DNA of 64,000 nt, taken from Hyalangium ruber (GTDB lineage Bacteria; Myxococcota; Myxococcia; Myxococcales; Myxococcaceae). Position 1 is the first letter of the stretch. Every line of letters begins with the position of its first letter. Positions 1-64,000 of the stretch are shown piece after piece. A program made the translations under genes and the position numbers. Under the pieces are notes generated by a model. The model was not told the origin of the DNA, did no database searches, and was given only the letters and a program-made list of their open reading frames with translations. The stretch lies in contig NZ_JAXIVS010000014.1 of NCBI RefSeq assembly GCF_034259325.1, forward strand, positions 62,001-126,000, given 5' to 3'.

Positions 1-1
1 G

Positions 2-202
2 GTGCGCGTGCGCCTGCGGCGCTTGCTGCGCGAGCTGTTCCGCAAGCGGCGCGCGCAATGGCCCACCGGCCTGGACGTGGTGCTGGTGGTGCGCTCCTCG
101 GGCAAGGACGTCTCCTTCGCTGAAATGGCGCGCGCCTTCGATGGTGTTACCCGCAAGCTGCAGCGGCTCTCCCCGGCCGCGCCCGGAGGGGCCTCCTCAT
201 GA
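2..202 (+). CDS. rnpA: Ribonuclease P protein component, C-terminal part (5' end outside window)
   Basis: This is the 3' portion of rnpA, the protein cofactor that helps the RNase P RNA cleave 5' leaders from pre-tRNA. The reading frame is open to the left edge, so the gene is partial and no start is assigned. The visible part begins with the basic helix typical of the family, in which [17 protein letters not shown] matches the RNR-type RNA-binding stretch, followed by the hydrophobic strand [12 protein letters not shown]. The stop codon overlaps the ATG of yidD (ATGA, 4 nt), which indicates translational coupling. The order rnpA-yidD-yidC-jag-mnmE is the conserved origin-proximal order in many bacteria, so rpmH and perhaps dnaA should lie further left. 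Confidence 0.9.
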
Positions 203-417
203 GTCCGCTTGCCTTCCTGCTGTCCCTTCCCATCCGCTTCTACCGGCGGGTGATTGGACCGCTGCTGCCGAAGGTGTGCCGCTTCCACCCCTCGTGCTCC
301 ACGTACGCGCTCCAGGCCCTGGAGAAGCATGGCGGCCTGAAGGGCAGTGGCCTCACGGTGTGGCGACTGTTGCGCTGCAACCCCTTCCACCCCGGCGGCG
401 TTGATCCGGTGCCCTGA
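199..417 (+). CDS. yidD: YidD, membrane protein insertion efficiency factor
   Basis: A 72-residue protein of the YidD family, a small inner-membrane-associated factor that helps YidC insert membrane proteins. It shows the family hallmarks in order: an N-terminal amphipathic helix (residues 3-20), the phrase [15 protein letters not shown] with the conserved cysteines (about residues 27-41), and the C-terminal [16 protein letters not shown] signature. Length is normal for the family. The ATG overlaps the rnpA stop by 4 nt, and yidC follows 51 nt later, so the three genes form one transcription unit. Confidence 0.95.
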
Positions 418-468
418 GCGCGGTAGCCGCCCCGCTGGCCCTCTCCGCCGGGAGAGGGGACCTTTCAT

Positions 469-2295
469 ATGAACCTTCCTGACGATCCTTTCTCGCCGAA
501 CCAGAACGACTCGCAGAAGCGGCTGCTGGTAGCCCTCGGCCTGTCCTTCGCGGCCATCACCGTCTACATGCTCTTCCTGGCGCCTCCGCCTCCGCCTCCG
601 CCCGAGGCCACGGGCCTGGACGCGGGCGTGGCGGTGGGCGGGCCGACGGACGCGGGCACCGCGGGGGTGGGCGCGCCGACGCCTCCCGTGGGGGGCACGC
701 TGGACGGTATCGCCGTGGGCATGCCGACGGAGGCCGAGGTGCCGGTGCGCACGGTGGAGCGCGCGCGCCAGGAGGCCCGCTACGCCTTCTCGAGCGAGGG
801 CGCGGGCTTCACCTCCGCGGAGCTGCAGGGCCCGAAGATGCGCGAGCAGCAGGAGCTGACGGTCGCCGAGGGCTTCAAGAAGCTCTTTGGCGCGGAGCTG
901 CCGCCGCCGCCGCAGATGAACCTGGTGAAGCCGGTGCCGGGCCAGCCGCTGCCGCTGTCGCTCTCCATCGACGGGCCGGCGCCGCTGCCGGCCAACGCGC
1001 GCTGGACGGTGGCCGAGGGCGACGAGGGCCAGGTGCGCTTCTCCACGCGCCGCGGGCCGTGGGAGGTGACCAAGACATTGCAGTGGCCGAAGGCGGGCTT
1101 CGAGCTGGTCTACACGGTGCAGGTGAAGAACACCTCGGCCCAGCCGCTCACCGGCGAGCTGCAGCTCCACCACAACCGCGCCATCGACCCGAACTTCGAG
1201 CACGCGCCCTCCTTCTTCGGAGGCGTGGGCAACCAGAGCCGCGCCGCGTGCCACGTGGGCGAGGACCTGCACAAGCTGGTGCCCGATGACGAGCCGCCCC
1301 AGGACTTCCGGGGCCCGGTGCATTACTTCGGCATCGACCAGCAGTACTTCCTGTCGCTGCTCTACCCGATTGAGGGCCCCCGGGCGGGCCACTGCGTGCT
1401 CACGGCCACGCCCACCGCGCGCCAGGTGACGGCGGGCTTCCCGCTCACGGTGAACGCGGGCGAGACGGTGACGATGCGCTTCGGCGGCTGGTTCGGGCCG
1501 AAGGACCCCGACTTGCTGCAGCTGGTGCCGGGCCAGGACGTGCTAGGCGCCGCGGGCCTCACGGCCGCGCCCTGGAGCCCCGCCATCGGCAAGACGGTGG
1601 ACTTCGGCATCTGGGAGCTGATCTGCCGGCCGCTGCTCTTCTTCATGAAGAAGTTCCACGGCATGACGGGCAACTGGGGTGTGGCCATCATGCTGCTCAC
1701 CCTGCTGGTGAAGCTCGTGCTGCTGCCGCTCACCTACAAGTCCATGGTGGGCATGGAGGCGGTGAAGGAGCTGCAGCCCAAGATGGAGGAGCTGCGCAAG
1801 AAGTACGCGGATGACCGCGAGCGCATGAACCTCGAGGTGATGAAGCTCTACCAGCAGGCGAAGGTGAACCCGCTGGGCGGCTGTCTGCCGCTGCTCATTC
1901 AGATGCCGGTGTGGATCGCCCTGTTCACCGCGCTGCGCAACAGCTTCGACATCTACTGGGAGCCCTTCGTCGGCCCCATCTGGCGGGACCTCACGTACAA
2001 GGACCCCACGTACCTGCTGCCGCTGGCGCTGGGCGTGTCGATGATCATCACCCAGAAGATGCAGCCGCAGATGATGGATGCGGCCCAGGCGCGCATCATG
2101 ATCTGGGTGATGCCGATCATCTTCACCCTGACGCTGTTGCAGTACCCGGCGGGTCTGTCGCTCTACATCTTCACCAACAACATCCTCTCCATCGGCCAGC
2201 AGTACGGGCTGAGGAAGTGGCTGGACCGCAAGAAGGACAAAGGTGGCGGGAGTTCACCGCCCGCCGTGGCCTCCGCGGGAGGCAAGCGCAAGTGA
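469..2295 (+). CDS. yidC: Membrane protein insertase YidC
   Basis: A 608-residue YidC/Oxa1/Alb3 insertase that acts alone or with SecYEG to integrate inner-membrane proteins. Residues 18-38 form the first membrane span, followed by a run of seven prolines and an Ala/Gly/Thr-rich linker. A large periplasmic beta domain covers about residues 100-385, and the conserved insertase core starts near residue 390 and holds the remaining spans. The core motif VNPLGGCLPLLIQMPVW is present. The position of the groove arginine of E. coli YidC appears to be Lys415 (VKLVLLPLT), so the positive charge is kept. The ATG has a GAGAGGGG Shine-Dalgarno sequence about 9 nt upstream. The stop overlaps the GTG of jag. 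The C-terminal tail is short and basic. Confidence 0.97.
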   Translation: MNLPDDPFSPNQNDSQKRLLVALGLSFAAITVYMLFLAPPPPPPPEATGLDAGVAVGGPTDAGTAGVGAPTPPVGGTLDGIAVGMPTEAEVPVRTVERARQEARYAFSSEGAGFTSAELQGPKMREQQELTVAEGFKKLFGAELPPPPQMNLVKPVPGQPLPLSLSIDGPAPLPANARWTVAEGDEGQVRFSTRRGPWEVTKTLQWPKAGFELVYTVQVKNTSAQPLTGELQLHHNRAIDPNFEHAPSFFGGVGNQSRAACHVGEDLHKLVPDDEPPQDFRGPVHYFGIDQQYFLSLLYPIEGPRAGHCVLTATPTARQVTAGFPLTVNAGETVTMRFGGWFGPKDPDLLQLVPGQDVLGAAGLTAAPWSPAIGKTVDFGIWELICRPLLFFMKKFHGMTGNWGVAIMLLTLLVKLVLLPLTYKSMVGMEAVKELQPKMEELRKKYADDRERMNLEVMKLYQQAKVNPLGGCLPLLIQMPVWIALFTALRNSFDIYWEPFVGPIWRDLTYKDPTYLLPLALGVSMIITQKMQPQMMDAAQARIMIWVMPIIFTLTLLQYPAGLSLYIFTNNILSIGQQYGLRKWLDRKKDKGGGSSPPAVASAGGKRK

Positions 2296-3065
2296 CCGAG
2301 CAAGCTCCCCCGCAGCAGTCCGCCGCGCCCGCCACGGGTGACACGCGCGTGCGCGCCGAGAAGCTCCTGACCGACATCCTCGGGCTGATGGGCTACCCCG
2401 CGCGGCTGGAGTTCCAGGACGCCTCGGATGGCAGCCTCGCCGTGGCGCTCCACTTCGAACCGGGCCCGCCGCCCGGCGTGGAGAACGGCAAGCGCAGCCA
2501 GGTGGTGGACTCGCTCCAGTTCCTGCTCAACAAGATGCTCCACCGCCCCGGCGTCGAGCGCCGCTGGGTGCTGCTGGGCGCGGGTGTCATCCCCGAGCCC
2601 CGGCCCCGCAAGGAGCCCCAGGCGCCCGCGCCCGCTCCGGCTCCGGCTCCGACCGGTGCGGCCGCTGCCCGCCCACCCGCTCCTGCCCGGGCCCAGCCGC
2701 AGGCCGCTGCTCCCGCGCCCGCCAAGGCGCCGGCTCGAGCGCCCGCGCCGCCGGCCGCGCCTCCGGCGAAGCGAGGCGAGGTGGATGAGCGCACGCTGGA
2801 GGTGGGCGAGGATGCGCTGCTGCACGCGGCTGCTCGCAAGCTGGCCGAGAAGTCGGCCTCGCTCGGCCGCTTCTATGCCATCGCGGCGATGAAACAGGAT
2901 GACCGGGCACGCGTCCTAAAGGCAGTGTCGGGGGTTGCCGGGGTCGCTGTGACGGGAGAGGGCGAGGGGCGGTGCCGCCGTATGGTGTTCTCTCCGGAGA
3001 AGCCGGCGCCGCTGCCCCGCAAGCTCCTGCTTCCGGAGGACGACGAGGACGACTTCGAGGGCTGA
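2292..3065 (+). CDS. jag: Jag/KhpB-like KH-R3H RNA-binding protein
   Basis: A 257-residue RNA-binding protein of the Jag (KhpB, SpoIIIJ-associated) family, which commonly lies directly after yidC. I place the start at GTG 2292, which overlaps the yidC stop by 4 nt; longer in-frame extensions run inside yidC and are not credible. A KH-like domain occupies about residues 20-98 (LQFLLNKMLHRPG near its end). A long Ala/Pro-rich linker follows (about 105-165). The C-terminal domain resembles R3H: the DDRARVLKAV and GEGEGRCRRMVF segments align with the usual HERRIVH and SEGEEPxRRVVI. The histidine of the R-x3-H signature seems to be Leu here, so single-stranded nucleic acid binding by this domain is uncertain. 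No Jag_N domain is present. Confidence 0.85.
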   Translation: MTEQAPPQQSAAPATGDTRVRAEKLLTDILGLMGYPARLEFQDASDGSLAVALHFEPGPPPGVENGKRSQVVDSLQFLLNKMLHRPGVERRWVLLGAGVIPEPRPRKEPQAPAPAPAPAPTGAAAARPPAPARAQPQAAAPAPAKAPARAPAPPAAPPAKRGEVDERTLEVGEDALLHAAARKLAEKSASLGRFYAIAAMKQDDRARVLKAVSGVAGVAVTGEGEGRCRRMVFSPEKPAPLPRKLLLPEDDEDDFEG

Positions 3066-3090
3066 GCTGCCGGAGCCCTGAGGAGAGGAC

Positions 3091-3318
3091 ATGGGCAAGG
3101 CCAAGTCACTCAAGGACAAGCTGTTCGGGGCCGCGGTGCTCAAGATGAGCTTCCGGCTGCGTGGGGACGAGGAGTCGCCCGCCTTCCGCTTCGTGTACCC
3201 CGGGGTGCTGAGGGACCTCGAGCTGGAGGACACGGCGGTCGAGAAGTACATCGAGGAGAACCGCGAGGCCGTGGAGAAGGCCGCCCGGGGTTCCACTCCG
3301 CCCACCGGCACCCGGTGA
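3091..3318 (+). CDS. Small conserved-looking protein between jag and mnmE
   Basis: A 75-residue hydrophilic protein that I cannot assign to a family. It starts 25 nt after jag with GAGGAGAGG about 8 nt ahead of the ATG, and its stop overlaps the GTG of mnmE (GTGA), so it is very probably translated as part of the same operon. The sequence has a basic N terminus (MGKAKSLKDKLFG), a middle region predicted to form short beta strands (FRFVYPGVLRDLEL), and an acidic helical C-terminal part. No signal peptide, membrane span or cysteine is present. Function is unknown; the context suggests a role near RNA binding or tRNA modification, but that is inference only. Confidence 0.75.
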   Translation: MGKAKSLKDKLFGAAVLKMSFRLRGDEESPAFRFVYPGVLRDLELEDTAVEKYIEENREAVEKAARGSTPPTGTR

Positions 3319-4652
3319 GCCACGCACCCGTTTCCACCATCGCCGCGCTGGCGACCGCGCCGGCGGCGGGCGCCGTGGGAATCCTCCGGCTCTCCGGTCC
3401 CGCCGCGCTGGAGGTGGGCCGCCGGCTGGCCCCGAGCGTGCCGGCCGAGCCCACGCCCCGCCACGCCTACCTCGCCTCTTTCGTGGATGCCGAGGGCCGC
3501 ACGCTCGATGAGGGCCTGTTCCTCTACTTCCGCGCGCCCGCCTCGTTCACGGGCGAAGAGGTGGTGGAGCTGCAGGCCCATGGAGGCCCACGCCTGCTGC
3601 GCCTGCTGCTCGCGCGCGTGCTGGAGGATGAGCGCGTGCGTCCGGCCCGCCCGGGAGAGTTCACCCGGCGCGCCTTCCTCAACGGCCGCATGGACCTGAC
3701 GCGCGCGGAGGCGGTGGCGGACCTGGTGGCGGCCGACTCGGAGGCGGCGGTGCGCGCGGCGGCGGCGGGGCTTTCTGGCGTGCTGGCCGAGCGGGTGCGC
3801 GCGCTGGAGGCGCCGCTGCGAGACCTCCACGCGGATGTAGAGGGCGTGCTCAACTTCCCGGACGAGGCCGAGGGCGCGGACGCGGACGCGGGCGCGCGTG
3901 TGGCGGCGCTGCTCACCCAGGCCCAGGGGATGCTGGCCGAGGCCGCACGTGGCAGGCTGGTGCGCCAGGGCGCGCGCGTGGCGCTCTACGGCCCGGTGAA
4001 CGCCGGCAAGTCCACCCTCTTCAACCGGCTGGTGGGCGAGGCGCGGGCCCTGGTGGACGAGGAGCCCGGCACCACGCGCGATGTGCTGGAGGCCCGCGTC
4101 GAGTGGGAGGGGCTGGGCCTCACGCTGCTGGACACCGCGGGGCTGCGCGAGGCGCCGGGCCGCGTGGAGGCGCTCGGAATCGCGCGCACGCGCGAGGCCC
4201 TGTCCGCCGTGGACCTGGCCGTGCTCGTGCTGCCTCCCGAGGCCTCCGAGGCCGAGGCCGAGACGTGGCTGCGCGAGGCGGGCGCGACGGCCGTGCTCCG
4301 CGTGGCGGGCAAGTGCGACGTGGCCTCCGAGGCGGCTGCCCGGGAGTCGGAGCTTCGTGTGAGCGGACGGACAGGTGCGGGCGTCGAGGCGCTGCGCACC
4401 GCGGTCCTCTCGCGCCTGTGGGGCAGTGGAGCCCCCACGGCGGTGGCCCTCGTCTCCGAGCGCCATGCCGACGCCCTGCGCCGGGCCTGTGAGGCCCTGG
4501 CGCGTGCGGAAGCGGCCCGCCATGTCTCCACCCTGGAGGTTGTCTCCGGCGAGGTAGGCCTGGCCCTCGAGGCCCTGGGCGAAGTGTCCGGAACCAGCGT
4601 CTCCGAAGCCCTGCTGGACGCCATCTTCCAGCGCTTCTGCATTGGCAAGTAG
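3315..4652 (+). CDS. mnmE: tRNA modification GTPase MnmE
   Basis: A 445-residue MnmE (TrmE), the GTPase that works with MnmG to install the 5-carboxymethylaminomethyl group on wobble uridine of certain tRNAs. The N-terminal tetrahydrofolate-binding domain covers about residues 1-120, with helical halves flanking the inserted G domain. G motifs are visible: G1 GPVNAGKST near residue 225, G2 DEEPGTTRD, G3 DTAGLR. The C terminus is the diagnostic FCIGK with the catalytic cysteine. The expected G4 motif NKxD reads AGKCD near residue 331, so the Asn is Gly here. Start GTG 3315 overlaps the preceding stop by 4 nt. Its partner mnmG lies about 20 kb to the right. Confidence 0.96.
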   Translation: MSHAPVSTIAALATAPAAGAVGILRLSGPAALEVGRRLAPSVPAEPTPRHAYLASFVDAEGRTLDEGLFLYFRAPASFTGEEVVELQAHGGPRLLRLLLARVLEDERVRPARPGEFTRRAFLNGRMDLTRAEAVADLVAADSEAAVRAAAAGLSGVLAERVRALEAPLRDLHADVEGVLNFPDEAEGADADAGARVAALLTQAQGMLAEAARGRLVRQGARVALYGPVNAGKSTLFNRLVGEARALVDEEPGTTRDVLEARVEWEGLGLTLLDTAGLREAPGRVEALGIARTREALSAVDLAVLVLPPEASEAEAETWLREAGATAVLRVAGKCDVASEAAARESELRVSGRTGAGVEALRTAVLSRLWGSGAPTAVALVSERHADALRRACEALARAEAARHVSTLEVVSGEVGLALEALGEVSGTSVSEALLDAIFQRFCIGK

Positions 4653-4734
4653 CGCACTTGCCTGGGGCTCCCCGGCCGGTGTCAGACCCCTCCCTAGAAT
4701 GCGTCTCTGTTCAGCCGCCGCACGGGAGAGAACG

Positions 4735-5340
4735 GTGACGGAAAACCGCATTGATCAGGCGACGTACTCGGTCCTCAGCGCCCTGCCCACGGGATGGGTG
4801 GGAGAGATCGTCGAAGACGAGCTCGTCGCTTCGCCCCGCCCCTTGGCCGCCCAGACGCGCGCGGCCTTCATGCTGGGGGTGGAGCTGGGCGAGCATCTCG
4901 ACCCGAGGCGCGGCGGCAGTGGCCGCTGGTGCTTCCTGCGCGCCCCCGAGCTGCACCTGGGCCGCGATGTGATGGTGCCGGACCTGGCCGGTTGGCGGCG
5001 CGACCGCGTGTCCCAGCCGCCCCAGCCCGACGAGCCCTTCCTCACGGTCGCGCCCGACTGGGTGTGCGAGGTCGTCTCGCCGGTGACCGTGGCGCTGGAC
5101 CGCGTGCGCAAGCTGCCGCTGTACGCCCAGCACGGCGTGTCGCACGCCTGGTTCATTGATCCGGAGGCGCGCACCCTCGAGGTGTTCCAGCGCCTCAAGC
5201 GCGGCTGGCTCTTCGCTGGCTGCTACGAGGGCGATGCCCTGGTGCGCTCCGAGCCCTTCCCCAACTTCACGCTGGAGCTGGGCTCACTCTGGCTGGCCGA
5301 CGACACGCTCGTGCCGCTGGCCCTGGCGGCGGGGCGGTAG
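4735..5340 (+). CDS. Uma2-family (DUF820) nuclease-fold protein
   Basis: A 201-residue Uma2-family protein with the PD-(D/E)XK restriction-endonuclease fold. Such proteins are abundant in cyanobacteria and myxobacteria and their cellular role is mostly unknown. The family core is clear: PDLAGW (about residues 83-88), then APDWVCEVVSPVT and YAQHGVSHAWFIDP. I prefer GTG 4735, which has GGGAGAG 6-8 nt upstream; an in-frame ATG at 4642 would overlap mnmE and add a stretch unlike family members. It is convergent with and only 7 nt from the histidine kinase on the other strand. Confidence 0.85.
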   Translation: MTENRIDQATYSVLSALPTGWVGEIVEDELVASPRPLAAQTRAAFMLGVELGEHLDPRRGGSGRWCFLRAPELHLGRDVMVPDLAGWRRDRVSQPPQPDEPFLTVAPDWVCEVVSPVTVALDRVRKLPLYAQHGVSHAWFIDPEARTLEVFQRLKRGWLFAGCYEGDALVRSEPFPNFTLELGSLWLADDTLVPLALAAGR

Positions 5341-5347
5341 GCAGCGC

Positions 5348-7330
<1,983 letters not shown>

Positions 7331-7467
7331 GGTAAGGCTCCTGGGCGCGCCCAGGGCCGTGTCGGGCCAGAGGACGCGGGCAGCGCACTCTGGCCCACCG
7401 TGACGGGGGCAGACGAGCACGCTCCTCCGCGCCGAGCCGGAGCCGCGTTGGGTGGTGGACGCTTGCG

Positions 7468-8505
7468 TCAGGCCGGGAGCGGCACTTCGCTCGGGCGCAG
7501 CAACCGGCGCACCGCGCGCAGCAACAGCTCCGGATCCACCGGCGCCGCGAGGAAGCCCCGCGCGCCCACCCTCTGGGCCCGCGTCAGCTCCTGCTCCGGC
7601 GCCTTGCCCGCCACCAACAGCCGCGCGCGCACCCGCTCACCCAGGACCTCCATGGAAGGCAGCGGGGAGATGACCACCGCGTCCTCGTCCGCCGCGCGCA
7701 CCTCGGCGGCGCTCGCCACCCGGGCCGCGATGCCCGCCGCGCCCAGCACATGCACCAGGCCCGTGGTCGCCTCGGTGCCCCAGCCATACACCAGCACCCG
7801 CGCGAGCGGAGCCGAGGGGGCCAGCACCGCCGTGGCCACCGGCACGAGCCGAGAGGGCTCTGCCTCCAGCTCCACGTCCAGCTCCAGCGGCGAGAACAGC
7901 GGCAGCCCGTCCTGCTCCAGCGTGGCCGCCTGTGCCTTGACGTCCGGCGCGCTTGGCCCCGGGCCCGCGTGGATGTCCTCGGCCAGGAAGCTGTCGATGA
8001 AGGGCAGCAATTCCTCGGCTTCGGGCAGCGCCAGGGCCTCGGGCGCCTCGGGCTGCTCCACTGTATGCACCTCGCCGCGATACAGCCGGCCGATGGCGCG
8101 GCGGATGGCCGGGTCCGGAGCGAGCCGCGCCACCACCCGCTTGCCCGACACGTTCTTCACCACATCCAACGAGGCCAGGCTCGCCGGCGCCGCGATGGCC
8201 ACCACCAGCACCGCCTCGCGAGGGCCCTCCAGCCGCAGCGGCACCACCCGGTGCGCCTCCGCCACCTTCACCGGCACCAGCCGCGCCAGCCGCGCGTCCA
8301 ACAACTGCGAGTCCAGGTCCACCGCCGCCACGCCCGTCTGCTCCGCCAGCGCGGCGAACACCTGGGTGGCCTCGCAGAAGCCCTGGTCCACCACCACCTG
8401 CCCCAGCGGCATGCCCCATTGCCGCTGGAACCCCAGCGCCGCTTGAAGCTGCAGCGCGTCCACCACCCCCCGGGAAAGAAGGATGTCGCCCAGGCGCTTC
8501 TTCAT
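7468..8505 (-). CDS. MshEN/GspE N-terminal domain protein with receiver-like C terminus
   Basis: A 345-residue protein whose first ~150 residues match the MshEN/T2SSE N-terminal domain (KKRLGDILLSRGVVDALQLQAAL, then QWGMPLGQVVVDQG and the ARLVPVKVAEAHRVVPL segment). This domain in pilus and secretion ATPases can bind cyclic di-GMP. The ATPase module that normally follows is missing. After an acidic linker, residues from about 225 resemble a degenerate receiver fold (ARVLVYGWGTEATTGLVHVL, then AVVISPLPSMEVLG) without a convincing phospho-accepting Asp. Start ATG 8505 has GGAGGG 8 nt upstream; the longer form from 8559 has no site. The gene precedes the poly-HAMP kinase on the same strand. I infer a signalling adaptor; cyclic-di-GMP binding is a guess from family knowledge. 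Confidence 0.8.
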   Translation of the reverse strand: MKKRLGDILLSRGVVDALQLQAALGFQRQWGMPLGQVVVDQGFCEATQVFAALAEQTGVAAVDLDSQLLDARLARLVPVKVAEAHRVVPLRLEGPREAVLVVAIAAPASLASLDVVKNVSGKRVVARLAPDPAIRRAIGRLYRGEVHTVEQPEAPEALALPEAEELLPFIDSFLAEDIHAGPGPSAPDVKAQAATLEQDGLPLFSPLELDVELEAEPSRLVPVATAVLAPSAPLARVLVYGWGTEATTGLVHVLGAAGIAARVASAAEVRAADEDAVVISPLPSMEVLGERVRARLLVAGKAPEQELTRAQRVGARGFLAAPVDPELLLRAVRRLLRPSEVPLPA

Positions 8506-8792
8506 GGTGTGTTCCCTCCGGCCGCCCCCCAGCGGACCCTTGGCGAGGACCTGGTCCACAACGGAGACACAGGTAGGTGAATGTCTGCCTTCCTACCCCG
8601 TTCCGGTCCCGGGCGCCATACCACTTTAGCGCCAGACGCTTCCGTCTCTCCGCCACAAGACCGCGATTTTCCAGGATTTTTGCCCCTATTCTCCGAGAAG
8701 GCGGGCTGTCCGGGCTTCCACCCCCGCGCCGGTTGCCCTCACGGCGGCCGGGTGTGCCCCTGCTTGCCTGCCCGTCCATGTAGGTGGATTCC

Positions 8793-9398
8793 ATGCACAC
8801 CTTCCGGGGCATGCGAGAGGCGTCCTTGGATGAAGTGCTCCGCCACCTTCGCGAGGAGGTGTCTTCGGCGGGAGCGGTGAGGGTGGGAGAGCGCCTGGAG
8901 GGCGTGCGGGTGCGCCCCGAGCACCTGGGTCCCTTTCTGCACTTCCGGCGGGGGCGCTACACCCGCAACCTCGTCTACCGGGACCCGGGCTTCGAGGTGG
9001 TGCTCAACTGCTGGGACACTGGCGCCGTCTCGCCCATCCATGACCATGACGGCCAGGAGTGCTGGTTCAGCATCCAGGCGGGCACCTTCATGCTCGAGGA
9101 CTTTCCCCTGCTCTCCGGCGGCCGGGAGCCAGGGCCCGCCGTGCTGGGCCCCCCCCGCATCGCCGACATGGTGGGCCCCGGGCACGTGGATCACCGCTCG
9201 CCCCAGGACTCCATCCACCGCGTCTCGGCGCTGATCGGCCCCGCCGTCACCCTGCACGTGTACGCCGCCCCCGTGGAGCGCTGTCTCGTCTTCGATGCGC
9301 GCCGACAGCGGTGTACATGGCGTATGCTCTCCTACCATTCCATCTTCGGCCGCCCCGTCCAGGAGTCTTCTTGGGGGGAAACCACCGATCGGCGGTAG
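8793..9398 (+). CDS. Cysteine dioxygenase family protein
   Basis: A 201-residue cupin-fold protein of the cysteine dioxygenase (CDO I) family, which oxidises cysteine to cysteine sulfinate with non-haem iron. The metal-binding phrase SPIHDHDGQECWFSIQAG sits near residues 78-95 (two His of the triad), and the third His is in DSIHRVSAL near residue 147. The C-terminal half contains VTLHVYAAPVERCLVFD, matching the last strands of the cupin barrel. ATG 8793 is preferred because AGGTGG lies 6-10 nt upstream; GTG 8784 is in the same frame. The 287-nt gap to the divergent MshEN gene is comparatively AT-rich around 8665-8700 and probably holds both promoters. Confidence 0.88.
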   Translation: MHTFRGMREASLDEVLRHLREEVSSAGAVRVGERLEGVRVRPEHLGPFLHFRRGRYTRNLVYRDPGFEVVLNCWDTGAVSPIHDHDGQECWFSIQAGTFMLEDFPLLSGGREPGPAVLGPPRIADMVGPGHVDHRSPQDSIHRVSALIGPAVTLHVYAAPVERCLVFDARRQRCTWRMLSYHSIFGRPVQESSWGETTDRR

Positions 9399-9516
9399 CA
9401 GCGCCGGCTCTTTCCCTCCGTCTCATTTTCCGAGGGGGACTCACACCCCCAGGGCGGGTGTGAATGACGGCAAGTTGACCGATGGGCGCACAGGTAGTCG
9501 CCGGTAAACTCACACC

Positions 9517-10404
9517 ATGGCGGAACTGTTTGCTGGCAAGCCCTCTCGTCGCTCGTCGCGAGAAGCCGGACAGGTGGCAGTCGAAGCGGCACTCACCATG
9601 CCGCTGTTCGTCTTCCTGATCCTCGGCATCCTTCAGCTGGGGCTGACCTCCCAGGCGCGAGTCATGGCCAAGTATGCCGCCTATCGCGCCGCGCGCGTAG
9701 GGGCCCTCAACCACGCGGACCCCGAGGCCATCGAGGCGGCGGCCATCCTGCACCTCATGCCGGTGCTCGTGGGCAACGACGAAGTCATCATGCCCACCAG
9801 CTCCTCGACCGACGTCATCGCCAAGTTCAACGTCTTCGCCCAGGCGGGCGGCATTGGCAACCGGCTCGGCGCCACCGGGCTCAAGCAGGTCAAGACGGTC
9901 ATCTGCGGCCCGACGCAGGCGGAGTTCGGCGTCGGCGGCCAGCGTCAGCTGGCCCGGGTGGATCAAAGCACGCTCAACGGCCGGGGCAGCTCCAACGAGG
10001 TGGACTTCGATGACCCCTTCGTCCAGAGCGGCCCGGACAACTTCTACGCGGGCGCGTCGGGCGCCGATGCGCTGCGCCGCTTCAACCGCATGCGCCTGCG
10101 CGTGCAGGTGCAGCTGCTGTACCGGATGCCCATCCCCTTCGCCAACATGATCATCACCAAGGCCTACCTGGGCCTGCAGATGCCGTCGGTGATGATGATG
10201 CCCCAGGAGAACAAGGACCCCATCTCCCGGTATGTTCCGCAGACGTACGCCAACGTGAAGCGCGCCCATGACCTGGGCATCTACGTGGTCCCCATCAACG
10301 CCGGCTACGCCATGCGCATGCAGAGCAACATGTTCCTGTCGCGCTTCCGTCCCCCCGCCCGCAACGAGTGCTCGCACTACGGGCAGGGCAAGCAGAGCCT
10401 CTAG
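9517..10404 (+). CDS. TadE-like pilus assembly protein
   Basis: A 295-residue membrane-anchored protein of the TadE/TadG type, minor pilin-like components of tight-adherence (Flp) pili. After a basic N terminus the phrase GQVAVEAALTMPLFVFLILGI (residues 19-39) shows the conserved Glu followed by a single membrane span, as in TadE. The rest (about 250 residues) would be periplasmic and contains LRVQVQLLYRMPIPFANMIITKAYLGL, similar to the region near the C-terminal half of other TadE-like proteins. It is the first gene of a co-directional locus (9517-16423) of pilus-like and secreted proteins. No secretion ATPase or TadB/TadC platform genes are in the window. Confidence 0.82.
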   Translation: MAELFAGKPSRRSSREAGQVAVEAALTMPLFVFLILGILQLGLTSQARVMAKYAAYRAARVGALNHADPEAIEAAAILHLMPVLVGNDEVIMPTSSSTDVIAKFNVFAQAGGIGNRLGATGLKQVKTVICGPTQAEFGVGGQRQLARVDQSTLNGRGSSNEVDFDDPFVQSGPDNFYAGASGADALRRFNRMRLRVQVQLLYRMPIPFANMIITKAYLGLQMPSVMMMPQENKDPISRYVPQTYANVKRAHDLGIYVVPINAGYAMRMQSNMFLSRFRPPARNECSHYGQGKQSL

Positions 10405-10428
10405 TCCTCCGCGCGAGGTCCAATCCTT

Positions 10429-12045
10429 ATGAAGAACCTCCCCCACTCCCGTCGTTCCCCTGCCCGGTCGCGAGGCCTGCGTGCCCGCGGCCAGACGATG
10501 ATCCTCGGCGCCGTGTCGCTGCTGATCCTCGCGCTCATCGTCTTCGTGACCTTCAACGTCACGGTGGCGGTGCAGCAGAAGATCAAGGTGCAGAACTACT
10601 CGGACGCCAAGGCCTTCTCCATGGCCGTGGCCGAGGCCCGTACGCTCAACTACATGGCGTACACCAACCGCGCCATCGCCTCGGCCTACGTGGGCATGGC
10701 CAACGCCAGCGCCTATATGTCCGAGGCCGCCATCCTGGCGGACCTGAAGTTCGGCGCCTCGCAGGTCATGGGCACCATCGCCGGCATCGAGTCGGGCCTG
10801 TGCTACTGCTGCTGGGCCGGCCCCTGCTGCATCCAGCACTGCTGGCACGCCACCGAGGCGGGCATCAACTCCGCCGGCCTGCTGATCGACTACTTCACGG
10901 GCAAGATGGGCGGCAAGCTGCGCAAGCTGGATGCGCCCTTCCGGCAGACCATGCAGGCGCTCAACGCCCACGTGGACGTGATTCACCTGTCGCAGACCGC
11001 GGCCCAGGGCCAGGTGGCCATCATGCTGATGGGCGGCACCTTCGCCAACCTCAAGCGCAACAACATGCAGAAGGCCGACCAGAAGACCGAGGACGACATG
11101 ATGGTGGCCGCCCTCAACATCAACCAGTGGCAGAAGGTCTTCTACAGCAACAAGCAGGTCAAGCAGCGCATCATGGCCGAGACGGTGAACGCCACCCGCC
11201 ATGACTTCACGTGGAACCGCACCGGCGGCAACCCCATCACCCTGTTCCCGCCCAACTGGGTGGCCGACAACGTGAAGGCCTCGCTGTGGATGGGGCCCAA
11301 GGGCACCTGGGGCGTGGCGCAGACGCCGTTCCCCGGCGCGGCCAGCGGGCGCACCGGCTTCGTGGACAGCAACATCGGCGGCTTCGGCGGCTTCACCCAG
11401 GACGCGCCCGCGGGCACCACGCGCGGCCAGACGGTGGCCTCCACCGACTGGGGCACCCTGGCGGGCACCTGGCGCCATGGCGCCGGCGCCTCGACGCTGC
11501 CCTTCATGGCCCCCATCGCCAACGCCTCGTCGATTCGCACCGGCAACAGCACGGGCCACAGCGGCGGCTTCATGGCCGACTTCACCAACAGCATCCACAA
11601 CGGCTCGCACGGCCCCAACCAGCTGGACCTGGGCCGCTTCGTCGAGTTCGACATCGGCACCAGCGCCCCCTTCAACCAGCCGGCCGTGTACGCGGCGGTG
11701 ACCACCGACTCGCGCTACAACGAGTACGGCAAGCGCGGCCCCTGGGAAATCAAGAAGGACGAGTCCGGCGTGCTCACCGTCAAGGGCGTGGGCAGCCAGG
11801 ATGGCCGCCTGGCCATCGCCAACAACAACCCCACCAAGGCCTTCTCCAAGGCGATGGTCTACTACCACCGCATCGGTGACTGGTCCGACTACCCCAACAT
11901 CTTCAACCCGTACTGGCGCGCCAAGCTCGACACGGTGTCGCAGACGGAGCTGGCCATGGCGCTGGGCATCTTCGACACCGACGCGCTCACCGTGGCCACC
12001 GGCGCGCGCAGCGTGAACTCCAGCGCGGTCAACATCTCCAAGTGA
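10429..12045 (+). CDS. TadG-like pilus assembly protein with cysteine cluster
   Basis: A 538-residue protein with a basic N terminus and one membrane span (GAVSLLILALIVFVTFNVTVAV, residues 27-48), followed by a large extracytoplasmic domain. The arrangement of a short cytoplasmic tail, one span and then a long region beginning with QNYSDAKAFSMAVAEARTLNYMAYTNRA resembles TadG-like (putative Flp pilus-assembly) proteins. An unusual feature is a stretch near residues 124-138 with six cysteines in fourteen residues plus two histidines (CYCCWAGPCCIQHCWH), which may bind metal or form disulfides. It lies 24 nt downstream of the TadE-like gene and just overlaps the frame region of the next gene, so one operon is likely. 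Confidence 0.78.
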   Translation: MKNLPHSRRSPARSRGLRARGQTMILGAVSLLILALIVFVTFNVTVAVQQKIKVQNYSDAKAFSMAVAEARTLNYMAYTNRAIASAYVGMANASAYMSEAAILADLKFGASQVMGTIAGIESGLCYCCWAGPCCIQHCWHATEAGINSAGLLIDYFTGKMGGKLRKLDAPFRQTMQALNAHVDVIHLSQTAAQGQVAIMLMGGTFANLKRNNMQKADQKTEDDMMVAALNINQWQKVFYSNKQVKQRIMAETVNATRHDFTWNRTGGNPITLFPPNWVADNVKASLWMGPKGTWGVAQTPFPGAASGRTGFVDSNIGGFGGFTQDAPAGTTRGQTVASTDWGTLAGTWRHGAGASTLPFMAPIANASSIRTGNSTGHSGGFMADFTNSIHNGSHGPNQLDLGRFVEFDIGTSAPFNQPAVYAAVTTDSRYNEYGKRGPWEIKKDESGVLTVKGVGSQDGRLAIANNNPTKAFSKAMVYYHRIGDWSDYPNIFNPYWRAKLDTVSQTELAMALGIFDTDALTVATGARSVNSSAVNISK

Positions 12046-12053
12046 GGAACGCC

Positions 12054-13457
12054 ATGAGCCCTCTCTCTCCGAACGTGAAGACCCGGATGCGCAACCCGCG
12101 CGGCGGCGCCATGGTGGAGTTCGTCGTCCTCAACATCACCCTGGTGCCCCTGCTGCTCTACGCCATCTTCCTCATGGACGCGGCGTACATGAAGCTGGAC
12201 CTCCAGGAGACGGTCGTCTCGGGCGTGTGGGACTTCTCCCAGCGCAACACCGAGCCGCCCGGTGGCAAGAGCGGCCTGTCCTCGCCCAACTCCTACGACA
12301 GCAACAACGGCCTGGAGCTGCAGGCCACCGCCAAGGCCCTGCGTATCGCCTACGCGGACCACACCTCCGCCGTGGATGACGGCGCCGAGGCCGACCAGAG
12401 CAATGGCTACGGCGTGGCCGAGCGCCTGCGCGGCAACGGCAAGGGCGGCAAGGAGGGCCACAAGGTCCACCACACCGGCTTTGGCGCCCAGTACACCTTC
12501 CGCTTCAAGGAGCCGCCCTCCAACGCCGAGGAGGATGACCCGGAGGAGGGCGAGGACACGGGCGGTGACCTGGACACGCAGATGCGCTGCTTCACCGGCA
12601 CCTACAAGGAGCGCTACAAGACCGGCGGGCAGTCGACGACGATGAACGACCTGGCGTGGACCATGGACCCGATGATGCGGAGCTTCGGCAAGTCCGGCTA
12701 CAACGCGGGCAACGAGGTGACGTGCGAGTCGGTCGGCTTCATCTACAACTACATCATCCCTCAGGAGTTCCTGAACGACAGCTTCTCCGAGGTGAAGATG
12801 TCCAAGATGGACCGTCGCCGCGACCAGGGTGGCAAGGGCGTTCACGACTGGCAGGGTGAGGGCGGCGCCGTGGACAACGTCGTGGCGTACGAGACGGCGG
12901 CCATCAGCTTCAACACCTGGGCGCTGCGCAACGGCGCCGACCAGGGGGCCAAGGCGGCGAGCGGCTACGGCGCCAAGGAGTGGAATCAGTACAACGGCAA
13001 GGTGGACAAGGCCGACATCGGCGCGCGCAGCGGCGGCCTGTTCGCCGGCTCGCCGGACCCCAAGGACAACCCCTTCTACCGGCGCGTCCAGTACATGTAC
13101 GCCTCGGGGGCCTCCGCCATCACCTACGCCGCGGTGACCGCCGCGTCGATGAACCTCATGGGCAAGGCGGGCATGACGGGCGAGAAGCTGGTGGGCATGT
13201 ATGCGGCCCCCGCGGGCGCGCCCAACTCGCTGCTGGGCATGCCGAACATCGCCGGCGTGTTCATGACGGCGCGCTACAAGCCGGGCTCTCCGGGCCAGAA
13301 GCAGGACACCCCCATGGGGCTCATCCCCATTGGCGGTTTCGGTAACTCGTTCCTGTCCACGCCCTACACCGGCCCGAACAACAAGTACCAGCAGGCCTAC
13401 AACGCGCGTGGGCCCTACTACATGGGCTGCAAGAACCAGGAGAATCCGGATTGCTGA
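12054..13457 (+). CDS. TadE-like membrane-anchored protein
   Basis: A 467-residue protein with a TadE-type N terminus: basic leader, then GGAMVEFVVLNITLVPLLLY with Glu22 just ahead of a single membrane span (about residues 21-41). The large remainder is predicted to be extracytoplasmic, with an acidic low-complexity stretch (EEDDPEEGEDTGGDLD near residue 160) and two cysteines at the C terminus (CKNQENPDC). ATG 12054 is chosen because GAGG lies 6 nt upstream; GTG 12042, which overlaps the previous stop, is also possible. The third TadE/TadG-like gene in a row, it is translationally close to its neighbours on both sides. Confidence 0.75.
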   Translation: MSPLSPNVKTRMRNPRGGAMVEFVVLNITLVPLLLYAIFLMDAAYMKLDLQETVVSGVWDFSQRNTEPPGGKSGLSSPNSYDSNNGLELQATAKALRIAYADHTSAVDDGAEADQSNGYGVAERLRGNGKGGKEGHKVHHTGFGAQYTFRFKEPPSNAEEDDPEEGEDTGGDLDTQMRCFTGTYKERYKTGGQSTTMNDLAWTMDPMMRSFGKSGYNAGNEVTCESVGFIYNYIIPQEFLNDSFSEVKMSKMDRRRDQGGKGVHDWQGEGGAVDNVVAYETAAISFNTWALRNGADQGAKAASGYGAKEWNQYNGKVDKADIGARSGGLFAGSPDPKDNPFYRRVQYMYASGASAITYAAVTAASMNLMGKAGMTGEKLVGMYAAPAGAPNSLLGMPNIAGVFMTARYKPGSPGQKQDTPMGLIPIGGFGNSFLSTPYTGPNNKYQQAYNARGPYYMGCKNQENPDC

Positions 13458-14347
13458 GGCTTCGACTCATCGCCGCCTTGCTGTTGGCGGCGCCCGCCCT
13501 GGCCGCGCCCCCGAAGTCTGGGGGCACGGCTCCGGCCTCGAAGCCGGCGGCGGCCGCCGCTGGCGAGACGTGCTCCACCTGTGGCACCTCGGGTGAGGGT
13601 GGGACTTGCTCGGCGGATCAGGCCGGCAAGGGCCCCTCCGAGCTCACGGACGAGGAGTGGAGCGAGTACGTCCGCAAGAAGATCGCCGAGAGCGAGGCCC
13701 CCAAGCCCGAGCCGGTGGATCCGGATCCGTTCGCCTTCAGCCTCTACCAGGGCCGGCGCCCCGAGTTCATGGGCGAGCAGACGATCATCAACGGGGCGAA
13801 GATGAAGATCGCCTCGCTCATCGTCCCGGACCCGCCGCACGTGGTGGCCCAGGAGTACTACGAAGTCTTCGAGAAGATGGGCTTCCGGCCCCTGGTGGGA
13901 GAAATCCCCAACACCCGGGGCGTGCGCTACCTGAGCTTCCGGCCCACCGGCAGCAACAACCTCAAGACGGTGACGCTGGTGCCCAACGGCTCGGGCACCG
14001 TCATCCTCGCCTCGGTGGGCAACCCCGAGGACATGCTGCTCAAGAAGCCGGACCTGCCCGACGGAGTGCCGGTGCCGCCCCAGGCGGAGGCCGCCTCGGT
14101 GATTCAGCAGACGGAGCCGGGCGCCAGCAGCCGCAGCGCGTTCTTCCTGGTGCGGGGCACCAGCCCGGCGAGCGTGCGTGAGTTCTATCGCCAGGAGATG
14201 AAGCAGCGCGGCTTCAACCTCGTGGCCCAGCCCCAGGAGGGCCAGGACACGGAGAGCTTCGAGAAGGGCGAGCTGATGATGTCGGTGACGGCCCGGCCGC
14301 ACTCCGAGCCTGGGAGCGTCGCCGTGAACCTGGTCTGGTTGCAGTAA
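13451..14347 (+). CDS. Secreted protein of unknown function in the Tad-like locus
   Basis: A 298-residue protein starting at TTG 13451, which overlaps the previous stop and has AGGAG about 8 nt upstream. Residues 1-18 form a signal peptide (LRLRLIAALLLAAPALA, Ala-x-Ala cleavage). A short cysteine patch follows (CSTCGTSGEGGTC, about residues 41-53). The central part contains two similar modules: PDPPHVVAQEYYEVFEKMGF and TSPASVREFYRQEMKQRGF both read as a helix of the form 'xFYxxxMxxxGF' followed by beta strands, which suggests an internal duplication of about 120 residues. I do not recognise the family. Its position implies a periplasmic or outer-membrane accessory of the pilus-like system. 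Confidence 0.7.
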   Translation: MLRLRLIAALLLAAPALAAPPKSGGTAPASKPAAAAAGETCSTCGTSGEGGTCSADQAGKGPSELTDEEWSEYVRKKIAESEAPKPEPVDPDPFAFSLYQGRRPEFMGEQTIINGAKMKIASLIVPDPPHVVAQEYYEVFEKMGFRPLVGEIPNTRGVRYLSFRPTGSNNLKTVTLVPNGSGTVILASVGNPEDMLLKKPDLPDGVPVPPQAEAASVIQQTEPGASSRSAFFLVRGTSPASVREFYRQEMKQRGFNLVAQPQEGQDTESFEKGELMMSVTARPHSEPGSVAVNLVWLQ

Positions 14348-14371
14348 GCTCGCTTTCGTGGAGACCCCCTC

Positions 14372-14743
14372 GTGAACTTTCTTCGAATCACCCTGCTGAG
14401 TGTGGTGCTGGCCGCGGGTGTCGCGTCCGCCCAGGGCAAGAATGCGCAGACGCCCAAGAAGCCCCCCGAGCCCGTCCTCACCGAGGCGGACATGCCCAAG
14501 ACGTGCGACGACCAATGCACGCTCATGGACAAGTTCTGCGCGGACCCGTGCCTGAAGGGCGCGGGCGCCAACAAGGCCGCCCAGAAGGCCTGCCACGACA
14601 ACTGCACGAAGATGATCGACGCGTGCCGGGGCAGCTGCCGCGAGAAGGGCCGCCTCGACAAGCAGTACATGATGGAGAAGCTGAAGCCGGCTCCGGGCAT
14701 GCGGCCGCCGCCGGGAGCGGAGGAAGAGGGCGATGAGCACTAA
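14372..14743 (+). CDS. Small secreted protein with duplicated CX3C-X6-CX3C motif
   Basis: A 123-residue protein that begins with GTG and has a clear signal peptide (residues 1-20, ending AGVASA). The mature part contains eight cysteines in two identical spacings: CDDQC, six residues, CADPC; then thirteen residues; then CHDNC, six residues, CRGSC. Such CX3C pairs on two helices usually form disulfide-linked helical hairpins. A second protein in the same locus (16181-16423) has exactly the same pattern. The C terminus is Pro/Glu-rich and overlaps the start of the next gene by 11 nt. No known function; I infer a periplasmic, disulfide-stabilised accessory of the Tad-like system. Confidence 0.72.
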   Translation: MNFLRITLLSVVLAAGVASAQGKNAQTPKKPPEPVLTEADMPKTCDDQCTLMDKFCADPCLKGAGANKAAQKACHDNCTKMIDACRGSCREKGRLDKQYMMEKLKPAPGMRPPPGAEEEGDEH

Positions 14744-14942
14744 GGCGACACAGCTCCAGCAGGGCGCGCCGCGGCGCGAGCGCCGGCAGCGTGGCCAGGC
14801 CATGGTCGAGTACTCGGCCATCACCTTCTTCCTGGCGACCTCGGGCGGCGTGGCCATCGTCACCGTGCTGCCGATGTTGATGAACGCGCTGGACCAGTAC
14901 CTCCAGGGCATCTATTTCATGCTGAACATGGCCATCCCGTGA
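14733..14942 (+). CDS. Flp pilin-like or TadE-like small membrane peptide
   Basis: A 69-residue protein with a basic cytoplasmic leader (MSTKATQLQQGAPRRERRQR) followed by GQAMVEYSAITFFLATSGGV, in which Glu-Tyr at the start of the hydrophobic segment is the hallmark of Flp-type pilins and of TadE-like pseudopilins. The Gly before QAMVEY would be the prepilin peptidase cleavage site. It is slightly longer than most Flp pilins after the span. The ATG has GGAGG about 9-10 nt upstream and overlaps the preceding gene. It is the best candidate for the major or minor subunit of this orphan pilus-like locus; no prepilin peptidase is visible in the window. Confidence 0.75.
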   Translation: MSTKATQLQQGAPRRERRQRGQAMVEYSAITFFLATSGGVAIVTVLPMLMNALDQYLQGIYFMLNMAIP

Positions 14943-15039
14943 AAGGATGCGCCGTTCGCGCCCGGGCCTAGAGTCCGGGCGCACCACAGAGGGCTCCAGG
15001 CCGGCAGGGGCCCTTGCCGCCTCGAGGAGTCTTCCCCCC

Positions 15040-16050
15040 ATGAAGCGTTCCCGTTTCGTTGCCACCTCCCTGGCCCTGGTCGGGTTGCTGGGTGCCGCCG
15101 AGGTGCGCTCGGCCGCCGTCGAGCAGCAGCGCCGCCTGGAGGAGTTCCGCAAGCAGTCCCTGGCGCAGCGCAAGTCGCAGGGCCTGGACAAGGACCGCAA
15201 GGCCCTCTACGCCAAGTACCCCACCCCCGAGGTGAAGCTGGCAGCTCCCCCCGGTGGCGGCGGAGACGTGCTCGAGGTACCCGTGGGCACCGAGGCCACC
15301 CTGGTGGCCACCGGCCGCATTCCGGGTGACGCCTACCCGCACCTGGACTGCGTCGGCGTGGAGGTGCTCTCGCACAAGGTGACGGAGGGCCGCCTGGAGG
15401 TGCGGGTGAAGGTCTCCCCCAACGCGATGCCCGGCACGTGCGAGATGCGCGTGTTCTCCCCGGTGAGCCTGGCGTACGACGACGTCGTCGCCTTCCGCAA
15501 GGTGGGCGCGTTCAAGTGGGACCTGGCGCTCGCCAACGGCATGAAGGCGCGCCTGAGCACCAGCTCGCAGAAGGGCTCGGACCTGTTCACCGGCACCTCC
15601 GAGTGGTTCTCCAAGGACGGCAAGTCCCTGGGCACCCGCCAGGTGAACATCAACACCGCCAGCGACAAGAACGTCGTCATCACCGTGCAGCGCACCCAGG
15701 AGGAGATGGCGGTGGCCTCCCAGGCGGCCACCGAGGCCGTCTCGGGCGCCGACAGCGCTCAGGCGCAGAAGGAGATGATGGCCGTCCAGCAGCAGATGCA
15801 GAAGGAGTGCATGAGCCTGCCCTCCGACAAGATGGCCCCCTGCCTGAAGAAGTACTCGGAGCAGATGAAGGCCGCCTCTCAGAAGATGAGAGAGGCCCAG
15901 GGCGCCAGCCAGAAGAAGGCGGATGCGGCGATGGTGGGCTGCCAGTCGCTGCGGCTGGACGTGGCCGAGGGCAAGGCGAGCGGCAAGGCCACCGGCTGCG
16001 GCGGGCCCGGCGAGGTGGCCGTGACGGGGACTGTCACCGCCGGCAAGTAG
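15040..16050 (+). CDS. Secreted protein of unknown function, Tad-like locus
   Basis: A 336-residue protein. The ATG at 15040 has GAGGAG 10 nt upstream and gives a signal peptide (MKRSRFVATSLALVGLLGAA); an in-frame start at 14947 gives a leader that is not signal-like and is rejected. The mature protein starts with a charged helix rich in Arg/Gln/Lys, followed by an Ig-like or beta-rich segment (about residues 60-200, including HLDCVGVEVLSHKV and PGTCEMRVFSP with one Cys each). It ends in a helical region with two cysteines (KECMSLPSDKMAPCLKK). I recognise no family. Its place in the locus suggests a periplasmic accessory role. Confidence 0.7.
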   Translation: MKRSRFVATSLALVGLLGAAEVRSAAVEQQRRLEEFRKQSLAQRKSQGLDKDRKALYAKYPTPEVKLAAPPGGGGDVLEVPVGTEATLVATGRIPGDAYPHLDCVGVEVLSHKVTEGRLEVRVKVSPNAMPGTCEMRVFSPVSLAYDDVVAFRKVGAFKWDLALANGMKARLSTSSQKGSDLFTGTSEWFSKDGKSLGTRQVNINTASDKNVVITVQRTQEEMAVASQAATEAVSGADSAQAQKEMMAVQQQMQKECMSLPSDKMAPCLKKYSEQMKAASQKMREAQGASQKKADAAMVGCQSLRLDVAEGKASGKATGCGGPGEVAVTGTVTAGK

Positions 16051-16180
16051 CTTCAGGCGGTCACCCGCTCCCAGGCGTCGTGTACGCCTGGGCGGTGGGC
16101 ACTGCCGCGAAGTCAGGGCCGCGGGGGGGCGTCAGCGTGAGTTGCGCGGGCGCGTCCGGCGGGTGACTTCGGAGGATGTC

Positions 16181-16423
16181 ATGAAGATGCAGGCATGGAT
16201 GTGGGCGCTGGCGGTGGGAGTGGGGCTGGCCGCGGGGTGGGCGGAAGCCGAGGACCGGCGCAGCGAGGCTCAGCGGTGCGAGGCACGCTGCGATGACGAG
16301 TCCCGCCGCTGCCGAGAGATCTGCGAGAAGTACGCGGGCGGCGACAACGACGAATGCACCAAGGCGTGCAGCGACGAGCAGAAGCGCTGCAACCGCCAGT
16401 GCAAGGAGCAGGCGCGACGCTAG
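16181..16423 (+). CDS. Small secreted protein with duplicated CX3C-X6-CX3C motif (second copy)
   Basis: An 80-residue protein starting at ATG 16181, with GGAGG 5 nt upstream. A signal peptide (residues 1-22, ending GWAEA) precedes a highly charged mature domain. Its eight cysteines follow the pattern CEARC, six residues, CREIC; ten residues; CTKAC, six residues, CNRQC. This is the same duplicated pattern as the protein at 14372-14743, differing only in the length of the central linker (10 versus 13 residues). It is the last gene of the Tad-like locus. The two proteins are probably distant paralogues and may act as a pair; the role is unknown. Confidence 0.72.
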   Translation: MKMQAWMWALAVGVGLAAGWAEAEDRRSEAQRCEARCDDESRRCREICEKYAGGDNDECTKACSDEQKRCNRQCKEQARR

Positions 16424-16465
16424 GGCCGCACCGCTCCGTTTCCCCAACGACTCATTGATTAGAGA

Positions 16466-18259
16466 TTAGAACCGGGTGTCGGGCACCTGCGCGCTCAGCG
16501 TGCCCGTCTGCGAGCGGATGACGCCCAGCTTCACCCCGAGCCGGTAGAGCGCCTGCGTCTGCGCGAGCACCGGCTGGAGCGGCGAGGTGGCCGTGGAGGC
16601 GTTGGCCTCGTCCTCGCTGTTGTCCCCGCCGCCGCCGCCGAGCAGCTCGGCGAACACCTCGGCGGGCTGCTTCTTGCGCGGGAACACCTGCACGCGCACC
16701 TCCGCGTCCTTGGGCAGCTTGGCCGCTTCCTTGGCCAGCTCCAGCGCCTTGGGGAAGCCGCCCAGCGCGTCCACCAACTTGTTCGCCAGCGCGTCCTCGC
16801 CCGTCCACACCCGGCCCTTGGCCACCGCCTGCAGCTGCTCCAGCGGCAGGTTGCGCCCCTTGGCCGCCTTGGCGGTGAAGTCGGCGTAGATGCGGTCCAG
16901 GCTCGCCTCGTTCTTGGCGAGCTGCTCGGGGGTGAAGTCCGAGTCGCTGCTGTAGATGTCCGCGTCCTTGCCCTGGACCACCGACTCCCAGTTCACGCCC
17001 AGCTTGGACCAGAAGTCCGCGGTCACCATCTTCCCGCCGAACACGCCGATGCTGCCGGTGAGGGTGCCCGGCTGGGCGACGATTTTGTCCGCATCCATGG
17101 AGACGAAGTAGCCGCCGCTGGCCGCGTAGGTGGCCATGGAGACGATGACGGGCTTGCCCTTCTCGCGGGCGCGCTGCACCTCGCGGCGCACGGTGTCGCT
17201 GGCCACGTAGCTGCCGCCCGGGCTGTCCACGCGGAAGATGATGGCCTTCACCTTGGCGTCATCCGTCGCCTTGCGCAGCGCCAGCGCCACGCTGTCCCCG
17301 CCGAACACCTGCTCGCCGCTCAGCGGGTTGGAGTCGCTCTTGCCGCGGTTGATGCCGCCCACGCCGTACACCAGGGCCACCGTCTCGCCTTCCGTGTTCG
17401 GCCGGCCCACGCGCTCCAGGTACTTGTCCAGGAAGAGCAGCCGGGAGTCCTCGCCGGCCTCCTTCTTCACCTTCTCGTGTACCTCGTCACGGTAGAGCAG
17501 GCCGTCCACCAGCTTCGCCTCCAGCGCGGCCTGGCCCAGCAGCGGTGCCTGGTCGATGAGCCCCTTCACCTCGTCGGGGCCGAGCTTGCGCCCCTCGGCG
17601 ATGCCGTTGACGACCTGCCCGTAGAGGCTGCCCAGCAGCTTCTCCATGGCCTCCTTGTGGGGCGCGGTGTAGCCCTGCTCGGTATAGGTGTTGACGGCGT
17701 TCTTGTACTCGTGGCGCTGGCCGATGCGCGGCTGCACGCCGAGCTTGGCGAACGCGTCGCGGGCGAACGGCGTCTCCATCATCAGCCCGGTGAGCGTCAC
17801 GTCGCCCGAGGGCTGGATGTAGATTTCATCGAAGGCGGAGGCCAGGTAGTAGGCGCCCGTGCCGCTGCCGCCCTCTCCGAAGGTGTCGGCATAGGCGATG
17901 GCCTTCTTGCCGCTGGCGCGGAAGGCCTTCACCGCGTCGCGCAGCTCCTGGATGACGGCGGCACTGCCGGGTTGATCCACGCGGACCAGCAGGGCCTTCA
18001 CGCGCTCGTCCTTGGCGGCCTTCTCCAGCGCGTCCACCACGTCGCGCACGGTCGTCTCTTCCGAGCCGAAGGCGCCCGCCAGCGAGTCCTGCGCCACCTG
18101 CTCGGGCAGAGGCTTGTCCAGGTCCAGCTCGAGCACGAGCGCGCCCGGCACACTCGGCTTGCTCGCCGCGGCGGCCACGACGAGGAAGAAGAAGCCGAGA
18201 ACGGCCAACACGGACAGCGCGCCGATGATGGCCAGCGATCCGACGAGGAAGCGTTTCAT
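16466..18259 (-). CDS. sppA: Signal peptide peptidase SppA, double-module form
   Basis: A 597-residue protein of the S49 family that degrades cleaved signal peptides in the membrane. One membrane span lies near the N terminus (residues 5-31), followed by two homologous S49 modules, as in the 67-kDa E. coli enzyme. The catalytic Lys is in HEYKNAVN (Lys186, first module) and the nucleophile in YAASGGYF (Ser381, second module), so the Lys/Ser dyad is split between the modules in the expected way. SDSNPLSGEQVFGGDSVALAL precedes the second module. The C-terminal tail contains a short Gly/Asp-rich insertion. Downstream on this strand nothing follows until the end of the Tad-like locus on the other strand. 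Confidence 0.94.
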   Translation of the reverse strand: MKRFLVGSLAIIGALSVLAVLGFFFLVVAAAASKPSVPGALVLELDLDKPLPEQVAQDSLAGAFGSEETTVRDVVDALEKAAKDERVKALLVRVDQPGSAAVIQELRDAVKAFRASGKKAIAYADTFGEGGSGTGAYYLASAFDEIYIQPSGDVTLTGLMMETPFARDAFAKLGVQPRIGQRHEYKNAVNTYTEQGYTAPHKEAMEKLLGSLYGQVVNGIAEGRKLGPDEVKGLIDQAPLLGQAALEAKLVDGLLYRDEVHEKVKKEAGEDSRLLFLDKYLERVGRPNTEGETVALVYGVGGINRGKSDSNPLSGEQVFGGDSVALALRKATDDAKVKAIIFRVDSPGGSYVASDTVRREVQRAREKGKPVIVSMATYAASGGYFVSMDADKIVAQPGTLTGSIGVFGGKMVTADFWSKLGVNWESVVQGKDADIYSSDSDFTPEQLAKNEASLDRIYADFTAKAAKGRNLPLEQLQAVAKGRVWTGEDALANKLVDALGGFPKALELAKEAAKLPKDAEVRVQVFPRKKQPAEVFAELLGGGGGDNSEDEANASTATSPLQPVLAQTQALYRLGVKLGVIRSQTGTLSAQVPDTRF

Positions 18260-18346
18260 GGGGGGCAGACTCCTGAAGGGCCGGCGATGCGGAGGCGGCC
18301 CGGGCTCGGTGCTTACTATTAATGGTGGCGCGGGACGAAGTGCCAG

Positions 18347-18856
18347 CTACTCGGACTTGCGGAGGACACCGCAGGCGATGCGGTCCCCCGAGTTGCCCGA
18401 AGGGTCCGTCACCTGGTCATCCGCGCGAGCGTGGATGACGAGCGCGGTGCCGTCCGCGTCGAAGACGGAGAGCTGGCCCTCGCTGAGTCGCACCCGGTTC
18501 GTACTCATCGTGGTGGTGGCCTTGCCGCTCGCGTCCACCTCCAGGTTGGGCAGGTCGCCGGCGTGCGCGCCGGTGGGCGACTCCAGGCCATGCTGCTTCT
18601 CCAGCGGGTTGAAGTGAGCCCCCGCGCTGGTGAAGGCCGGCCCCTCGCACAGGCCCACCGCGTGGAAGTGGATGCCGTGGGTGCCGGGGTCGAGTCCGGT
18701 GGCCTCGAGCTGGAGTTCCACCGCGCCGTCCTTCTCCACCAGCATCACCGTGGCGACTTTCGTCCCGGCGGCGTTCATCAGCTCGGCCGTCGCGCGCGGC
18801 TCGTCGCCACACCCCGCCAGCGCCAGCACGCCTGCCACCCAGAGCATCTCTCGCAT
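18347..18856 (-). CDS. sodC: Cu/Zn superoxide dismutase, lipoprotein
   Basis: A 169-residue SodC that dismutates superoxide outside the cytoplasm. Residues 1-17 form a lipoprotein signal (LALAGCG, lipobox Cys). The metal-site phrases are present: THGIHFHAVGLCEG (two Cu-binding His), GAHFNP, HGLESPTGAHAGDLPN (bridging and Zn ligands), and the C-terminal GDRIACGV with the disulfide partner Cys. ATG 18856 has AGGGGGA about 7 nt upstream. A much longer in-frame extension to 19279 overlaps the M16 protease start on the other strand and is rejected. The gene is divergent from the M16 protease. Confidence 0.93.
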   Translation of the reverse strand: MREMLWVAGVLALAGCGDEPRATAELMNAAGTKVATVMLVEKDGAVELQLEATGLDPGTHGIHFHAVGLCEGPAFTSAGAHFNPLEKQHGLESPTGAHAGDLPNLEVDASGKATTTMSTNRVRLSEGQLSVFDADGTALVIHARADDQVTDPSGNSGDRIACGVLRKSE

Positions 18857-19049
18857 GTGTGTTCCCCCTTGTCCCCGCGAGTGTACGGAGGAGCTCGGGA
18901 GGGATTTCCTGGCGCGGCACCTCGGTGAAGTCCGGTGAACATTCCGCATGTTGACCCTCGGGCATCCGAGCAACCGCTGGTTTCTCGGGATGACTGCTAG
19001 GGTCCGCCGGGTTGGTAGCGCCGTACCCTCCAGCCGATTCGAGGCTCGT

Positions 19050-21854
19050 ATGCGCCGTGCCCCCCTGGCGTTGGTTTCCGCCCTCCTCCTCGCCGCCGCC
19101 CCGGCGCTCGCCCAGGGCCCTGCCCCGGCCGCGAAGCCCGCTCCGGCCGCCAAGGCCCCTGCCGGGACGCTCGCCCCCGTCACGAGCGTGGAGGGGATTA
19201 CCGAGTACCGCCTGCCCAACGGGCTGCGCGTCGTGCTCTTCCCGGATCCGACCAAGCCCACCGTCACCGTCAACGTCACCTACTTCGTCGGCAGCAAGCA
19301 CGAGGGCTACGGCGAGGCCGGCATGGCCCACCTGCTGGAGCACCTGCTCTTCAAGGGCACGCCCAAGCACAAGAACATCCCCCAGCTGCTCACCGAGCGC
19401 GGCGCCCGCCCCAACGGCACCACGTGGATGGACCGCACCAACTACTTCGAGACGCTGCCCGCCTCGGACGCCAACCTCTCCTGGGCCCTGGCCTTCGAGG
19501 CGGACCGCATGGTCAACAGCTTCATCGCCAAGAAGGACCTCGACAGCGAGATGACGGTGGTGCGCAACGAGCTGGAGCGCGGGGAGAATGATCCGCACTC
19601 GGTGCTCTTCCGCCGGGTGATGAGCGCCGCCTACCTCTTCCACAACTACGGCAAGCCCACCATCGGCACCCGCGCGGACCTGGAGAACGTCCCCATCGAG
19701 CGCCTGCAGGCCTTCTACCGCAAGCACTACCGGCCGGATAACGCCATGCTCGTGGTGGCCGGCCGCTTCGAGGAGGCCCGCGCGCTCAAGCTCATCCAGG
19801 ACACCTTCGGCCGCGTGCGCCCGCCCCGCGAGCCCCTGGCCCGCCCCTACACCGAGGAGCCCACCCAGGACGGCGAGCGCGAAGTCACCCTGCGCCGCGT
19901 GGGCGAGACGGCCGCCATCACCGCGCTCTACCACGTGCCCGAGGGCGCCCACCCCGACTTCGCCACCATCGACGTGCTCACCGAGGTGCTCGGCGACGTG
20001 CCCTCGGGGCGCCTCTACAAGGCGCTGGTGGAGTCGAAGAAGGCCGCGCGCGCGGGGGCCTCCAACCTGCAGTTGCAGGACCCGGGCGTGCTGGTGTTCA
20101 GCGCGCAGCTGCGCGAGGGCCAGTCCGTGGAGGCCGCGCGCGCCACGCTGCTCCAGACGGTGGAGGAGGCGGCCCGCACGCCCTTCACCGCCGAGGAGGT
20201 GGCCCGCGCGAAGACGAGCCTGGCCAAGCAGGTGGAGCTGATCCTCAACGACTCGGAGCGCGCCGCCATCATCCTGTCCGAGTGGGGAGCCATCGGCGAC
20301 TGGCGCCTGCTCTTCCTGCACCGGGACCGGATTGAAGCCGTGAAGCCCGAGGACGTCACCCGCGTGGCGGCCACGTACCTGAAGACGTCCAACCGCACGC
20401 TGGGCCAGTTCATCCCCACGCCGAAGCCGGACCGCGCGGAGCTGCCGCCGCGGGTGCAGGTGGCCTCCATGCTCCAGGGCTATACGGGCCGCGCCGCCAT
20501 CGCCCAGGGCGAGGCGTTCGACCCTTCGCCGGCCAACATCGAGTCGCGGGTGGAGCGCTCGCAGCTGGGCGGGCTGAAGCTGGCGCTGCTGCCGAAGAAG
20601 ACGCGCGGGGAGATGGTGAGCGTGGTGCTCAACCTGCGCTGGGGCACCGAGCAGACGGTGCTGGGCAAGGAGGACGCGGCGGAGATGGCCGGCGCCCTGC
20701 TCATGCGCGGCACGAAGACGAAGAGCCGCCAGCAGATTCAGGATGCGTTGGACAGGCTCAAGGCGCGGGTGGGCATGGATGGAGGGCCGCTGGGCGCCTC
20801 CGTCTCCGTGGAGGTGAAGCGCGAGAACCTGGCCGAGGTGCTGAAGCTGGTGGCCGAGGTGCTGCGCGAGCCGGCCTTCGACGCCAAGGAGTTCGCGCTG
20901 CTGCAGCAGGAGCGGCTGGCGGCGATGGAGAAGTCGCGCAGCGAGCCGGACATGCTGGGCAACTACGCCTTCCGCCGGGTGCTCAGCGGACATTACCCCA
21001 AGGGCCACCCGTACTACGCGCCCACGGTGGAGGAGGCCATCGACGGGGTGAAGACCGTCACCGTGGAGCAGACGCGCGCCTTCTACCGGGACTTCTACGG
21101 CGCCTCGCAGGGGGAGCTGGCCGCGGTGGGGGACTTCGACGCGAAGGCGCTCTCGGGGCTGGTGGGCGAGCTGTTCGGTGGGTGGAAGAGCCCGGCGCCG
21201 TACGCGCGCGTGCCGCAGCGCTTCAATGACGTGGCGCCTCAGGCGCAGGCGGTGGAGACGCCTGACAAGGCCAACGCCCTGTTCCTGGCGGGGCAGAACC
21301 TGAAGCTGAAGGACAATGATCCGGACTGGCCCGCGCTGATGCTGGGCAACTTCATGTTCGGCGGCGGCTTCCTCAACTCGCGGCTGGCCACGCGGATCCG
21401 CCAGAAGGATGGCCTGTCCTACGGGGTGAACAGCGGGCTGAGCGCGGGGGCGCTGGATGAGGTGGGCACGTTTACCGCCTACGCCATCTACGCTCCGCAG
21501 AATGCCGAGCGGCTGGAGGCGGCCCTGCGCGAGGAGCTGAGCAAGGCGCTGGACAAGGGCTTCACGGTCGAGGAGCTGCAGAAGGCCCGCTCGGGCCTGC
21601 TGGAGTACCGGCAGACGGGGCGCGCGCAGGATGGCGGGCTGGCACGGACGCTGGCCAACTACCTGTATTACGGGCGCACGCTGGAGTTCGACGCGGCGCT
21701 GGAGCAGCGCATGGCGAAGCTGACGGTGGAGGACGTGCGCAAGGCGCTCGCGCGGCATGTGGACCCGAACAAGCTCACGGTGGTGAAGGCCGGAGACTTC
21801 GCCGGGGCGAAGAAGAAGGCGCAGGCCCCCGTGCCCGCCAACGCGGCGCCCTAA
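19050..21854 (+). CDS. M16 (pitrilysin) family zinc protease, double module
   Basis: A 934-residue secreted protease with a signal peptide (MRRAPLALVSALLLAAAPALA) and an Ala/Pro-rich spacer. The first M16 module has the inverted zinc motif HLLEH (His94, Glu97, His98), followed by the long peptidase domain. The second half (from about residue 500) is the catalytically inactive M16 module, with GGGFLNSRLATRIRQKDGLSYGVNSGL, the family's typical C-module phrase. ATG 19050 has GAGG 5 nt upstream; upstream in-frame starts give a non-secretory leader. The enzyme probably degrades peptides in the periplasm or is exported. Its last codon overlaps the convergent ankyrin gene by 4 nt. Confidence 0.9.
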   Translation: MRRAPLALVSALLLAAAPALAQGPAPAAKPAPAAKAPAGTLAPVTSVEGITEYRLPNGLRVVLFPDPTKPTVTVNVTYFVGSKHEGYGEAGMAHLLEHLLFKGTPKHKNIPQLLTERGARPNGTTWMDRTNYFETLPASDANLSWALAFEADRMVNSFIAKKDLDSEMTVVRNELERGENDPHSVLFRRVMSAAYLFHNYGKPTIGTRADLENVPIERLQAFYRKHYRPDNAMLVVAGRFEEARALKLIQDTFGRVRPPREPLARPYTEEPTQDGEREVTLRRVGETAAITALYHVPEGAHPDFATIDVLTEVLGDVPSGRLYKALVESKKAARAGASNLQLQDPGVLVFSAQLREGQSVEAARATLLQTVEEAARTPFTAEEVARAKTSLAKQVELILNDSERAAIILSEWGAIGDWRLLFLHRDRIEAVKPEDVTRVAATYLKTSNRTLGQFIPTPKPDRAELPPRVQVASMLQGYTGRAAIAQGEAFDPSPANIESRVERSQLGGLKLALLPKKTRGEMVSVVLNLRWGTEQTVLGKEDAAEMAGALLMRGTKTKSRQQIQDALDRLKARVGMDGGPLGASVSVEVKRENLAEVLKLVAEVLREPAFDAKEFALLQQERLAAMEKSRSEPDMLGNYAFRRVLSGHYPKGHPYYAPTVEEAIDGVKTVTVEQTRAFYRDFYGASQGELAAVGDFDAKALSGLVGELFGGWKSPAPYARVPQRFNDVAPQAQAVETPDKANALFLAGQNLKLKDNDPDWPALMLGNFMFGGGFLNSRLATRIRQKDGLSYGVNSGLSAGALDEVGTFTAYAIYAPQNAERLEAALREELSKALDKGFTVEELQKARSGLLEYRQTGRAQDGGLARTLANYLYYGRTLEFDAALEQRMAKLTVEDVRKALARHVDPNKLTVVKAGDFAGAKKKAQAPVPANAAP

Positions 21855-22750
21855 CGCGTTCCCTGGGGGCGCAGGAGGGCGGCGAGCTCGGGCGTGCGGG
21901 CCAGGTCCATCGCCGTCTTCCCGTCCGCGTCCCGAGCTTGGACATCCGCGCCCTTGTCCAGCAGGGCGCGCACCAGCTCCGGAGCGCCCGCGGACACGGC
22001 CAGCATGAGGGGCGTGCGCCGCAGGTCCGGCTCGCGCGCGTTCACGTCCGCGCCGTGAGCGATGAGCAGGCGGGCCACCTCTCGGGGTGCGTGGCGGCAC
22101 AGGGCCAGGGGCAGCGGCGTCCAGCCTCCGCTGCGCGCGTTCACGTCCGCGCCGTGTGAGAGCAGCAGCCGCACCAGCTCCAAGTGCCCTCGCTCGGCCG
22201 CCATCAGCAGCGCGGTGGTGCCGAGGATGGTGTTGGAGGCGTTGACCGGCGTTCCCGCGTCCAGCAGCCGTCGCACCTCTTCGAGGTCTCCCCGACTCGT
22301 GGCCTCCACCAGCGGAGGCTGGGCCTGGCGCAGCTCCAACTCCCAGTCGAGCCCGCGCTTGGACTCGAGCAGCTCCACCACACTCTCCAGGTGCTTGCGC
22401 AGCTCCGCGGGCAGCTCTCCACCCTGCTGCTTCATCTCCGAGAAGGCGGCCCGCAGCGCCGTGAGCTCCACCCACTGGCCTCGCGCCAGTCGCTGCAGCG
22501 CGTCCAGTTGCGCGAGGACCTCATCGAGGAGCTGGGCCTCCTCGGCCGAGTAGCGCCCGGAGAAAGGAATGAAGAGGGCGCCTTCGAGCGCCTCGAAGGC
22601 CTGTGCGTAGCGGTGCTCCGCGAGTGCCTGCCGGGCCTGGGCAATCTGTTCGGGCGCGCGTCGCCGCGTGCGCGCGCTCTGCGCATGCACGCCCGCCGTG
22701 AGTCCCCCCACGACGACGACCAGCATGAGCAGTCCCAGCAGCCAGCACAT
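21851..22750 (-). CDS. Secreted or membrane-anchored ankyrin-repeat protein
   Basis: A 299-residue protein with a hydrophobic N terminus (residues 2-22) that may be a signal peptide or anchor. The middle (about 30-130) is helical and rich in Ala, Leu and Glu. Four ankyrin repeats follow from about residue 145 (LVEATSRGDLEEVRRLLDAGTPVNA, then TALLMAAERGHLELVRLLLSHGADVNAR, a repeat with LLIAHGADVNAR, and one with PELVRALLDKGADVQARD), and a partial repeat closes the protein. Ankyrin repeats mediate protein-protein contacts; the partner is unknown. The gene is convergent with the M16 protease, sharing 4 nt. Confidence 0.85.
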   Translation of the reverse strand: MCWLLGLLMLVVVVGGLTAGVHAQSARTRRRAPEQIAQARQALAEHRYAQAFEALEGALFIPFSGRYSAEEAQLLDEVLAQLDALQRLARGQWVELTALRAAFSEMKQQGGELPAELRKHLESVVELLESKRGLDWELELRQAQPPLVEATSRGDLEEVRRLLDAGTPVNASNTILGTTALLMAAERGHLELVRLLLSHGADVNARSGGWTPLPLALCRHAPREVARLLIAHGADVNAREPDLRRTPLMLAVSAGAPELVRALLDKGADVQARDADGKTAMDLARTPELAALLRPQGTR

Positions 22751-22805
22751 GGCGGCAGGCTACCCCGGATGCCTGTCAGACATCGGCTCGGGGTGCCGGG
22801 CCCTG

Positions 22806-22991
22806 TTACTCCTCGTGCAGGTTGACCTTGAGGGTGGTGGTCTCGCCCGCCTTCATCTGTACGGTCTTGGTGACCTTCTTGCCCTCCTGATCATTGACGA
22901 GCATCACGCGGTGTGGGGCGCCGAGCAGGATTCGGCCGTCGAGCTCGACCGCCATGGGAGTTGGTGGACCTCCCCGTCGCTGGATTGTCAT
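22806..22991 (-). CDS. Short PEGA-like protein
   Basis: A 61-residue ORF with a strong ribosome binding site (GGAGG, 7 nt before the ATG), which makes translation likely despite its size. Residues 22-58 (ILLGAPHRVMLVNDQEGKK, then VTKTVQMKAGETTTLKVNL) resemble the second half of a PEGA domain, a surface-layer-type beta module common at the C termini of myxobacterial kinases. There is no signal peptide or membrane span, so the protein would stay in the cytoplasm unless it is a remnant. The start lies only 25 nt from that of the divergent lipoprotein gene. It could be a free-standing adaptor or the decayed tail of a larger gene. Confidence 0.5.
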   Translation of the reverse strand: MTIQRRGGPPTPMAVELDGRILLGAPHRVMLVNDQEGKKVTKTVQMKAGETTTLKVNLHEE

Positions 22992-23016
22992 CGCGAGTCC
23001 TCCGGCTAGGCTTCAG

Positions 23017-23349
23017 ATGATGCGCTCGAACTTCCGGTGGTGCTTGCTGGCCGTGGTGCTCGGTGCCTGCTCGTCGGGGCGAAATGAGACGGTCAAAGCC
23101 GAGGCGCAGGCGTCCTCGCCTTCCGTGGCTCAGCTGGATGCAGGGACTCCGGTGTGCCAGCCTCGGACGTGCCAGGCGATGAAGCGGCGCTGTGGCCGGG
23201 TGAGTGATGGGTGCGGCGGCGTGCTCGACTGTGGCGCCTGCCCCGGTTGCGGCCCCGAGGAGATGGACTGCTGCGGCGCCTGCATCCCCAAGTCCGAGGG
23301 TCGTTGCCCCGAGAACATTCACTGCAAGCAGCCGCCTCCGGAGATGTGA
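23017..23349 (+). CDS. Cysteine-rich lipoprotein
   Basis: A 110-residue lipoprotein. The signal MMRSNFRWCLLAVVLGACSSG has a lipobox ending at Cys19, after which the sequence is probably lipid-anchored. The mature domain contains many cysteines in a pattern often seen in myxobacterial surface proteins (CQPRTC, then RRCGRVSDGCGGVLDCGACPGCG, ending DCCGAC and CPENIHC). These would form several disulfides. Two adjacent ATG codons (23017 and 23020) are possible starts. The gene lies 25 nt from the divergent PEGA-like ORF, so the promoters must overlap that gene. Function unknown; a surface or envelope role is inferred from the anchor. Confidence 0.7.
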   Translation: MMRSNFRWCLLAVVLGACSSGRNETVKAEAQASSPSVAQLDAGTPVCQPRTCQAMKRRCGRVSDGCGGVLDCGACPGCGPEEMDCCGACIPKSEGRCPENIHCKQPPPEM

Positions 23350-23379
23350 CGCGCGGCGGGCGTGTCAGACCGCTGGGTT

Positions 23380-23408
23380 ACTCCTTCGTCCCGAGATGAC
23401 GAAGGAGT
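23380..23408. terminator. Perfect 11-bp hairpin in convergent gap
   Basis: ACTCCTTCGTC (23380-23390) pairs perfectly with GACGAAGGAGT (23398-23408) across a 7-nt loop. It lies 31 nt after the stop of the cysteine-rich lipoprotein gene and before the convergent sulfite-oxidase-like gene. There is no long T tract on either strand, so it is a candidate bidirectional or factor-assisted terminator rather than a classical intrinsic one. Confidence 0.5.
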
Positions 23409-23540
23409 CTCGCCCTGACCGATCCCCTCCCCTCTTCTTTCCCGGGCCAGCCGGAACGTGCTCCGGAGGAAGAGGTGTGCTCCCCAGGGGGCTCGGTCAC
23501 AAGGCTGCCGTCCTCAACCGAAAGGTCGGATGGCCGGTGC

Positions 23541-23585
23541 ACGCGAGGCGGGAAGGTCCAACCCCTCCTCATTCCCGCCTCGCGT
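23541..23585. terminator. Perfect 14-bp inverted repeat in convergent gap
   Basis: The arms 23541-23554 (ACGCGAGGCGGGAA) and 23572-23585 are exactly complementary, separated by 17 nt. The element sits 62 nt beyond the end of the sulfite-oxidase-like gene, which is read towards it. With the 11-bp hairpin at 23380-23408 it accounts for the only visible structure in the 297-nt gap 23350-23646, where I see no gene. Terminator function is inferred from position and symmetry. Confidence 0.4.
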
Positions 23586-23646
23586 TGCTCCCGAACTCCT
23601 CGTAGCTTCGTCGACGTCCTGGAGTGTCTGCTGTAGCGCTCGCGGA

Positions 23647-24732
23647 TCAGCCCACGTACACCACGCGCACCTGCACCGCGTTGTTGCCGTAGCCCAAGCG
23701 GTTCCACTGCGCTGACTCCGGCTGCGTCTCGCCCGCCTCGTCCGTCGCTCGTGCTCTCAAGGTGTGACGACCGGGCTTCGGGTTCTCCCACGTGAAGGCC
23801 CAGCGCACCCATGCCGAGGGCCTTGGCACCTCCAGCAGCGTGGCGGACTTCCAGTTGTCTCCTCCGTCCACCGCTACCTCGACCTGCACCACCCGGCGCT
23901 CCCCGCTCCAGGCCATGCCCTGCACCACCACCGGGCCTTCCGTCAGGCGGGCTCCCTCCTCCGGGGAGGTGATCAGCGACTTCACCCGCATCCGCGTCAC
24001 CGGCTCCGGCTTTCGCCCGTCCGCCGTGTCGTAGATGTAGCGATCGCGCTGGTAGTAGCCTTCGAACGGTCTCGTCAGCGCTTCGATGCGGCTCACCCAC
24101 TTCACGCTCGCCATGCCGTACCAGCCCGGCACCACCAGTCGGACTGGAGCTCCGTGCGCGCGGGTCAGCGGCGCTCCGTTCATCTCCAGCGCCAGCAGCG
24201 TGTCCGGGTGCAGCGCCTTGCTCAGCGGCAGCGCTCTGGCGAAGCGCTTGCTCCCCTTCCCGTCCGCTCCCTCGATCAGCACCTCCACCGCTTCCTTTCG
24301 CAGCCGAGCGCGCGAGAGCACCTCCGCCAGCGGCACTCCCGTCCAGATGGCCGTGCCCAGGGCCCCCTGTCCCCAGGGCTCACCCTCCGGAAGCGGGGCC
24401 ATGCTCGTTCGCCCGTTGCCCGCGCACTCCAGCGTCACCGTCAGCGAGCGTCTCTTCTGCTGAGACAGTTCCGCCACCTCCAACATGAAGGCATCCTCTA
24501 CCGCTCCCTCCACGCTGATGCGGTGCGTGTCCGGTGAGAGTTCTGGCTCCGCGTGGTTGCTGCGCACGTAGAAGACCGGCGTCGGTGTCCGCCCCAGCGC
24601 CAACGCCTGCGTCGGCGTCTCCGCGTTGAAGGGCTCTGGTTTCACCACCACCAGTCCCTGACGCTCTGCTTCCTCCCGCTCTTCCAGGGAGGCGCTTGCT
24701 TCCTCGCTCCCTGTCCCAATGCTGTCCGCCAC
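23647..24732 (-). CDS. Sulfite oxidase-like molybdopterin oxidoreductase
   Basis: A 361-residue protein with the sulfite-oxidase (SUOX) molybdopterin fold in the first ~230 residues and a Mo-co dimerisation (Ig-like) domain in the rest. The Mo-ligating Cys is in TLECAGNGR (about residue 101), and the family phrases GAPVRLVVPGWYGMASVKWV and IEALTRPFEGYYQ are present. No haem domain or twin-arginine signal is visible, so a cytoplasmic location is likely. GTG 24732 has GGGAGG 5 nt upstream. Substrate is uncertain (sulfite, or another oxyanion or sulfoxide). The molybdenum-cofactor genes mobA, mobB, moeA and fdhD occur about 35 kb to the right. Confidence 0.88.
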   Translation of the reverse strand: MADSIGTGSEEASASLEEREEAERQGLVVVKPEPFNAETPTQALALGRTPTPVFYVRSNHAEPELSPDTHRISVEGAVEDAFMLEVAELSQQKRRSLTVTLECAGNGRTSMAPLPEGEPWGQGALGTAIWTGVPLAEVLSRARLRKEAVEVLIEGADGKGSKRFARALPLSKALHPDTLLALEMNGAPLTRAHGAPVRLVVPGWYGMASVKWVSRIEALTRPFEGYYQRDRYIYDTADGRKPEPVTRMRVKSLITSPEEGARLTEGPVVVQGMAWSGERRVVQVEVAVDGGDNWKSATLLEVPRPSAWVRWAFTWENPKPGRHTLRARATDEAGETQPESAQWNRLGYGNNAVQVRVVYVG

Positions 24733-24920
24733 TCACGCCTCCCACTCGCCCACATGGGAGATGGATCCCCCCTGGCCCACAGGCAAGGGTCCGTGTTCTG
24801 TGCCGGTCGTCGTTTGGCGGGAGGTTTGCATTCTCAAGGGATGAGAGACACCGCCGCACCCCTTCTCGTGGATGCGGCAGCCCCGCGCTTCTCGTGGTAC
24901 GGCTCGGATCCGTTCCGCCG

Positions 24921-26780
24921 ATGAAGCTCTCGTATGACGTCATCGTGGTGGGCCTGGGCCATGCCGGCTCCGAGGCCGCGCTTGCCTGTGCCCGCATGGG
25001 CCTGGCCACCCTCGGCCTCACCCTCAAGCGCGACCGCGCCGCCGTCATGAGCTGCAACCCCGCCGTCGGTGGCACCGCCAAGGGCCACCTCGTGCGCGAG
25101 CTCGATGCCCTCGGCGGCGAGATGGGCCACGCCGCCGACCGCGCCGGCACCCACTTCAAGACCCTCAACGCCTCCAAGGGCCCCGCTGTCCAGGCCACCC
25201 GCGTCCTCTGTGACCGCGACGCCTACGCCCGCACCGTTCAGTCCGTTCTCTTCTCCCAGCCCGGCCTCACCGTCCACGAAGCTGAGGTCTCCTCCCTCGT
25301 CGTCGAGGGCGGCCAGGTGCGCGGCGTCGTGCTCGGCGATGGCTCCCAGGTGCAGGCCCGCGCCGTGCTCCTCACCACCGGCACCTTCCTCCAGGCCCTC
25401 ATGCACGTGGGCGAGAAGAAGGAGGTCGGCGGTCGGCTCGGCGATGAGGCCGCTCGCGGGCTGTCCGACTCGCTGCGCTCCCTGGGTTTCTCCCTCGGTC
25501 GCTTCAAGACCGGCACTCCCGCCCGCCTCCAGCGCGACTCCATCGACTGGGACGCCGTCGAGCCTCAGCCCGGTGATTTGCCCCCCCGCTTCTTCTCGTG
25601 GCGCACCCGCCAGCAGCTCCCCTCGGGCCACGCCCTGCCGCTCCAGCCTCCCGTCACCTGCGGCATCACCTACACAACCCCCGACACCCACCAGCTCCTG
25701 CGCGACAACCTCCACCGCTCGCCCCTCTTCCAGGGCGACATCGTCGGCCGCGGGCCTCGCTACTGCCCCTCCCTCGAGGACAAGGTGGTCCGCTTCTCCG
25801 CCCGCGAGCGACACCAGGTGTTCCTCGAGCCCGAGGGGCCCTCCTCCCCCCTCGTCTACCCCGCGGGCCTCTCCACCAGCATGCCCGCCGATGTGCAGCT
25901 GCGCTTCCTGTGCTCCATCCCTGGCCTGGCCCACGTCGAGGTGGTCCGCTTCGGCTACGCCGTCGAGTACGACTACGCCCCGCCCACCCAGCTCACCTCC
26001 ACCCTCGAGACCAAGGCCGTGCGCGGCCTGTTCTTCGCCGGCCAGCTCAATGGCACCTCCGGTTATGAGGAGGCCGCCTTCCAGGGCCTCTATGCCGGCA
26101 TCAACGCCGCCCTTCAGGTGAAGGGCGAGCCGCCCCTGCTGCTCGGCCGCGACGAGGCCCACGGCGCCGTGCTCGTGGACGAGCTCGTCACCAAGGGCGT
26201 CGATGAGCCCTTCCGCATGTTCACCAGCCGCTCCGAGCACCGCCTCAAGCTGCGCGAGGGCAACGCCGAGCTCCGCCTCGCCCGCCACGGCCACCGCGTG
26301 GGGCTGGTGCCGCGCGAGGCCCTCGAGCGCGTCGAGGCCCGCGCCCTCGCCGTCGCCGCTGAGGTGGCTCGGCTCAAGCGCTCCGGTCTCGCCGCCCGCC
26401 TCAAGCGCCCCGAGGTGAGCTACGCCGCCCTCGCCGCCGAGTCCCGCCGCGAGTGGCCCACCCTGCCCCCCGACGTCGTCGAAGAGGTGGAGGTGGAGGT
26501 GAAGTACGAGGGCTACATCGCCCAGGCCGAGCGCGCCGCCGCCCGCGAGGCCGAGGCATGGGATGGGTGGATCATCCCCCCCGGCTTCCGCTTCGCCGAG
26601 GTGCGGGGACTTTCCGCCGAGGCCGCCGAAAAATTGGTAGCCCACAGCCCAGCCACTGTGGGACAAGCCCGCCGCATTCCGGGGATGACTCCAGCGGCTC
26701 TTTCACTGCTGCTGGTGGCCCTCAAAAAGGAGCGCTCCGGCGTCTCCACAGGGCTACCTGGCCCGTCGTCCCGTTCCTGA
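24921..26780 (+). CDS. mnmG: tRNA uridine 5-carboxymethylaminomethyl modification enzyme MnmG
   Basis: A 619-residue FAD protein (GidA) that partners MnmE in wobble-uridine modification. The FAD-binding Rossmann motif VVGLGHAGSEAA begins at residue 8, so ATG 24921 is the only sensible start; a longer in-frame version to 24696 adds unrelated sequence. Family signatures AVGGTAKGHLVRELDALGG, FKTGTPARL and GQLNGTSGYEEAAFQGLYAGINAA are all present, and the C-terminal helical domain ends with RIPGMTPAALSLLLVALK. No good ribosome binding site is visible. rsmG follows after 168 nt, so this is the gidA-gidB arrangement typical of chromosome-origin regions. Confidence 0.96.
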   Translation: MKLSYDVIVVGLGHAGSEAALACARMGLATLGLTLKRDRAAVMSCNPAVGGTAKGHLVRELDALGGEMGHAADRAGTHFKTLNASKGPAVQATRVLCDRDAYARTVQSVLFSQPGLTVHEAEVSSLVVEGGQVRGVVLGDGSQVQARAVLLTTGTFLQALMHVGEKKEVGGRLGDEAARGLSDSLRSLGFSLGRFKTGTPARLQRDSIDWDAVEPQPGDLPPRFFSWRTRQQLPSGHALPLQPPVTCGITYTTPDTHQLLRDNLHRSPLFQGDIVGRGPRYCPSLEDKVVRFSARERHQVFLEPEGPSSPLVYPAGLSTSMPADVQLRFLCSIPGLAHVEVVRFGYAVEYDYAPPTQLTSTLETKAVRGLFFAGQLNGTSGYEEAAFQGLYAGINAALQVKGEPPLLLGRDEAHGAVLVDELVTKGVDEPFRMFTSRSEHRLKLREGNAELRLARHGHRVGLVPREALERVEARALAVAAEVARLKRSGLAARLKRPEVSYAALAAESRREWPTLPPDVVEEVEVEVKYEGYIAQAERAAAREAEAWDGWIIPPGFRFAEVRGLSAEAAEKLVAHSPATVGQARRIPGMTPAALSLLLVALKKERSGVSTGLPGPSSRS

Positions 26781-26874
26781 CGACCCCCCAGGTTTCGGCT
26801 CCCTGCGTCGCGCTCCCCGCTTTCCCTGTGTTGTTTGGTTGTTGACATGATCACCCAAGCCCCTGTGGGAAACG

Positions 26875-26883
26875 TGTGGATAA
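26875..26883 (+). promoter_or_regulatory. DnaA box (perfect TGTGGATAA)
   Basis: TGTGGATAA is the exact complement of the consensus DnaA box TTATCCACA. It lies in the mnmG-rsmG gap, 92 nt after the mnmG stop and 65 nt from a second perfect copy at 26948-26956 in the same orientation. A TTGACA hexamer precedes it at 26842-26847 in a locally AT-richer stretch. It may control rsmG or belong to an origin-associated cluster. Confidence 0.6.
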
Positions 26884-26947
26884 CCCGGGATGTTCTGAAG
26901 GCATGAGCAATATCAGGCGCTTGCGGACCGGGGGGCTGTGGAGGATC

Positions 26948-26956
26948 TGTGGATAA
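26948..26956 (+). promoter_or_regulatory. DnaA box (perfect TGTGGATAA) at rsmG start
   Basis: A second exact DnaA-box match in the same orientation as the one at 26875-26883. It overlaps the GTG start codon of rsmG, so DnaA bound here would sit on the translation start region of the DNA. Two perfect 9-mers within 82 nt are unlikely by chance in a 70% GC genome. Confidence 0.55.
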
Positions 26957-27602
26957 AGTACGCTTCTCCGATCAGCTCCAACAGGGGTGTCTCACGCTCG
27001 GTGTGAGTGTCGCCGAGGACGTCCCTCCTCGCCTCCACCAGCTCATGAATGAGCTGCTGAAGTGGAACGCGAAGGTAAATCTTACCGCCATCACCGCGCC
27101 CGAAGAGGTGCTCGAAAAGCACTTCCTCGACTCGCTCGCCGTGCTGCCCGAAGTGGAGGGCGCGGCCTCCCTCCTGGACCTCGGCGCCGGCGCCGGTTTC
27201 CCCGGTTTGCCGCTCAAGCTGGCGCGGCCTTCGCTCGCCATCACCCTGGTCGATGCGGTGAGCAAGAAGGTTGGTTTCATCAAGGCCGCCGTTGCCGCGC
27301 TCGGGTTGAAGGAGTCCCGCGGACTTCACGCTCGCGCCGAGGGTCAGCCCGAGGTGGAGGGCATTCCCCGCGCCGAGCTGCTCATCGCCCGCGCGTTCAT
27401 GGATCTGCCCGACTGGCTCGACCTCGCGCCCGCGTACGTGCTGCCCGGTGGGCGCGTGGTCGCCATGCTCGGCAAGGCCCAGCCCGACTCGGAGCTCCAC
27501 GCTCGCGCCGCCGAGCGGAACCTGCGCCTCGTGTCCGCGCGCCAGTACCGGCTGCCGTTCTCCGGCGCCGAGCGCCAGGTGGCCGTTTTCACGAAGGTTT
27601 GA
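26949..27602 (+). CDS. rsmG: 16S rRNA (guanine527-N7)-methyltransferase RsmG
   Basis: A 217-residue SAM-dependent methyltransferase (GidB) that methylates G527 of 16S rRNA. It has the family N-terminal helices (LHQLMNELLKWNAKVNLTAI), the SAM-binding motif LLDLGAGAGFPGLPLKLA and the following ALVDAVSKK-type acidic loop (TLVDAVSKKVGF). GTG 26949 has GGAGG 5 nt upstream. In other bacteria it is often upstream of parAB; here parA is 3.7 kb away because a repeat array, a lipoprotein, a kinase and the parS cluster intervene. Confidence 0.95.
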   Translation: MDKVRFSDQLQQGCLTLGVSVAEDVPPRLHQLMNELLKWNAKVNLTAITAPEEVLEKHFLDSLAVLPEVEGAASLLDLGAGAGFPGLPLKLARPSLAITLVDAVSKKVGFIKAAVAALGLKESRGLHARAEGQPEVEGIPRAELLIARAFMDLPDWLDLAPAYVLPGGRVVAMLGKAQPDSELHARAAERNLRLVSARQYRLPFSGAERQVAVFTKV

Positions 27603-27636
27603 GCCCGGAGGCCCGCCTCGGGGCGCGCTTGCCGCG

Positions 27637-27841
27637 AACCTGTCTGGTTGTCAGACAGGTTTGCCCGGAAGCCCGGCCTGGGGTGCGCTTTCGTGAACCT
27701 GTCTGGTTGTCAGACAGGTTTGCCTGGAGGCCTGGCCCTGGGGCGCGGTTCCCACGAACCTGTCTGGTTGTCAGACAGGTTTGCCTGGAGGCCCGGTCCG
27801 GGGCGCGCTTCCCATGAACCTGTCTGGTTGTCAGACAGGTT
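27637..27841 (+). repeat. Array 1 of identical 25-bp hairpins (four copies, ~60-bp period)
   Basis: Four identical 25-bp elements occur at 27637-27661, 27696-27720, 27757-27781 and 27817-27841. Each has 10-bp arms (AACCTGTCTG and CAGACAGGTT) around a 5-nt loop, GTTGT on the + strand. The 34-36-nt sequences between them are similar but not identical, so the array is a degenerate tandem repeat of about 60 bp. It fills most of the 303-nt gap between rsmG and the convergent lipoprotein gene; no gene is visible. The same element occurs inverted at 54556-54740. A terminator or RNA-processing role after rsmG is inferred from orientation and position. Confidence 0.9.
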
Positions 27842-27905
27842 TGCCTGACTCGCCTGGCCTCGGGCGGTACTGCCTCTTGGGTGGCCTATGTCCGGTCGTG
27901 GCGGC

Positions 27906-28406
27906 TCAGCGGGCGTTCCACGCCACCGACTCGGAGTGCAGCGAGAGGATCCGCGCGCCTCCGCCTCCGGCCAGGCACGTCGTTCCTCCCGTCACCGTGA
28001 AGGTCGTCTCCGCCGACAGCCCGAGCGCGTTCGTCACCGTCGCGGTGATGGATGGCGTGGTGCCCGTCAGCACGCAGGGCGGTGGCGTCCACTCCACCTC
28101 GCTCTGTGTCGCCTCTCGCGCTGGCTCTCCCAATGTGCCTGTGCTCGCCGCCCAGCGGATGGAGAGCCCCCGCGCCTGCGGGTCGCTCGCCACCACTCGG
28201 AGCGTCACCGCCCGGCCCGCGACCAGGCTCAGCTCCGACTGGAACGTGCTCGTGATTCGGGGCGCGGCGTGTGCCTCCGATGCCGCTCGCCGGGGCTCCT
28301 CTCGGCGCGTCACCGGCTCCGCGCGCTGCTGCACGCAGGCACTCGCCACCAGCCCCAGCGCCGCTACCGCCAACCCTCGGCCCTTCCTGATCTGCTTCGC
28401 GTGCAT
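27906..28406 (-). CDS. Lipoprotein with Ig-like domain
   Basis: A 166-residue lipoprotein. The signal MHAKQIRKGRGLAVAALGLVASAC places the lipobox Cys at residue 24. The mature part after a charged linker (about residues 25-50) is an Ig-like or cadherin-like beta domain: SELSLVAGRAVTLRVVASDP, then IRWAASTGTLG, and TATVTNALGLSAETTFTVTGGTTC. ATG 28406 has GGGAGGGG about 6 nt upstream. It lies 99 nt downstream of the kinase gene on the same strand and could be co-transcribed. Its end faces the hairpin array after rsmG. Function unknown. Confidence 0.72.
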   Translation of the reverse strand: MHAKQIRKGRGLAVAALGLVASACVQQRAEPVTRREEPRRAASEAHAAPRITSTFQSELSLVAGRAVTLRVVASDPQARGLSIRWAASTGTLGEPAREATQSEVEWTPPPCVLTGTTPSITATVTNALGLSAETTFTVTGGTTCLAGGGGARILSLHSESVAWNAR

Positions 28407-28505
28407 GGGGCGCCCCTCCCGCCCTCCCAGGTCGGTACGGGCGAGGCGCACAGTGTAGGGGCCGTGGTCGCGAGGGCCAGTTTTTGGCGCCTCGGAAATC
28501 CCGAG

Positions 28506-30167
28506 TTACTCGATGTTCGTAGCGTTACCCGGGCTGTTCGTCATGTCGCTCTCATCCGCGCGGACCTTGCGCAGATTCGTCGTCTCGCTTGGACAAGCAG
28601 GGCCGTACACCTCGAGCGAGCGCACGTGTGCCCAGCCGCCGTTCCACTGGGTGCCCTGGAAGCGCACGTACCGCGCCGACCGCTGCGGGAACGACACCCG
28701 CCGCGCCACGTTGTTGTCCTGCGGCTCGTTGCGCACCCTGTGCAGGTAGGTCCAGTGCGTGCCGTCGAGGCTCGTCTGCAGCAGGCTCTCGGCGCTCGGG
28801 CCGTAGTTCGTGTCCCACGCCCAGTCCACCACCACGGTGTCGAGCAGTCGCGGGCTCCCCAGGTCCACCTCAAGCCACGCTCCCGTCGATGCGTTGCTGC
28901 GCCAGACCGTGCCCGCATCATGGTCGAACGCGCTCCCCGGTGTTCCGGTCCCCCAGTGCCCCGTGGCGCTCGCGGTGCCTTCCTTCGCGAACTCACAGAG
29001 CCGGGGCTGATGGTTGGGGACTCGCGCCTCGCTGATCTCCCGGCTGGCGCGGCCGGCCTCGTGGGCCAGCACGCTGGTCAGCCCGGGAGCGTGCATTACC
29101 TGGCGTTTCGAGCCTCTGGACTTCGGCGGCAGCGGGGACGGGTGTATCTGCGAGACCGTCGAGCAGTCCTGATTCACCACCCTCGGCGGAGGCTGCGTGG
29201 AGCGGCCCGTGAGGACTCCGGCGCCAAAGAGCACCAGGGCCGCGCTCGTCCCCGCCATCACGGGCCATATCCGGCTGCGGCGAGAGCGCGCCACCGGGGC
29301 CCGCTCGGGCTGCTCGAGCTCCCGGAGTGCCTCGGCGGCCGAGGTGAAGCGCTGGCGCTTGTCCGCCGCCGTCAGCCTGCCGAGGAACGCTCGGAACGCG
29401 GGGGAGACGTTCACGGTCGCCGCCAGCGGTTCGAGTCGGGCCGAGCGCTGCTTGCCCGAGGGCTCCCCGTTCAGCGCGTCCACCAGCGTGACGCCCAGCG
29501 AGTACAGGTCCGTGGTCGCATCCAGCGCGCCCACCGGTTGATCAGGCGGCATGTACCGGGAGGGCTGTTCGCCCGCGCCGTCCGGCACCCACGCCGCGCC
29601 GAAGTCCACCAGGAAGAGCGCCTCGTCCGGACGGCGGATGAGGTTGGCTGGCTTGAGGTCTCCATGGAACACCGGCGGGGTGCGCCCCTGCAGGTACTGG
29701 AGGATGTCGAGCACCTGGCGCGCTAGCTCCCGCGCTTCGCTTTCCGTGGGGCGGCGGCTGGACAGCACGGCCTCCAGGGAGGTGCCCTCCATGAACTCCT
29801 GCGACAGGTACAGCCGCATGTCGAGCCCCAGGCCGAACTGGAGCATGTCCAGGTAGCGGGGGATGCGCGGGTGGGTGAGGGCCTGGAGCTGGCGGGCCTC
29901 CTGGTGGAAGGCCGCGAGCGTGGCGGCGTCGGGCTCGGAAGAGAAGGACAGCTCCTTGAGCACCACCAGTCCGTCCGTGTCCTCCGCCAGATAGGTGCGG
30001 GCCGGGCCTCGCTGCCCGAGCAACTGACGCACCTGATACGGCCCCACGCGCACCGGCGTGCCGCAGTGGACGCAGCGCTCGCCGCTGGGCTGCTGGCCGC
30101 AGTAGGGGCAGAGGCCTGGAGGGGGAGGGGGACCCTCCCTCGAGGTGCTTCCCGGTCGTGCCGACAT
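28506..30167 (-). CDS. Zinc-ribbon serine/threonine kinase with C-terminal discoidin domain
   Basis: A 553-residue Hanks-type kinase with an unusual layout. Residues 20-35 form a zinc ribbon (CPYCGQ and CVHCG). The kinase domain covers about 42-290. The glycine loop is degenerate (LLGQRGPARTYLAE), the ATP-binding Lys is in VVLKEL, the catalytic loop is HGDLKPAN (Gly169 replacing the usual Arg, Asp170 kept), and the metal motif is DFGAAW. A membrane span (WPVMAGTSAALVLFGAGVL) follows near 305-323. The outer part ends with an F5/8 type C (discoidin) domain (about 405-535) that would bind carbohydrate or another ligand. GGAGGG precedes ATG 30167. HGD-type kinases lack the activation-loop Arg contact, so activation by phosphorylation may not apply. 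Confidence 0.88.
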   Translation of the reverse strand: MSARPGSTSREGPPPPPGLCPYCGQQPSGERCVHCGTPVRVGPYQVRQLLGQRGPARTYLAEDTDGLVVLKELSFSSEPDAATLAAFHQEARQLQALTHPRIPRYLDMLQFGLGLDMRLYLSQEFMEGTSLEAVLSSRRPTESEARELARQVLDILQYLQGRTPPVFHGDLKPANLIRRPDEALFLVDFGAAWVPDGAGEQPSRYMPPDQPVGALDATTDLYSLGVTLVDALNGEPSGKQRSARLEPLAATVNVSPAFRAFLGRLTAADKRQRFTSAAEALRELEQPERAPVARSRRSRIWPVMAGTSAALVLFGAGVLTGRSTQPPPRVVNQDCSTVSQIHPSPLPPKSRGSKRQVMHAPGLTSVLAHEAGRASREISEARVPNHQPRLCEFAKEGTASATGHWGTGTPGSAFDHDAGTVWRSNASTGAWLEVDLGSPRLLDTVVVDWAWDTNYGPSAESLLQTSLDGTHWTYLHRVRNEPQDNNVARRVSFPQRSARYVRFQGTQWNGGWAHVRSLEVYGPACPSETTNLRKVRADESDMTNSPGNATNIE

Positions 30168-30264
30168 GAACGTCTTCCCTCCGTATGCGGGCGCGCATTG
30201 TCCGTCGGCGCGTGGGTTGGGAACAAGGGGCGCGGCGCCGATGGAGGAGGGCAGGGGGCGCTTT

Positions 30265-30278
30265 GTTCCACGTGGAAC
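30265..30278. promoter_or_regulatory. parS site 1
   Basis: Exact palindrome GTTCCACGTGGAAC, flanked by T on the left. It is the copy nearest to the zinc-ribbon kinase, 97 nt from its start codon. Confidence 0.92.
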
Positions 30279-30380
30279 GTCACGGGGCGGCCTGGTGCGT
30301 GGGGCGCGGGGCGGCGGTCCTTATATAGGTGTGGACGGCGATGGACTCCGGCGGGTGTTGGCGCGCGCGGAGACTGCCCT

Positions 30381-30394
30381 GTTCCACGTGGAAC
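30381..30394. promoter_or_regulatory. parS site 2
   Basis: Exact 14-bp parS palindrome, 116 nt from site 1. It is the first copy in the regularly repeated part of the array. Confidence 0.92.
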
Positions 30395-30493
30395 GTCCGC
30401 GCGTGGGCGGGCGGGAGGATGGGGCTCGCGAGGTGCTCGCTGCCACGGGTCGGGCGTGCTCGGCGTGAGGCGCTGGCTTTGAGGGGCGGGCGT

Positions 30494-30507
30494 GTTCCAC
30501 GTGGAAC
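30494..30507. promoter_or_regulatory. parS site 3
   Basis: Exact 14-bp parS palindrome, 113 nt from site 2, followed by the recurring GTCCGCGCG flank. Confidence 0.92.
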
Positions 30508-30602
30508 GTCCGCGCGCGTGAGAGGGCGGGAGGATGGGCAGCGCGAGGTGTCCTCTGCCACGGGTCGGGCGTGCTCGTCTTGAGGGCTCAGGGGGCGGGT
30601 AT

Positions 30603-30616
30603 GTTCCACGTGGAAC
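30603..30616. promoter_or_regulatory. parS site 4
   Basis: Exact 14-bp parS palindrome, 109 nt from site 3, with the same right flank as sites 2 and 3. Confidence 0.92.
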
Positions 30617-30709
30617 GTCCGCGCGTGGGAGGGCGGGAGGATGGTGCTTGCGAGGTGCTCGCTGCCACGGGTCGGGCGTGCTCGGCGTGAGGGCTCAGGG
30701 GGCGGGCAT

Positions 30710-30723
30710 GTTCCACGTGGAAC
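30710..30723. promoter_or_regulatory. parS site 5
   Basis: Exact 14-bp parS palindrome, 107 nt from site 4, within the tandem repeat. Confidence 0.92.
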
Positions 30724-30813
30724 GTCCGCGCGCGCGAGGGTTGGAGCATGGGCCGCGAGGTGTGCTCTGCCACGTGTCGAGCGTGCTCATCAAGAGGGCT
30801 CCGGGGCGGCCCT

Positions 30814-30827
30814 GTTCCACGTGGAAC
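30814..30827. promoter_or_regulatory. parS site 6
   Basis: Exact 14-bp parS palindrome, 104 nt from site 5; the repeat unit to its left is slightly shortened. Confidence 0.92.
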
Positions 30828-30925
30828 GTCCGCGCGCGGGAGAGCTGGAGGATAGGCCGCGCGAGGTGCTCGCTGCCACGTGTCGGGCGTGCTCGTCGTG
30901 AGGCGCTGGCTTTGGGCGTGGGCGT

Positions 30926-30939
30926 GTTCCACGTGGAAC
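30926..30939. promoter_or_regulatory. parS site 7
   Basis: Exact 14-bp parS palindrome, 112 nt from site 6. It is the last copy with the regular spacing. Confidence 0.92.
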
Positions 30940-30963
30940 GTCCCCGCTCAAGGGCCGCGCCCT

Positions 30964-30977
30964 GTTCCACGTGGAAC
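30964..30977. promoter_or_regulatory. parS site 8
   Basis: Exact 14-bp parS palindrome only 38 nt from site 7, the closest pair in the array. Confidence 0.92.
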
Positions 30978-31040
30978 GTCCGTCCGTGGAGGACTCGCGG
31001 ATGGGCGCCAGGGGATGTTCGCTCTCCCTGGGCCGGACCT

Positions 31041-31054
31041 GTTCCACGTGGAAC
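31041..31054. promoter_or_regulatory. parS site 9
   Basis: Exact 14-bp parS palindrome, 77 nt from site 8. Its flanks differ from those of the tandem part (right flank GACCGCCC). Confidence 0.92.
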
Positions 31055-31151
31055 GACCGCCCGGATGGGGTGGCGCATGGGCGCGTGGAGGGCCTCTCCC
31101 CGGGACCGGTTTCGGCCCCTCCCGGCGCGGCCCGCTTCATGGGCCAGGGCT

Positions 31152-31165
31152 GTTCCACGTGGAAC
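31152..31165. promoter_or_regulatory. parS site 10
   Basis: Exact parS copy with T on the left and A on the right, giving the full 16-bp palindrome. It lies 156 nt before the parA start and may be close enough for ParB to affect the parAB promoter. Confidence 0.92.
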
Positions 31166-31321
31166 AGGGTGGGCCCATTTGGGGGGCCGGAACCCGCCTC
31201 CGGGCCCTCTCCCGGTGGGGGAGGGAGCGGCCAAAACATGGCACTGGATCCATCCGGAGTTTGGTGGCTTGATGCCCGCGCACCACACGCCCCGGACACC
31301 GGGGCTGAAGAGGATGGGTAC

Positions 31322-32113
31322 GTGGGTCGAATCATCTGCATCTCCAACCAGAAGGGCGGCGTCGGCAAGACCACCACCGCCATCAACCTGGCGGCCAGCC
31401 TCGCCTCCGCCGAGCGCCGCACGCTCCTGGTCGACATGGACCCCCAGGGCAACGCCGGCAGCGGCCTGGGGCTCAAGCGCGACATGCTCCAGGGCACCGT
31501 CTATGAGGCGCTCCTCAATGGCCGCCCCATGAAGGAACTCGTTCACTCCACCGAGCTGCGCTACCTCCAAGTCGTCCCCGCCACCCCCGACCTCACCGGC
31601 GCCGAGGTGGAGCTCGTCAACCAGGAGCGCCGCGAGTTCCGCCTCCGCGACGCGCTGCGCCCCCTGGCCGCCGAGTACGACTACGTCCTCATCGACTGCC
31701 CCCCGTCGCTCGGCCTGCTCACGTTGAACTCGTTGGTGGCCGCCGACTCCGTCCTCATCCCCCTGCAGTGCGAGTACTACGCGCTCGAGGGTCTCTCGCA
31801 GCTCACGCACACCGTCGACCTCGTGCGCCAGGGGCTCAACAAGGACCTGAAGATGGAGGGCATCCTGCTCACCATGTTCGACTCGCGCGCCAACATCGCC
31901 AACCAGGTGGTGGACGAGGTCCGCGGCTACTTCAAGGACCAGGTCTTCGGCGTGGTTGTCCCCCGCAACGTGCGCCTCGCCGAGTGCCCCTCCTTCGGCA
32001 AGCCCATCCTCCTCTATGACATCAAGTCCAAGGGCTGCGAGAGCTACCTCGCCCTCGGCCGCGAAATCATGAACCGCGAGGGCAGGAAGCCGCCCGCGCG
32101 CCGGGTTGCTTGA
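31322..32113 (+). CDS. parA: Chromosome partitioning ATPase ParA
   Basis: A 263-residue Walker-type ATPase of the ParA/Soj family that drives movement of the ParB-parS complex during chromosome segregation. GTG 31322 gives the standard N terminus VGRIICISNQKGGVGKTTTA, with the deviant Walker A motif (KGGVGKTT) at residues 10-17. Walker A' (LLVDMDPQGNAGSGLG) and Walker B (YDYVLIDCPPSLGLLTLNS) are intact. AGAGG lies about 8 nt upstream of the GTG; longer in-frame extensions run into the parS array and are rejected. parB follows after 82 nt and bacM is third in the cluster. Confidence 0.97.
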   Translation: MGRIICISNQKGGVGKTTTAINLAASLASAERRTLLVDMDPQGNAGSGLGLKRDMLQGTVYEALLNGRPMKELVHSTELRYLQVVPATPDLTGAEVELVNQERREFRLRDALRPLAAEYDYVLIDCPPSLGLLTLNSLVAADSVLIPLQCEYYALEGLSQLTHTVDLVRQGLNKDLKMEGILLTMFDSRANIANQVVDEVRGYFKDQVFGVVVPRNVRLAECPSFGKPILLYDIKSKGCESYLALGREIMNREGRKPPARRVA

Positions 32114-32195
32114 TTCTCCTGGCCCGAAACCGCGAGCCTCCAATCCCCACCCTCCGCCCTCTCCTTCATAAGGAGAGGGGACCGGGAGACCCGAC

Positions 32196-33095
32196 GTGCT
32201 GAACAACGCAGCCGACAAACAGAAGCGAGCCCTGGGCCGAGGCCTCTCCGCCCTCATCCCCCAGGCGGGCCCCGCGCCCGTGGCCAACACCGTCGCCGCC
32301 GAGCCCCCGCCGCGCGCCGGCGTGCTCAAGCTCCCCATCGAGGCCATCCACCGAGACAACGCTCAGCCCCGCCGCTTCTTCGATGAGACGAAGCTCGCGG
32401 AGCTCGCCGAGTCCATCAAGGCCCAGGGCATCCTCCAGCCGGTGCTCGTCCGCAAGGATGGCGACGGCTACAAGCTGATTGCCGGTGAGCGCCGCTGGCG
32501 CGCCGCCCAGCTCGCCGGCCTCAAGGAAGTGCCCGCCCTGGTGAAGGAAGTCACCGAGGCGCAGTCCTTCGAGCTGGCCCTGGTGGAGAACCTCCAGCGC
32601 TCGGACCTCAACCCCATCGAAGAGGCCGAGGGCTACCACCGCCTCGCCAACGAGTTCGGCCTCACCCAGGAGCAGATCAGCCAGCGCGTGGGCAAGGAGC
32701 GCTCCACCGTCGCCAACGCCCTGCGCCTGCTGGCCCTGCCGGAGGACGTGAAGAACCTGGTGGCCGACGGCACCCTGAGCATGGGCCATGCGCGCGCCCT
32801 GCTCGGCGTGCCCCGTCTGCCCGAGTTGCAGCGACTGGCCGTTCAGGTCGCCGAACAGAAGCTCTCGGTGCGCGACACCGAGAAGCTGGTGCAGCAGAAG
32901 CGAACCCAGAAGAAGGAGGGCGGGCGTCCTGCCAAGCAGAGCGCCCAAGCCCGTGCCCTGGTCGAGGAGCTGCAGCGGCTCCTGGGCACCAAAGTGCGAC
33001 TCACGGAGAAGGGCCAGGGAAAAGGTACCCTGGAGGTGGACTTCTTCTCGTACGATGACCTCGACCGTCTCTTGAAGCTTCTCAGGAAGGAGTAG
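32196..33095 (+). CDS. parB: Chromosome partitioning CTPase ParB
   Basis: A 299-residue ParB/Spo0J that binds parS and spreads along DNA as a CTP-dependent clamp. The N-terminal ParA-activating peptide KRALGRGLSALIP is at residues 10-22. The CTP-binding domain contains the ARMS motif GERRWRAA (about residues 97-104) and the ENLQRSDLNP motif (about 128-137). The helix-turn-helix region follows (LTQEQISQRVGKERSTVAN), and the C-terminal dimerisation domain covers about 245-299. The start is GTG 32196, with GGGAG about 9 nt upstream. bacM starts 3 nt after the stop, which suggests coupling of the two genes. Its binding sites, ten parS, lie just upstream of parA. Confidence 0.97.
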   Translation: MLNNAADKQKRALGRGLSALIPQAGPAPVANTVAAEPPPRAGVLKLPIEAIHRDNAQPRRFFDETKLAELAESIKAQGILQPVLVRKDGDGYKLIAGERRWRAAQLAGLKEVPALVKEVTEAQSFELALVENLQRSDLNPIEEAEGYHRLANEFGLTQEQISQRVGKERSTVANALRLLALPEDVKNLVADGTLSMGHARALLGVPRLPELQRLAVQVAEQKLSVRDTEKLVQQKRTQKKEGGRPAKQSAQARALVEELQRLLGTKVRLTEKGQGKGTLEVDFFSYDDLDRLLKLLRKE

Positions 33096-33098
33096 CGC

Positions 33099-33569
33099 GT
33101 GGCGCTCCTCGGCGGGAAAAAGGAAGAAGCACCCAGCAGCAGCTCCATCATCAGCAAGCCACTGTTCAAGCGGGAGGAGGATTCTGTGTCGACGCGTTCA
33201 GGTGATATGCACACGCTGCTCGCCAAGGAGAGTGAGTTCGAGGGCAAGCTCACCTTCCAGGGCCAGGTGCGTATCGATGGCAAGTTCAGTGGCCAGATCT
33301 TCACCCGGAGCCCGGACGACTCCCTGGTGATTGGTGAGACGGCCCGCATCCAGGCCGAGCTCAACGTGGGCACCGTCATCATCTACGGCACCGTGGAAGG
33401 CAACGTGAAGGCCAACCGCGCCATCGAGCTGAAGAAGAACGGCCGCGTGAAGGGCAACATCGAAGCCCCCACCCTCTCCGTGGAGCCGGGCTCCTTCTTC
33501 GAGGGCTCCTGCAAGATGGACGGCTCGCCCGCCGCCAAGCCCCCTGCACCGGGCGGCGAGAGGAAGTAG
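33099..33569 (+). CDS. bacM: Bactofilin BacM
   Basis: A 156-residue bactofilin, a nucleotide-independent filament-forming cytoskeletal protein. The central DUF583 domain (about residues 45-140) has the right-handed beta-helix pattern of repeated Gly and hydrophobic residues (FEGKLTFQGQVRIDGKFSG, then VIIYGTVEGNVKANRAIEL and RVKGNIEAPTLSVEPGSFF), flanked by Ser-rich and Pro-rich tails. GTG 33099 has AGGAG 6 nt upstream. In M. xanthus the bactofilin next to parAB is BacM, needed for normal cell shape and proteolytically processed at its N terminus. I assign the name by that gene order, which is inference. Confidence 0.9.
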   Translation: MALLGGKKEEAPSSSSIISKPLFKREEDSVSTRSGDMHTLLAKESEFEGKLTFQGQVRIDGKFSGQIFTRSPDDSLVIGETARIQAELNVGTVIIYGTVEGNVKANRAIELKKNGRVKGNIEAPTLSVEPGSFFEGSCKMDGSPAAKPPAPGGERK

Positions 33570-33578
33570 CTTCACCCC

Positions 33579-34142
33579 GTGCCGCGTCTCCCGCACAGGG
33601 CTCTGCTGGCAGCCGTGCTGGCGCTCACCGCGCTGGCCACTGGCTGCCCGGAGAAGAAGAAGGCGCCCGCTCCCTCGCCTGGGGGCGGGGCCGCAGAGAC
33701 TACCCCTGAACGCATGTCTCCTCAGCGGGCGGGCGTGAAGGTGCCGCTGCCCCAGGGCTGGTCGGCCTCCGTCGCCGCGGATGACAGCTTCCAGGCCGGG
33801 CCGCCGGGCAAGCCCGTGCTCCGGGTGGATGTGCAGCGAGGCGAGGGGGCGAAGATGCCCTCGGTCGAGGCCCTGGCCGACTCCACCCGCGAGCAGTTCT
33901 CCGGCTTCGAGGTGTCGCTCGACCAGGAGGAGGGAGACGAGAACCTCGCCCTGGTTCGGATCACCCTCGCGCCCCGGCTCGATGGGGGCGTCATCGGCCC
34001 GCATGCCCCGGCCCTGCTGGGCGCCAAGCGCATTGGCGAGGACTTGTTCCTGTGCGCCACGTTGCCCGGCGCCGACACCGAGGAAGTGCGGCTCGCCACC
34101 GAGGCCTGCCGCGACATCCAGGTTCAGGCCGCCCCACGCTGA
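33579..34142 (+). CDS. Lipoprotein downstream of bacM
   Basis: A 187-residue lipoprotein starting 9 nt after bacM, at GTG 33579. The signal (residues 1-22, LALTALATGC) has its lipobox Cys at residue 23, followed by a KKK stretch and a Pro/Gly-rich linker. From about residue 52 it has a compact alpha/beta domain (VKVPLPQGWSASVAADDSF, then VLRVDVQRGEG, FSGFEVSLDQEEGDENLALVRITLA, ending LATEACRDIQVQ). The layout looks like a small envelope-domain protein fold of the PsbP/DUF1795-like type, but I am not certain. Co-transcription with parA-parB-bacM is likely from the spacing. Confidence 0.72.
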   Translation: MPRLPHRALLAAVLALTALATGCPEKKKAPAPSPGGGAAETTPERMSPQRAGVKVPLPQGWSASVAADDSFQAGPPGKPVLRVDVQRGEGAKMPSVEALADSTREQFSGFEVSLDQEEGDENLALVRITLAPRLDGGVIGPHAPALLGAKRIGEDLFLCATLPGADTEEVRLATEACRDIQVQAAPR

Positions 34143-34329
34143 CGGCTCACGCCGTACATCGTCGGAGACTGTCCCACCGCCCCGGAGGGCCAAAACGCTC
34201 AGCAGAGGGCATCCGCACGCAGTGGGGCTTCACGTTTTCGAAACGAATTCATAACCTATACCTTACGTCCAATTGCTGGACCGCCCTGGGCACCCACCCC
34301 GTGCCCGAGCTCTATAAGGAGTGAAGGCA

Positions 34330-34473
34330 ATGTCTCTCCCCGAGCTGCTCCCCTCCGTTGTGACAGTCGTCGGGGTCATCGTCCTCGGAGCCCTGACGGC
34401 CGCCGGACTCGCCGGAGCCCGTCCTCGGCCCCAGCCCGTGCCCGTGCGGCGCAGTCCGCCCCGCCGTCGCTAA
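34330..34473 (+). CDS. 47-residue single-span membrane peptide
   Basis: A short ORF starting at ATG 34330 with AAGGAG 8 nt upstream, ending TAA at 34471-34473. The peptide is MSLPELLPSVVT followed by the hydrophobic stretch VVGVIVLGALTAAGLAGA and a basic, proline-rich tail (ARPRPQPVPVRRSPPRRR). This is the typical form of a small inner-membrane peptide with its tail in the cytoplasm. The ribosome binding site and clean hydrophobic span argue that it is real. The 187 nt upstream contain an unusually AT-rich stretch (about 34235-34275, with a CGTTT/AAACG palindrome) that may be its promoter. No function can be assigned. Confidence 0.5.
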   Translation: MSLPELLPSVVTVVGVIVLGALTAAGLAGARPRPQPVPVRRSPPRRR

Positions 34474-34488
34474 GCGCGGCGCGCGCGC

Positions 34489-35505
34489 TCAGCGCTTGAA
34501 GGCCAGCGAGAGCGCGAAGTCTCCTCCCGCATCCGTCCACCACGCCGCCAGGCTCAGTCCCGCCGCGGCCAGCTCCGCCTCCACCTGGGCCGAGCGGAAC
34601 TTGCAGCTCACCTCCGTGCGCAGCACCTCGCCCTCCTCGAACTGGGCGAAGCGCTTGAGCGCTCCCAGGCGCACCACCTGGGTACGCAGGGAGATGAGCC
34701 GCATTTCGATCCACCCGTGCTTCTCGTTGAAGGGCGCCTGGTGCTCGAAGGCCTTCAGGTCGAAGTCCGCGTCCAGCTCGCGGTTGAGCACGCTCAGCAC
34801 GTTGCGGTTGAAGGCCGCCGTGACTCCCGCCCGGTCGTTGTAGGCCGCGAACAGGCGCGTGCGGCTCTTGATCAGATCCGTGCCTAGCAGCAGCCCGTCT
34901 CCCGGCTCCAGCCCCGCGGCGAGCTCCTGGAAGAAGCGCGCGCGCGGCGCCGGCTTGAAGTTGCCGATGGTGCCGCCGAGGAAGGCCACCAGCCTTCGCC
35001 CGCCTCGCGGCAGGTGGCGCAGGTGGCGCTCGAAGTCGCCCACCACCGCATGCACGTGCAGGCCCGGGTACTCGCGCGCCAGCTCTCGCGCCGAGCGCCG
35101 CAGGAAGGTCTCGCTCACGTCGAAGGGCACGAAGCGCTGGAGCTGCCCGCGCGTCCCGAAGGCCTCGAGCAGCAGGCGCGTCTTCTCGCTGGTGCCGCTG
35201 CCCAGCTCTATCAGCGTGTCGGCGCCGCTCAGCCGGGCGATGTCCGCCGCGTGGGCCTCGAGGATTTCTCGCTCGCAGCGCGTGGGGTAGTACTCGGGCA
35301 GCCGGGTGATGTCGTCGAAGAGCTGGCTGCCCCGCTCGTCGTAGAGCCACTTGGGTGACAGCTCCTTGGGTGAGCCGCACAGGCCCGCCAGCGCCTCCTC
35401 GCGCAGCGCGGCCCGTACCTCCTCGGGCCGGGTATGCACCTCCACCGTGACGGGCTGCCCTCGCGCCGCCAGCGCGGCCTCGGCCTTCCAGCGCATCTGC
35501 CTCAT
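34489..35505 (-). CDS. egtD: Histidine N-alpha-methyltransferase EgtD
   Basis: A 338-residue SAM-dependent methyltransferase (DUF2260/EgtD family) that trimethylates histidine to hercynine, the first step of ergothioneine synthesis. Diagnostic segments are KWLYDERGSQLFDDITRLPEYYPTRCE (residues about 51-77), the SAM site LIELGSGTSEKTRLLL, FLGGTIGNFKP and AFNRNVLSVLNRELDADFDL. The ATG overlaps the egtB stop by 4 nt (ATGA), so it is the downstream partner in an egtB-egtD operon. There is no egtA, egtC or egtE in the window, a reduced two-gene set common outside actinobacteria. Confidence 0.93.
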   Translation of the reverse strand: MRQMRWKAEAALAARGQPVTVEVHTRPEEVRAALREEALAGLCGSPKELSPKWLYDERGSQLFDDITRLPEYYPTRCEREILEAHAADIARLSGADTLIELGSGTSEKTRLLLEAFGTRGQLQRFVPFDVSETFLRRSARELAREYPGLHVHAVVGDFERHLRHLPRGGRRLVAFLGGTIGNFKPAPRARFFQELAAGLEPGDGLLLGTDLIKSRTRLFAAYNDRAGVTAAFNRNVLSVLNRELDADFDLKAFEHQAPFNEKHGWIEMRLISLRTQVVRLGALKRFAQFEEGEVLRTEVSCKFRSAQVEAELAAAGLSLAAWWTDAGGDFALSLAFKR

Positions 35506-36830
35506 GTCGCGTCCCTCGCGCAGCGGAAGCCGGCGAAGATCTGCCGGCGGATGGGGTAGTCCCAATTGCGGAAGCTGTTGCGCGCGGCCACCGGGGCGCT
35601 CGCCCACGCGCCACCGCGCAGCACCTTGTGCTCGGCGCCGAAGAAGACCTCGGAGTATTCGCGGTAGGGGAAGGCGCGGAAGCCCGCGTAGCCACCGAAG
35701 TCGCTCGAAGTCCATTCCCACACGTCCCCCAGCAGGCTCCACACTCCGTCCACGCTCCGTCCACCGCGATAGGAACCCACTGGTGCCGGGCCCCACGTGG
35801 AACCTCCCAGGTTGGCCTGGTGGTGCGTGGGCGGCGTGTCGCCCCAGGGGTACTCGCGTGGAGTGCCGTCGCTGCCGGCCGCGGCCTTCTCCCACTCGGC
35901 CTCCGTGGGCAGGCGCTTGCCCGCCCAGCGTGCGTACGCGTCCGCCTCGTACCAGCTCACGTGCTGCACCGGCTCGTCCTTGGGCAGCGGCTCCACGGAC
36001 CCGAAGCGCCGGCGCAGCCACACGTGCTGGCCCTGCGGCAGCCAGAAGAGCGGGTGGCGCACGCGCTCGGACTGGATGAACTCCCAGCCCTTCGGGTGCC
36101 ACCAGCGCGGCTCCTCGTAGGCGCCCGCCTCCACGAAGACCAGGTAGTCCCCGTTCGTCACCGGGTGCGCGTCGAGCAGGAAGGGCCCCACGTCCACCGT
36201 GTGCTCCGGGCGCTCGTTGTCGTAGGCCCAGGGGTGGGCGCTGCCCACGCGCACCGGGCCTCCGGGCAGGAAGACTTCGTGCTGGGGCACGGCGCCGGGG
36301 CGCGGGCGCTCGGTGGCCACCGGGCGGTACTCCCACGTCGTCATCAGCTGCAGCGTGGCGGCCAGTGTCTCCGCGTGCTGCTGCTCGTGCTGGGCCACCA
36401 TGCCGAAGACGTAGCCGTTGTTGAGCAGTGGCTCGGGCGAGTCCTCGGGCAGCGCGTGCAGGTGTTCTTGCACCGCCTGACGTACACGGGCCGCGTAGGC
36501 GAAGGCTTGATCAGGCGACAGGAGTGAGAGCTGGGCGCGGGTGCGGCGCGGGTGGCGGAAGGCGTCGTAGAGCGTGTCGAAGCGCGCGTCCGTGAGCGCC
36601 GGGCCTCCCAGGGCTCGCAGCAGCCACTGCTCCTCGTAGTTGGCCACGTGCGCCACGTCCCAGACGAGGGGCGACATGAGCGGTGAGTGCTGGCGCACCA
36701 GCTCTGTCTCCGGCAGCCCGGCCAGCATGCCCAGGGTGCGCGCGCGCGCCGCCTCCAGCTCCCGCCACGCTCGCGCCTTCCACAGCGCCTGGGAGACCTG
36801 TGCTGCCTGTGCCCCGCCGATGCCCGCCAT
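35502..36830 (-). CDS. egtB: Ergothioneine biosynthesis sulfoxide synthase EgtB
   Basis: A 442-residue iron enzyme that joins hercynine to a thiol (gamma-glutamyl-cysteine or cysteine) through a sulfoxide. The N-terminal DinB-like domain holds the metal ligands: His in VWDVAHVANYEEQWLL (about residue 60) and the HxxxH-E type segment MVAQHEQQHAETL (about residues 146-158). The C-terminal formylglycine-generating-enzyme-like domain (about 185-440) contains EVFLPGGPVRVG, AHPVTNGDYLVFVEAG, GKRLPTEAEWEKAAAG and the final RQIFAGFRCARD. It starts at ATG 36830 and ends overlapping egtD. The 276-nt gap to the divergent histidine kinase should hold its promoter. Confidence 0.93.
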   Translation of the reverse strand: MAGIGGAQAAQVSQALWKARAWRELEAARARTLGMLAGLPETELVRQHSPLMSPLVWDVAHVANYEEQWLLRALGGPALTDARFDTLYDAFRHPRRTRAQLSLLSPDQAFAYAARVRQAVQEHLHALPEDSPEPLLNNGYVFGMVAQHEQQHAETLAATLQLMTTWEYRPVATERPRPGAVPQHEVFLPGGPVRVGSAHPWAYDNERPEHTVDVGPFLLDAHPVTNGDYLVFVEAGAYEEPRWWHPKGWEFIQSERVRHPLFWLPQGQHVWLRRRFGSVEPLPKDEPVQHVSWYEADAYARWAGKRLPTEAEWEKAAAGSDGTPREYPWGDTPPTHHQANLGGSTWGPAPVGSYRGGRSVDGVWSLLGDVWEWTSSDFGGYAGFRAFPYREYSEVFFGAEHKVLRGGAWASAPVAARNSFRNWDYPIRRQIFAGFRCARDAT

Positions 36831-37106
36831 GAACCCTCACAAGTCCGCGCACGCCAGGGTGGTGCCTCCCCCCGGGGGATGCCTCCCTCCCTCATGGGTG
36901 GGGCTCTCGTTCGGCGCCCACCGCCACCTCGCCCCAAAGGATGAGGACTCACCGCCAGGAATCCACCCGGTAGCCGCTCCCCGAGGCGGATCTTCCAGGT
37001 AGATTGTTGGGACCCCAACTGTGCAGGTGGGGTCCACGGGCGGACCGTGGATCGCCGGACGCGGCTTCTCCGCATACCGTCCGGCGCCATACTGAGGCTC
37101 ACCCCC

Positions 37107-39464
37107 ATGTCCACGCGCAAATCCCAGACTTCGCTGCCCCCGGTGCGCCCGGGCGAGCCGACGCGGCCCTCACAAACCTCCGTGCCCTCGGGCGAGCCGG
37201 CGCGGCCGTCTCAAACAGGACTTCCGTCGGTGCGTCCGCCGGGTGAGCCGATGCGGCCTTCTCAGGCAGGGCTGCCTTCGGTGCGTTTGGGCGAGCCGGC
37301 GCGGCCGTCTCAGACGGGGCTGCCTTCGGTGCGCTCGGGCGAGCCGGCGCGGCCGTCTCAGACGGGGCTGCCTTCGGTGCGCTCGGGTGAGCCGGCGCGG
37401 TCGTCTCAGACGGGGTTGCCTTCGGTGCGCTCGGGCGAGCCGGCGCGGCCGGCTCAGACGGGGATGCGGTCGGAGGAGGGGGCGCTGCTGTCGCGGCTGC
37501 TGGAGGCGCAGGCGGAGCTCGCCGCGCTCGCCGACAAGGGCGAGGTGGAGGAGGTGATGCGCCTCATCGCCACGCGTGGCCAGGAGTTGTCGGGCGCGGC
37601 GGGGGCGGCGTTGGGCGTCCTCGAGGACGGGGAGATTCTCTTCCGCGCGAGCACGGGCAGCCTTTTGCGCGCGGTGGGGGAGCGGCCGCGGATGGCCTCG
37701 GCTTCGAGCATGGGCGGCCAGATGGCCCAGGCGCGTCAAATCCTGCGCAGCGATGACACGGAGCTGGACGCTCGGGTGGACCGCGCCATGTGCCGGAAGC
37801 TGGGCGCACGCTCGCTGCTGGTGGCGCCGCTGCTGTGCGGGGAGCGGCTGTGCGCGGTGCTGTTCGTGCTGTCGCCTCGGCCCAGCGCGTTCGGCGAGGC
37901 GGAGGAGCGGCGGGTGGCCCTGCTGGCGCGCGTGGCGGGGCCGCCGCTGGCGCACGCGGAGTCGGCGCGCTCGGCGCTCGGGCGAGAGCAGGAGCTGCGC
38001 GTCATCAAGGAGATGCTGCGGCGGCGGGACGCGGAGCTGGAGGTGGCGCTCCAGGCCATGGACGCGGCGGCGTACGTGGTGGCCGAGGGCGGCACGGTGC
38101 GGGCCAACCGGAGCGCGCTGGAGCTGCTGGGGGAGAACAGCGCGCTGGCGCTCAAGGGGCACCCGGCGGCGCTGGCCGAGCGGCTGCTGCCGAGGCTTCC
38201 GGAGACGCAGGCGCGGGTGGGGCTGGAGGAGGATCCGCTGGCGCAGGCGCTCCGGGGACAGCCGAGCACACGCGAGCTGGTGGTGCGCCACGTGCGCCAC
38301 GGGACGGATGTGCTGGTGCGCAGCGCGGCCCTGCCGGTGCGGGTGGATGGGGCGGTGGTAGGCGCGGTGGTGGTGCAGACGGACGTGGAGGCGCGGCGCC
38401 AGACGGGGGCTCAGGCCGAGCAGTTCCTGGCGCTGGTGGAGCGCTCCTCCGAGTGCATGGCGATGACGAGCTTCACGGGGCGGCCGGTGTACCTCAACCC
38501 TGCGGGGCGGGCGCTGCTGGGCTTCGAGAGCCAGGAGGCGTTCCGCGCCAGCCCCGTGCTGGACATGTACCTGCCGGAGGACCGGGAGGCGGCGCGCCTG
38601 GCCTTCACCGAGGTCCGCGAGCAGGGCCACTGGGAGGGCAAGCTGCGGCTGCGCGAGCCGCGCACGGGCGCGGCGATTCCGGTCTGGCACCAGCTCTTCA
38701 CGCTGGTGGCCAAGGAGACGGGACGGCCGGTGGCGCTGGGCTCGGTGATTCGGGACCTGCGCGAGTCCCAGCGCGAGGAGGAGGTGCGCGAGCGGCTGAT
38801 GGACATCATCGGCAATGACTTGCGCACGCCGCTGTCGGCGATCGCGGTGGGGGCCTCGACGTTGCTGCGGCGCGGGGCGCTGTCGGAGGTGGATACGAAG
38901 GCGGCGGTGCGCATCGCCCAGAGCGCGGAGCGGATGGGACGGCTGGTGGGGCAGGTGCTGGACTTCACGCGGGCGTACCTGGGCGCGGGGCTGGTGCTGC
39001 TGCGCACGCGGGTGGACCTGGACGTGGTGGCGCAGGACGTGGTGGCGGCGGCGGAGCTGGAGCACCCGGACCGGTTGGTGCGCTACGCGAAGCGGGGCGA
39101 CTCGCGCGGGCTGTGGGACCGCGAGCGGCTGTCGGAGCTGTTGTCCACGCTGGTGCGGCACGCGCTGCTGGCCAGCCCCGTGGAGAAGGCGGTGGATGTG
39201 AGGCTGCGGGCGGAGGGCGAGGAGGTGCTGCTGGAGGTGCATCGCGCCGGGGCGCCGATTCCGCCCGAGGTGCTGCCTCGGTTGTTCGATGCGTTCCGTC
39301 CTCCTATCGCGGACGACGCGGGCCACGAGCACGAGGGGCTGGGACTGTTCAGCACGCGGGCCATCGCGCGGGCACACGGGGGCGAGGTGGAGGTGCGCTC
39401 GAGCGCGGCGGAGGGCACGACGTTCCGGGTGCGGCTGCCGCGAGGGCCCTCGGCGGAGCGGTGA
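37107..39464 (+). CDS. Degenerate PAS/GAF sensor histidine kinase lacking the phospho-acceptor
   Basis: A 785-residue protein with the layout of a soluble sensor kinase. Residues 5-125 are low-complexity repeats of about 16 residues (consensus RPSQTGLPSVRSGEPA, six to seven copies), encoded by ~48-bp DNA repeats. A GAF domain (about 150-300), a coiled coil, two PAS domains (about 315-420 and 435-560), then HisKA and HATPase domains follow. The HisKA motif reads GNDLRTPLSA with Asn570 in place of the His. In the ATPase part the N box is STLVRHAL and the G1 motif is HRAGAPIP (Arg713 where Asp is expected); only GLGLFSTRAIARAHGG looks normal. I infer a pseudokinase that signals by binding. ATG 37107 is preferred. 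Confidence 0.85.
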   Translation: MSTRKSQTSLPPVRPGEPTRPSQTSVPSGEPARPSQTGLPSVRPPGEPMRPSQAGLPSVRLGEPARPSQTGLPSVRSGEPARPSQTGLPSVRSGEPARSSQTGLPSVRSGEPARPAQTGMRSEEGALLSRLLEAQAELAALADKGEVEEVMRLIATRGQELSGAAGAALGVLEDGEILFRASTGSLLRAVGERPRMASASSMGGQMAQARQILRSDDTELDARVDRAMCRKLGARSLLVAPLLCGERLCAVLFVLSPRPSAFGEAEERRVALLARVAGPPLAHAESARSALGREQELRVIKEMLRRRDAELEVALQAMDAAAYVVAEGGTVRANRSALELLGENSALALKGHPAALAERLLPRLPETQARVGLEEDPLAQALRGQPSTRELVVRHVRHGTDVLVRSAALPVRVDGAVVGAVVVQTDVEARRQTGAQAEQFLALVERSSECMAMTSFTGRPVYLNPAGRALLGFESQEAFRASPVLDMYLPEDREAARLAFTEVREQGHWEGKLRLREPRTGAAIPVWHQLFTLVAKETGRPVALGSVIRDLRESQREEEVRERLMDIIGNDLRTPLSAIAVGASTLLRRGALSEVDTKAAVRIAQSAERMGRLVGQVLDFTRAYLGAGLVLLRTRVDLDVVAQDVVAAAELEHPDRLVRYAKRGDSRGLWDRERLSELLSTLVRHALLASPVEKAVDVRLRAEGEEVLLEVHRAGAPIPPEVLPRLFDAFRPPIADDAGHEHEGLGLFSTRAIARAHGGEVEVRSSAAEGTTFRVRLPRGPSAER

Positions 39465-39489
39465 GTCTGTGGCGCGAAGAGGGCGCGAG

Positions 39490-41154
39490 GTGACGTGGCG
39501 GCTGCCGTGGGCCGTGTTGGGCGTGGCATTGCTGCTGAGTGGTTGCGCGAGCGCGCCTCGGCCGGTGTCAGCGTGGGAAGGCAGCGGAGGGGGAGGCGGG
39601 CTGCCGGTGGTGTGGGGGAGCGCGGAGCCGAGCGCGCTGGGCCGGTACATGGCCTTCATCGTCCGCAAGGAGGGAGAGCTGCGGCGGCCCGGGCTGTCGG
39701 TGGAGGAGCGGAGGCGAGGCTTCCGGGTCGTGGCGGAGATGATGGTGTGGCAGCACGGGAAGGACGAGGCGGCGCTGTCGCGGACCGAGCCGGAGGTGCT
39801 CTACCGGCAACTGGAGGCGGCCCAGGCTGAACGCGACGCGGAGGAGGAGGCGCGCATTGCCGCCGTGGAAGCGAAGCTGGAGGAGTTCCTGGAGTGGGGG
39901 AACCGGCGCTGGGCGCGGAGCTCGGTGCGCTTTCGCAAGGTGGGGCGCGAGTACCTGCTGACGGAGCACCCGCTGAGGAGGCAGAGCGAGGATGCGCTGA
40001 CGGCGGCGGTGCTGGACTGGGCCTTCACGCACACGCAGGACCCGGACTTTCCGCGCAAGAGCCCGAACGAGGTGGCCGTGTACCTGCTGGCCAGGCGCAG
40101 CGAGCTGGCCACGGCCATCGAGCTGGGACAGCAGGCTCGGCCGCACCTGGACTACACGCCACGGTCGGAGGAGCCGGAGGCCACGGCCGAGGAGCTGGTG
40201 GTGGAGGTGTTGGTGGGCTTCATCCCTGCCGTGGGAGAGGCGGCGGACATCCAGGGCGCGCTGGTGGGGTACAGCGTCACCGGGAGGAAGCTGAGCCCGG
40301 GAGAGCAATTGCTGGCGGCGGTGGCGGTGCTGGTGCCGTTCGTCTCGGGCGGAGTGCTGTCGGGAGCGGAGGAGGTGGGGCGCGCGGCGCTGCTGACGGG
40401 GCGAGGACTGGAGGAGGTGCGGGTGCTGCAGCGGGTGGCCTCGCACCTGAGTCCGCAAGAGGCGGCGGAGGTGGAGCGGATGCTGCGCGCGGCCTCGAAG
40501 GGAGAGCCGCTCGCGGAGGCGGAGGTGGAGTTCCTTCGGCGAATCGCTCGGAAACTGGAGCAGCCCTTGAGCGAGGCGGCCGAGACGCTACGGCAGGGGG
40601 GCCGAGTGCCCTTCCTGGGCGTGCGGACGGGGGAGGGCGGTGGGCGACTGGTGCCGGGCGAGCCAGCGCACATGGCGCAGTGCTGGGTGGACTACCAGTT
40701 CCGCCATCCGAGCCGGTATCCGCGCTTCGCGTACGCGCCGGCCGAGGAGTGGAAGCGGCTCTACCGAACGATTCTGCAGAACAAGGAGGCGGGCACGGCT
40801 TTCGAGCAGGGCGTGCTGAGCGCGCGAGGCTACGAGAAGAACCGGGCGCTGATGATGCCGCCGCTGGAGAGCACGGTGCGGGGCTTCATCCCGGACGCGG
40901 TGCAAGGTGCGCCGGGCGAGCTGGTGTGGGGCAGGGCGTACCGCTTCGTGGAGGTAAAGGCGCGTGGAAAGCTGGACCTGGGAGGCAACCTCAAGGCCAT
41001 GCTGGAGTACGTGAAAGAGTACGGAGGCCAGGTCGAGCTATGGGTGCGCTCCGCCAGGCATCCCGAGGGCGCAACGCGACTCTCCAAGCCGCTGCAGATT
41101 TCCTTGGAAGAACTGAGGTCCGCTGGCAAAGCAGTCATCCTGTATCACCCTTAG
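39490..41154 (+). CDS. Lipoprotein polymorphic toxin with restriction-endonuclease-fold C terminus
   Basis: A 554-residue lipoprotein (signal TWRLPWAVLGVALLLSGC, lipobox Cys19). After a helical region, about residues 245-300 match the PT-TG (pretoxin) type segment: GFIPAVGEAADIQGAL, then VTGRKLSPGEQLLAAVAVLVPF. The C-terminal ~150 residues fit a Tox-REase-5 domain of the PD-(D/E)XK fold, with FIPDAV and the catalytic-looking YRFVEVKARGKL, ending QVELWVRSA. Such lipoprotein toxins in myxobacteria can be passed between cells by outer-membrane exchange. I use GTG 39490 (AGAGGG 6 nt upstream); GTG 39469 is possible. The next gene, 15 nt on, encodes the probable immunity protein. Confidence 0.8.
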   Translation: MTWRLPWAVLGVALLLSGCASAPRPVSAWEGSGGGGGLPVVWGSAEPSALGRYMAFIVRKEGELRRPGLSVEERRRGFRVVAEMMVWQHGKDEAALSRTEPEVLYRQLEAAQAERDAEEEARIAAVEAKLEEFLEWGNRRWARSSVRFRKVGREYLLTEHPLRRQSEDALTAAVLDWAFTHTQDPDFPRKSPNEVAVYLLARRSELATAIELGQQARPHLDYTPRSEEPEATAEELVVEVLVGFIPAVGEAADIQGALVGYSVTGRKLSPGEQLLAAVAVLVPFVSGGVLSGAEEVGRAALLTGRGLEEVRVLQRVASHLSPQEAAEVERMLRAASKGEPLAEAEVEFLRRIARKLEQPLSEAAETLRQGGRVPFLGVRTGEGGGRLVPGEPAHMAQCWVDYQFRHPSRYPRFAYAPAEEWKRLYRTILQNKEAGTAFEQGVLSARGYEKNRALMMPPLESTVRGFIPDAVQGAPGELVWGRAYRFVEVKARGKLDLGGNLKAMLEYVKEYGGQVELWVRSARHPEGATRLSKPLQISLEELRSAGKAVILYHP

Positions 41155-41169
41155 GAAGCCCCACCTCTG

Positions 41170-41955
41170 ATGCAGTACTTCGATACAAAGATCTGGCTTC
41201 CTCCCGAGATTCCGTCGACCGAGCGCGTCTGCAGGTTCCTTCGTCTCGTCTTCGAGGAATACCGATGGTTCCGGCCCACGCGGTACGGGTTCGCCTTCAT
41301 GGATGGGAAGCTCGACCCGGAGCACGTGGACTACGACGCCCTGGGGGCTTTCTACGAGGAGCGCAAGGTGCTGCGCGTAGCGGCGCGCACGGATCGCGAC
41401 TACATCTCGATCTTTCCCGCGAAGGGGGACGCCTCGCGGCCCGAGCCTGAGTTTCCGTATACAGGGAAGATCCTCTGGACCACCTCCGCGAAGGAGGCCG
41501 CAAAGCCCCGGTGGCGTGCCGCGCACCTGCGTCAGGTCCAGGAACTCATGTCGCTCGTGGGATCGCCTCTGGCACAGGCTGGCATCGACGAGGACTTCGA
41601 CCGCAAGACGAACCGGCTCGTTCCCAACGCCGATGGGTTCGGTCAGCAACAGGTTTTCACCGTGCGCGACTACAGCGAGGGGCTCGCGGGCCTGTACTGG
41701 CGCAACTTCCTCGGTGCCCCCTTCGTCCGGCTCTTCTCCGAGCGTCTCGACGCGCTCCCCGCTGAATGTCGGCAGGAGCTCGGAGACGAGCTCGTTCTGG
41801 TGCAGCCCTACGAACTCCCCTCCCAGGCCGGTACTCCCGAGGGCGACGCTCGTGAGCGCCAGCTCATCTCGGTGCTCGGCCCGGAGTGCTTCTACGACCA
41901 CGAGCGCCACGTGAAGCCCACGCGGCGCCCTCCGCTCGGGCCGCCCGTCCACTGA
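41170..41955 (+). CDS. Imm52-like immunity protein
   Basis: A 261-residue cytoplasmic protein starting 15 nt after the Tox-REase-5 lipoprotein. It resembles the Imm52 family, the usual partner of Tox-REase-5 toxins: an N-terminal region with FRPTRYGFAFMDGKLDPEHVDYDALGAFYEERKVLRVAA, and a C-terminal alpha/beta domain with GLYWRNFLGAPFVRLFSERLDALP. No signal peptide, span or cysteine pair is present, as expected for a protein that neutralises an incoming nuclease in the cytoplasm. The family call rests on recollection of these segments and on the toxin next door. If so, it protects kin cells that carry the pair. Confidence 0.75.
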   Translation: MQYFDTKIWLPPEIPSTERVCRFLRLVFEEYRWFRPTRYGFAFMDGKLDPEHVDYDALGAFYEERKVLRVAARTDRDYISIFPAKGDASRPEPEFPYTGKILWTTSAKEAAKPRWRAAHLRQVQELMSLVGSPLAQAGIDEDFDRKTNRLVPNADGFGQQQVFTVRDYSEGLAGLYWRNFLGAPFVRLFSERLDALPAECRQELGDELVLVQPYELPSQAGTPEGDARERQLISVLGPECFYDHERHVKPTRRPPLGPPVH

Positions 41956-41988
41956 CACGCCGAGCGGCTCGATGCACCCGTTGCCCAG

Positions 41989-42639
41989 CTATCGGACGAC
42001 CTTGATGTTGAACAGCGGCGTCTTCTGCGCTCCGTAGAGCCGCACCCACAGCGCCAGGTACGTCTCCGTGCCCCGCGCCATGCTGATGTCTCCCAGGTCG
42101 TGGATCGTCTTCCAGCCGAACTGCGTCTTGAGGAACTCGCCTACCGTCGCCTTCGCCGCCGCGTCGTTGCCGCAGACGAACAGGTCGTGGTCCCCGCCGT
42201 TCACCTTCCCCGGGTTCACCATCACCTCCGCCGACACCGTGTTCAGCGCCTTCACGATTTTCGTCTCCGGGAACGCCGCTTGGAGCTGCTCACCCAGCGA
42301 GTCCGTGTTCCCCGCGAACAGCGTCGGCGGAAACCCCTTCGAGAAGTCCAACGGGTTCGTCGTGTCGATGACGACCTTCCCCTTGAGCGGCCCCGCTCCC
42401 GCCGCCTGCAGCGCCTCCACCGCGCCGAACCCCAGCGTGCAGTGGAAGATCAGCTCTCCGAACGAGGCCGCGTCCGCGAACGTGCCCTGCGACGCCTTCG
42501 CCCCCGCGCCCTTCGCCCACGCCACCGCCTTCTCGTTGTTCGCCGTGCGCGAGCCCATCTTCACCTCGTGCCCCAGGGACACGAGCTTGCTGCCCAGGGT
42601 CGCTCCCACCACGCCGGTTCCGAAAATGCCGATCTTCAT
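41989..42639 (-). CDS. NAD(P)-binding F420-reductase-like oxidoreductase
   Basis: A 216-residue protein with the N-terminal Rossmann motif MKIGIFGTGVVGATLGSKLV of the NADP-dependent F420 oxidoreductase / ketopantoate-reductase-like superfamily. The phrase GHEVKMGSRTANNEKA has a Ser-Arg pair after the beta2 strand, as in NADP-specific relatives. DTTNPLDFSKGFPP and ALNTVSAEVMVNP are typical of the short 'DinB-like F420 reductase' subfamily. ATG 42639 has GGAGCAG about 7 nt upstream. F420 is not generally known in these bacteria, so another cofactor partner is likely. The gene is divergent from a LysR regulator, which may control it. Confidence 0.82.
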   Translation of the reverse strand: MKIGIFGTGVVGATLGSKLVSLGHEVKMGSRTANNEKAVAWAKGAGAKASQGTFADAASFGELIFHCTLGFGAVEALQAAGAGPLKGKVVIDTTNPLDFSKGFPPTLFAGNTDSLGEQLQAAFPETKIVKALNTVSAEVMVNPGKVNGGDHDLFVCGNDAAAKATVGEFLKTQFGWKTIHDLGDISMARGTETYLALWVRLYGAQKTPLFNIKVVR

Positions 42640-42691
42640 GTCGCTCTGCTCCTTGCGCTGTGTGGCCGTCAAAGTACCCCGCTGCCGCGCC

Positions 42692-42718
42692 GGTTGAGAA
42701 TCACCGGCTCTCTCAACC
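42692..42718. promoter_or_regulatory. Candidate LysR operator between divergent genes
   Basis: GGTTGAGA (42692-42699) and TCTCAACC (42711-42718) are perfect inverted arms separated by 11 nt, in the 109-nt gap between the oxidoreductase start and the lysR start. LysR regulators generally bind such dyads in divergent promoter regions. It is 31 nt from the regulator's start codon and 53 nt from that of the oxidoreductase. Confidence 0.5.
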
Positions 42719-42748
42719 CTCCGTCAACTTTGGGTTAACAATGCACCC

Positions 42749-43645
42749 ATGGACCTGTTCTCCGGCGTGCTCCCCTTTCTCCACACCGCGGAGGAGCGCA
42801 GCTTCCGCAAGGCCGCCGCCCACCTCGGCGTGACGACCGCCGCCGTCAGCAAGGCCGTGGCCCGGCTCGAAGCCGAGCTGGGCGTCACCCTGCTCAACCG
42901 CACCTCGCGCCACGTGTCCCTCACCCCCGAGGGCACCACCTTCCTCGAGCACTGCCGCGAGGCCGTCACCCGCATGCAGGCCGGGCGCGAGCTGCTGGCC
43001 CAGTCGCAGAAGGTCGCCGAGGGCGTGCTCAAGGTGTCCATGCCGCTCATCCTCGGGCGGCTCGTGGTGCCGGAGCTGGGGCGCCTGGGCGCGCGTCACC
43101 CGCGCCTGTCCTTCAACCTCTCGCTCACCGACCGCTTCACCCGCATGGCCGAGGAGGGCGTGGACGTGGCCGTGCGCATCGGCGAGCTGGAGGACTCCAG
43201 CCTCGTCTCCCGCACCCTTCGCGTCCCTCAGTGGGTGACGGTGGCCTCGCCCGCGTACCTCGGGCGCCATGGCACCCCGCGCCAGGCCAAGGAGCTGGAG
43301 CGCCACCAGTGCCTGAAGTTCGTCACCCCCTCGGGCGTCACCCGCGAGTGGAGCTTCCGAGACCGGCGCGAGGCCCGCCCCGTCACCGTGCGCACGCCGG
43401 ACAGCTTCCGCATCGATAACGGCGAGCTGATGGTGGAGGCCTCCGTGGCGGGGCTCGGCATCTGCCAGGCGTTCGACTTCGTGGTCACCGAGCACCTGCG
43501 CGCCGGGCGCCTGGTGGAGGTGCTGGCCCCCTACGCCGCCGAGGGGCCTCCCATCCGCGCGCTGTGTCTGCCTCGCCGCCAGAACACGCCCCGGGTGCGC
43601 GTGTTCCTCGACTTCCTCCAGCAGCTCCTCAGCCGCGAGCGCTGA
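42749..43645 (+). CDS. LysR-family transcriptional regulator
   Basis: A 298-residue LysR-type regulator. The N-terminal winged helix (residues 4-62) has the classic ERSFRKAAAHLGVTTAAVSKAVARLEAELGVTLLNRTSRHVSLTPEG. The substrate-binding domain covers about residues 90-295, with VSMPLILGRLVVPELGRL and DVAVRIGELEDSSLVSR, as in the CrgA/DmlR-like clade. It starts at ATG 42749 with no strong ribosome binding site. It is divergent from the oxidoreductase, the usual arrangement for a LysR regulator and its target, and a dyad lies between them. Confidence 0.93.
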   Translation: MDLFSGVLPFLHTAEERSFRKAAAHLGVTTAAVSKAVARLEAELGVTLLNRTSRHVSLTPEGTTFLEHCREAVTRMQAGRELLAQSQKVAEGVLKVSMPLILGRLVVPELGRLGARHPRLSFNLSLTDRFTRMAEEGVDVAVRIGELEDSSLVSRTLRVPQWVTVASPAYLGRHGTPRQAKELERHQCLKFVTPSGVTREWSFRDRREARPVTVRTPDSFRIDNGELMVEASVAGLGICQAFDFVVTEHLRAGRLVEVLAPYAAEGPPIRALCLPRRQNTPRVRVFLDFLQQLLSRER

Positions 43646-43651
43646 GCCCCG

Positions 43652-44049
43652 CTAGTTCGCCCCGCAGCCGATCCACTCGCTCAGCTGGCGCCGCTCCGCG
43701 TCCGTGGGCCGAGGGTCTCCCGGCGGCATCTCCGTGTTCACCGCGCTGCCGTCCGCGCCCGCCTCCGCGTCGATGTCCCGCAGGTGCGCGCGGATGCCCT
43801 CGATCGTGTCGTAGTTGAAGTCGGGCGGAGCTCCGTTGCGCGCGGCGCCGGTGCGCGTCGAGCTGTGGCAGCGCGTGCAGTAGCTCTGGAAGAACGCCAG
43901 CCCGAAGTTCTGCGCGGTGAGCGTGGTGCCTCCCGTGGGGCAGTCACTGACGGGCTCGGGAGTGGGCTCGGAGTCTCCGCCGCAGCTTCCCAGCACGAGC
44001 GCGGCGAGAGCTCCCACGGCGACAGCGATACGGCGCGGAAGAGACGGCA
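43652..44049 (-). CDS. Mono-haem cytochrome c lipoprotein
   Basis: A 132-residue lipoprotein with a signal ending LVLGSC (lipobox Cys23) and one haem-binding motif CTRCH at about residues 58-62. TEMPPGDPRPTDAERRQLSEWIGCG at the C terminus holds the Met ligand typical of small class I cytochromes c. ATG 44049 has GGAGG about 9 nt upstream; a much longer in-frame extension to 45085 is opposite two other genes and is rejected. It would carry electrons in the periplasm; no oxidase or reductase is adjacent. The 295-nt gap to 44345 shows nothing I can identify. Confidence 0.85.
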
Positions 44050-44344
44050 TGGCGGAAGGCCTCCGAGGGGTGGTGGCAGCCCCTGCGCGCGGGCGAATCC
44101 CGCGAAGCCCGCCGAAGGTGAAGGCCGCATGCCCAGCCGACAAGCTCCCGGCCGTCCCACTCCGCGTTCGGCGCAGGACAGGGGTACACGGCGCGTGCCT
44201 GCCTTCCCGCCGAGCGGGCGAGAGCCCGGGCGATCCGCTCATCCTGTCTGCCTCGCGTCCACTGGATGACAACCCTCTGGAGAGGCGGGGCCGGATCAGG
44301 CCTCCCCCGCGCCCGTTGCGCGGCACCCCTCGAGGAGGCACGGC

Positions 44345-44875
44345 ATGGCGTGGTCCACCACTCCCTGGTCGGCGAAGAACGGGCTGGGTTTCGGAATGCT
44401 GGCCGGTGTCGTCTTCGCCGTGGCCGAGTCCCTGGCCTCCTGGATGGGAGGCAGCGGGCTGCTCACACCCGCGCGCTATGCCGCCAGCGTGGTGCTGGGA
44501 GACCGCGCCCTGGGGGTGACGCCGCTGGCGCTCACCGTCGTGGTGGGCGTGGGCGTCCACTTCATGTTCTCGGCGTTCCTCGGCGTGGCCTACTCGCTCA
44601 TCGACGCGCGCCTGTCGCCCGAGCTGCGCTCGCGAGTCACGCACCAGACGGCGGTGGGCATGCTCTTCGCCATCGGCGTCTGGGTGGTGACGTTCCAGTT
44701 CATGGGGCGCGGCTACTTCCCATGGTTCCTGGAGACGCCGCAGTTCTTCCAGATGTTGATGCACGCGTTCTGCTTCGGCCTGCCGCTGGGGCTGCTGTTC
44801 GCCGCGGCCGAGCGTCGCCGGGTGGCCATCGCCGCCTTCGAGGAGCGCACGCTGGAGGAGCAATCGCCTCCGTGA
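44345..44875 (+). CDS. Multi-span membrane protein of unknown function
   Basis: A 176-residue integral membrane protein with four likely spans: about residues 13-33, 57-82 (LALTVVVGVGVHFMFSAFLGVAYSLI), 101-122 (AVGMLFAIGVWVVTFQFMG) and 137-157 (MLMHAFCFGLPLGLLFAAA). The region with GRGYFPWFLETPQFFQ between spans 3 and 4 would be a short periplasmic loop. I do not recognise the family. ATG 44345 is preceded by GAGGAGGCACGGC, so GAGGAG lies about 7 nt away. A secreted protein gene follows 37 nt downstream. Confidence 0.72.
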   Translation: MAWSTTPWSAKNGLGFGMLAGVVFAVAESLASWMGGSGLLTPARYAASVVLGDRALGVTPLALTVVVGVGVHFMFSAFLGVAYSLIDARLSPELRSRVTHQTAVGMLFAIGVWVVTFQFMGRGYFPWFLETPQFFQMLMHAFCFGLPLGLLFAAAERRRVAIAAFEERTLEEQSPP

Positions 44876-44912
44876 AGCGAGGCATGACACCCGAGCCATG
44901 AGGAGAGGGCCG

Positions 44913-45500
44913 ATGAGACGGTGGATTCTGGCGGGAGCGCTGGCGCTAGGCATGAGCGCGGTGGCGGGCGAGGGCAAGCGCGGCGAGTGTCCAGTGCCAG
45001 CGGCGGATGACGCGACGGTGGGCGTGAGCGCCGGCGCGGGCGGCGCCGCGGATGTGGAGCCCGGCCCCTGGGCCCACGTGGACAAGTCGCCCCAGCCCGG
45101 AGACGTGCGCCAGCGACTCTATGGCCAGGTGTCCCACGAGCTGGGCCTGGACCGAGACCGCTCCGGCGCGCCCCTACGGCGGGGAGAGGCCCTGGGCGGC
45201 GGAGGCAAGGCGGGAGGCGAGGAATACGCATGCGCCGAGGCGCTCTCCTCCCAGGAGCACGTCACGCTGGTGTCCGGCACGCTGAGCTTCGCCTCGGGCA
45301 ACGTGCTCTCCATCGACGTGCCGGGGCAGGGGCCGATGAAGCTGCTCGCCGACGAGGGTACGTGCGCGGTGCAGGCCCGTCGTGTGCGCTCCATCGAGTC
45401 GCTGCAGGAGGGCACCGAGGTACGCGCCTCCTACGTGCTGAAGGACGGAGCGTCCGTGGCGCGGGTGGTGCGCGCCGAGCCCGAGCGTCCCCAGCGCTGA
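44913..45500 (+). CDS. Secreted protein of unknown function
   Basis: A 195-residue protein starting at ATG 44913 with GAGGAGAGG about 5 nt upstream. The signal peptide is MRRWILAGALALGMSAVAG. The linker (about residues 20-95) is rich in Gly/Ala/Arg and low complexity. The last ~95 residues form a beta-rich domain (HVTLVSGTLSFASGNVLSID, then MKLLADEGTCAVQARRVRSIESLQEGTEVRASYVLKDG), which looks like an OB-like or DUF5666-type small barrel seen in envelope proteins that handle metals. That resemblance is weak. The gene is probably co-transcribed with the membrane protein before it. Confidence 0.65.
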   Translation: MRRWILAGALALGMSAVAGEGKRGECPVPAADDATVGVSAGAGGAADVEPGPWAHVDKSPQPGDVRQRLYGQVSHELGLDRDRSGAPLRRGEALGGGGKAGGEEYACAEALSSQEHVTLVSGTLSFASGNVLSIDVPGQGPMKLLADEGTCAVQARRVRSIESLQEGTEVRASYVLKDGASVARVVRAEPERPQR

Positions 45501-45550
45501 GCGGCCGGGGGGGAGTCCTCCCCGGGCACGGCTCGTCGTAAGGTGGGGGG

Positions 45551-46201
45551 ATGCACGAGGAGCTCCTGCAGAAGATGGCCCGTGCCCGGGATGCCGCCTA
45601 CGGCACGCTGGGGAGGATGGAGGCCGACGTCCTCACCTTCATCCTCAACCCCACCTTCAACGGCGGTCCGCGCTGGCCCAGCCTGCGTCAGGCCTGGCGG
45701 GTCATCCACCGCCCGGGCGGCATGCTGCTCGCCAGCGACGGGCTGTCGGATCCGTTCGATGACCAGGACGGGCCCTCCATGGGCTTCGGCATCGAATGCA
45801 TCCTCGAGACGGACGAGCCGCTGCCGCGCGTGCAGGACAGCTGGCCCTTCCAGGCGCTCGTGCAGGTGTGCCAGACGGCCGCGGGCCACGGCGGCCTGCG
45901 CCAGCTGCTCGATGAGATGAAGCTCGTGTCGGTGGAGCTGTCCGGCGAAGGCATGCCCGATTCGCTCGTCACCGCCGATGACTCGGTGGGCGTGTTGCTC
46001 GGCATGGGCTCCAGCACCCTGCCCACCCTCATCCAGACTCCCGCCGGAGACGTACACCTGGTCACCGTGAAGCTGCTGCTCGCCGAGGAGCTCGAGTACG
46101 TGCGACAGAACGGTGCCAAGGGCCGCGCCGAACTGGCCCGCCGCTTCGCGCGCAACGGTGAGGAGCACCTGTCGCGCGCCCGTCGCGCGCCCGTCATCTG
46201 A
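45551..46201 (+). CDS. Hypothetical cytoplasmic protein
   Basis: A 216-residue soluble protein, start at ATG 45551 with AAGGTGGGG a few nt upstream. Segments include DVLTFILNPTFNGGPRWPSL, RVIHRPGGMLLASDGLSDPF, GFGIECILETDEPL and LPTLIQTPAGDVHLVTVKLL. The alternation of strands and the central GFGIECILETDEP phrase recall suppressor-of-fused-like or tellurite-resistance accessory proteins, but the match is too loose for a name. No signal or membrane span. The gene stands alone between a secreted-protein gene and an XRE regulator. Confidence 0.65.
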   Translation: MHEELLQKMARARDAAYGTLGRMEADVLTFILNPTFNGGPRWPSLRQAWRVIHRPGGMLLASDGLSDPFDDQDGPSMGFGIECILETDEPLPRVQDSWPFQALVQVCQTAAGHGGLRQLLDEMKLVSVELSGEGMPDSLVTADDSVGVLLGMGSSTLPTLIQTPAGDVHLVTVKLLLAEELEYVRQNGAKGRAELARRFARNGEEHLSRARRAPVI

Positions 46202-46231
46202 GGCACGAAGTCCACATCCAAAGACCTCTTC

Positions 46232-46252
46232 ACTAAACGCTTAGGGTATGAT
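46232..46252 (+). promoter_or_regulatory. Candidate promoter and operator of the XRE regulator
   Basis: TATGAT at 46247-46252 could be a -10 element, directly preceded by the dyad CTAA-ACGC-TTAG (46233-46244). A small palindrome just upstream of the -10 of an XRE gene would suit autoregulation. The -35 region is poor, so this is tentative. Confidence 0.3.
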
Positions 46253-46329
46253 GGATCGACATGACCCTCAGGGTTACTCCGATGCGCCGCCTGGGGCGCG
46301 TCGGACCCCCGAAACGGAATGGCGAACCC

Positions 46330-46737
46330 ATGGAAAAACCCCTTGCGAGCATTCTCGGAGCCGTGGCGCGCACCGCACGCATGCGGGCGGGATTGACCCA
46401 GGAAGACGTGGCCGAGCGCATCGGCATGGCCTCGGAAGTGTACGGGCGCATGGAGCGCGGGCAGATGCTGCCGCGCGTGGAGAACCTGCGGCGGTTGTGC
46501 CTGGTGCTCAACGTGCCGCCGCACGAGCTGCTCGGCCTGGAGGCGATGACGGGCGATGCGGGCTTCCCGTGGGAGGAGGCCAAGGGCCGCGCCGATGAGA
46601 CCGCGGACATGCGGCGACTGCTGCGCCGCATGCGCAAGCTCAGCGCCGCGCAGGTGAAGCTGTTGAGCCTCATCGCCGGAGCGATGGTTCACAAGGGCAA
46701 GCCCGCCAAGGGCAAGAAGGGAACCCCGCGTCCGTGA
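46330..46737 (+). CDS. XRE-family helix-turn-helix regulator
   Basis: A 135-residue cytoplasmic DNA-binding protein. The Cro/C1-type helix-turn-helix covers about residues 8-65 (ILGAVARTARMRAGLTQEDVAERIGMASEVYGRMERGQ and LPRVENLRRLCLVLNVPPHELLG). The C-terminal ~60 residues are helical and basic, with no enzymatic or ligand domain visible. The ATG at 46330 gives the natural N terminus MEKPLASILG; an ATG at 46261 would add 23 residues without a clear binding site. Targets are unknown; no immunity or phage genes are adjacent. Confidence 0.82.
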   Translation: MEKPLASILGAVARTARMRAGLTQEDVAERIGMASEVYGRMERGQMLPRVENLRRLCLVLNVPPHELLGLEAMTGDAGFPWEEAKGRADETADMRRLLRRMRKLSAAQVKLLSLIAGAMVHKGKPAKGKKGTPRP

Positions 46738-46743
46738 GCCGGG

Positions 46744-47658
46744 CTACGGCAGCCGAGCCCCCCGCACGGTGGCGGTGCGCTGCCGGCCCTCGTCCCACAG
46801 CTGCAAGGTGAAGGTGCGCGGAGAGATTCCCGGGCCCGGCATCTCCAGCTCCAGCCACACGAAGTCCGAGGCCCCCGGGGCGAGCGGCTCCCTTCGCTGA
46901 ATCCACAGCGCCTGCTTTACCTGTCCGGACGCGTCCGTCAGCGAGGCGCCCGCGAGCACCCAGGGACGGGCGTCCCGGTTGCGCAGCAGCACCTTCACCG
47001 CCAGCCGCGAGCGCGTGCCATGCAGGGAGAGGCGCTCCACCTGCACCACCTCCCCCGGGGCGGCGGTGAGCTCCGACTTGTCGAGCCGCAGCGCGCGAAT
47101 GTCCCTTTCGTCGAACATGCCGCCGATCAACATGGCCGCCAGGCTCGGTGGGTCGCCGAAGGGCTCGGAAGTGCGCGCGCGCTCGGCCTGGCACTGCTGG
47201 AGCGCCGCCTCCAGCTGCTCGGCCCGCGCGGGGCAGGAGTCCGTGGGCGACGGGGGGCGGGACACCTCCACCAGTCGCTCGGCCTGGGCGGAGCGGGCCA
47301 CGAGGCTGAACGCCGCGCGCGTGGGGGCGGTGCCCGGGGCGAAGCGCACCTCCAACCGAAGCCGCGCGGTGGCGGGGAGCTTCTCCGTGGGAACCAGCAC
47401 CAGCGTGCGGCCGGCCGCCTCCACCCGCTCGAAGTGCTCACGTCCCTCCAGCACCACCTCGCCCTCGAGGAGGGGCGCGTCGAAGAGCAGCGTGGTGGAC
47501 AGGCCCGGGGCGATGCAGACCTCGGGGGGAGAGGCCGTGCCATCCGCCAGCTCGAGGCGTCGGCCCTCCGGTTGGCAAGGGGCAGGCTGCGCCCGCGCGA
47601 GGGGGGCACCCGCCAGCGGCAGGAGCACCAGGAGGCGGACGAGGCATGAGGAGCGCAA
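46744..47658 (-). CDS. DUF2381 family secreted protein
   Basis: A 304-residue secreted protein of the DUF2381 (TIGR02268) family, a paralogous family largely confined to myxobacteria. Start TTG 47658 has GGAGG 9 nt upstream. Signal peptide residues 1-23 (LVLLPLAGAPLARA) are followed by the family's beta-rich N-terminal domain with CQPEGRRLELADG and TTLLFDAPLLEGEVVLEG, a helical middle (ARAEQLEAALQQCQAERAR), and the C-terminal domain with RNRDARPWVLAGASLTDASGQ and PRTFTLQLWDEG. Genes of this family commonly sit beside serine/threonine kinases, as here. Function is unknown; an envelope location is likely. Confidence 0.85.
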   Translation of the reverse strand: MRSSCLVRLLVLLPLAGAPLARAQPAPCQPEGRRLELADGTASPPEVCIAPGLSTTLLFDAPLLEGEVVLEGREHFERVEAAGRTLVLVPTEKLPATARLRLEVRFAPGTAPTRAAFSLVARSAQAERLVEVSRPPSPTDSCPARAEQLEAALQQCQAERARTSEPFGDPPSLAAMLIGGMFDERDIRALRLDKSELTAAPGEVVQVERLSLHGTRSRLAVKVLLRNRDARPWVLAGASLTDASGQVKQALWIQRREPLAPGASDFVWLELEMPGPGISPRTFTLQLWDEGRQRTATVRGARLP

Positions 47659-47762
47659 GCGGCGGAACCTCCAGGGGGGGATGGCGCGCAGGCACCGCCT
47701 CTATCATGCCTCTGGAGCCAGGGAGGCGCACGGCCGCTGGTACGCCCCCCTGGCGGAACGGC

Positions 47763-49691
47763 TCAATGCTTGTAGAAGTCAGGGGACACGTAGGACACGG
47801 GCAGCACCTTCATCGCCCCGTCCTTGGAGCCCTTCAGGAAGGGCTGTCCGGTCTCCCCGTCGTCTCGGCCGACCAGGTGCCCGCAGAAGGGGAAGCGCCG
47901 GCCGTCCGGGAAGCGCACCTCGGTGAAGCGCGCATACAGCCTGTCGCCGATGAAGAAGTCGCCGATGATGGCGGTGCCCACCGGCATCTTCTTCCAGCGC
48001 AGCTGCTCGAAGGTGGTGACTTCGTGGCGCCCCTCGCGCACCAGCCAGAATTCGCCCTCCTCCCAGAACTCGCCCTTGTGGTTGCCGGGCATGGCGACTT
48101 CGTGGAGCACCGGCTCGGAGATGCCCAGGTCCCTGCGCATGGCCTCCGCGGCGCCCGGGGGACAGAGCTGCGAGAGCGCGCCGTCGGGGCGCACGACGGG
48201 GTCGGTGGAAGCACAGCTCCCCGTGAGGATGCAGGCGGCGAGCGCGCCGGCGAACTTGCTGGGCGGGCTGGCGCCGGAGCCGCGGGGCTGCTCCGGCTCC
48301 GGCGCCTGCGGGGGCTCGGAGTGCTTCGCGGGTGCTTTGGGCCTCATGAGGGATGGACCTTTCTGTGGTGGGAGGGAAAGGGGCGCCTGGACAAGGGGCC
48401 AGGTCCCGGCATCGGTAGAGGGGAGGGCGAAGGGAAGGGTGTCCTCGGTGCCCGAGTCGCTCGCCGTGAGCGGGGGGAGCGCCTCCAGCGGTGAAGGGGC
48501 CTCCATGGCGGTGGGCGGGGGCGGGGGCAGGCCCGGCGAGCTGTCTCCTCCGCCGCGCAGCGCCGCCAGGGCCACCGCGAGCAGCACCCCGGCCGTGAGG
48601 GTCGCGAGCGCCCAGCGCCACCGCCTCGGCGCCTGCCGCGCCGGCGCCACGGTGGGCGCGCTCGCCTCGCTCACGGGGGGCGGGGGCAGCCGCTCCAGGC
48701 TCGGCACGGGCACGGCGATGGGCGCGGCGACGGGTGCGGCGCCCATGCCCTCGGTCGTCGCGGTGTCCGCGCCGGGCAGCAGGGGCGCGTCCCACGCGGG
48801 CGCCTCGTCGCGCAGCAGCGCCTGGAACTGCTCATGCAGCACCCGGCCGCTGGCGGGGCGCTCCTCGGGGCGCTTCGCGAGCAGCCGCAGCACCAGCTCC
48901 GCCAGCGCGGGCGGCACGCTGGGGTTGAGCGTGTCCGGCGAGGCGGGCATCTTCGTTTCAATGAGCCCGATGAGGACATCTCGGGGCAGGTGCGGCGGGA
49001 AGGGCGGCGCGCCGGTGAGCACCTCGTAGAGCGTGGCGCCCAGCGCGTAGAGCTCATCGGTGGGCTGGAAGGGGTAGCGCGCCTCGGGGTCGGTGTACTG
49101 CTCGCGGTGGAAGCGCAGCGCCTCGGGGGTGCGCAGGTGCGGGGTGCCCGGCGGCAGCGGCCCCTCGGTGAGCGGCGAGGAGACGGCGGAGTGCTCGGCG
49201 GCGCCGAAGTCCACCAGCACCGGCTGCCCGTCGGCGGCGCGCACCAGGATGTTGGTCCCCTTCAAGTCGCGGTGGTGGACGCCCTGGGCGTGCAGCGCGG
49301 CCAGCGTGAGCGCCAGCGTGTCGAACAGGCGCACCACCTGGCGCGGCGTGGGGCGCGCCTGCTTCACCCAGTCCACGAGGGTGAGGCCCTCCACGTAGTC
49401 CATGACGACGTAGTGGAAGCCGCTGCGTGGGTCGGGCCAGCGCCCGTGTCCCCAGACGCGCACCACGTTGGGGTGGGAGATGAGCAGCAGGCAGGCCAGC
49501 TCGCGCCGCGCGCGCGCGTCCGTGCGATTGAGGTCCTCGCTGTCGGGCCCGTGGACGGCGAACTTGAGGGCATACTCGGTGCCGGCGGACTCCACGCGGA
49601 ACACCGCGCCGAAGCCTCCCGTGCCCAAGGGGCCCTTGATGCGCCAGGGGCCCACCATCATGTCCGGCAGCAGGTGGCGGGGGTGCTGCAT
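47763..49691 (-). CDS. Transmembrane serine/threonine protein kinase
   Basis: A 642-residue Hanks-type kinase. The kinase domain covers about residues 14-285: glycine loop GPLGTGGFGAVFRVE, ATP Lys in YALKFAV, catalytic loop HHRDLKGTN, DFGAAE and the APE-like region RTPEAL. A Pro/Ala-rich juxtamembrane part and a membrane span (WRWALATLTAGVLLAVALAAL, about 400-420) are followed by an outer part ending in a domain of about 130 residues (FWEEGEFWLVREGRHEV, FFIGDRLYARFTEVRF, FPFCGHLVGR). ATG 49691 is chosen because the kinase fold begins right after it; the frame is open further but without support. DUF2381 lies downstream on the same strand and may be its partner. Confidence 0.9.
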   Translation of the reverse strand: MQHPRHLLPDMMVGPWRIKGPLGTGGFGAVFRVESAGTEYALKFAVHGPDSEDLNRTDARARRELACLLLISHPNVVRVWGHGRWPDPRSGFHYVVMDYVEGLTLVDWVKQARPTPRQVVRLFDTLALTLAALHAQGVHHRDLKGTNILVRAADGQPVLVDFGAAEHSAVSSPLTEGPLPPGTPHLRTPEALRFHREQYTDPEARYPFQPTDELYALGATLYEVLTGAPPFPPHLPRDVLIGLIETKMPASPDTLNPSVPPALAELVLRLLAKRPEERPASGRVLHEQFQALLRDEAPAWDAPLLPGADTATTEGMGAAPVAAPIAVPVPSLERLPPPPVSEASAPTVAPARQAPRRWRWALATLTAGVLLAVALAALRGGGDSSPGLPPPPPTAMEAPSPLEALPPLTASDSGTEDTLPFALPSTDAGTWPLVQAPLSLPPQKGPSLMRPKAPAKHSEPPQAPEPEQPRGSGASPPSKFAGALAACILTGSCASTDPVVRPDGALSQLCPPGAAEAMRRDLGISEPVLHEVAMPGNHKGEFWEEGEFWLVREGRHEVTTFEQLRWKKMPVGTAIIGDFFIGDRLYARFTEVRFPDGRRFPFCGHLVGRDDGETGQPFLKGSKDGAMKVLPVSYVSPDFYKH

Positions 49692-49905
49692 CAAACGCGC
49701 TCCAGAGACGCTTCGAGCAGAGCCGACCGCCGGCTCACCCGTCGCGTCTCCACCGGCCCGCCTTCGTGAGGGGCCATGTGACCCAGCAGGAGGGTCTGAA
49801 TCAGTATGACCCGTAGGGAGGGTTGGTTCAAGAAAGATGACCCATTGGGTTGAGCCAAGGGTGCGTGACGTGTCCACGAGGCGTGCGAGCCGCTAGAGTC
49901 GGCGC

Positions 49906-50379
49906 ATGGTCGACGAGCTGGTGCGAACGCTGGGACTCCGGCCTCACCCGGAGGGCGGTTACTACCAGGAGACATACCGAGCGCCGCTGCGGGTGGAGAC
50001 GCCGCGAGGGCCGCGCTCGGCGGGCACGGCCATCTACTACCTGCTGCCGCGCGGGGCCTTCGCCGCGTGGCACGAGGTGGCCTCGGACGAGGTGTGGCAC
50101 TTCTACGACGGGGCGCCGCTGACGCTCTACCTGTTGAGTGAGCGAGGGCTGGAGACGGTGGTGCTCGGCCGGGACGTGGCGCGCGGCGAGCGGCCTCAAG
50201 TGGTCATCCCCGCCGGGGTGCTGCAGGCGGCGCTACCGAAGGGGGACTACACGCTGGTGGGCTGCACGGTGGCGCCGGGCTTCGACTTCGCGGACTGGCG
50301 GATGCCCCCGCGCGAGGAGCTGCTGGCCCGCCACCCGGAGCACGCCGAGCTGGTGCGCCAGCTCACCCACCCGGGCTGA
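49906..50379 (+). CDS. Cupin-fold DUF985 protein
   Basis: A 157-residue single-cupin protein of the DUF985 (cupin_5) family. The family phrases are LRPHPEGGYYQETYRA at residues 11-26, AIYYLLPRGAFAAWHEVASDEVWHFYDG in the metal-site region (His of WHEV and WHFY), VVIPAGVLQAA and GCTVAPGFDFADWRMP near the end. Its substrate is unknown; the fold suggests a sugar or metal-dependent isomerase-like role. It is divergent from the kinase gene, sharing a 214-nt promoter region. A perfect 11-bp hairpin follows the stop by 18 nt. Confidence 0.88.
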   Translation: MVDELVRTLGLRPHPEGGYYQETYRAPLRVETPRGPRSAGTAIYYLLPRGAFAAWHEVASDEVWHFYDGAPLTLYLLSERGLETVVLGRDVARGERPQVVIPAGVLQAALPKGDYTLVGCTVAPGFDFADWRMPPREELLARHPEHAELVRQLTHPG

Positions 50380-50397
50380 GCCGGGCGGGGGAAATGC

Positions 50398-50425
50398 ACC
50401 TCCCGCATATAATGATGCGGGAGGT
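50398..50425. terminator. Hairpin after the DUF985 gene with TATAAT in its loop
   Basis: The arms ACCTCCCGCAT (50398-50408) and ATGCGGGAGGT (50415-50425) pair perfectly over 11 bp. The loop and last stem base read TATAAT (50408-50413), a perfect -10 hexamer. It may be a terminator for the cupin gene, a promoter element for something to the right, or both. The rest of the 361-nt gap 50380-50740 shows no gene that I can support. Confidence 0.45.
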
Positions 50426-50740
50426 CTCCGGAGGCAGGGAGGATGTGGGTGCATGGCGCGTAAAGCCGCCGGCATGCGCACGTTCCCACGCAACTTGTTC
50501 TCCGCCGGGCGGATACCTCTTTTGTACCGAGATTTTCGCCTCCGAACCTGGGGGGAGGGATCAGCGAACACGGCGACCACGTCCACGTGGCGTACAGAGA
50601 CACGGGGGCTCCGGCGAGGGAGCCCCGCTACGCGGCCCGCGAGCGCTCCGGCGAGAACCGGAAGGCGCCGCGGGCCGACGCTTTTTTGCAGTCCCAACGG
50701 TGTGCCTGGGGCCACGTGGGGGGTTGGGTAGACTGGGGGG

Positions 50741-51604
50741 ATGATTCGCTCGGTCCGCTTCGAGAACTTCCGGTGCCTGAGGGAGGTGGAGCTGCCCTTG
50801 GAGCCGTTGACGGTGCTGGTCGGGCCGCAGGCCTCGGGGAAGACGGCGGTGCTGGACGGGCTGGACTTCCAACCGGGCTGCGACGTGAAGGACTACTGGC
50901 GGCAGGAGGAGACGGGCCGGCCGGTGGTGGAGTGGCGCTACGAGAACGGGCGGCGCATGCGGGTGGAGTACCCGCTGCGGGCGCTGGACTCCACGCCGAT
51001 GCAGGGGCACACGCTGCAAGCGTTGGCGTTGGACCTGGCGGCGATGCGGGAGGAGGGGCGCGGGGGGCGCTCGCCGGTGTTGAACCGGACGGGGGACAAC
51101 CTGTCGGAGGTGTTCGCGGCATTGCCGCCGGAGGCGCGGCAGCGGGTGGTGGAGGAGCTGTGCCGGCTGGTGCCGACGGTGGGCGGGGTGGAGCTGCGGG
51201 AGGGGAAGGGGCGCACGCAGCGGCTGCGGTTTCGGGACGCGTGGCGGGAGGACCTGTGGATTTCGCCGGACCGGGTGGGGGACACGGTGCTGGTGCTGCT
51301 GGCGTACCTGGTGCTGCCGTACCAGCGGCCGCCGCCGGACGTGCTGACGGTGGACATGCCGGAGCGGGGGCTGCCGCCGTGGTTGTTGGGGGATGTGATG
51401 GCGTGGCTGCGGGGCATGACGACGGGGAAGCTGGGAGGCGAGCCGGTGCAGGTGGTGCTGGCGACGTCGTCACCGGAGCTGCTGGAGCACGTGTCCCCGG
51501 AGGAGGTGCGAGTGTTCTCGCGAGAGCCGGAGGATGGCTCGGTGCGGGTGAGCGCCTCGCCGGAGGACGTGGCGGACTGGCGCCAGCGGCTGGCGATGAT
51601 GTGA
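50741..51604 (+). CDS. AAA_21-type ATPase with atypical Walker B
   Basis: A 287-residue ATPase of the OLD/RecF-like AAA_21 class. The N terminus IRSVRFENFRCLREVELPLEPLTVLVG is typical of the ABC-like ATPase fold and leads into Walker A GPQASGKTA (about residues 28-36). The Walker B region reads LTVDMPERGLPPWLLGDV: Asp205 is kept, but the position of the catalytic Glu is Met206 (usual form DEPE). An SSPELLEHV segment resembles the switch region. The protein is about half the usual length and has no visible nuclease (TOPRIM) or coiled coil. Such proteins can be defence or transposition accessories; with no partner nearby the role is open. Confidence 0.75.
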   Translation: MIRSVRFENFRCLREVELPLEPLTVLVGPQASGKTAVLDGLDFQPGCDVKDYWRQEETGRPVVEWRYENGRRMRVEYPLRALDSTPMQGHTLQALALDLAAMREEGRGGRSPVLNRTGDNLSEVFAALPPEARQRVVEELCRLVPTVGGVELREGKGRTQRLRFRDAWREDLWISPDRVGDTVLVLLAYLVLPYQRPPPDVLTVDMPERGLPPWLLGDVMAWLRGMTTGKLGGEPVQVVLATSSPELLEHVSPEEVRVFSREPEDGSVRVSASPEDVADWRQRLAMM

Positions 51605-51629
51605 GCGGGCGCCCCTCCGTGTGACGGCT

Positions 51630-52226
51630 TTACTCGGAGGGCTCTTCGAGAGGCGCTTGCGGCTCCTCCCCCGCGGCGGCCATGGAGAAGGGGTAGAGCG
51701 CTCGGTGGTGGATATTGGGGTGATACACGGCGAGGTGGGGTTCCCCTGAGATGGTGATGACGGCCTGTTGGGGGGGCGCGGCCTCGTTTTCGAACCAAGC
51801 CTCGGCCTCCTGCTTCGTGGCGAAGGACGCCACGGGCGGGGGCAGCCCGTCTCGAATCCGAGCGCCAAGGAAGTACTCGAGAACGGGGTGGGGGAAGAGG
51901 CGGCGGTGCTTCAGCTCTCGGTTGTAGGAGAGCAGGTGGTATCGGTCCGCAATCAGGACGTAGGCCGACGAGGGTGGCTCAGGGAGTGCCTGCAACCAGG
52001 CTTCCGCCTCCTCGCGCGTGTCGAACGAAGCCACCACGCGCGGAGGGTCGTTGGAGGCGAGGTGCTGGCGATAGTCCTCGAAGGCGTAGAGCTGGCCCGT
52101 GGAGTCGATGAACAAGAGGGCATCGAAGAGGACATCCAGAAGCTCTTGTTGCTCCTCGGAGGGAGCCTTCGCCCGCAGCTCCGCGAGCAACTCCTTGGCC
52201 TTGGAGGTGAGCTTGCGAGAGTTCAT
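51630..52226 (-). CDS. Protein with internal duplication; probable partner of the adjacent lipoprotein
   Basis: A 198-residue soluble protein. Two similar modules of about 60 residues are visible: VVASFDTREEAEAWLQALPEPPSSAYVLIADRYHLLSYNREL and PVASFATKQEAEAWFENEAAPPQQAVITISGEPHLAVYHPN. The N terminus is helical (ELLAELRAKAPSEEQQELLDVLFDALLFI). The start overlaps the stop of the upstream lipoprotein gene by 4 nt, so the two genes are coupled. From memory, proteins of this form accompany lipoprotein toxins of the SitA type in myxobacteria, so I suggest an immunity or partner role, with limited certainty. Confidence 0.65.
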   Translation of the reverse strand: MNSRKLTSKAKELLAELRAKAPSEEQQELLDVLFDALLFIDSTGQLYAFEDYRQHLASNDPPRVVASFDTREEAEAWLQALPEPPSSAYVLIADRYHLLSYNRELKHRRLFPHPVLEYFLGARIRDGLPPPVASFATKQEAEAWFENEAAPPQQAVITISGEPHLAVYHPNIHHRALYPFSMAAAGEEPQAPLEEPSE

Positions 52227-52846
52227 CGCGGGCCCTCCGCGACAGGAACACCATGCTGGAGTTCCGGGGATGTCATCAGGATTACCGGCGCCAGGACAAC
52301 GAGCCCCGCGCCTGCGGAGACGACCACGAAGGTCACCCCTGCGATGATGATGACACTTCCCACCAGAAGGCCCGCCCGGTGGCGCTTCAACCAGTCGATG
52401 GCCCCGTCCGTCGCCGTGAACTCCTGAGGGCGGAGCCGCTCCAACTCCAGACAGTCGTCATAGGCCTGTTGGCACTCTCCTCGGCAGAACTCGGATTTCC
52501 CGCCCCGCTTGCGTGGAGAGGTGAAACCCCCGTACCCAGGAGGAAGCGGGCGATCCATGCATTTGCGGTAACAGTCCTGGTTCTCCTGGTCACAATCCCT
52601 CGGCCGAGCTGTTACAGGCACGAACTGACCTACCTGGCTGTCGGGGTGGAGCTGGTAGGCGGAGAGTTCAAAGCTTTCGACGGGGTGCCACACGTGGGTG
52701 AGCTGGCCGTCCGGGTGCTCTTGGAGGATGAGCACGAATCGGGAAGGGCTGTCGAGGCTCGTTGAGGACAGGGAGACATGGCGGGTGGCGCTACACGAGG
52801 CGAGCAGTGCGCTCACGGTCGCCGCCACGAACTTCTGGAGCGTCAT
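52223..52846 (-). CDS. Toxin-delivery-type lipoprotein, apparently without a toxin domain
   Basis: A 207-residue lipoprotein. The signal MTLQKFVAATVSALLASC ends in a lipobox Cys18. The middle has a Cys pattern, CDQENQDCYRKC and CRGECQQAYDDC, with spacings C-X6-C-X3-C and C-X3-C-X6-C, separated by a Gly/Pro/Lys-rich loop. A hydrophobic stretch (LLVGSVIIIAGVTFVVVSAG and onwards, about residues 162-190) could span a membrane. The protein then ends within about 20 residues. Larger relatives, as I recall them, carry a toxin domain after this point, so this one may be truncated or a delivery-only form. ATG 52846 has GAGGA about 8 nt upstream. It overlaps the partner gene. Confidence 0.65.
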   Translation of the reverse strand: MTLQKFVAATVSALLASCSATRHVSLSSTSLDSPSRFVLILQEHPDGQLTHVWHPVESFELSAYQLHPDSQVGQFVPVTARPRDCDQENQDCYRKCMDRPLPPGYGGFTSPRKRGGKSEFCRGECQQAYDDCLELERLRPQEFTATDGAIDWLKRHRAGLLVGSVIIIAGVTFVVVSAGAGLVVLAPVILMTSPELQHGVPVAEGPR

Positions 52847-52990
52847 CTCCGGTCCTCGGGTGGGCAGTTGCGAGACGTGGACCGGAGTCACCATGACCGG
52901 CCAGTCCGGGGATGCTATCCCGCTCCGAAGCGAGGAGGCAGCCACCGCATGCACCGCAGGCAACACCAGGGTGAGGAGGTGCCGGGCAGG

Positions 52991-54487
52991 ATGCATCCGA
53001 CGGGCCTGGAGGCGGGCACGCAGGTGGAGGACTGGCGGCTGCTGGGAAGGCACGAGGCAGGCAGCTTCGGGGTGGTGTACCTGGCGGTGCGGGTGGGCGC
53101 GGAGGCAGCCGGTCCCTGCGCGCTGAAGCTGGCCCGAGCCCGGGGAGACGCGCGACTGAGCCGGGAGGTGGGGCTGCTGGGGCGGGTACGGCATCCGAAC
53201 GTGCCTCGGCTCCAGGGACACGGCGAGTGGTACGGCTTTCCGTACGTGGTCACGGAATGGGTGGAAGGGGTGTCCCTGTCGAGGTGGACGCGGCTGTGCA
53301 ACCCCTCGGGACGGCAGGTGACGCGGCTGCTGGCGAAGCTCGCGGGAGCGCTGGCGGCGGTACACGCGGTGGGCGGAGCGCACCGGGACATCAAGAGCGA
53401 GAACGTGTTGGTGCGCCTGGAAGACGGCGAGCCGATGCTGACGGACTTCGGAGCAGGCACCTGGGAGGGAGCCGCCCCGCTGACGGTGAACGGCCCTCCG
53501 GGGACGCCGCTGTACTACAGCCCGGAGCGGCTGCGCGCGCACCTGAACCTGCTCCCCCCGGGAGCACCCAGTGGCGCCGGACCGGCCGATGACGTGTATG
53601 GCCTGGGAGTAACGGCCTTCCGGCTGCTGACGGACACCTACCCCTTCACGGAGCTGGAAGAGGAGCAACGGACGCAGGAGCGGCTACGGGGTCGGCTGCC
53701 ACGAGCACCGCACGAGGTGAACCCGGGAGTGCCAGTGGAGCTGAGCGCATGGGTGATGCGACTGCTGGCGGCGCGCCCCGAGGAACGCCCATCCATGTGG
53801 CAGGTAGCGGAAGCATTGTCGAAGGCACAGGAGAACACCCCGGAGCAGCCGCTCTTCGCCTGGGAGACGGACCCCGAGCGGTTGGGCCCGGGGCGGCGGC
53901 TGGCTTCCCGGATGGAGTACGAGCTGTTGCTGGTGCGAGCGCGGGCGGAGGAGAACCAGGCACGGGTGGCCGCTGAAATCGAGCGAGCCCAGGCGGAGCG
54001 GGAAGCACCGCCACCCTCCGAGCCCGAGTCACTGTCGCCCCCACACCCCAAGGAGCGCAAGGCGCGGTCTCGCCGTGCCCGTGCGCAGCAGTCGTGGCTC
54101 GCGGCGGTGGGGCTCGTCGTCCTCGCCCTCGGTGTGTGGTGGTCATCGGAGGTGCCGTCGCCAGCGCCAGCCGACGACAAGAGGGATGCGGGGACGGTGG
54201 GCCTGGGTGACACGCCACTTCCTGCTCCCTCGCGGGCGGTGTCGTCCGAGTCAGAGCGAAGCGGCATGGGCCTCGACATGCCGATGAAGCCGCTTCCCGG
54301 CCAGCGCGGGCCGCCCTGTCGGAAGCCTGCGGTCGAGATCTACGGTGGGTGTTGGGTCGCGATAGAGGAACAGTCCCCGCCGTGTAGTGACGATGCCTAC
54401 GCCTGGAAGAACCGCTGCTACTGGCCCATTCGAGGCCCCCAGAAACCCGCGACCTCGGACCTTCCCGAAAGCCCAGGCGAACGTTGA
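52991..54487 (+). CDS. Transmembrane serine/threonine protein kinase
   Basis: A 498-residue Hanks-type kinase. The domain spans about residues 12-275, with glycine loop LGRHEAGSFGVVYLA, ATP Lys in CALKLAR, catalytic loop HRDIKSENVL and DFGAG. A Glu/Ala-rich segment (about 300-355, partly coiled coil) and a basic patch precede a membrane span (SWLAAVGLVVLALGVWW, about 364-380). The outer C terminus has a short four-Cys domain (PCRKPAVEIYGGCWV and PCSDDAYAWKNRCYWPI), a tail seen on other myxobacterial kinases. ATG 52991 has GAGGAGGTG about 10 nt upstream; an in-frame ATG at 52949 is possible. Hairpin array 2 follows its stop. Confidence 0.88.
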   Translation: MHPTGLEAGTQVEDWRLLGRHEAGSFGVVYLAVRVGAEAAGPCALKLARARGDARLSREVGLLGRVRHPNVPRLQGHGEWYGFPYVVTEWVEGVSLSRWTRLCNPSGRQVTRLLAKLAGALAAVHAVGGAHRDIKSENVLVRLEDGEPMLTDFGAGTWEGAAPLTVNGPPGTPLYYSPERLRAHLNLLPPGAPSGAGPADDVYGLGVTAFRLLTDTYPFTELEEEQRTQERLRGRLPRAPHEVNPGVPVELSAWVMRLLAARPEERPSMWQVAEALSKAQENTPEQPLFAWETDPERLGPGRRLASRMEYELLLVRARAEENQARVAAEIERAQAEREAPPPSEPESLSPPHPKERKARSRRARAQQSWLAAVGLVVLALGVWWSSEVPSPAPADDKRDAGTVGLGDTPLPAPSRAVSSESERSGMGLDMPMKPLPGQRGPPCRKPAVEIYGGCWVAIEEQSPPCSDDAYAWKNRCYWPIRGPQKPATSDLPESPGER

Positions 54488-54555
54488 GCGATGGCCTGAA
54501 CTATCGGGAAGGGAGGTCCCACCGGGATGCCCACGCGGGGCGGTCGGGCAAACAA

Positions 54556-54740
54556 AACCTGTCTGACAACCAGACAGGTTCGGCGGGAGTGCCATGGGGC
54601 GGCACCGCTCAAGGCCCACGACTGACGCCCGATAAAACCTGTCTGACAACCAGACAGGTTTGGCGGGAGCGCCATGGGGCGGCACCGCTCGAGGCCCCTG
54701 ACCGGTGCCCGATAAAACCTGTCTGACAACCAGACAGGTT
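54556..54740 (-). repeat. Array 2 of identical 25-bp hairpins (three copies, 80-bp period)
   Basis: The same 25-bp element as at 27637-27841 occurs in the opposite orientation at 54556-54580, 54636-54660 and 54716-54740, again without a mismatch. The period is exactly 80 bp, and the 55-nt flanks are nearly identical to each other but unrelated to those of array 1; a fourth flank without hairpin runs to about 54797. It lies in the 343-nt gap between a kinase gene and the convergent dioxygenase gene, where I see no gene. On the minus strand the hairpin is followed by TTT, so it could terminate the dioxygenase transcript. Confidence 0.9.
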
Positions 54741-54830
54741 CGGCGGGAGCGCCATGGGGCGGCACCGCTCGAGGCCCCTGACCGGTGCCTGACGCGGGTC
54801 GCCGGGAGGGCAGTGGCCGCGCGCCGGGCC

Positions 54831-55616
54831 CTACGCGTTGATGGCGACGGTAAGGGTCGCCACATAGCCACCGCTGACGCTGCCCGTGACGGTGGCCAGC
54901 TGCGAGTCCGAGCCATCGCTGAACACGTTGTCGTTGGACAGGGTGACCCGCTGCAGGTTGGTGACGCTGCTCTGGTAGCCGGTGGTGGCGTACACGGCGT
55001 CGCAGGCATCCTCGGGGAGGGCGAGCTGGGAGGTGGCCAGCTTGTTACCGGCGGAGGTGGCGGAGGCGAGGTTGGGGTAGACCTCGAAGTGGATGTGCGG
55101 CCAACGGCCCGAGTAGCAGGCGGGGAAGATGGTGGTGAAGGTCACCTGGCCATTGCTGTCGGTGGCCTGGACGCCGCGCAGGTAGTTCTGGTTGGTGACG
55201 CCGGAGGAGTAGAGCGAGTAGCGGCCCTCGCGGTCGCAGTGCCACAGGTAGACGGCATGGCCCGAGAGGGGCGTGCAGCCGTTCGAGCTGTCAACGAGCG
55301 TCAGGGTGACGGTCAGCGGGACACCCTCGGCGGTCCCGGTAGCAGAGCCGACGCTGGAGCGGATGTCGCTGCGAACGACGCCGCTCTGGGAGAGGACGTT
55401 GGGGCCGTTGGAGCCGTCACCGGGGTAGGGGCCGGCGGTCTCCTCGGGAATCCGGGAGCACGAACCGTCCCCGGGCTCGGAGGAATCGCCGTCGCAGTTG
55501 ATCAAGGGCAGGAGACTGGCGCCGAGGGCGAGGCGAAGCAGGTCTCTGCGCTCGAGGGAAGCACGGAACAGCTTCAAATCCTGGGCAAGACCGCCATCCT
55601 CATGTTCGTCGTGCAT
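54831..55616 (-). CDS. Intradiol ring-cleavage dioxygenase-like protein
   Basis: A 261-residue protein of the intradiol dioxygenase superfamily, whose members open catechol rings with Fe(III). The N terminus has a twin-arginine-like ERRDLLRLALGASLLPLINC, so export as a lipoprotein or Tat substrate is possible. The catalytic fold is marked by PEETAGPYPGDGS, GHAVYLWHCDREGRYSLY (Tyr and His ligands) and CYSGRWPHIHFEVY (the two remaining His). It is shorter than catechol dioxygenases and lacks their N-terminal linker domain. ATG 55616 has GAGAGAG about 6 nt upstream. Substrate unknown. Hairpin array 2 lies directly downstream. Confidence 0.85.
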   Translation of the reverse strand: MHDEHEDGGLAQDLKLFRASLERRDLLRLALGASLLPLINCDGDSSEPGDGSCSRIPEETAGPYPGDGSNGPNVLSQSGVVRSDIRSSVGSATGTAEGVPLTVTLTLVDSSNGCTPLSGHAVYLWHCDREGRYSLYSSGVTNQNYLRGVQATDSNGQVTFTTIFPACYSGRWPHIHFEVYPNLASATSAGNKLATSQLALPEDACDAVYATTGYQSSVTNLQRVTLSNDNVFSDGSDSQLATVTGSVSGGYVATLTVAINA

Positions 55617-55786
55617 GCGAGCTCTCTCTTTCGTTCGCCGAAGGCGATGCAGGGAGAGATTTGACCCGGAGCGCCTTGCGAAAGTCTGAAGCCACGTCGC
55701 GTCCACGGTCGGCAATGAACACGGGCATGGGGGAAATGCCGCCTCCAAGACGCCTCGGGTGCGGGCTTCAGCGTTACGCTCGCTTC

Positions 55787-56488
55787 ATGAAGATCGCGAG
55801 GAGAGGGTGGCTGCTGCTGTGCATTCTGCTGACGGGATGCGCGGCAACCCAGCCCACGCTGCTGGTGGAGCATGAGGAGAGGGAGGAACGCGTCTCCTTC
55901 GACGAGACATGCGCGCGGGACTCGACGCTTCTGGCGCTTTGCGATGAGACCCAATGCGAGTTCCACGCATGCCGTGAGGTGATGAAGCAGCTCACGGCGG
56001 GCCAGGTGGTCCTGGCGCGCACGGGAGCAACAGGGCTGCCGGGTCCTGGAAGTTCAGCGCTGAGGTACTGGGGGAGTGCGCAATCACCGCCGAAGAATTC
56101 ACAGCCGGTGTTCATCATCCCCTTGGGACCGAGAGCACCGTCACGGGAGTTGCCCAGCCAGGCGCGGCTGCTGGAAGAGCTGGAGGCGAAGCGGCGCAAG
56201 CCTTACGAGAGGCACCATGTCTTCCCTCAGGAGAAAGGGCTCAAGGCGTGGTTCATCTCCAAAGGAATCGACATCCACGAGTACACGCTGCTGTTGGAGT
56301 TGGAGGTGCATCGTCGCATCCATCAGGCACCTCCCCAGGGCGGACCGTGGAATGAGAGGTGGAGGAAGTACCAGCAAGCCAACTTCGGAGCATCGAAGCA
56401 GGAGATCCTGCGGTATGCAGGACAGCTTATCTACGAGTTCGAGCTGTGGGGTCCCGTCATTCCGTACCGGAAGAAGCTGATCCCATGA
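55787..56488 (+). CDS. SitA6-type lipoprotein toxin (TIGR02269-like)
   Basis: A 233-residue lipoprotein. The signal MKIARRGWLLLCILLTGC ends at lipobox Cys18. The middle contains DSTLLALCDETQCEFHACREV, and the C-terminal third has an HNH-like toxin segment (RRKPYERHHVFPQEKGLKAWF, then IDIHEYTLLLELEVHRRIHQA). This layout matches my memory of the TIGR02269 / SitA6 family of Myxococcus, whose members are transferred by outer-membrane exchange and poison non-immune cells. ATG 55787 is the first start that gives the signal peptide. The downstream immunity gene overlaps it by 4 nt. The toxic activity (probably nuclease) is inferred. Confidence 0.8.
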   Translation: MKIARRGWLLLCILLTGCAATQPTLLVEHEEREERVSFDETCARDSTLLALCDETQCEFHACREVMKQLTAGQVVLARTGATGLPGPGSSALRYWGSAQSPPKNSQPVFIIPLGPRAPSRELPSQARLLEELEAKRRKPYERHHVFPQEKGLKAWFISKGIDIHEYTLLLELEVHRRIHQAPPQGGPWNERWRKYQQANFGASKQEILRYAGQLIYEFELWGPVIPYRKKLIP

Positions 56489-57201
56489 AGTTCTACTGGC
56501 TGTGCGACGTGGCGAGCCGACACTTCTCGGGCTGGTACGAGGCCACGCACAAGTGGAGCTTGCCAGGCGCGCATTGCCCGAAGTGTGACGCCATCTGGTC
56601 CACCCATGTGGATGCCTATCCCTCGGTTGACCTGTCCGTGCTACCCAACCCGGAGAAGTACGCAGCGAGGTTGGAAGAGGACTATGCTGAGTTCGAGCGC
56701 TTGCGCGAGCAGGTGCGCCCGCTAGTTCCAGAAGGAGTCCCGCTCTGGCCAGGGACCGAGTTCGGGCCCCTGGAGGGAGCCGCGAAGGGGGAGTTCAGCC
56801 CGCTGGTGCTGTGCTACCCGTGGACGCTGTTGATGAAGCGCGAGGCGGTGGAGCGCTTGCAGGCAGAGGGGCTGGCGGGCCTCAAGGGTTGCCGAACGGA
56901 GCTGCGCTTCCGAAAGAAGAACCCACCGGAGTTGCTGGAACTGGAGTTGAGCCCTCTGGGCCAACTGCACCCGGACTGTCTGCCGGAGGGGTGGCCTGGG
57001 CCATGTTCGAAGTGCGGCCGGAGCGGCTTCTCCCTCCCGGAAGCGCCCATCCTGGATGCGGCTTCGTTGTCCCGAGCCCCGGATCTCTTCCGACTGGCGG
57101 GCTTTCTGTCGTTGATCATCGGAACCGAGCGCTTCGTGGAGGCCGCGCGGCGCCTGGGCTACGAGAAGGACCTCGTCTTCCGCGAGCTGCCCCTGAAGTG
57201 A
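56485..57201 (+). CDS. SitI6-type double-CXXCG immunity protein
   Basis: A 238-residue soluble protein with two separated cysteine motifs, CPKCDAIW near residue 31 and CSKCGRSGF near residue 174, characteristic of the Myxococcus double-CXXCG family (TIGR02264), which acts as the immunity partner of SitA6 toxins. The four cysteines probably bind zinc. FRLAGFLSLIIGTERFVEAARRLGY forms the C-terminal helix region. The ATG overlaps the toxin stop by 4 nt (ATGA), ensuring that toxin and immunity are made together. It ends 12 nt before the convergent fdhD gene. Confidence 0.82.
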   Translation: MKFYWLCDVASRHFSGWYEATHKWSLPGAHCPKCDAIWSTHVDAYPSVDLSVLPNPEKYAARLEEDYAEFERLREQVRPLVPEGVPLWPGTEFGPLEGAAKGEFSPLVLCYPWTLLMKREAVERLQAEGLAGLKGCRTELRFRKKNPPELLELELSPLGQLHPDCLPEGWPGPCSKCGRSGFSLPEAPILDAASLSRAPDLFRLAGFLSLIIGTERFVEAARRLGYEKDLVFRELPLK

Positions 57202-57213
57202 GTCGCCAAGGGC

Positions 57214-58092
57214 TCAGGGAAGGCCCAGGCGCGCTGGATGTGTGTAGACGTTGAACCGTCCGCCGCGCACGAACGTGGCCAGCGTCACCCCGGAGCGCTC
57301 GGCGAGATCAATCGCCAGGGAGCTGGCCGCCGAAACACTGGCCACCACGGGGATGCGCGCCACGGCCGCCTTCTGGACGATCTCGAAGCTGGCACGCCCG
57401 CTCACCACCAGCACCGCGGGCGGGCGTTCCGTCCGAGCCACCGTGCCGCTCACCGAGGCCCGCGAGGAGCGCACCGTCCCACCCAGCACCAGCGCGCCCA
57501 CCACCTTGTCCACCGCGTTGTGCCGGCCCACATCCTCGGCGGAAGAGAGCATCTCCCCGCGCGCATCCAGCGCCACCGCCGCGTGGACTCCTCCCGTGCG
57601 AGCGAAGTTCCGCTGCACCTCCCGAAGCCGCTCGGTGGCGCGGGCCACCACCTCGGGAGCCAGCACGAGCCCCATCGCCACCGGAGAACACACCGCCATC
57701 AAGTCCTCCACGCTGCGCCGCCCGCACACGCCACAGGCGGCCGTGGTCAGCGTCCCGCGCCGCGCCGCGCTCACGCGCTCCACCTCCAGCACCAGCCCCG
57801 GCGCGGGCGTCACCTCGAGGATGTTGCCCCAGCCCTCCTCGCCGGGCCGGCCGCAGTACGCCACGCCGCCCAGGTCCTCCACCGAGCGGATGATGCCCTC
57901 GGAGAACAGGAACCCCACGGCCAGCTCACGGTCCTGTCCCGGAGTGCGCATGGTGATGGCCACCGTGTCCCCGCTCACGCGGATCTCCAGTGGCTCCTCC
58001 ACTGCGACGGAGTCCTCCTCGGGCGCGGCGGCGGCTCCTTCCGAGAAGCGCCGAACCTGGCGTCGCGTGACGCCCTTGTCCTCACGGCTCAT
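57214..58092 (-). CDS. fdhD: Formate dehydrogenase accessory sulfurtransferase FdhD
   Basis: A 292-residue FdhD, which passes sulfur to the molybdenum cofactor of formate dehydrogenases. The sulfur-carrying motif CGVCG is at about residues 121-125. The segments EEPLEIRVSGDTVAITMRTPG, FLFSEGIIRSVEDL, AEDVGRHNAVDKVVG and VVSGRASFEIVQKAA are all typical of the family. The gene begins inside the end of mobB (11-nt overlap) and follows moeA-mobB on the same strand, forming a cofactor operon. No formate dehydrogenase gene is in the window. Confidence 0.94.
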   Translation of the reverse strand: MSREDKGVTRRQVRRFSEGAAAAPEEDSVAVEEPLEIRVSGDTVAITMRTPGQDRELAVGFLFSEGIIRSVEDLGGVAYCGRPGEEGWGNILEVTPAPGLVLEVERVSAARRGTLTTAACGVCGRRSVEDLMAVCSPVAMGLVLAPEVVARATERLREVQRNFARTGGVHAAVALDARGEMLSSAEDVGRHNAVDKVVGALVLGGTVRSSRASVSGTVARTERPPAVLVVSGRASFEIVQKAAVARIPVVASVSAASSLAIDLAERSGVTLATFVRGGRFNVYTHPARLGLP

Positions 58093-58606
58093 GGGCCTGC
58101 TCCCGCGCCAACTGGGCGATGAACACCGCGAGCCCCTGCACCTCGGCCGTGCGAAACCGCCGCAGTCCCTCGGGAGCCCCCTCCGGCAGCGCGGGCGCGT
58201 CGCTCACCACGGCGAGCACCTCCGGGCGAGAGGCGGCCAGCAGCGGGCCATGGCCCTCGCGCCACACCTCCAGCTTGGGCAAGGGTCCCTCCTTCCACCC
58301 CTCCACGAGCACCAGGTCCACGGAGTCCGCGAAGCGCGCGAGCAGCGGCAGCAGCGCGGAGTCGGGGGCCTCCTTCACGGTGAGCTGCACGCCGGCTGGA
58401 GTGGCGAACGCAACCAGCGCGGCGCCCGCGCGCTCGAAGCGGGCCGTGTCACTGCCCGAGCGGTGCAGCGGGTGCGGATCCGACGAGTGCTTCACCACGC
58501 CCACGCGAAGGCCGCGGGCGCGAAGCTCGGGCACGAGCCGCTCCACCAGCGTCGTCTTCCCGACGCCCGACCAGCCGACGACGCTCAGCGCGGGAGGAGC
58601 CTTCAT
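58082..58606 (-). CDS. mobB: Molybdopterin-guanine dinucleotide biosynthesis protein MobB
   Basis: A 174-residue P-loop GTPase, MobB, an accessory of guanylation of molybdopterin. Walker A is GWSGVGKTTL at residues 11-20. The family segments LRVGVVKHSSDPHPLHRSGSDTARFERAGA and LVLVEGWKEGPLPKLEV are intact. ATG 58606 overlaps the moeA stop by 4 nt, and the 3' end overlaps fdhD by 11 nt, so the three are coupled. Its partner mobA lies divergently at 59954-60553. Confidence 0.93.
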   Translation of the reverse strand: MKAPPALSVVGWSGVGKTTLVERLVPELRARGLRVGVVKHSSDPHPLHRSGSDTARFERAGAALVAFATPAGVQLTVKEAPDSALLPLLARFADSVDLVLVEGWKEGPLPKLEVWREGHGPLLAASRPEVLAVVSDAPALPEGAPEGLRRFRTAEVQGLAVFIAQLAREQAHEP

Positions 58607-59847
58607 TCCTCCACCGCCACGTAACGGGGCCGGTCGAACAGCTCCACCTCCACCTCGTCCCCGGCGGCGAAGTCCGCGCGGCCGGGAGGGAGCACGGCAT
58701 GGCCCTCGGCGCCCACGTTCTGGAGGATCTGCCCCGCGCCCTGTGGACGCAAGCGGGCCCAAGGCAGCCCGCCGTCGTCGCGGTGCTCCAAGGTGGTGGT
58801 GATGAGATAGGTGAGCCCCGCCTGCTTGTGCCGCTCCTCCGAGAGGCGCGCCCGCACCCGGCGCCGCTCCTCCCGCACGCCCTGGAGCCCGAGCAGCAGC
58901 GGCCGGCCGAGCTGATCAAAGGCCACCGTGGCAGCGCCCGGATTGCCCGGGAGCACCACCACCGCCGTGTCGCCCAAGCGGGCCACGGCCACGGGCTTGC
59001 CGGGCTTGAGGGCCACGCCATCCACGAAGAAGCGAGCCCCCAGCTCCGAGAGCACCCGCTTCACGCGGTCCTTGTCCCCCACGGAGGCGCCGCCCGTGGT
59101 GAAGAGCACCTCCACGTGCGGAGCGAGCCGGGAGAACGCGGCCCGCAGCTCCGAGTCCTCGTCCCGAGCGCGCTCCAGGAACGCCACCGTGGCGCCCGCC
59201 TCCTGAGCCAGGGCGGCCACGAGCACGAGGTTGCTCTCGTGTACCTGGTGGGGCAGCGCGGGAGTGCCCGCGGAGACCAGCTCATCCCCGGTGGCGAGCA
59301 CGGCCACCCGAGGCGCGGGCCGCACGAGCGCGGTGAGCGCCCCCTGGGACGCGAGCACTCCCAGCACGGCGGAGTCCACGCGCTGTCCGGCGGGGAAGAG
59401 GAAGGTGCCCTCGCGCACCTCCTCGCCCGCGCGGCGGATGTCATGGCCGGCAGGGACGTGGATGAACAGGAGGACATGGCCATCCGCCTCGGCGCGAGCG
59501 GCCTCCTGACGAACGACGGCATCGGCGCCGGGAGGAAGCGGAGCGCCGGTGAACACCCGCGCGGCCTCCCCGGGCTGGAGCGAGCGCGAGGGCAGCGCGC
59601 CGGCATAGACCGTCTCCACCACGCGCAGGCGCACGGGCCTGTCGCGGGTCGCGCCCTGGGTCTCCTCGGAGCGTACGGCCCACCCATCCATGGCGGAGTT
59701 GTCGCAGCCGGGCAGGGAGCGAGCGGCGCTCACCGGAGCGGCAAGGAAGCGGCCATGGGCGCGAAGCAACTCCACCGGCACGGGAGCCAGGGCGCGGACG
59801 GCGTCGAGCGCGGCCAGCCGCGCGGAGGAGAGCGAAGTGAGCGACAT
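58603..59847 (-). CDS. moeA: Molybdopterin molybdenumtransferase MoeA
   Basis: A 414-residue MoeA that inserts molybdate into adenylylated molybdopterin. The N-terminal motif CDNSAMDGWAV is at about residues 49-59, the FTGAPLPPGADAVVRQE segment near 100, the catalytic loop FTTGGASVGDKDRVK near 245, and VVVLPGNPGAATVAFDQL near 290; the C-terminal beta domain completes the fold. ATG 59847 starts the conserved fold; in-frame codons further upstream overlap mobA. It is the first gene of moeA-mobB-fdhD and shares a 106-nt divergent promoter region with mobA. Confidence 0.95.
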   Translation of the reverse strand: MSLTSLSSARLAALDAVRALAPVPVELLRAHGRFLAAPVSAARSLPGCDNSAMDGWAVRSEETQGATRDRPVRLRVVETVYAGALPSRSLQPGEAARVFTGAPLPPGADAVVRQEAARAEADGHVLLFIHVPAGHDIRRAGEEVREGTFLFPAGQRVDSAVLGVLASQGALTALVRPAPRVAVLATGDELVSAGTPALPHQVHESNLVLVAALAQEAGATVAFLERARDEDSELRAAFSRLAPHVEVLFTTGGASVGDKDRVKRVLSELGARFFVDGVALKPGKPVAVARLGDTAVVVLPGNPGAATVAFDQLGRPLLLGLQGVREERRRVRARLSEERHKQAGLTYLITTTLEHRDDGGLPWARLRPQGAGQILQNVGAEGHAVLPPGRADFAAGDEVEVELFDRPRYVAVEE

Positions 59848-59953
59848 GAACTGGAGTGCCAAGCCTCCACCAAACGGGAGGGGCCGCGAAGCTACCGCAA
59901 GGAGGGAGCGGCGGGTGCTGGACAGAGCACATGCCGGCTGGAGACGATGCGGC

Positions 59954-60553
59954 ATGCACCCTGCGACGGACGTCACACTGGCGGTGGTGGCGGGAGGGCA
60001 GGGCCGCCGGCTGTCCGGAGTCCCCAAGGGGTTGCTGACGCTCGAGGGGCGCACGGTGCTGGAGCGGCTGCTCCAGCTCTCCCCGCTGTTCGCGGAGGTG
60101 GTGCTGGTCTCCAACGCGCCCGAGCCCTACGCGCGCTTCCACCTGCGCACCGTCGCCGACGCCGTGCCGGGCAAGGGCGCGCCCGGAGGCGTCCACGCGG
60201 CGTTACAGGCCGCCCGCACCGAGTGGGTGCTGGCCGTGGCCTGCGACATGCCCTTCATCACCCCGGAGGCGCTTCAGGTCCTGCTGGAGGCCCGAGGCCC
60301 TCAGCTCGACGCCGTCTGCTTCACGGTGGCCGGCCGGGTGGAACCCCTGCTCGCGGTGTACCGCGCCGCACTGTCGGTCCCATGGGGCGAAGCCCTGCGC
60401 GAGGCGAACCCCTCGCTGCGAGCGCTGCTCTCCCAGTGCCGCGCCAGGCTCCTGCCCGAGGAGGCCCTGCGCGCGGTGGACCCGCACCTGCGCTCCCTGG
60501 TCAACGTGAACACCCCCGAGGACCTCGAGCGCCACGGCCTGGCGCTGCCCTGA
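59954..60553 (+). CDS. mobA: Molybdenum cofactor guanylyltransferase MobA
   Basis: A 199-residue nucleotidyltransferase that adds GMP to Mo-molybdopterin to give the MGD form. The GTP-binding loop VAGGQGRRLSGVPKGLL lies at residues 12-28, followed by the AVACDMPFITPEAL metal-binding phrase (about residues 95-108). VNVNTPEDL near the C terminus is the other family hallmark. ATG 59954 is the natural start. It is divergent from moeA-mobB-fdhD, and together they supply MGD cofactor, perhaps for an enzyme elsewhere. The gene ends next to the convergent response regulator. Confidence 0.94.
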   Translation: MHPATDVTLAVVAGGQGRRLSGVPKGLLTLEGRTVLERLLQLSPLFAEVVLVSNAPEPYARFHLRTVADAVPGKGAPGGVHAALQAARTEWVLAVACDMPFITPEALQVLLEARGPQLDAVCFTVAGRVEPLLAVYRAALSVPWGEALREANPSLRALLSQCRARLLPEEALRAVDPHLRSLVNVNTPEDLERHGLALP

Positions 60554-60925
60554 TCAGGTGGTGCAGTGCGCGGCGACGGTGGCGAACAGGTCGCCAATCT
60601 CGAAGGGCTTCTTGAGGATGCCCTGCGCGCCCGGGAGCGGCTGACGCCCACTGGCGGTGACGATGATGACGGGCACGGGGTTGAAGGCCGGGTGTTGCCG
60701 CAGGTGGCGCAGGAAGTCTTCCCCGCTCATCACCGGCATCATCAAATCCAGCAGCACCAGACACGGCGGGTGGATCTGCTCGAGCACCTCCAGCCCCTCC
60801 AGCCCATTGGAGGCGACGGCCACCTCGAAGCCCTCGCCTTCGAGGAGCTCGGCCATGGCCGCGCGGATGTCTTCGTCGTCTTCGACGATGAGGACGCTGC
60901 CTTTGAGGGGGGTGCCAGTGCTCAC
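60554..60925 (-). CDS. Single-domain response regulator
   Basis: A 123-residue protein made only of a receiver domain. Acidic pair VEDDEDI (residues 14-20), phospho-acceptor Asp in VLLDLMMPVMSG (about residue 60), Thr in VTASG (about residue 90) and the conserved Lys in ILKKPF are present. It starts at GTG 60925 and abuts mobA at the convergent end. Single-domain regulators act by protein contacts; its kinase is unknown. Its start faces the sigma-54 activator gene, 187 nt away, so both may share control. Confidence 0.88.
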   Translation of the reverse strand: MSTGTPLKGSVLIVEDDEDIRAAMAELLEGEGFEVAVASNGLEGLEVLEQIHPPCLVLLDLMMPVMSGEDFLRHLRQHPAFNPVPVIIVTASGRQPLPGAQGILKKPFEIGDLFATVAAHCTT

Positions 60926-61112
60926 ACGAGAATTGTAGGCAGCCTCTCGGGGATCGGGAGTGCGTGCGCGCGTGCTCTGTCGGATTCCAACCGCCCCACG
61001 GGTGTTTCACCGTGTCGACAAGCCGACGCTGGCTCCCACCGAGGCACGAGGCGTGGCATACAGTGCCATTGGCCCAAGCAGCGGGCAGCGGGCAGCCGGA
61101 GCGGAAGACTTC

Positions 61113-62765
<1,653 letters not shown>

Positions 62766-62776
62766 TCCAACGGGAA

Positions 62777-62834
62777 GGCGTCCGTCGTGTCGAAACCGCC
62801 GTCCGACGCGTCGGAATCGCCGTCCGACGCGTCG
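62777..62834. repeat. 21-bp tandem repeats upstream of a sigma-54-type promoter
   Basis: Three units of 21-bp period occur after the activator stop: 62777-62792 (diverged, GGCGTCCGTCGTGTCG), 62798-62813 and 62819-62834 (both GCCGTCCGACGCGTCG). The core CGACGCGTCG is a perfect palindrome, and one helix-turn pair separates the copies. They lie 82-140 nt before the GG of the candidate -24/-12 promoter. That is where enhancer-binding proteins usually bind, so they are a good candidate binding site for the activator just encoded. Confidence 0.6.
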
Positions 62835-62914
62835 AACCGACACAACCAGCCACGTGGGCTACCCGACGGACGTGAAATGGAGGAAAATTCCACCCACCCT
62901 CTACGTCTTGCCGT

Positions 62915-62930
62915 TGGTATCGCAGTTGCT
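62915..62930 (+). promoter_or_regulatory. Candidate sigma-54 (-24/-12) promoter
   Basis: TTGGTATCGCAGTTGCTTT contains GG (62916-62917) and GC (62928-62929) exactly 10 nt apart, the spacing that sigma-54 RNA polymerase requires, with TTGCT at the -12 element as in the consensus TTGCA/T. It is downstream of the activator gene and of the 21-bp repeats, and about 105 nt before the ATG of the 36-residue ORF. Confidence 0.6.
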
Positions 62931-63032
62931 TTGGAGGCGCTGCGGAACGGAGAGGCGCAGGGGGAGGCCCGACCCGATGAGGATCGGACTCAAAAAAGGG
63001 CGCCTGCTCCGCCCACTCACAGGAGAACGAAG

Positions 63033-63143
63033 ATGGCCACCGACACCAGCACCACCAAGAAGGACACCACCCAGACGACCGGCAAGGGGGACGTGCCGAC
63101 GACGAACGGAAAGGATCCTGAGGTGCCGGTGAGCCCCAACTAG
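63033..63143 (+). CDS. 36-residue Thr/Lys/Asp-rich peptide
   Basis: A short ORF, ATG 63033 to TAG 63143, with AGGAG 7 nt before the start. The peptide is hydrophilic (MATDTSTTKKDTTQTTGKGD, then VPTTNGKDPEVPVSPN) with no hydrophobic stretch, so it would be cytoplasmic and mostly disordered. A longer in-frame version from 62787 would cover the 21-bp repeats and the promoter and is less likely. It is the only coding candidate behind the -24/-12 promoter, which makes it a possible product of that regulon. Unknown function; a nested hairpin follows. Confidence 0.5.
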   Translation: MATDTSTTKKDTTQTTGKGDVPTTNGKDPEVPVSPN

Positions 63144-63157
63144 GTCCGGCTTCCCGA

Positions 63158-63224
63158 GGCTCTGTTCGGGTACGGATTGGCGCCGCCACCGGGGGGGTAG
63201 CGCGGCGCCACCCCAGACAGAGCC
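63158..63224. terminator. Nested hairpin between convergent genes
   Basis: GGCTCTGT (63158-63165) pairs with ACAGAGCC (63217-63224), and inside it TGGCGCCGC (63178-63186) pairs with GCGGCGCCA (63202-63210). It lies just after the 36-residue ORF and before the end of the TPR gene on the other strand, so it may end both transcripts. No T tract is present. Confidence 0.45.
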
Positions 63225-63261
63225 GGGTCACCGAGCCTCCCCACCCGAACCGCCCTGTGGA

Positions 63262-64000
63262 CTAGGGCTTCTTCAGGTGGGGGTTCTTCTCGAGGGCCCG
63301 AGTGAGGTCATCGGTCGCCTGCTGTCGCCACGCCTGTCGTGCTTCTTCGCGGGCTTCGAGGTCCGCGCGAGTCGTCCGCAGCTTCGCCCGAAGGAGCAGG
63401 GCGCGGGGCCAGTCGGGACAGTCCAGGAGAACCTCTTCGGCCCATGCGAGGCCGCGCTCCAGCTGGGGGGCTGGGGCGCGGCCCATTTCTTTTCTCCACC
63501 CCGCCCACGCCTGCTGCAGGGCGCCGCCGTCCAGGCGCGCCTCGAAGGACTCGGGCTCCAGCTCCAGCGCCTTCTCGAAGGCCTGCGCCGCCTTCTCGAA
63601 GTCCTCTTCCTTCGCCTGTCCCCGCTGCGCCTTCCACTGGGCCAGGGTGGCGCGCGCGCGGCCCAGCAGCAGCCACGCGCGGGCCTGCCGAGGGCTGCGC
63701 TTCAGCGACTGTTGAAGCACTTGCTCGGCGCGCTCCAGGTGGGCCCGGGGGTCCCTTCCGCGCTCCAGCTCGAAGTCGGCGAGCCGTGAGAAGAGCTCGG
63801 CCTGATCCGTGAGCAGGAACGCGTCATCGGGTGTGCGCCGCACGGCCTGCTCGAAGGCGATCAGCGCGGCGGCGGTGCTGGCGCGCGGCTCCTGTCCGGC
63901 GGCCTGCTGGTAGGTGGCGCGCCAGAGCTGGACCGTGCCCAGGTTGTTGTAGGCATAGGACACCTGCGGCGTGTTGCGGATGATCTCCTCGAAGGTGCCC
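63262..64000 (-). CDS. TPR-repeat protein, C-terminal part (5' end outside window)
   Basis: The reading frame is open to the right edge, so the gene is partial; an internal GTG at 63963 is not a proven start. The visible ~246 residues are tetratricopeptide-like helical repeats, rich in Ala, Leu and Arg (YAYNNLGTVQLWRATYQ, then EQVLQQSLKRSPRQARAWLLLGRARATLAQWK, AQAFEKALELEPESFEARLDGGALQQAW, and a last unit near the C terminus ending LTRALEKNPHLKKP). In myxobacteria such tails commonly follow an N-terminal serine/threonine kinase domain, which would lie beyond the window. TPR arrays bind partner proteins; the partner is unknown. Confidence 0.8.
   Translation of the reverse strand, partial: GTFEEIIRNTPQVSYAYNNLGTVQLWRATYQQAAGQEPRASTAAALIAFEQAVRRTPDDAFLLTDQAELFSRLADFELERGRDPRAHLERAEQVLQQSLKRSPRQARAWLLLGRARATLAQWKAQRGQAKEEDFEKAAQAFEKALELEPESFEARLDGGALQQAWAGWRKEMGRAPAPQLERGLAWAEEVLLDCPDWPRALLLRAKLRTTRADLEAREEARQAWRQQATDDLTRALEKNPHLKKP

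Follow-up and report, generated by a model that had tools for sequence, protein, structure and literature searches.

The window analysed here, a stretch of 64,000 nucleotides from Hyalangium ruber (NZ_JAXIVS010000014.1, positions 62,001 to 126,000), carries two arrays of a 25-bp palindrome. Array 2 contains AACCTGTCTGACAACCAGACAGGTT exactly at 54556-54580, 54636-54660 and 54716-54740, with a period of 80 bp, and array 1 consists of four copies of the reverse complement of AACCTGTCTGACAACCAGACAGGTT at 27637-27841, in steps of 59-61 bp. At up to three mismatches, the window holds seven palindrome matches, against a mean of 0.01 in shuffled sequence. The features concerned are as follows.

26949-27602, plus strand: RsmG/GidB gene, left neighbour of array 1 (PF02527, E 1.1e-38)
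27603-27847, plus strand: array 1, about four tandem 60-bp units, 87% matches
27637-27661, plus strand: array 1, palindrome copy 1
27696-27720, plus strand: array 1, palindrome copy 2
27757-27781, plus strand: array 1, palindrome copy 3
27817-27841, plus strand: array 1, palindrome copy 4
52991-54487, plus strand: protein kinase domain gene, left neighbour of array 2 (PF00069, E 1.2e-27; alternative ATG at 52778 possible)
54554-54789, minus strand: array 2, 3.0 tandem 80-bp units by TRF, 94% matches
54556-54580, minus strand: array 2, palindrome copy 1, reading AACCTGTCTGGTTGTCAGACAGGTT on the minus strand
54636-54660, minus strand: array 2, palindrome copy 2
54716-54740, minus strand: array 2, palindrome copy 3
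54741-54756, minus strand: upstream box of array 2 copy 3 (CATGGCGCTCCCGCCG), p 0.0001, common to dispersed copies elsewhere in the genome
54831-55748, minus strand: intradiol dioxygenase domain gene, right neighbour of array 2 (PF00775, E 5.4e-11; start uncertain, 55505 in our own gene calls)

The first-pass annotation had described array 2 as three exact copies with an 80-bp period, inverted relative to array 1 and lodged in a convergent gap, and all of this is confirmed, the kinase-domain gene ending at 54487 (+) and the dioxygenase-domain gene at 54831 (-). The flanks of the two arrays, which had been thought to share nothing, do have an element in common: the 16 bases before the palindrome form a box (consensus approximately GGCGCTCCCGCCA) at six of the seven window copies (p<=0.015; p=0.42 at the seventh). 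The consensus was learned from 33 other places of the window's genome; of these, 26 still reach p<0.05 when withheld from the learning. The p values refer to a background of 20,000 random genomic 16-mers. Within array 2, boxes of the CATGGCGCTCCCGCCG type also stand at 54661-54676 and 54581-54596, the three-box p values being 0.0001, <0.0001 and 0.0004. Elsewhere in the window, ten exact GTTCCACGTGGAAC sites lie within about 900 bp (30265-31165), partly inside 107-bp tandem units, and directly precede genes for a ParA-type ATPase and a ParB domain protein (31322-33095), near rsmG. We take GTTCCACGTGGAAC to be the parS site of ParB, and the cluster is probably centromere-like and close to the origin. 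A further tandem repeat, with a 48 bp unit, 5.9 copies and 85% matches, occupies 37182-37467.

G000, the genome from which the window comes (10.77 Mb in 43 contigs), contains 40 places at no more than three mismatches from AACCTGTCTGNNNNNCAGACAGGTT and none that match the reversed-pattern control. The genome-wide count that the first-pass annotation had asked for gives 37-40 places and not just two arrays. The palindromes behave as the recurrent extragenic unit that had been suspected, 34 of 35 loci lying outside called genes in a genome whose non-coding share of bases is 12%. By our own gene caller, on which the gap classes rest, convergent gaps hold 14 of 34 loci and 16% of the intergenic bases (p=3.6e-4), while divergent gaps hold 5 of 34 (p=0.012), fewer than expected; the caller misses some genes, because some long gaps are left in its calls. 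A fixed sense of the palindrome relative to the incoming gene, also part of the original description, was not borne out, since its strand shows no preference at co-directional loci (seven same, eight opposite).

The core of the palindrome is AACCT-GTCNGAC-W-GTCNGAC-AGGTT (25 bp). Its stable stem of 10 pairs with a 5-nt loop, its placement in convergent gaps and the TTT or TTTT at the 3' edge of the stem in window copies are all features of intrinsic terminators, which could serve convergent genes in both directions and have been multiplied by tandem duplication. However, no terminator-like sites were called at 54300-55000, many copies precede gene starts, and the main subfamily of G086 (10,260,756 bp) has TTCG after the palindrome and no T tract. 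The arms themselves are often imperfect: pair 9/17, formed by the N, is mismatched (CC or GG) in 45 of 100 sites of G070 (10,080,619 bp) and in 18 of 40 sites of G000, and 25 of these 40 carry one to three mismatched arm pairs. Such frequent mismatching of the N across the arms is what a free-centred protein site would show, and not what a selected RNA stem would. Termination as the main function was rejected on these grounds, and this explanation retains hardly any weight. By the same token, the hairpin does not hold up as a conserved feature of RNA 3' ends, pair 9/17 being often mismatched and the swapping of flanks leaving the folding no worse. An outer inverted repeat around the palindrome (GGCGCT...AGCGCC) was dropped as a candidate, 42 of 100 flank re-pairings between loci being at least as stable. 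The window yields no Rfam matches at gathering thresholds.

In 20 chosen 20-kb regions of G070, arrays reach 12 copies in steps of mostly 66-74 bp, and the 25-bp core is kept as the spacers of about 45 bp diverge. Array steps overall are mostly 60-80 bp, with a range of 36-153 bp among those seen. Two G070 stretches (L199, 10530-10750; L186, 10777-10854) have palindromes only 36-53 bp apart, some of them opposed, within larger arrays; these are composite, BIME-like arrangements.

To follow the palindrome across the family, 96 Myxococcaceae genomes were surveyed with the looser core AACCTGTCNGNNNNNCNGACAGGTT at no more than one mismatch. It is present in 24 of them, with a maximum of 234 copies in G070, and with 37 in G000 and 33 in G003. 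By genus, it occurs in 16/16 genomes of g26 (4 to 234 copies), 4/7 of g15 (5 to 56), 1/27 of g23 and 1/6 of g8. A separate contig search returned 48 matching stretches, six of them in the family (Archangium sp. SZUA-606, four; Myxococcaceae Zod_Metabat.575, two) and 42 scattered over other taxa; the exact palindrome was absent from the viral contigs searched.

At three loci of G000 (L108, L126 and L129), homology around the copies extends for about 1.2 kb, and it goes further at several G086 loci. The 1.2-kb dispersed repeats encode a FadR-like GntR protein, whose DNA-binding domain is recognized above cut-off (PF00392, E 1.4e-16) and whose FCD match lies below it (E 0.0016; 19.3 bits, Pfam cut-off 24.3). 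The nearest solved chains are PdhR and FadR, the phmmer matches lying mostly over the N-terminal part; no NCBIfam model matches at its cut-off, and a catalytic domain is absent from the Pfam matches. Across 13 selected pairs, dN/dS is 0.09-0.30 over the conserved domain and 0.36-0.85 over a low-complexity tail, substitution ratios that indicate purifying selection on the protein. At E<=1e-20, the gene is found in 27 of the 96 genomes, in 1 to at least 29 copies each (at least 29 in G086) and at least 181 in all. The phage and plasmid collections gave no match to the protein at 1e-10, nor did six family loci from a DNA search contain the gene at the same threshold.

Before a second palindrome type was counted, five gene carriers had no palindrome, namely, G060, G061, G062 and G007, all of genus g8, and G012. 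A second arm type, AACTGGTCCGA...TCGGACCAGTT, adjoins the genes of G061 and G007 and one gene of G070, and the corresponding palindrome is AACTGGTC. That this TGG type would be dispersed in g8 was written down before counting and was borne out in five of six genomes, with 17-66 copies each, although G061, G007 and G070 had been the source of the clue and are hence not independent of it. The type is present in 14 of the 96 genomes (49 copies in G060, 42 in G061, 26 in G062, 66 in G007, 2 in G012 and 120 in G087). Taken together, one or both types occur in 27/27 gene carriers and neither in 66/69 non-carriers (Fisher 7.6e-21, phylogeny ignored). The non-carriers with palindromes, G063, G030 and G027, have 3, 8 and 17 sites and no gene match. 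In genus g23, the single genome of 27 that has palindromes (G114) is also the one that carries the gene. Copy numbers of gene and palindrome rise together (rho 0.78 across all 30 positive genomes, 0.85 across the 16 of g26), the G086 gene count being capped at 29.

The palindrome sits at a fixed place by the gene, before its start in one genus and beyond the conserved domain in others. It lies 115-150 bp before the start in 10/10 G070 genes examined (12 found), at +822 in 15 and at +825 to +888 in 3 of the 18 intact G086 genes examined (of at least 29), at +819 to +873 in G003 (3/4) and at +991 to +1015 in G000 (3/3). Eight of the ten G070 genes examined stand tail-to-tail with a neighbour. 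A neighbour gene shared by the GntR copies was ruled out by the variety of these neighbours: apart from two short-chain-dehydrogenase-like proteins, no two of the 10 genes downstream and 9 genes upstream are related, Pfam having been run on eight of the neighbours. In G086, three truncated or broken GntR copies (L160, L161 and L162) still have the palindrome and share a long left flank; they are decaying copies of the gene-bearing unit.

According to PMC4333415, Arg35 and Arg45 of E. coli FadR contact two consecutive guanines and the half-sites are 5 nt apart; R35 and R45 are likewise named among the DNA contacts in PMC4259882, where the probe or primer site of fadL, AGCTGGTCCGACCTATA, contains CTGGTCCGAC. 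Covariation was scored in 104 of at least 181 genes, drawn from 21 genomes and excluding the truncated L160-L162, at the residue that follows the conserved Glu ahead of the HTH (residue 33, equivalent to FadR Arg35), and the position windows for each gene's own palindrome were set after the loci had been seen. Arginine occupies this position in 35/35 genes linked to a TGG-type palindrome, in 0/68 linked to the CTG type and in 0/1 linked to the TTG type, while the Arg45 equivalent is arginine in 104/104. Residue 33 is the sole perfectly sorting column of 234 (103 genes), and also within g26 alone (56 genes), followed by wing residue 66 and then residue 28. Three G089 genes, apparent exceptions at first, have a TGG-type palindrome at +777 when four mismatches are allowed; both palindrome types lie near the genes at L219, L279, L269 and L296. 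What speaks against the reading is that dispersed sites can differ in type from the genes of their genome: G089 has 46 CTG and 0 TGG dispersed sites (at most one mismatch), yet three of its four genes are of the R/TGG type, and G060 has 49 TGG sites, yet its one gene is of the Q/TTG type. On a quickly built tree of the C-terminal part, each of the two traits undergoes about six changes; the independent pairs on well-supported branches agree in 3/3 cases (p=0.25), too few for significance.

The likeness to FadR thus extends to the GntR winged helix-turn-helix, the Arg45 equivalent that is invariant in the genes examined, an Arg35 equivalent found in exactly those genes whose site has GG, with binding itself being predicted, and the 5-nt half-site spacing (TCNGA here; PMC4333415), and CTGGTCCGAC is common to the fadL site and the variant palindrome (PMC4259882). 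Unlike FadR, the myxobacterial protein is multi-copy and dispersed, its FCD match is below the Pfam cut-off, its sites overlap in pairs within the 25-bp palindrome, and the dispersed sites are enriched in convergent gaps and not in promoters.

Movement was examined at one orthologous locus of g26, the L192 array, the left flank of which could be traced at >=85% identity in 13 of 16 genomes, with both flanks recognized in 13/13. Palindromes number nine in G070, four each in G079 and G072, one each in G081 and G069, and two of TGG type in G068; the other seven genomes (G071, G073, G075, G076, G077, G078 and G082) have none, the place being taken in G077 by some 0.9 kb of different sequence. Because the state of this one locus varies among 13 species, from no copy through one to several and to copies of the other type, the units appear to move or amplify, and 0, 1, 4 or 9 copies at a single orthologous locus is what local amplification predicts. 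The proposal that the element was amplified separately is supported, for many sites. The empty gap in G071 measures 70 bp. The ends of the insertions and their direct repeats were judged by eye from 12 of the 13 sequences (L325 of G073 left out): in G081, a unit of about 205 bp lies between imperfect direct copies of GCCGTGAGGCTCAC (about 14 bp), and in G068 the unit lies between longer direct repeats of about 45 bp. A second locus was compared by coordinates only: the distance between the GntR gene and a proC-like gene (named by eye) is 0.5 kb in G070 but 1.9 kb in G080, with no GntR gene on the proC-like contig among the 9/9 genes listed in G069 or the 15/15 in G074. Of six short matches to the palindrome-proximal arm of the unit, five lie 61-121 bp before a GntR start, and two G070 matches sit between palindrome and start, which indicates that part of the region upstream of the gene is present in gene-less units. 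At rsmG, 13 relatives have no palindrome in the place of array 1; this locus is not a clean empty-site test, because the right-hand gene is not syntenic there, and no clean empty site was found for either array of the window.

REP-type repeats are common in bacteria, and to our knowledge their known dedicated partners are RAYT transposases. By analogy, the nearest kind of known system would be REP/BIME with RAYT, the partner here being a regulator. As with REP and RAYT in PMC2817692, the palindromes are short, extragenic, numerous and arranged in arrays, the partner gene has that palindrome on one side or on both, gene presence goes with site abundance, and protein and site coevolve; flanking repeats, coevolution and correlated presence are given there as the signs of such a partnership. 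The differences are that the partner is a FadR/GntR winged-helix regulator with no Pfam catalytic domain and that the palindrome consensus has neither GTAG nor CGTC directly at it, no such tag being seen by eye in the consensus of 35 G000, 21 G086 and 18 G003 copies. The REP-associated tyrosine transposase anticipated in the first-pass annotation was not found in the window's genome: among the 35 genomes searched, a set without G070 and G086, PF01797 has no match in G000 and four weak ones in G003. MITEs offer a second comparison, given a single-copy unit of about 200 bp with an empty site in relatives, an arm sequence common to a larger gene-bearing unit, and presence/absence polymorphism at one orthologous locus (7/13 genomes without palindrome). 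Unlike in MITEs, no transposase was found in the larger unit; possible further differences are that no terminal inverted repeats are defined and that the flanking direct repeats differ in length (about 14 bp in G081 and about 45 bp in G068, by eye, at one locus).

These likenesses raise the question of whether the palindromes are ordinary REP- or MITE-type repeats that owe their movement to a transposase not linked to them, with the GntR gene as a passenger in which a copy lies by chance. The palindromes resemble REP/BIME or MITE families in their size, in lying outside genes, in forming arrays and in being patchily distributed, and direct repeats do flank the insertion. A passenger, however, would hardly be expected to have palindromes with it in 27/27 carriers or a DNA-contact residue that tracks the arm sequence in 104/104 genes examined, and a search for the Y1 family gave no transposase match in G000. 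On balance, the passenger explanation is unlikely.

Dedicated proteins acting on dispersed sites are also known from chromosome organization, as in the MatP/matS and SlmA/SBS systems, and the FadR-like protein might accordingly be a nucleoid factor, with palindromes selected for position. A core strongly conserved beside diverging array spacers and a dedicated protein under purifying selection would agree with such a role. What speaks against it is that site number varies from 4 to 234 within one genus, in which the examined locus is also polymorphic, that the gene exists in 1 to at least 29 copies with varied neighbours, and that orientation to genes is random; a chromosome-organizing role is, on these grounds, quite improbable.

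The preferred reading, to which a probability of roughly three in four is assigned, is that the palindromes are FadR-type GntR operators, dispersed as gene-less copies of an apparently mobile unit of gene and palindrome and locally amplified. The sites, the gene linkage, the covariation, the empty and occupied locus states and the purifying selection are established at the level of sequence comparison. The 25-bp palindrome would be a double-stranded recognition site made of two operators that overlap, with GTCNGAC on either side of a common central W, and the multi-copy GntR gene with its palindrome would form the dispersed unit of about 1.1-1.6 kb. The window palindromes may then represent gene-less copies lodged in 3', mostly convergent, gaps, from which the arrays would arise by local tandem duplication. 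It is predicted that the protein binds the palindromes and probably regulates its own gene, and that the G000 copy (C2:859823-860524) would bind AACCTGTC palindromes and AACTGGTC less so; the gene-less units presumably derive from gene-bearing ones. The moving activity might be supplied by the host or an IS, which is a guess. Most likely, the arrays do not serve the cell and are selfish repeats doubling as regulator decoys.

A bolder version can be put forward as a speculation, more probably wrong than right. The unit would be a self-spreading element whose sole protein is transcription-factor-like: the FadR-type protein would pair, bridge or mark palindromes, host recombination or replication would copy the unit into 3' gaps, and site and reading head would switch together (CTG, TGG and TTG), founding separate families in one genome.

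Whichever version holds, a repeat family is tied here to a transcription-factor family by distribution, position and residue covariation, with no transposase found in the unit, which raises the question of how a DNA-binding protein can spread together with its operator when the pair has no transposase itself. If binding is confirmed, the system would provide a direct link between regulators and mobile repeats, as well as a set of naturally occurring switches in protein-operator specificity within the FadR fold. The case also cautions that perfect operators scattered over a myxobacterial genome are not necessarily the sign of a regulon. Repeats have been reported earlier from Myxococcus and Nannocystis. 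A search of titles and abstracts, with most subscription literature outside its reach, returned no description of this repeat family or of a GntR link, and the myxobacterial genus names looked for in the REP literature examined were not found.

Two observations on the sites near the genes are added. Most GntR genes have TGTCAGAC (e.g., L126, 8930) some 50 bp ahead of their ATG, a half-site like that of the palindrome, which is missing from the four g8 genes and L241. It is replaced by TGTCAGCC in G114 and most G086 copies and by TGTCAGAG in L234 and L236, and in G000 it forms the left end of the 1.2-kb repeat. At L229 (G060:C1:450000-464000), a third palindrome type, AACTTGTCCAAC...GTTGGACAAGTT, lies on both sides of the GntR gene (-194 and +807) and is linked to Gln at residue 33.
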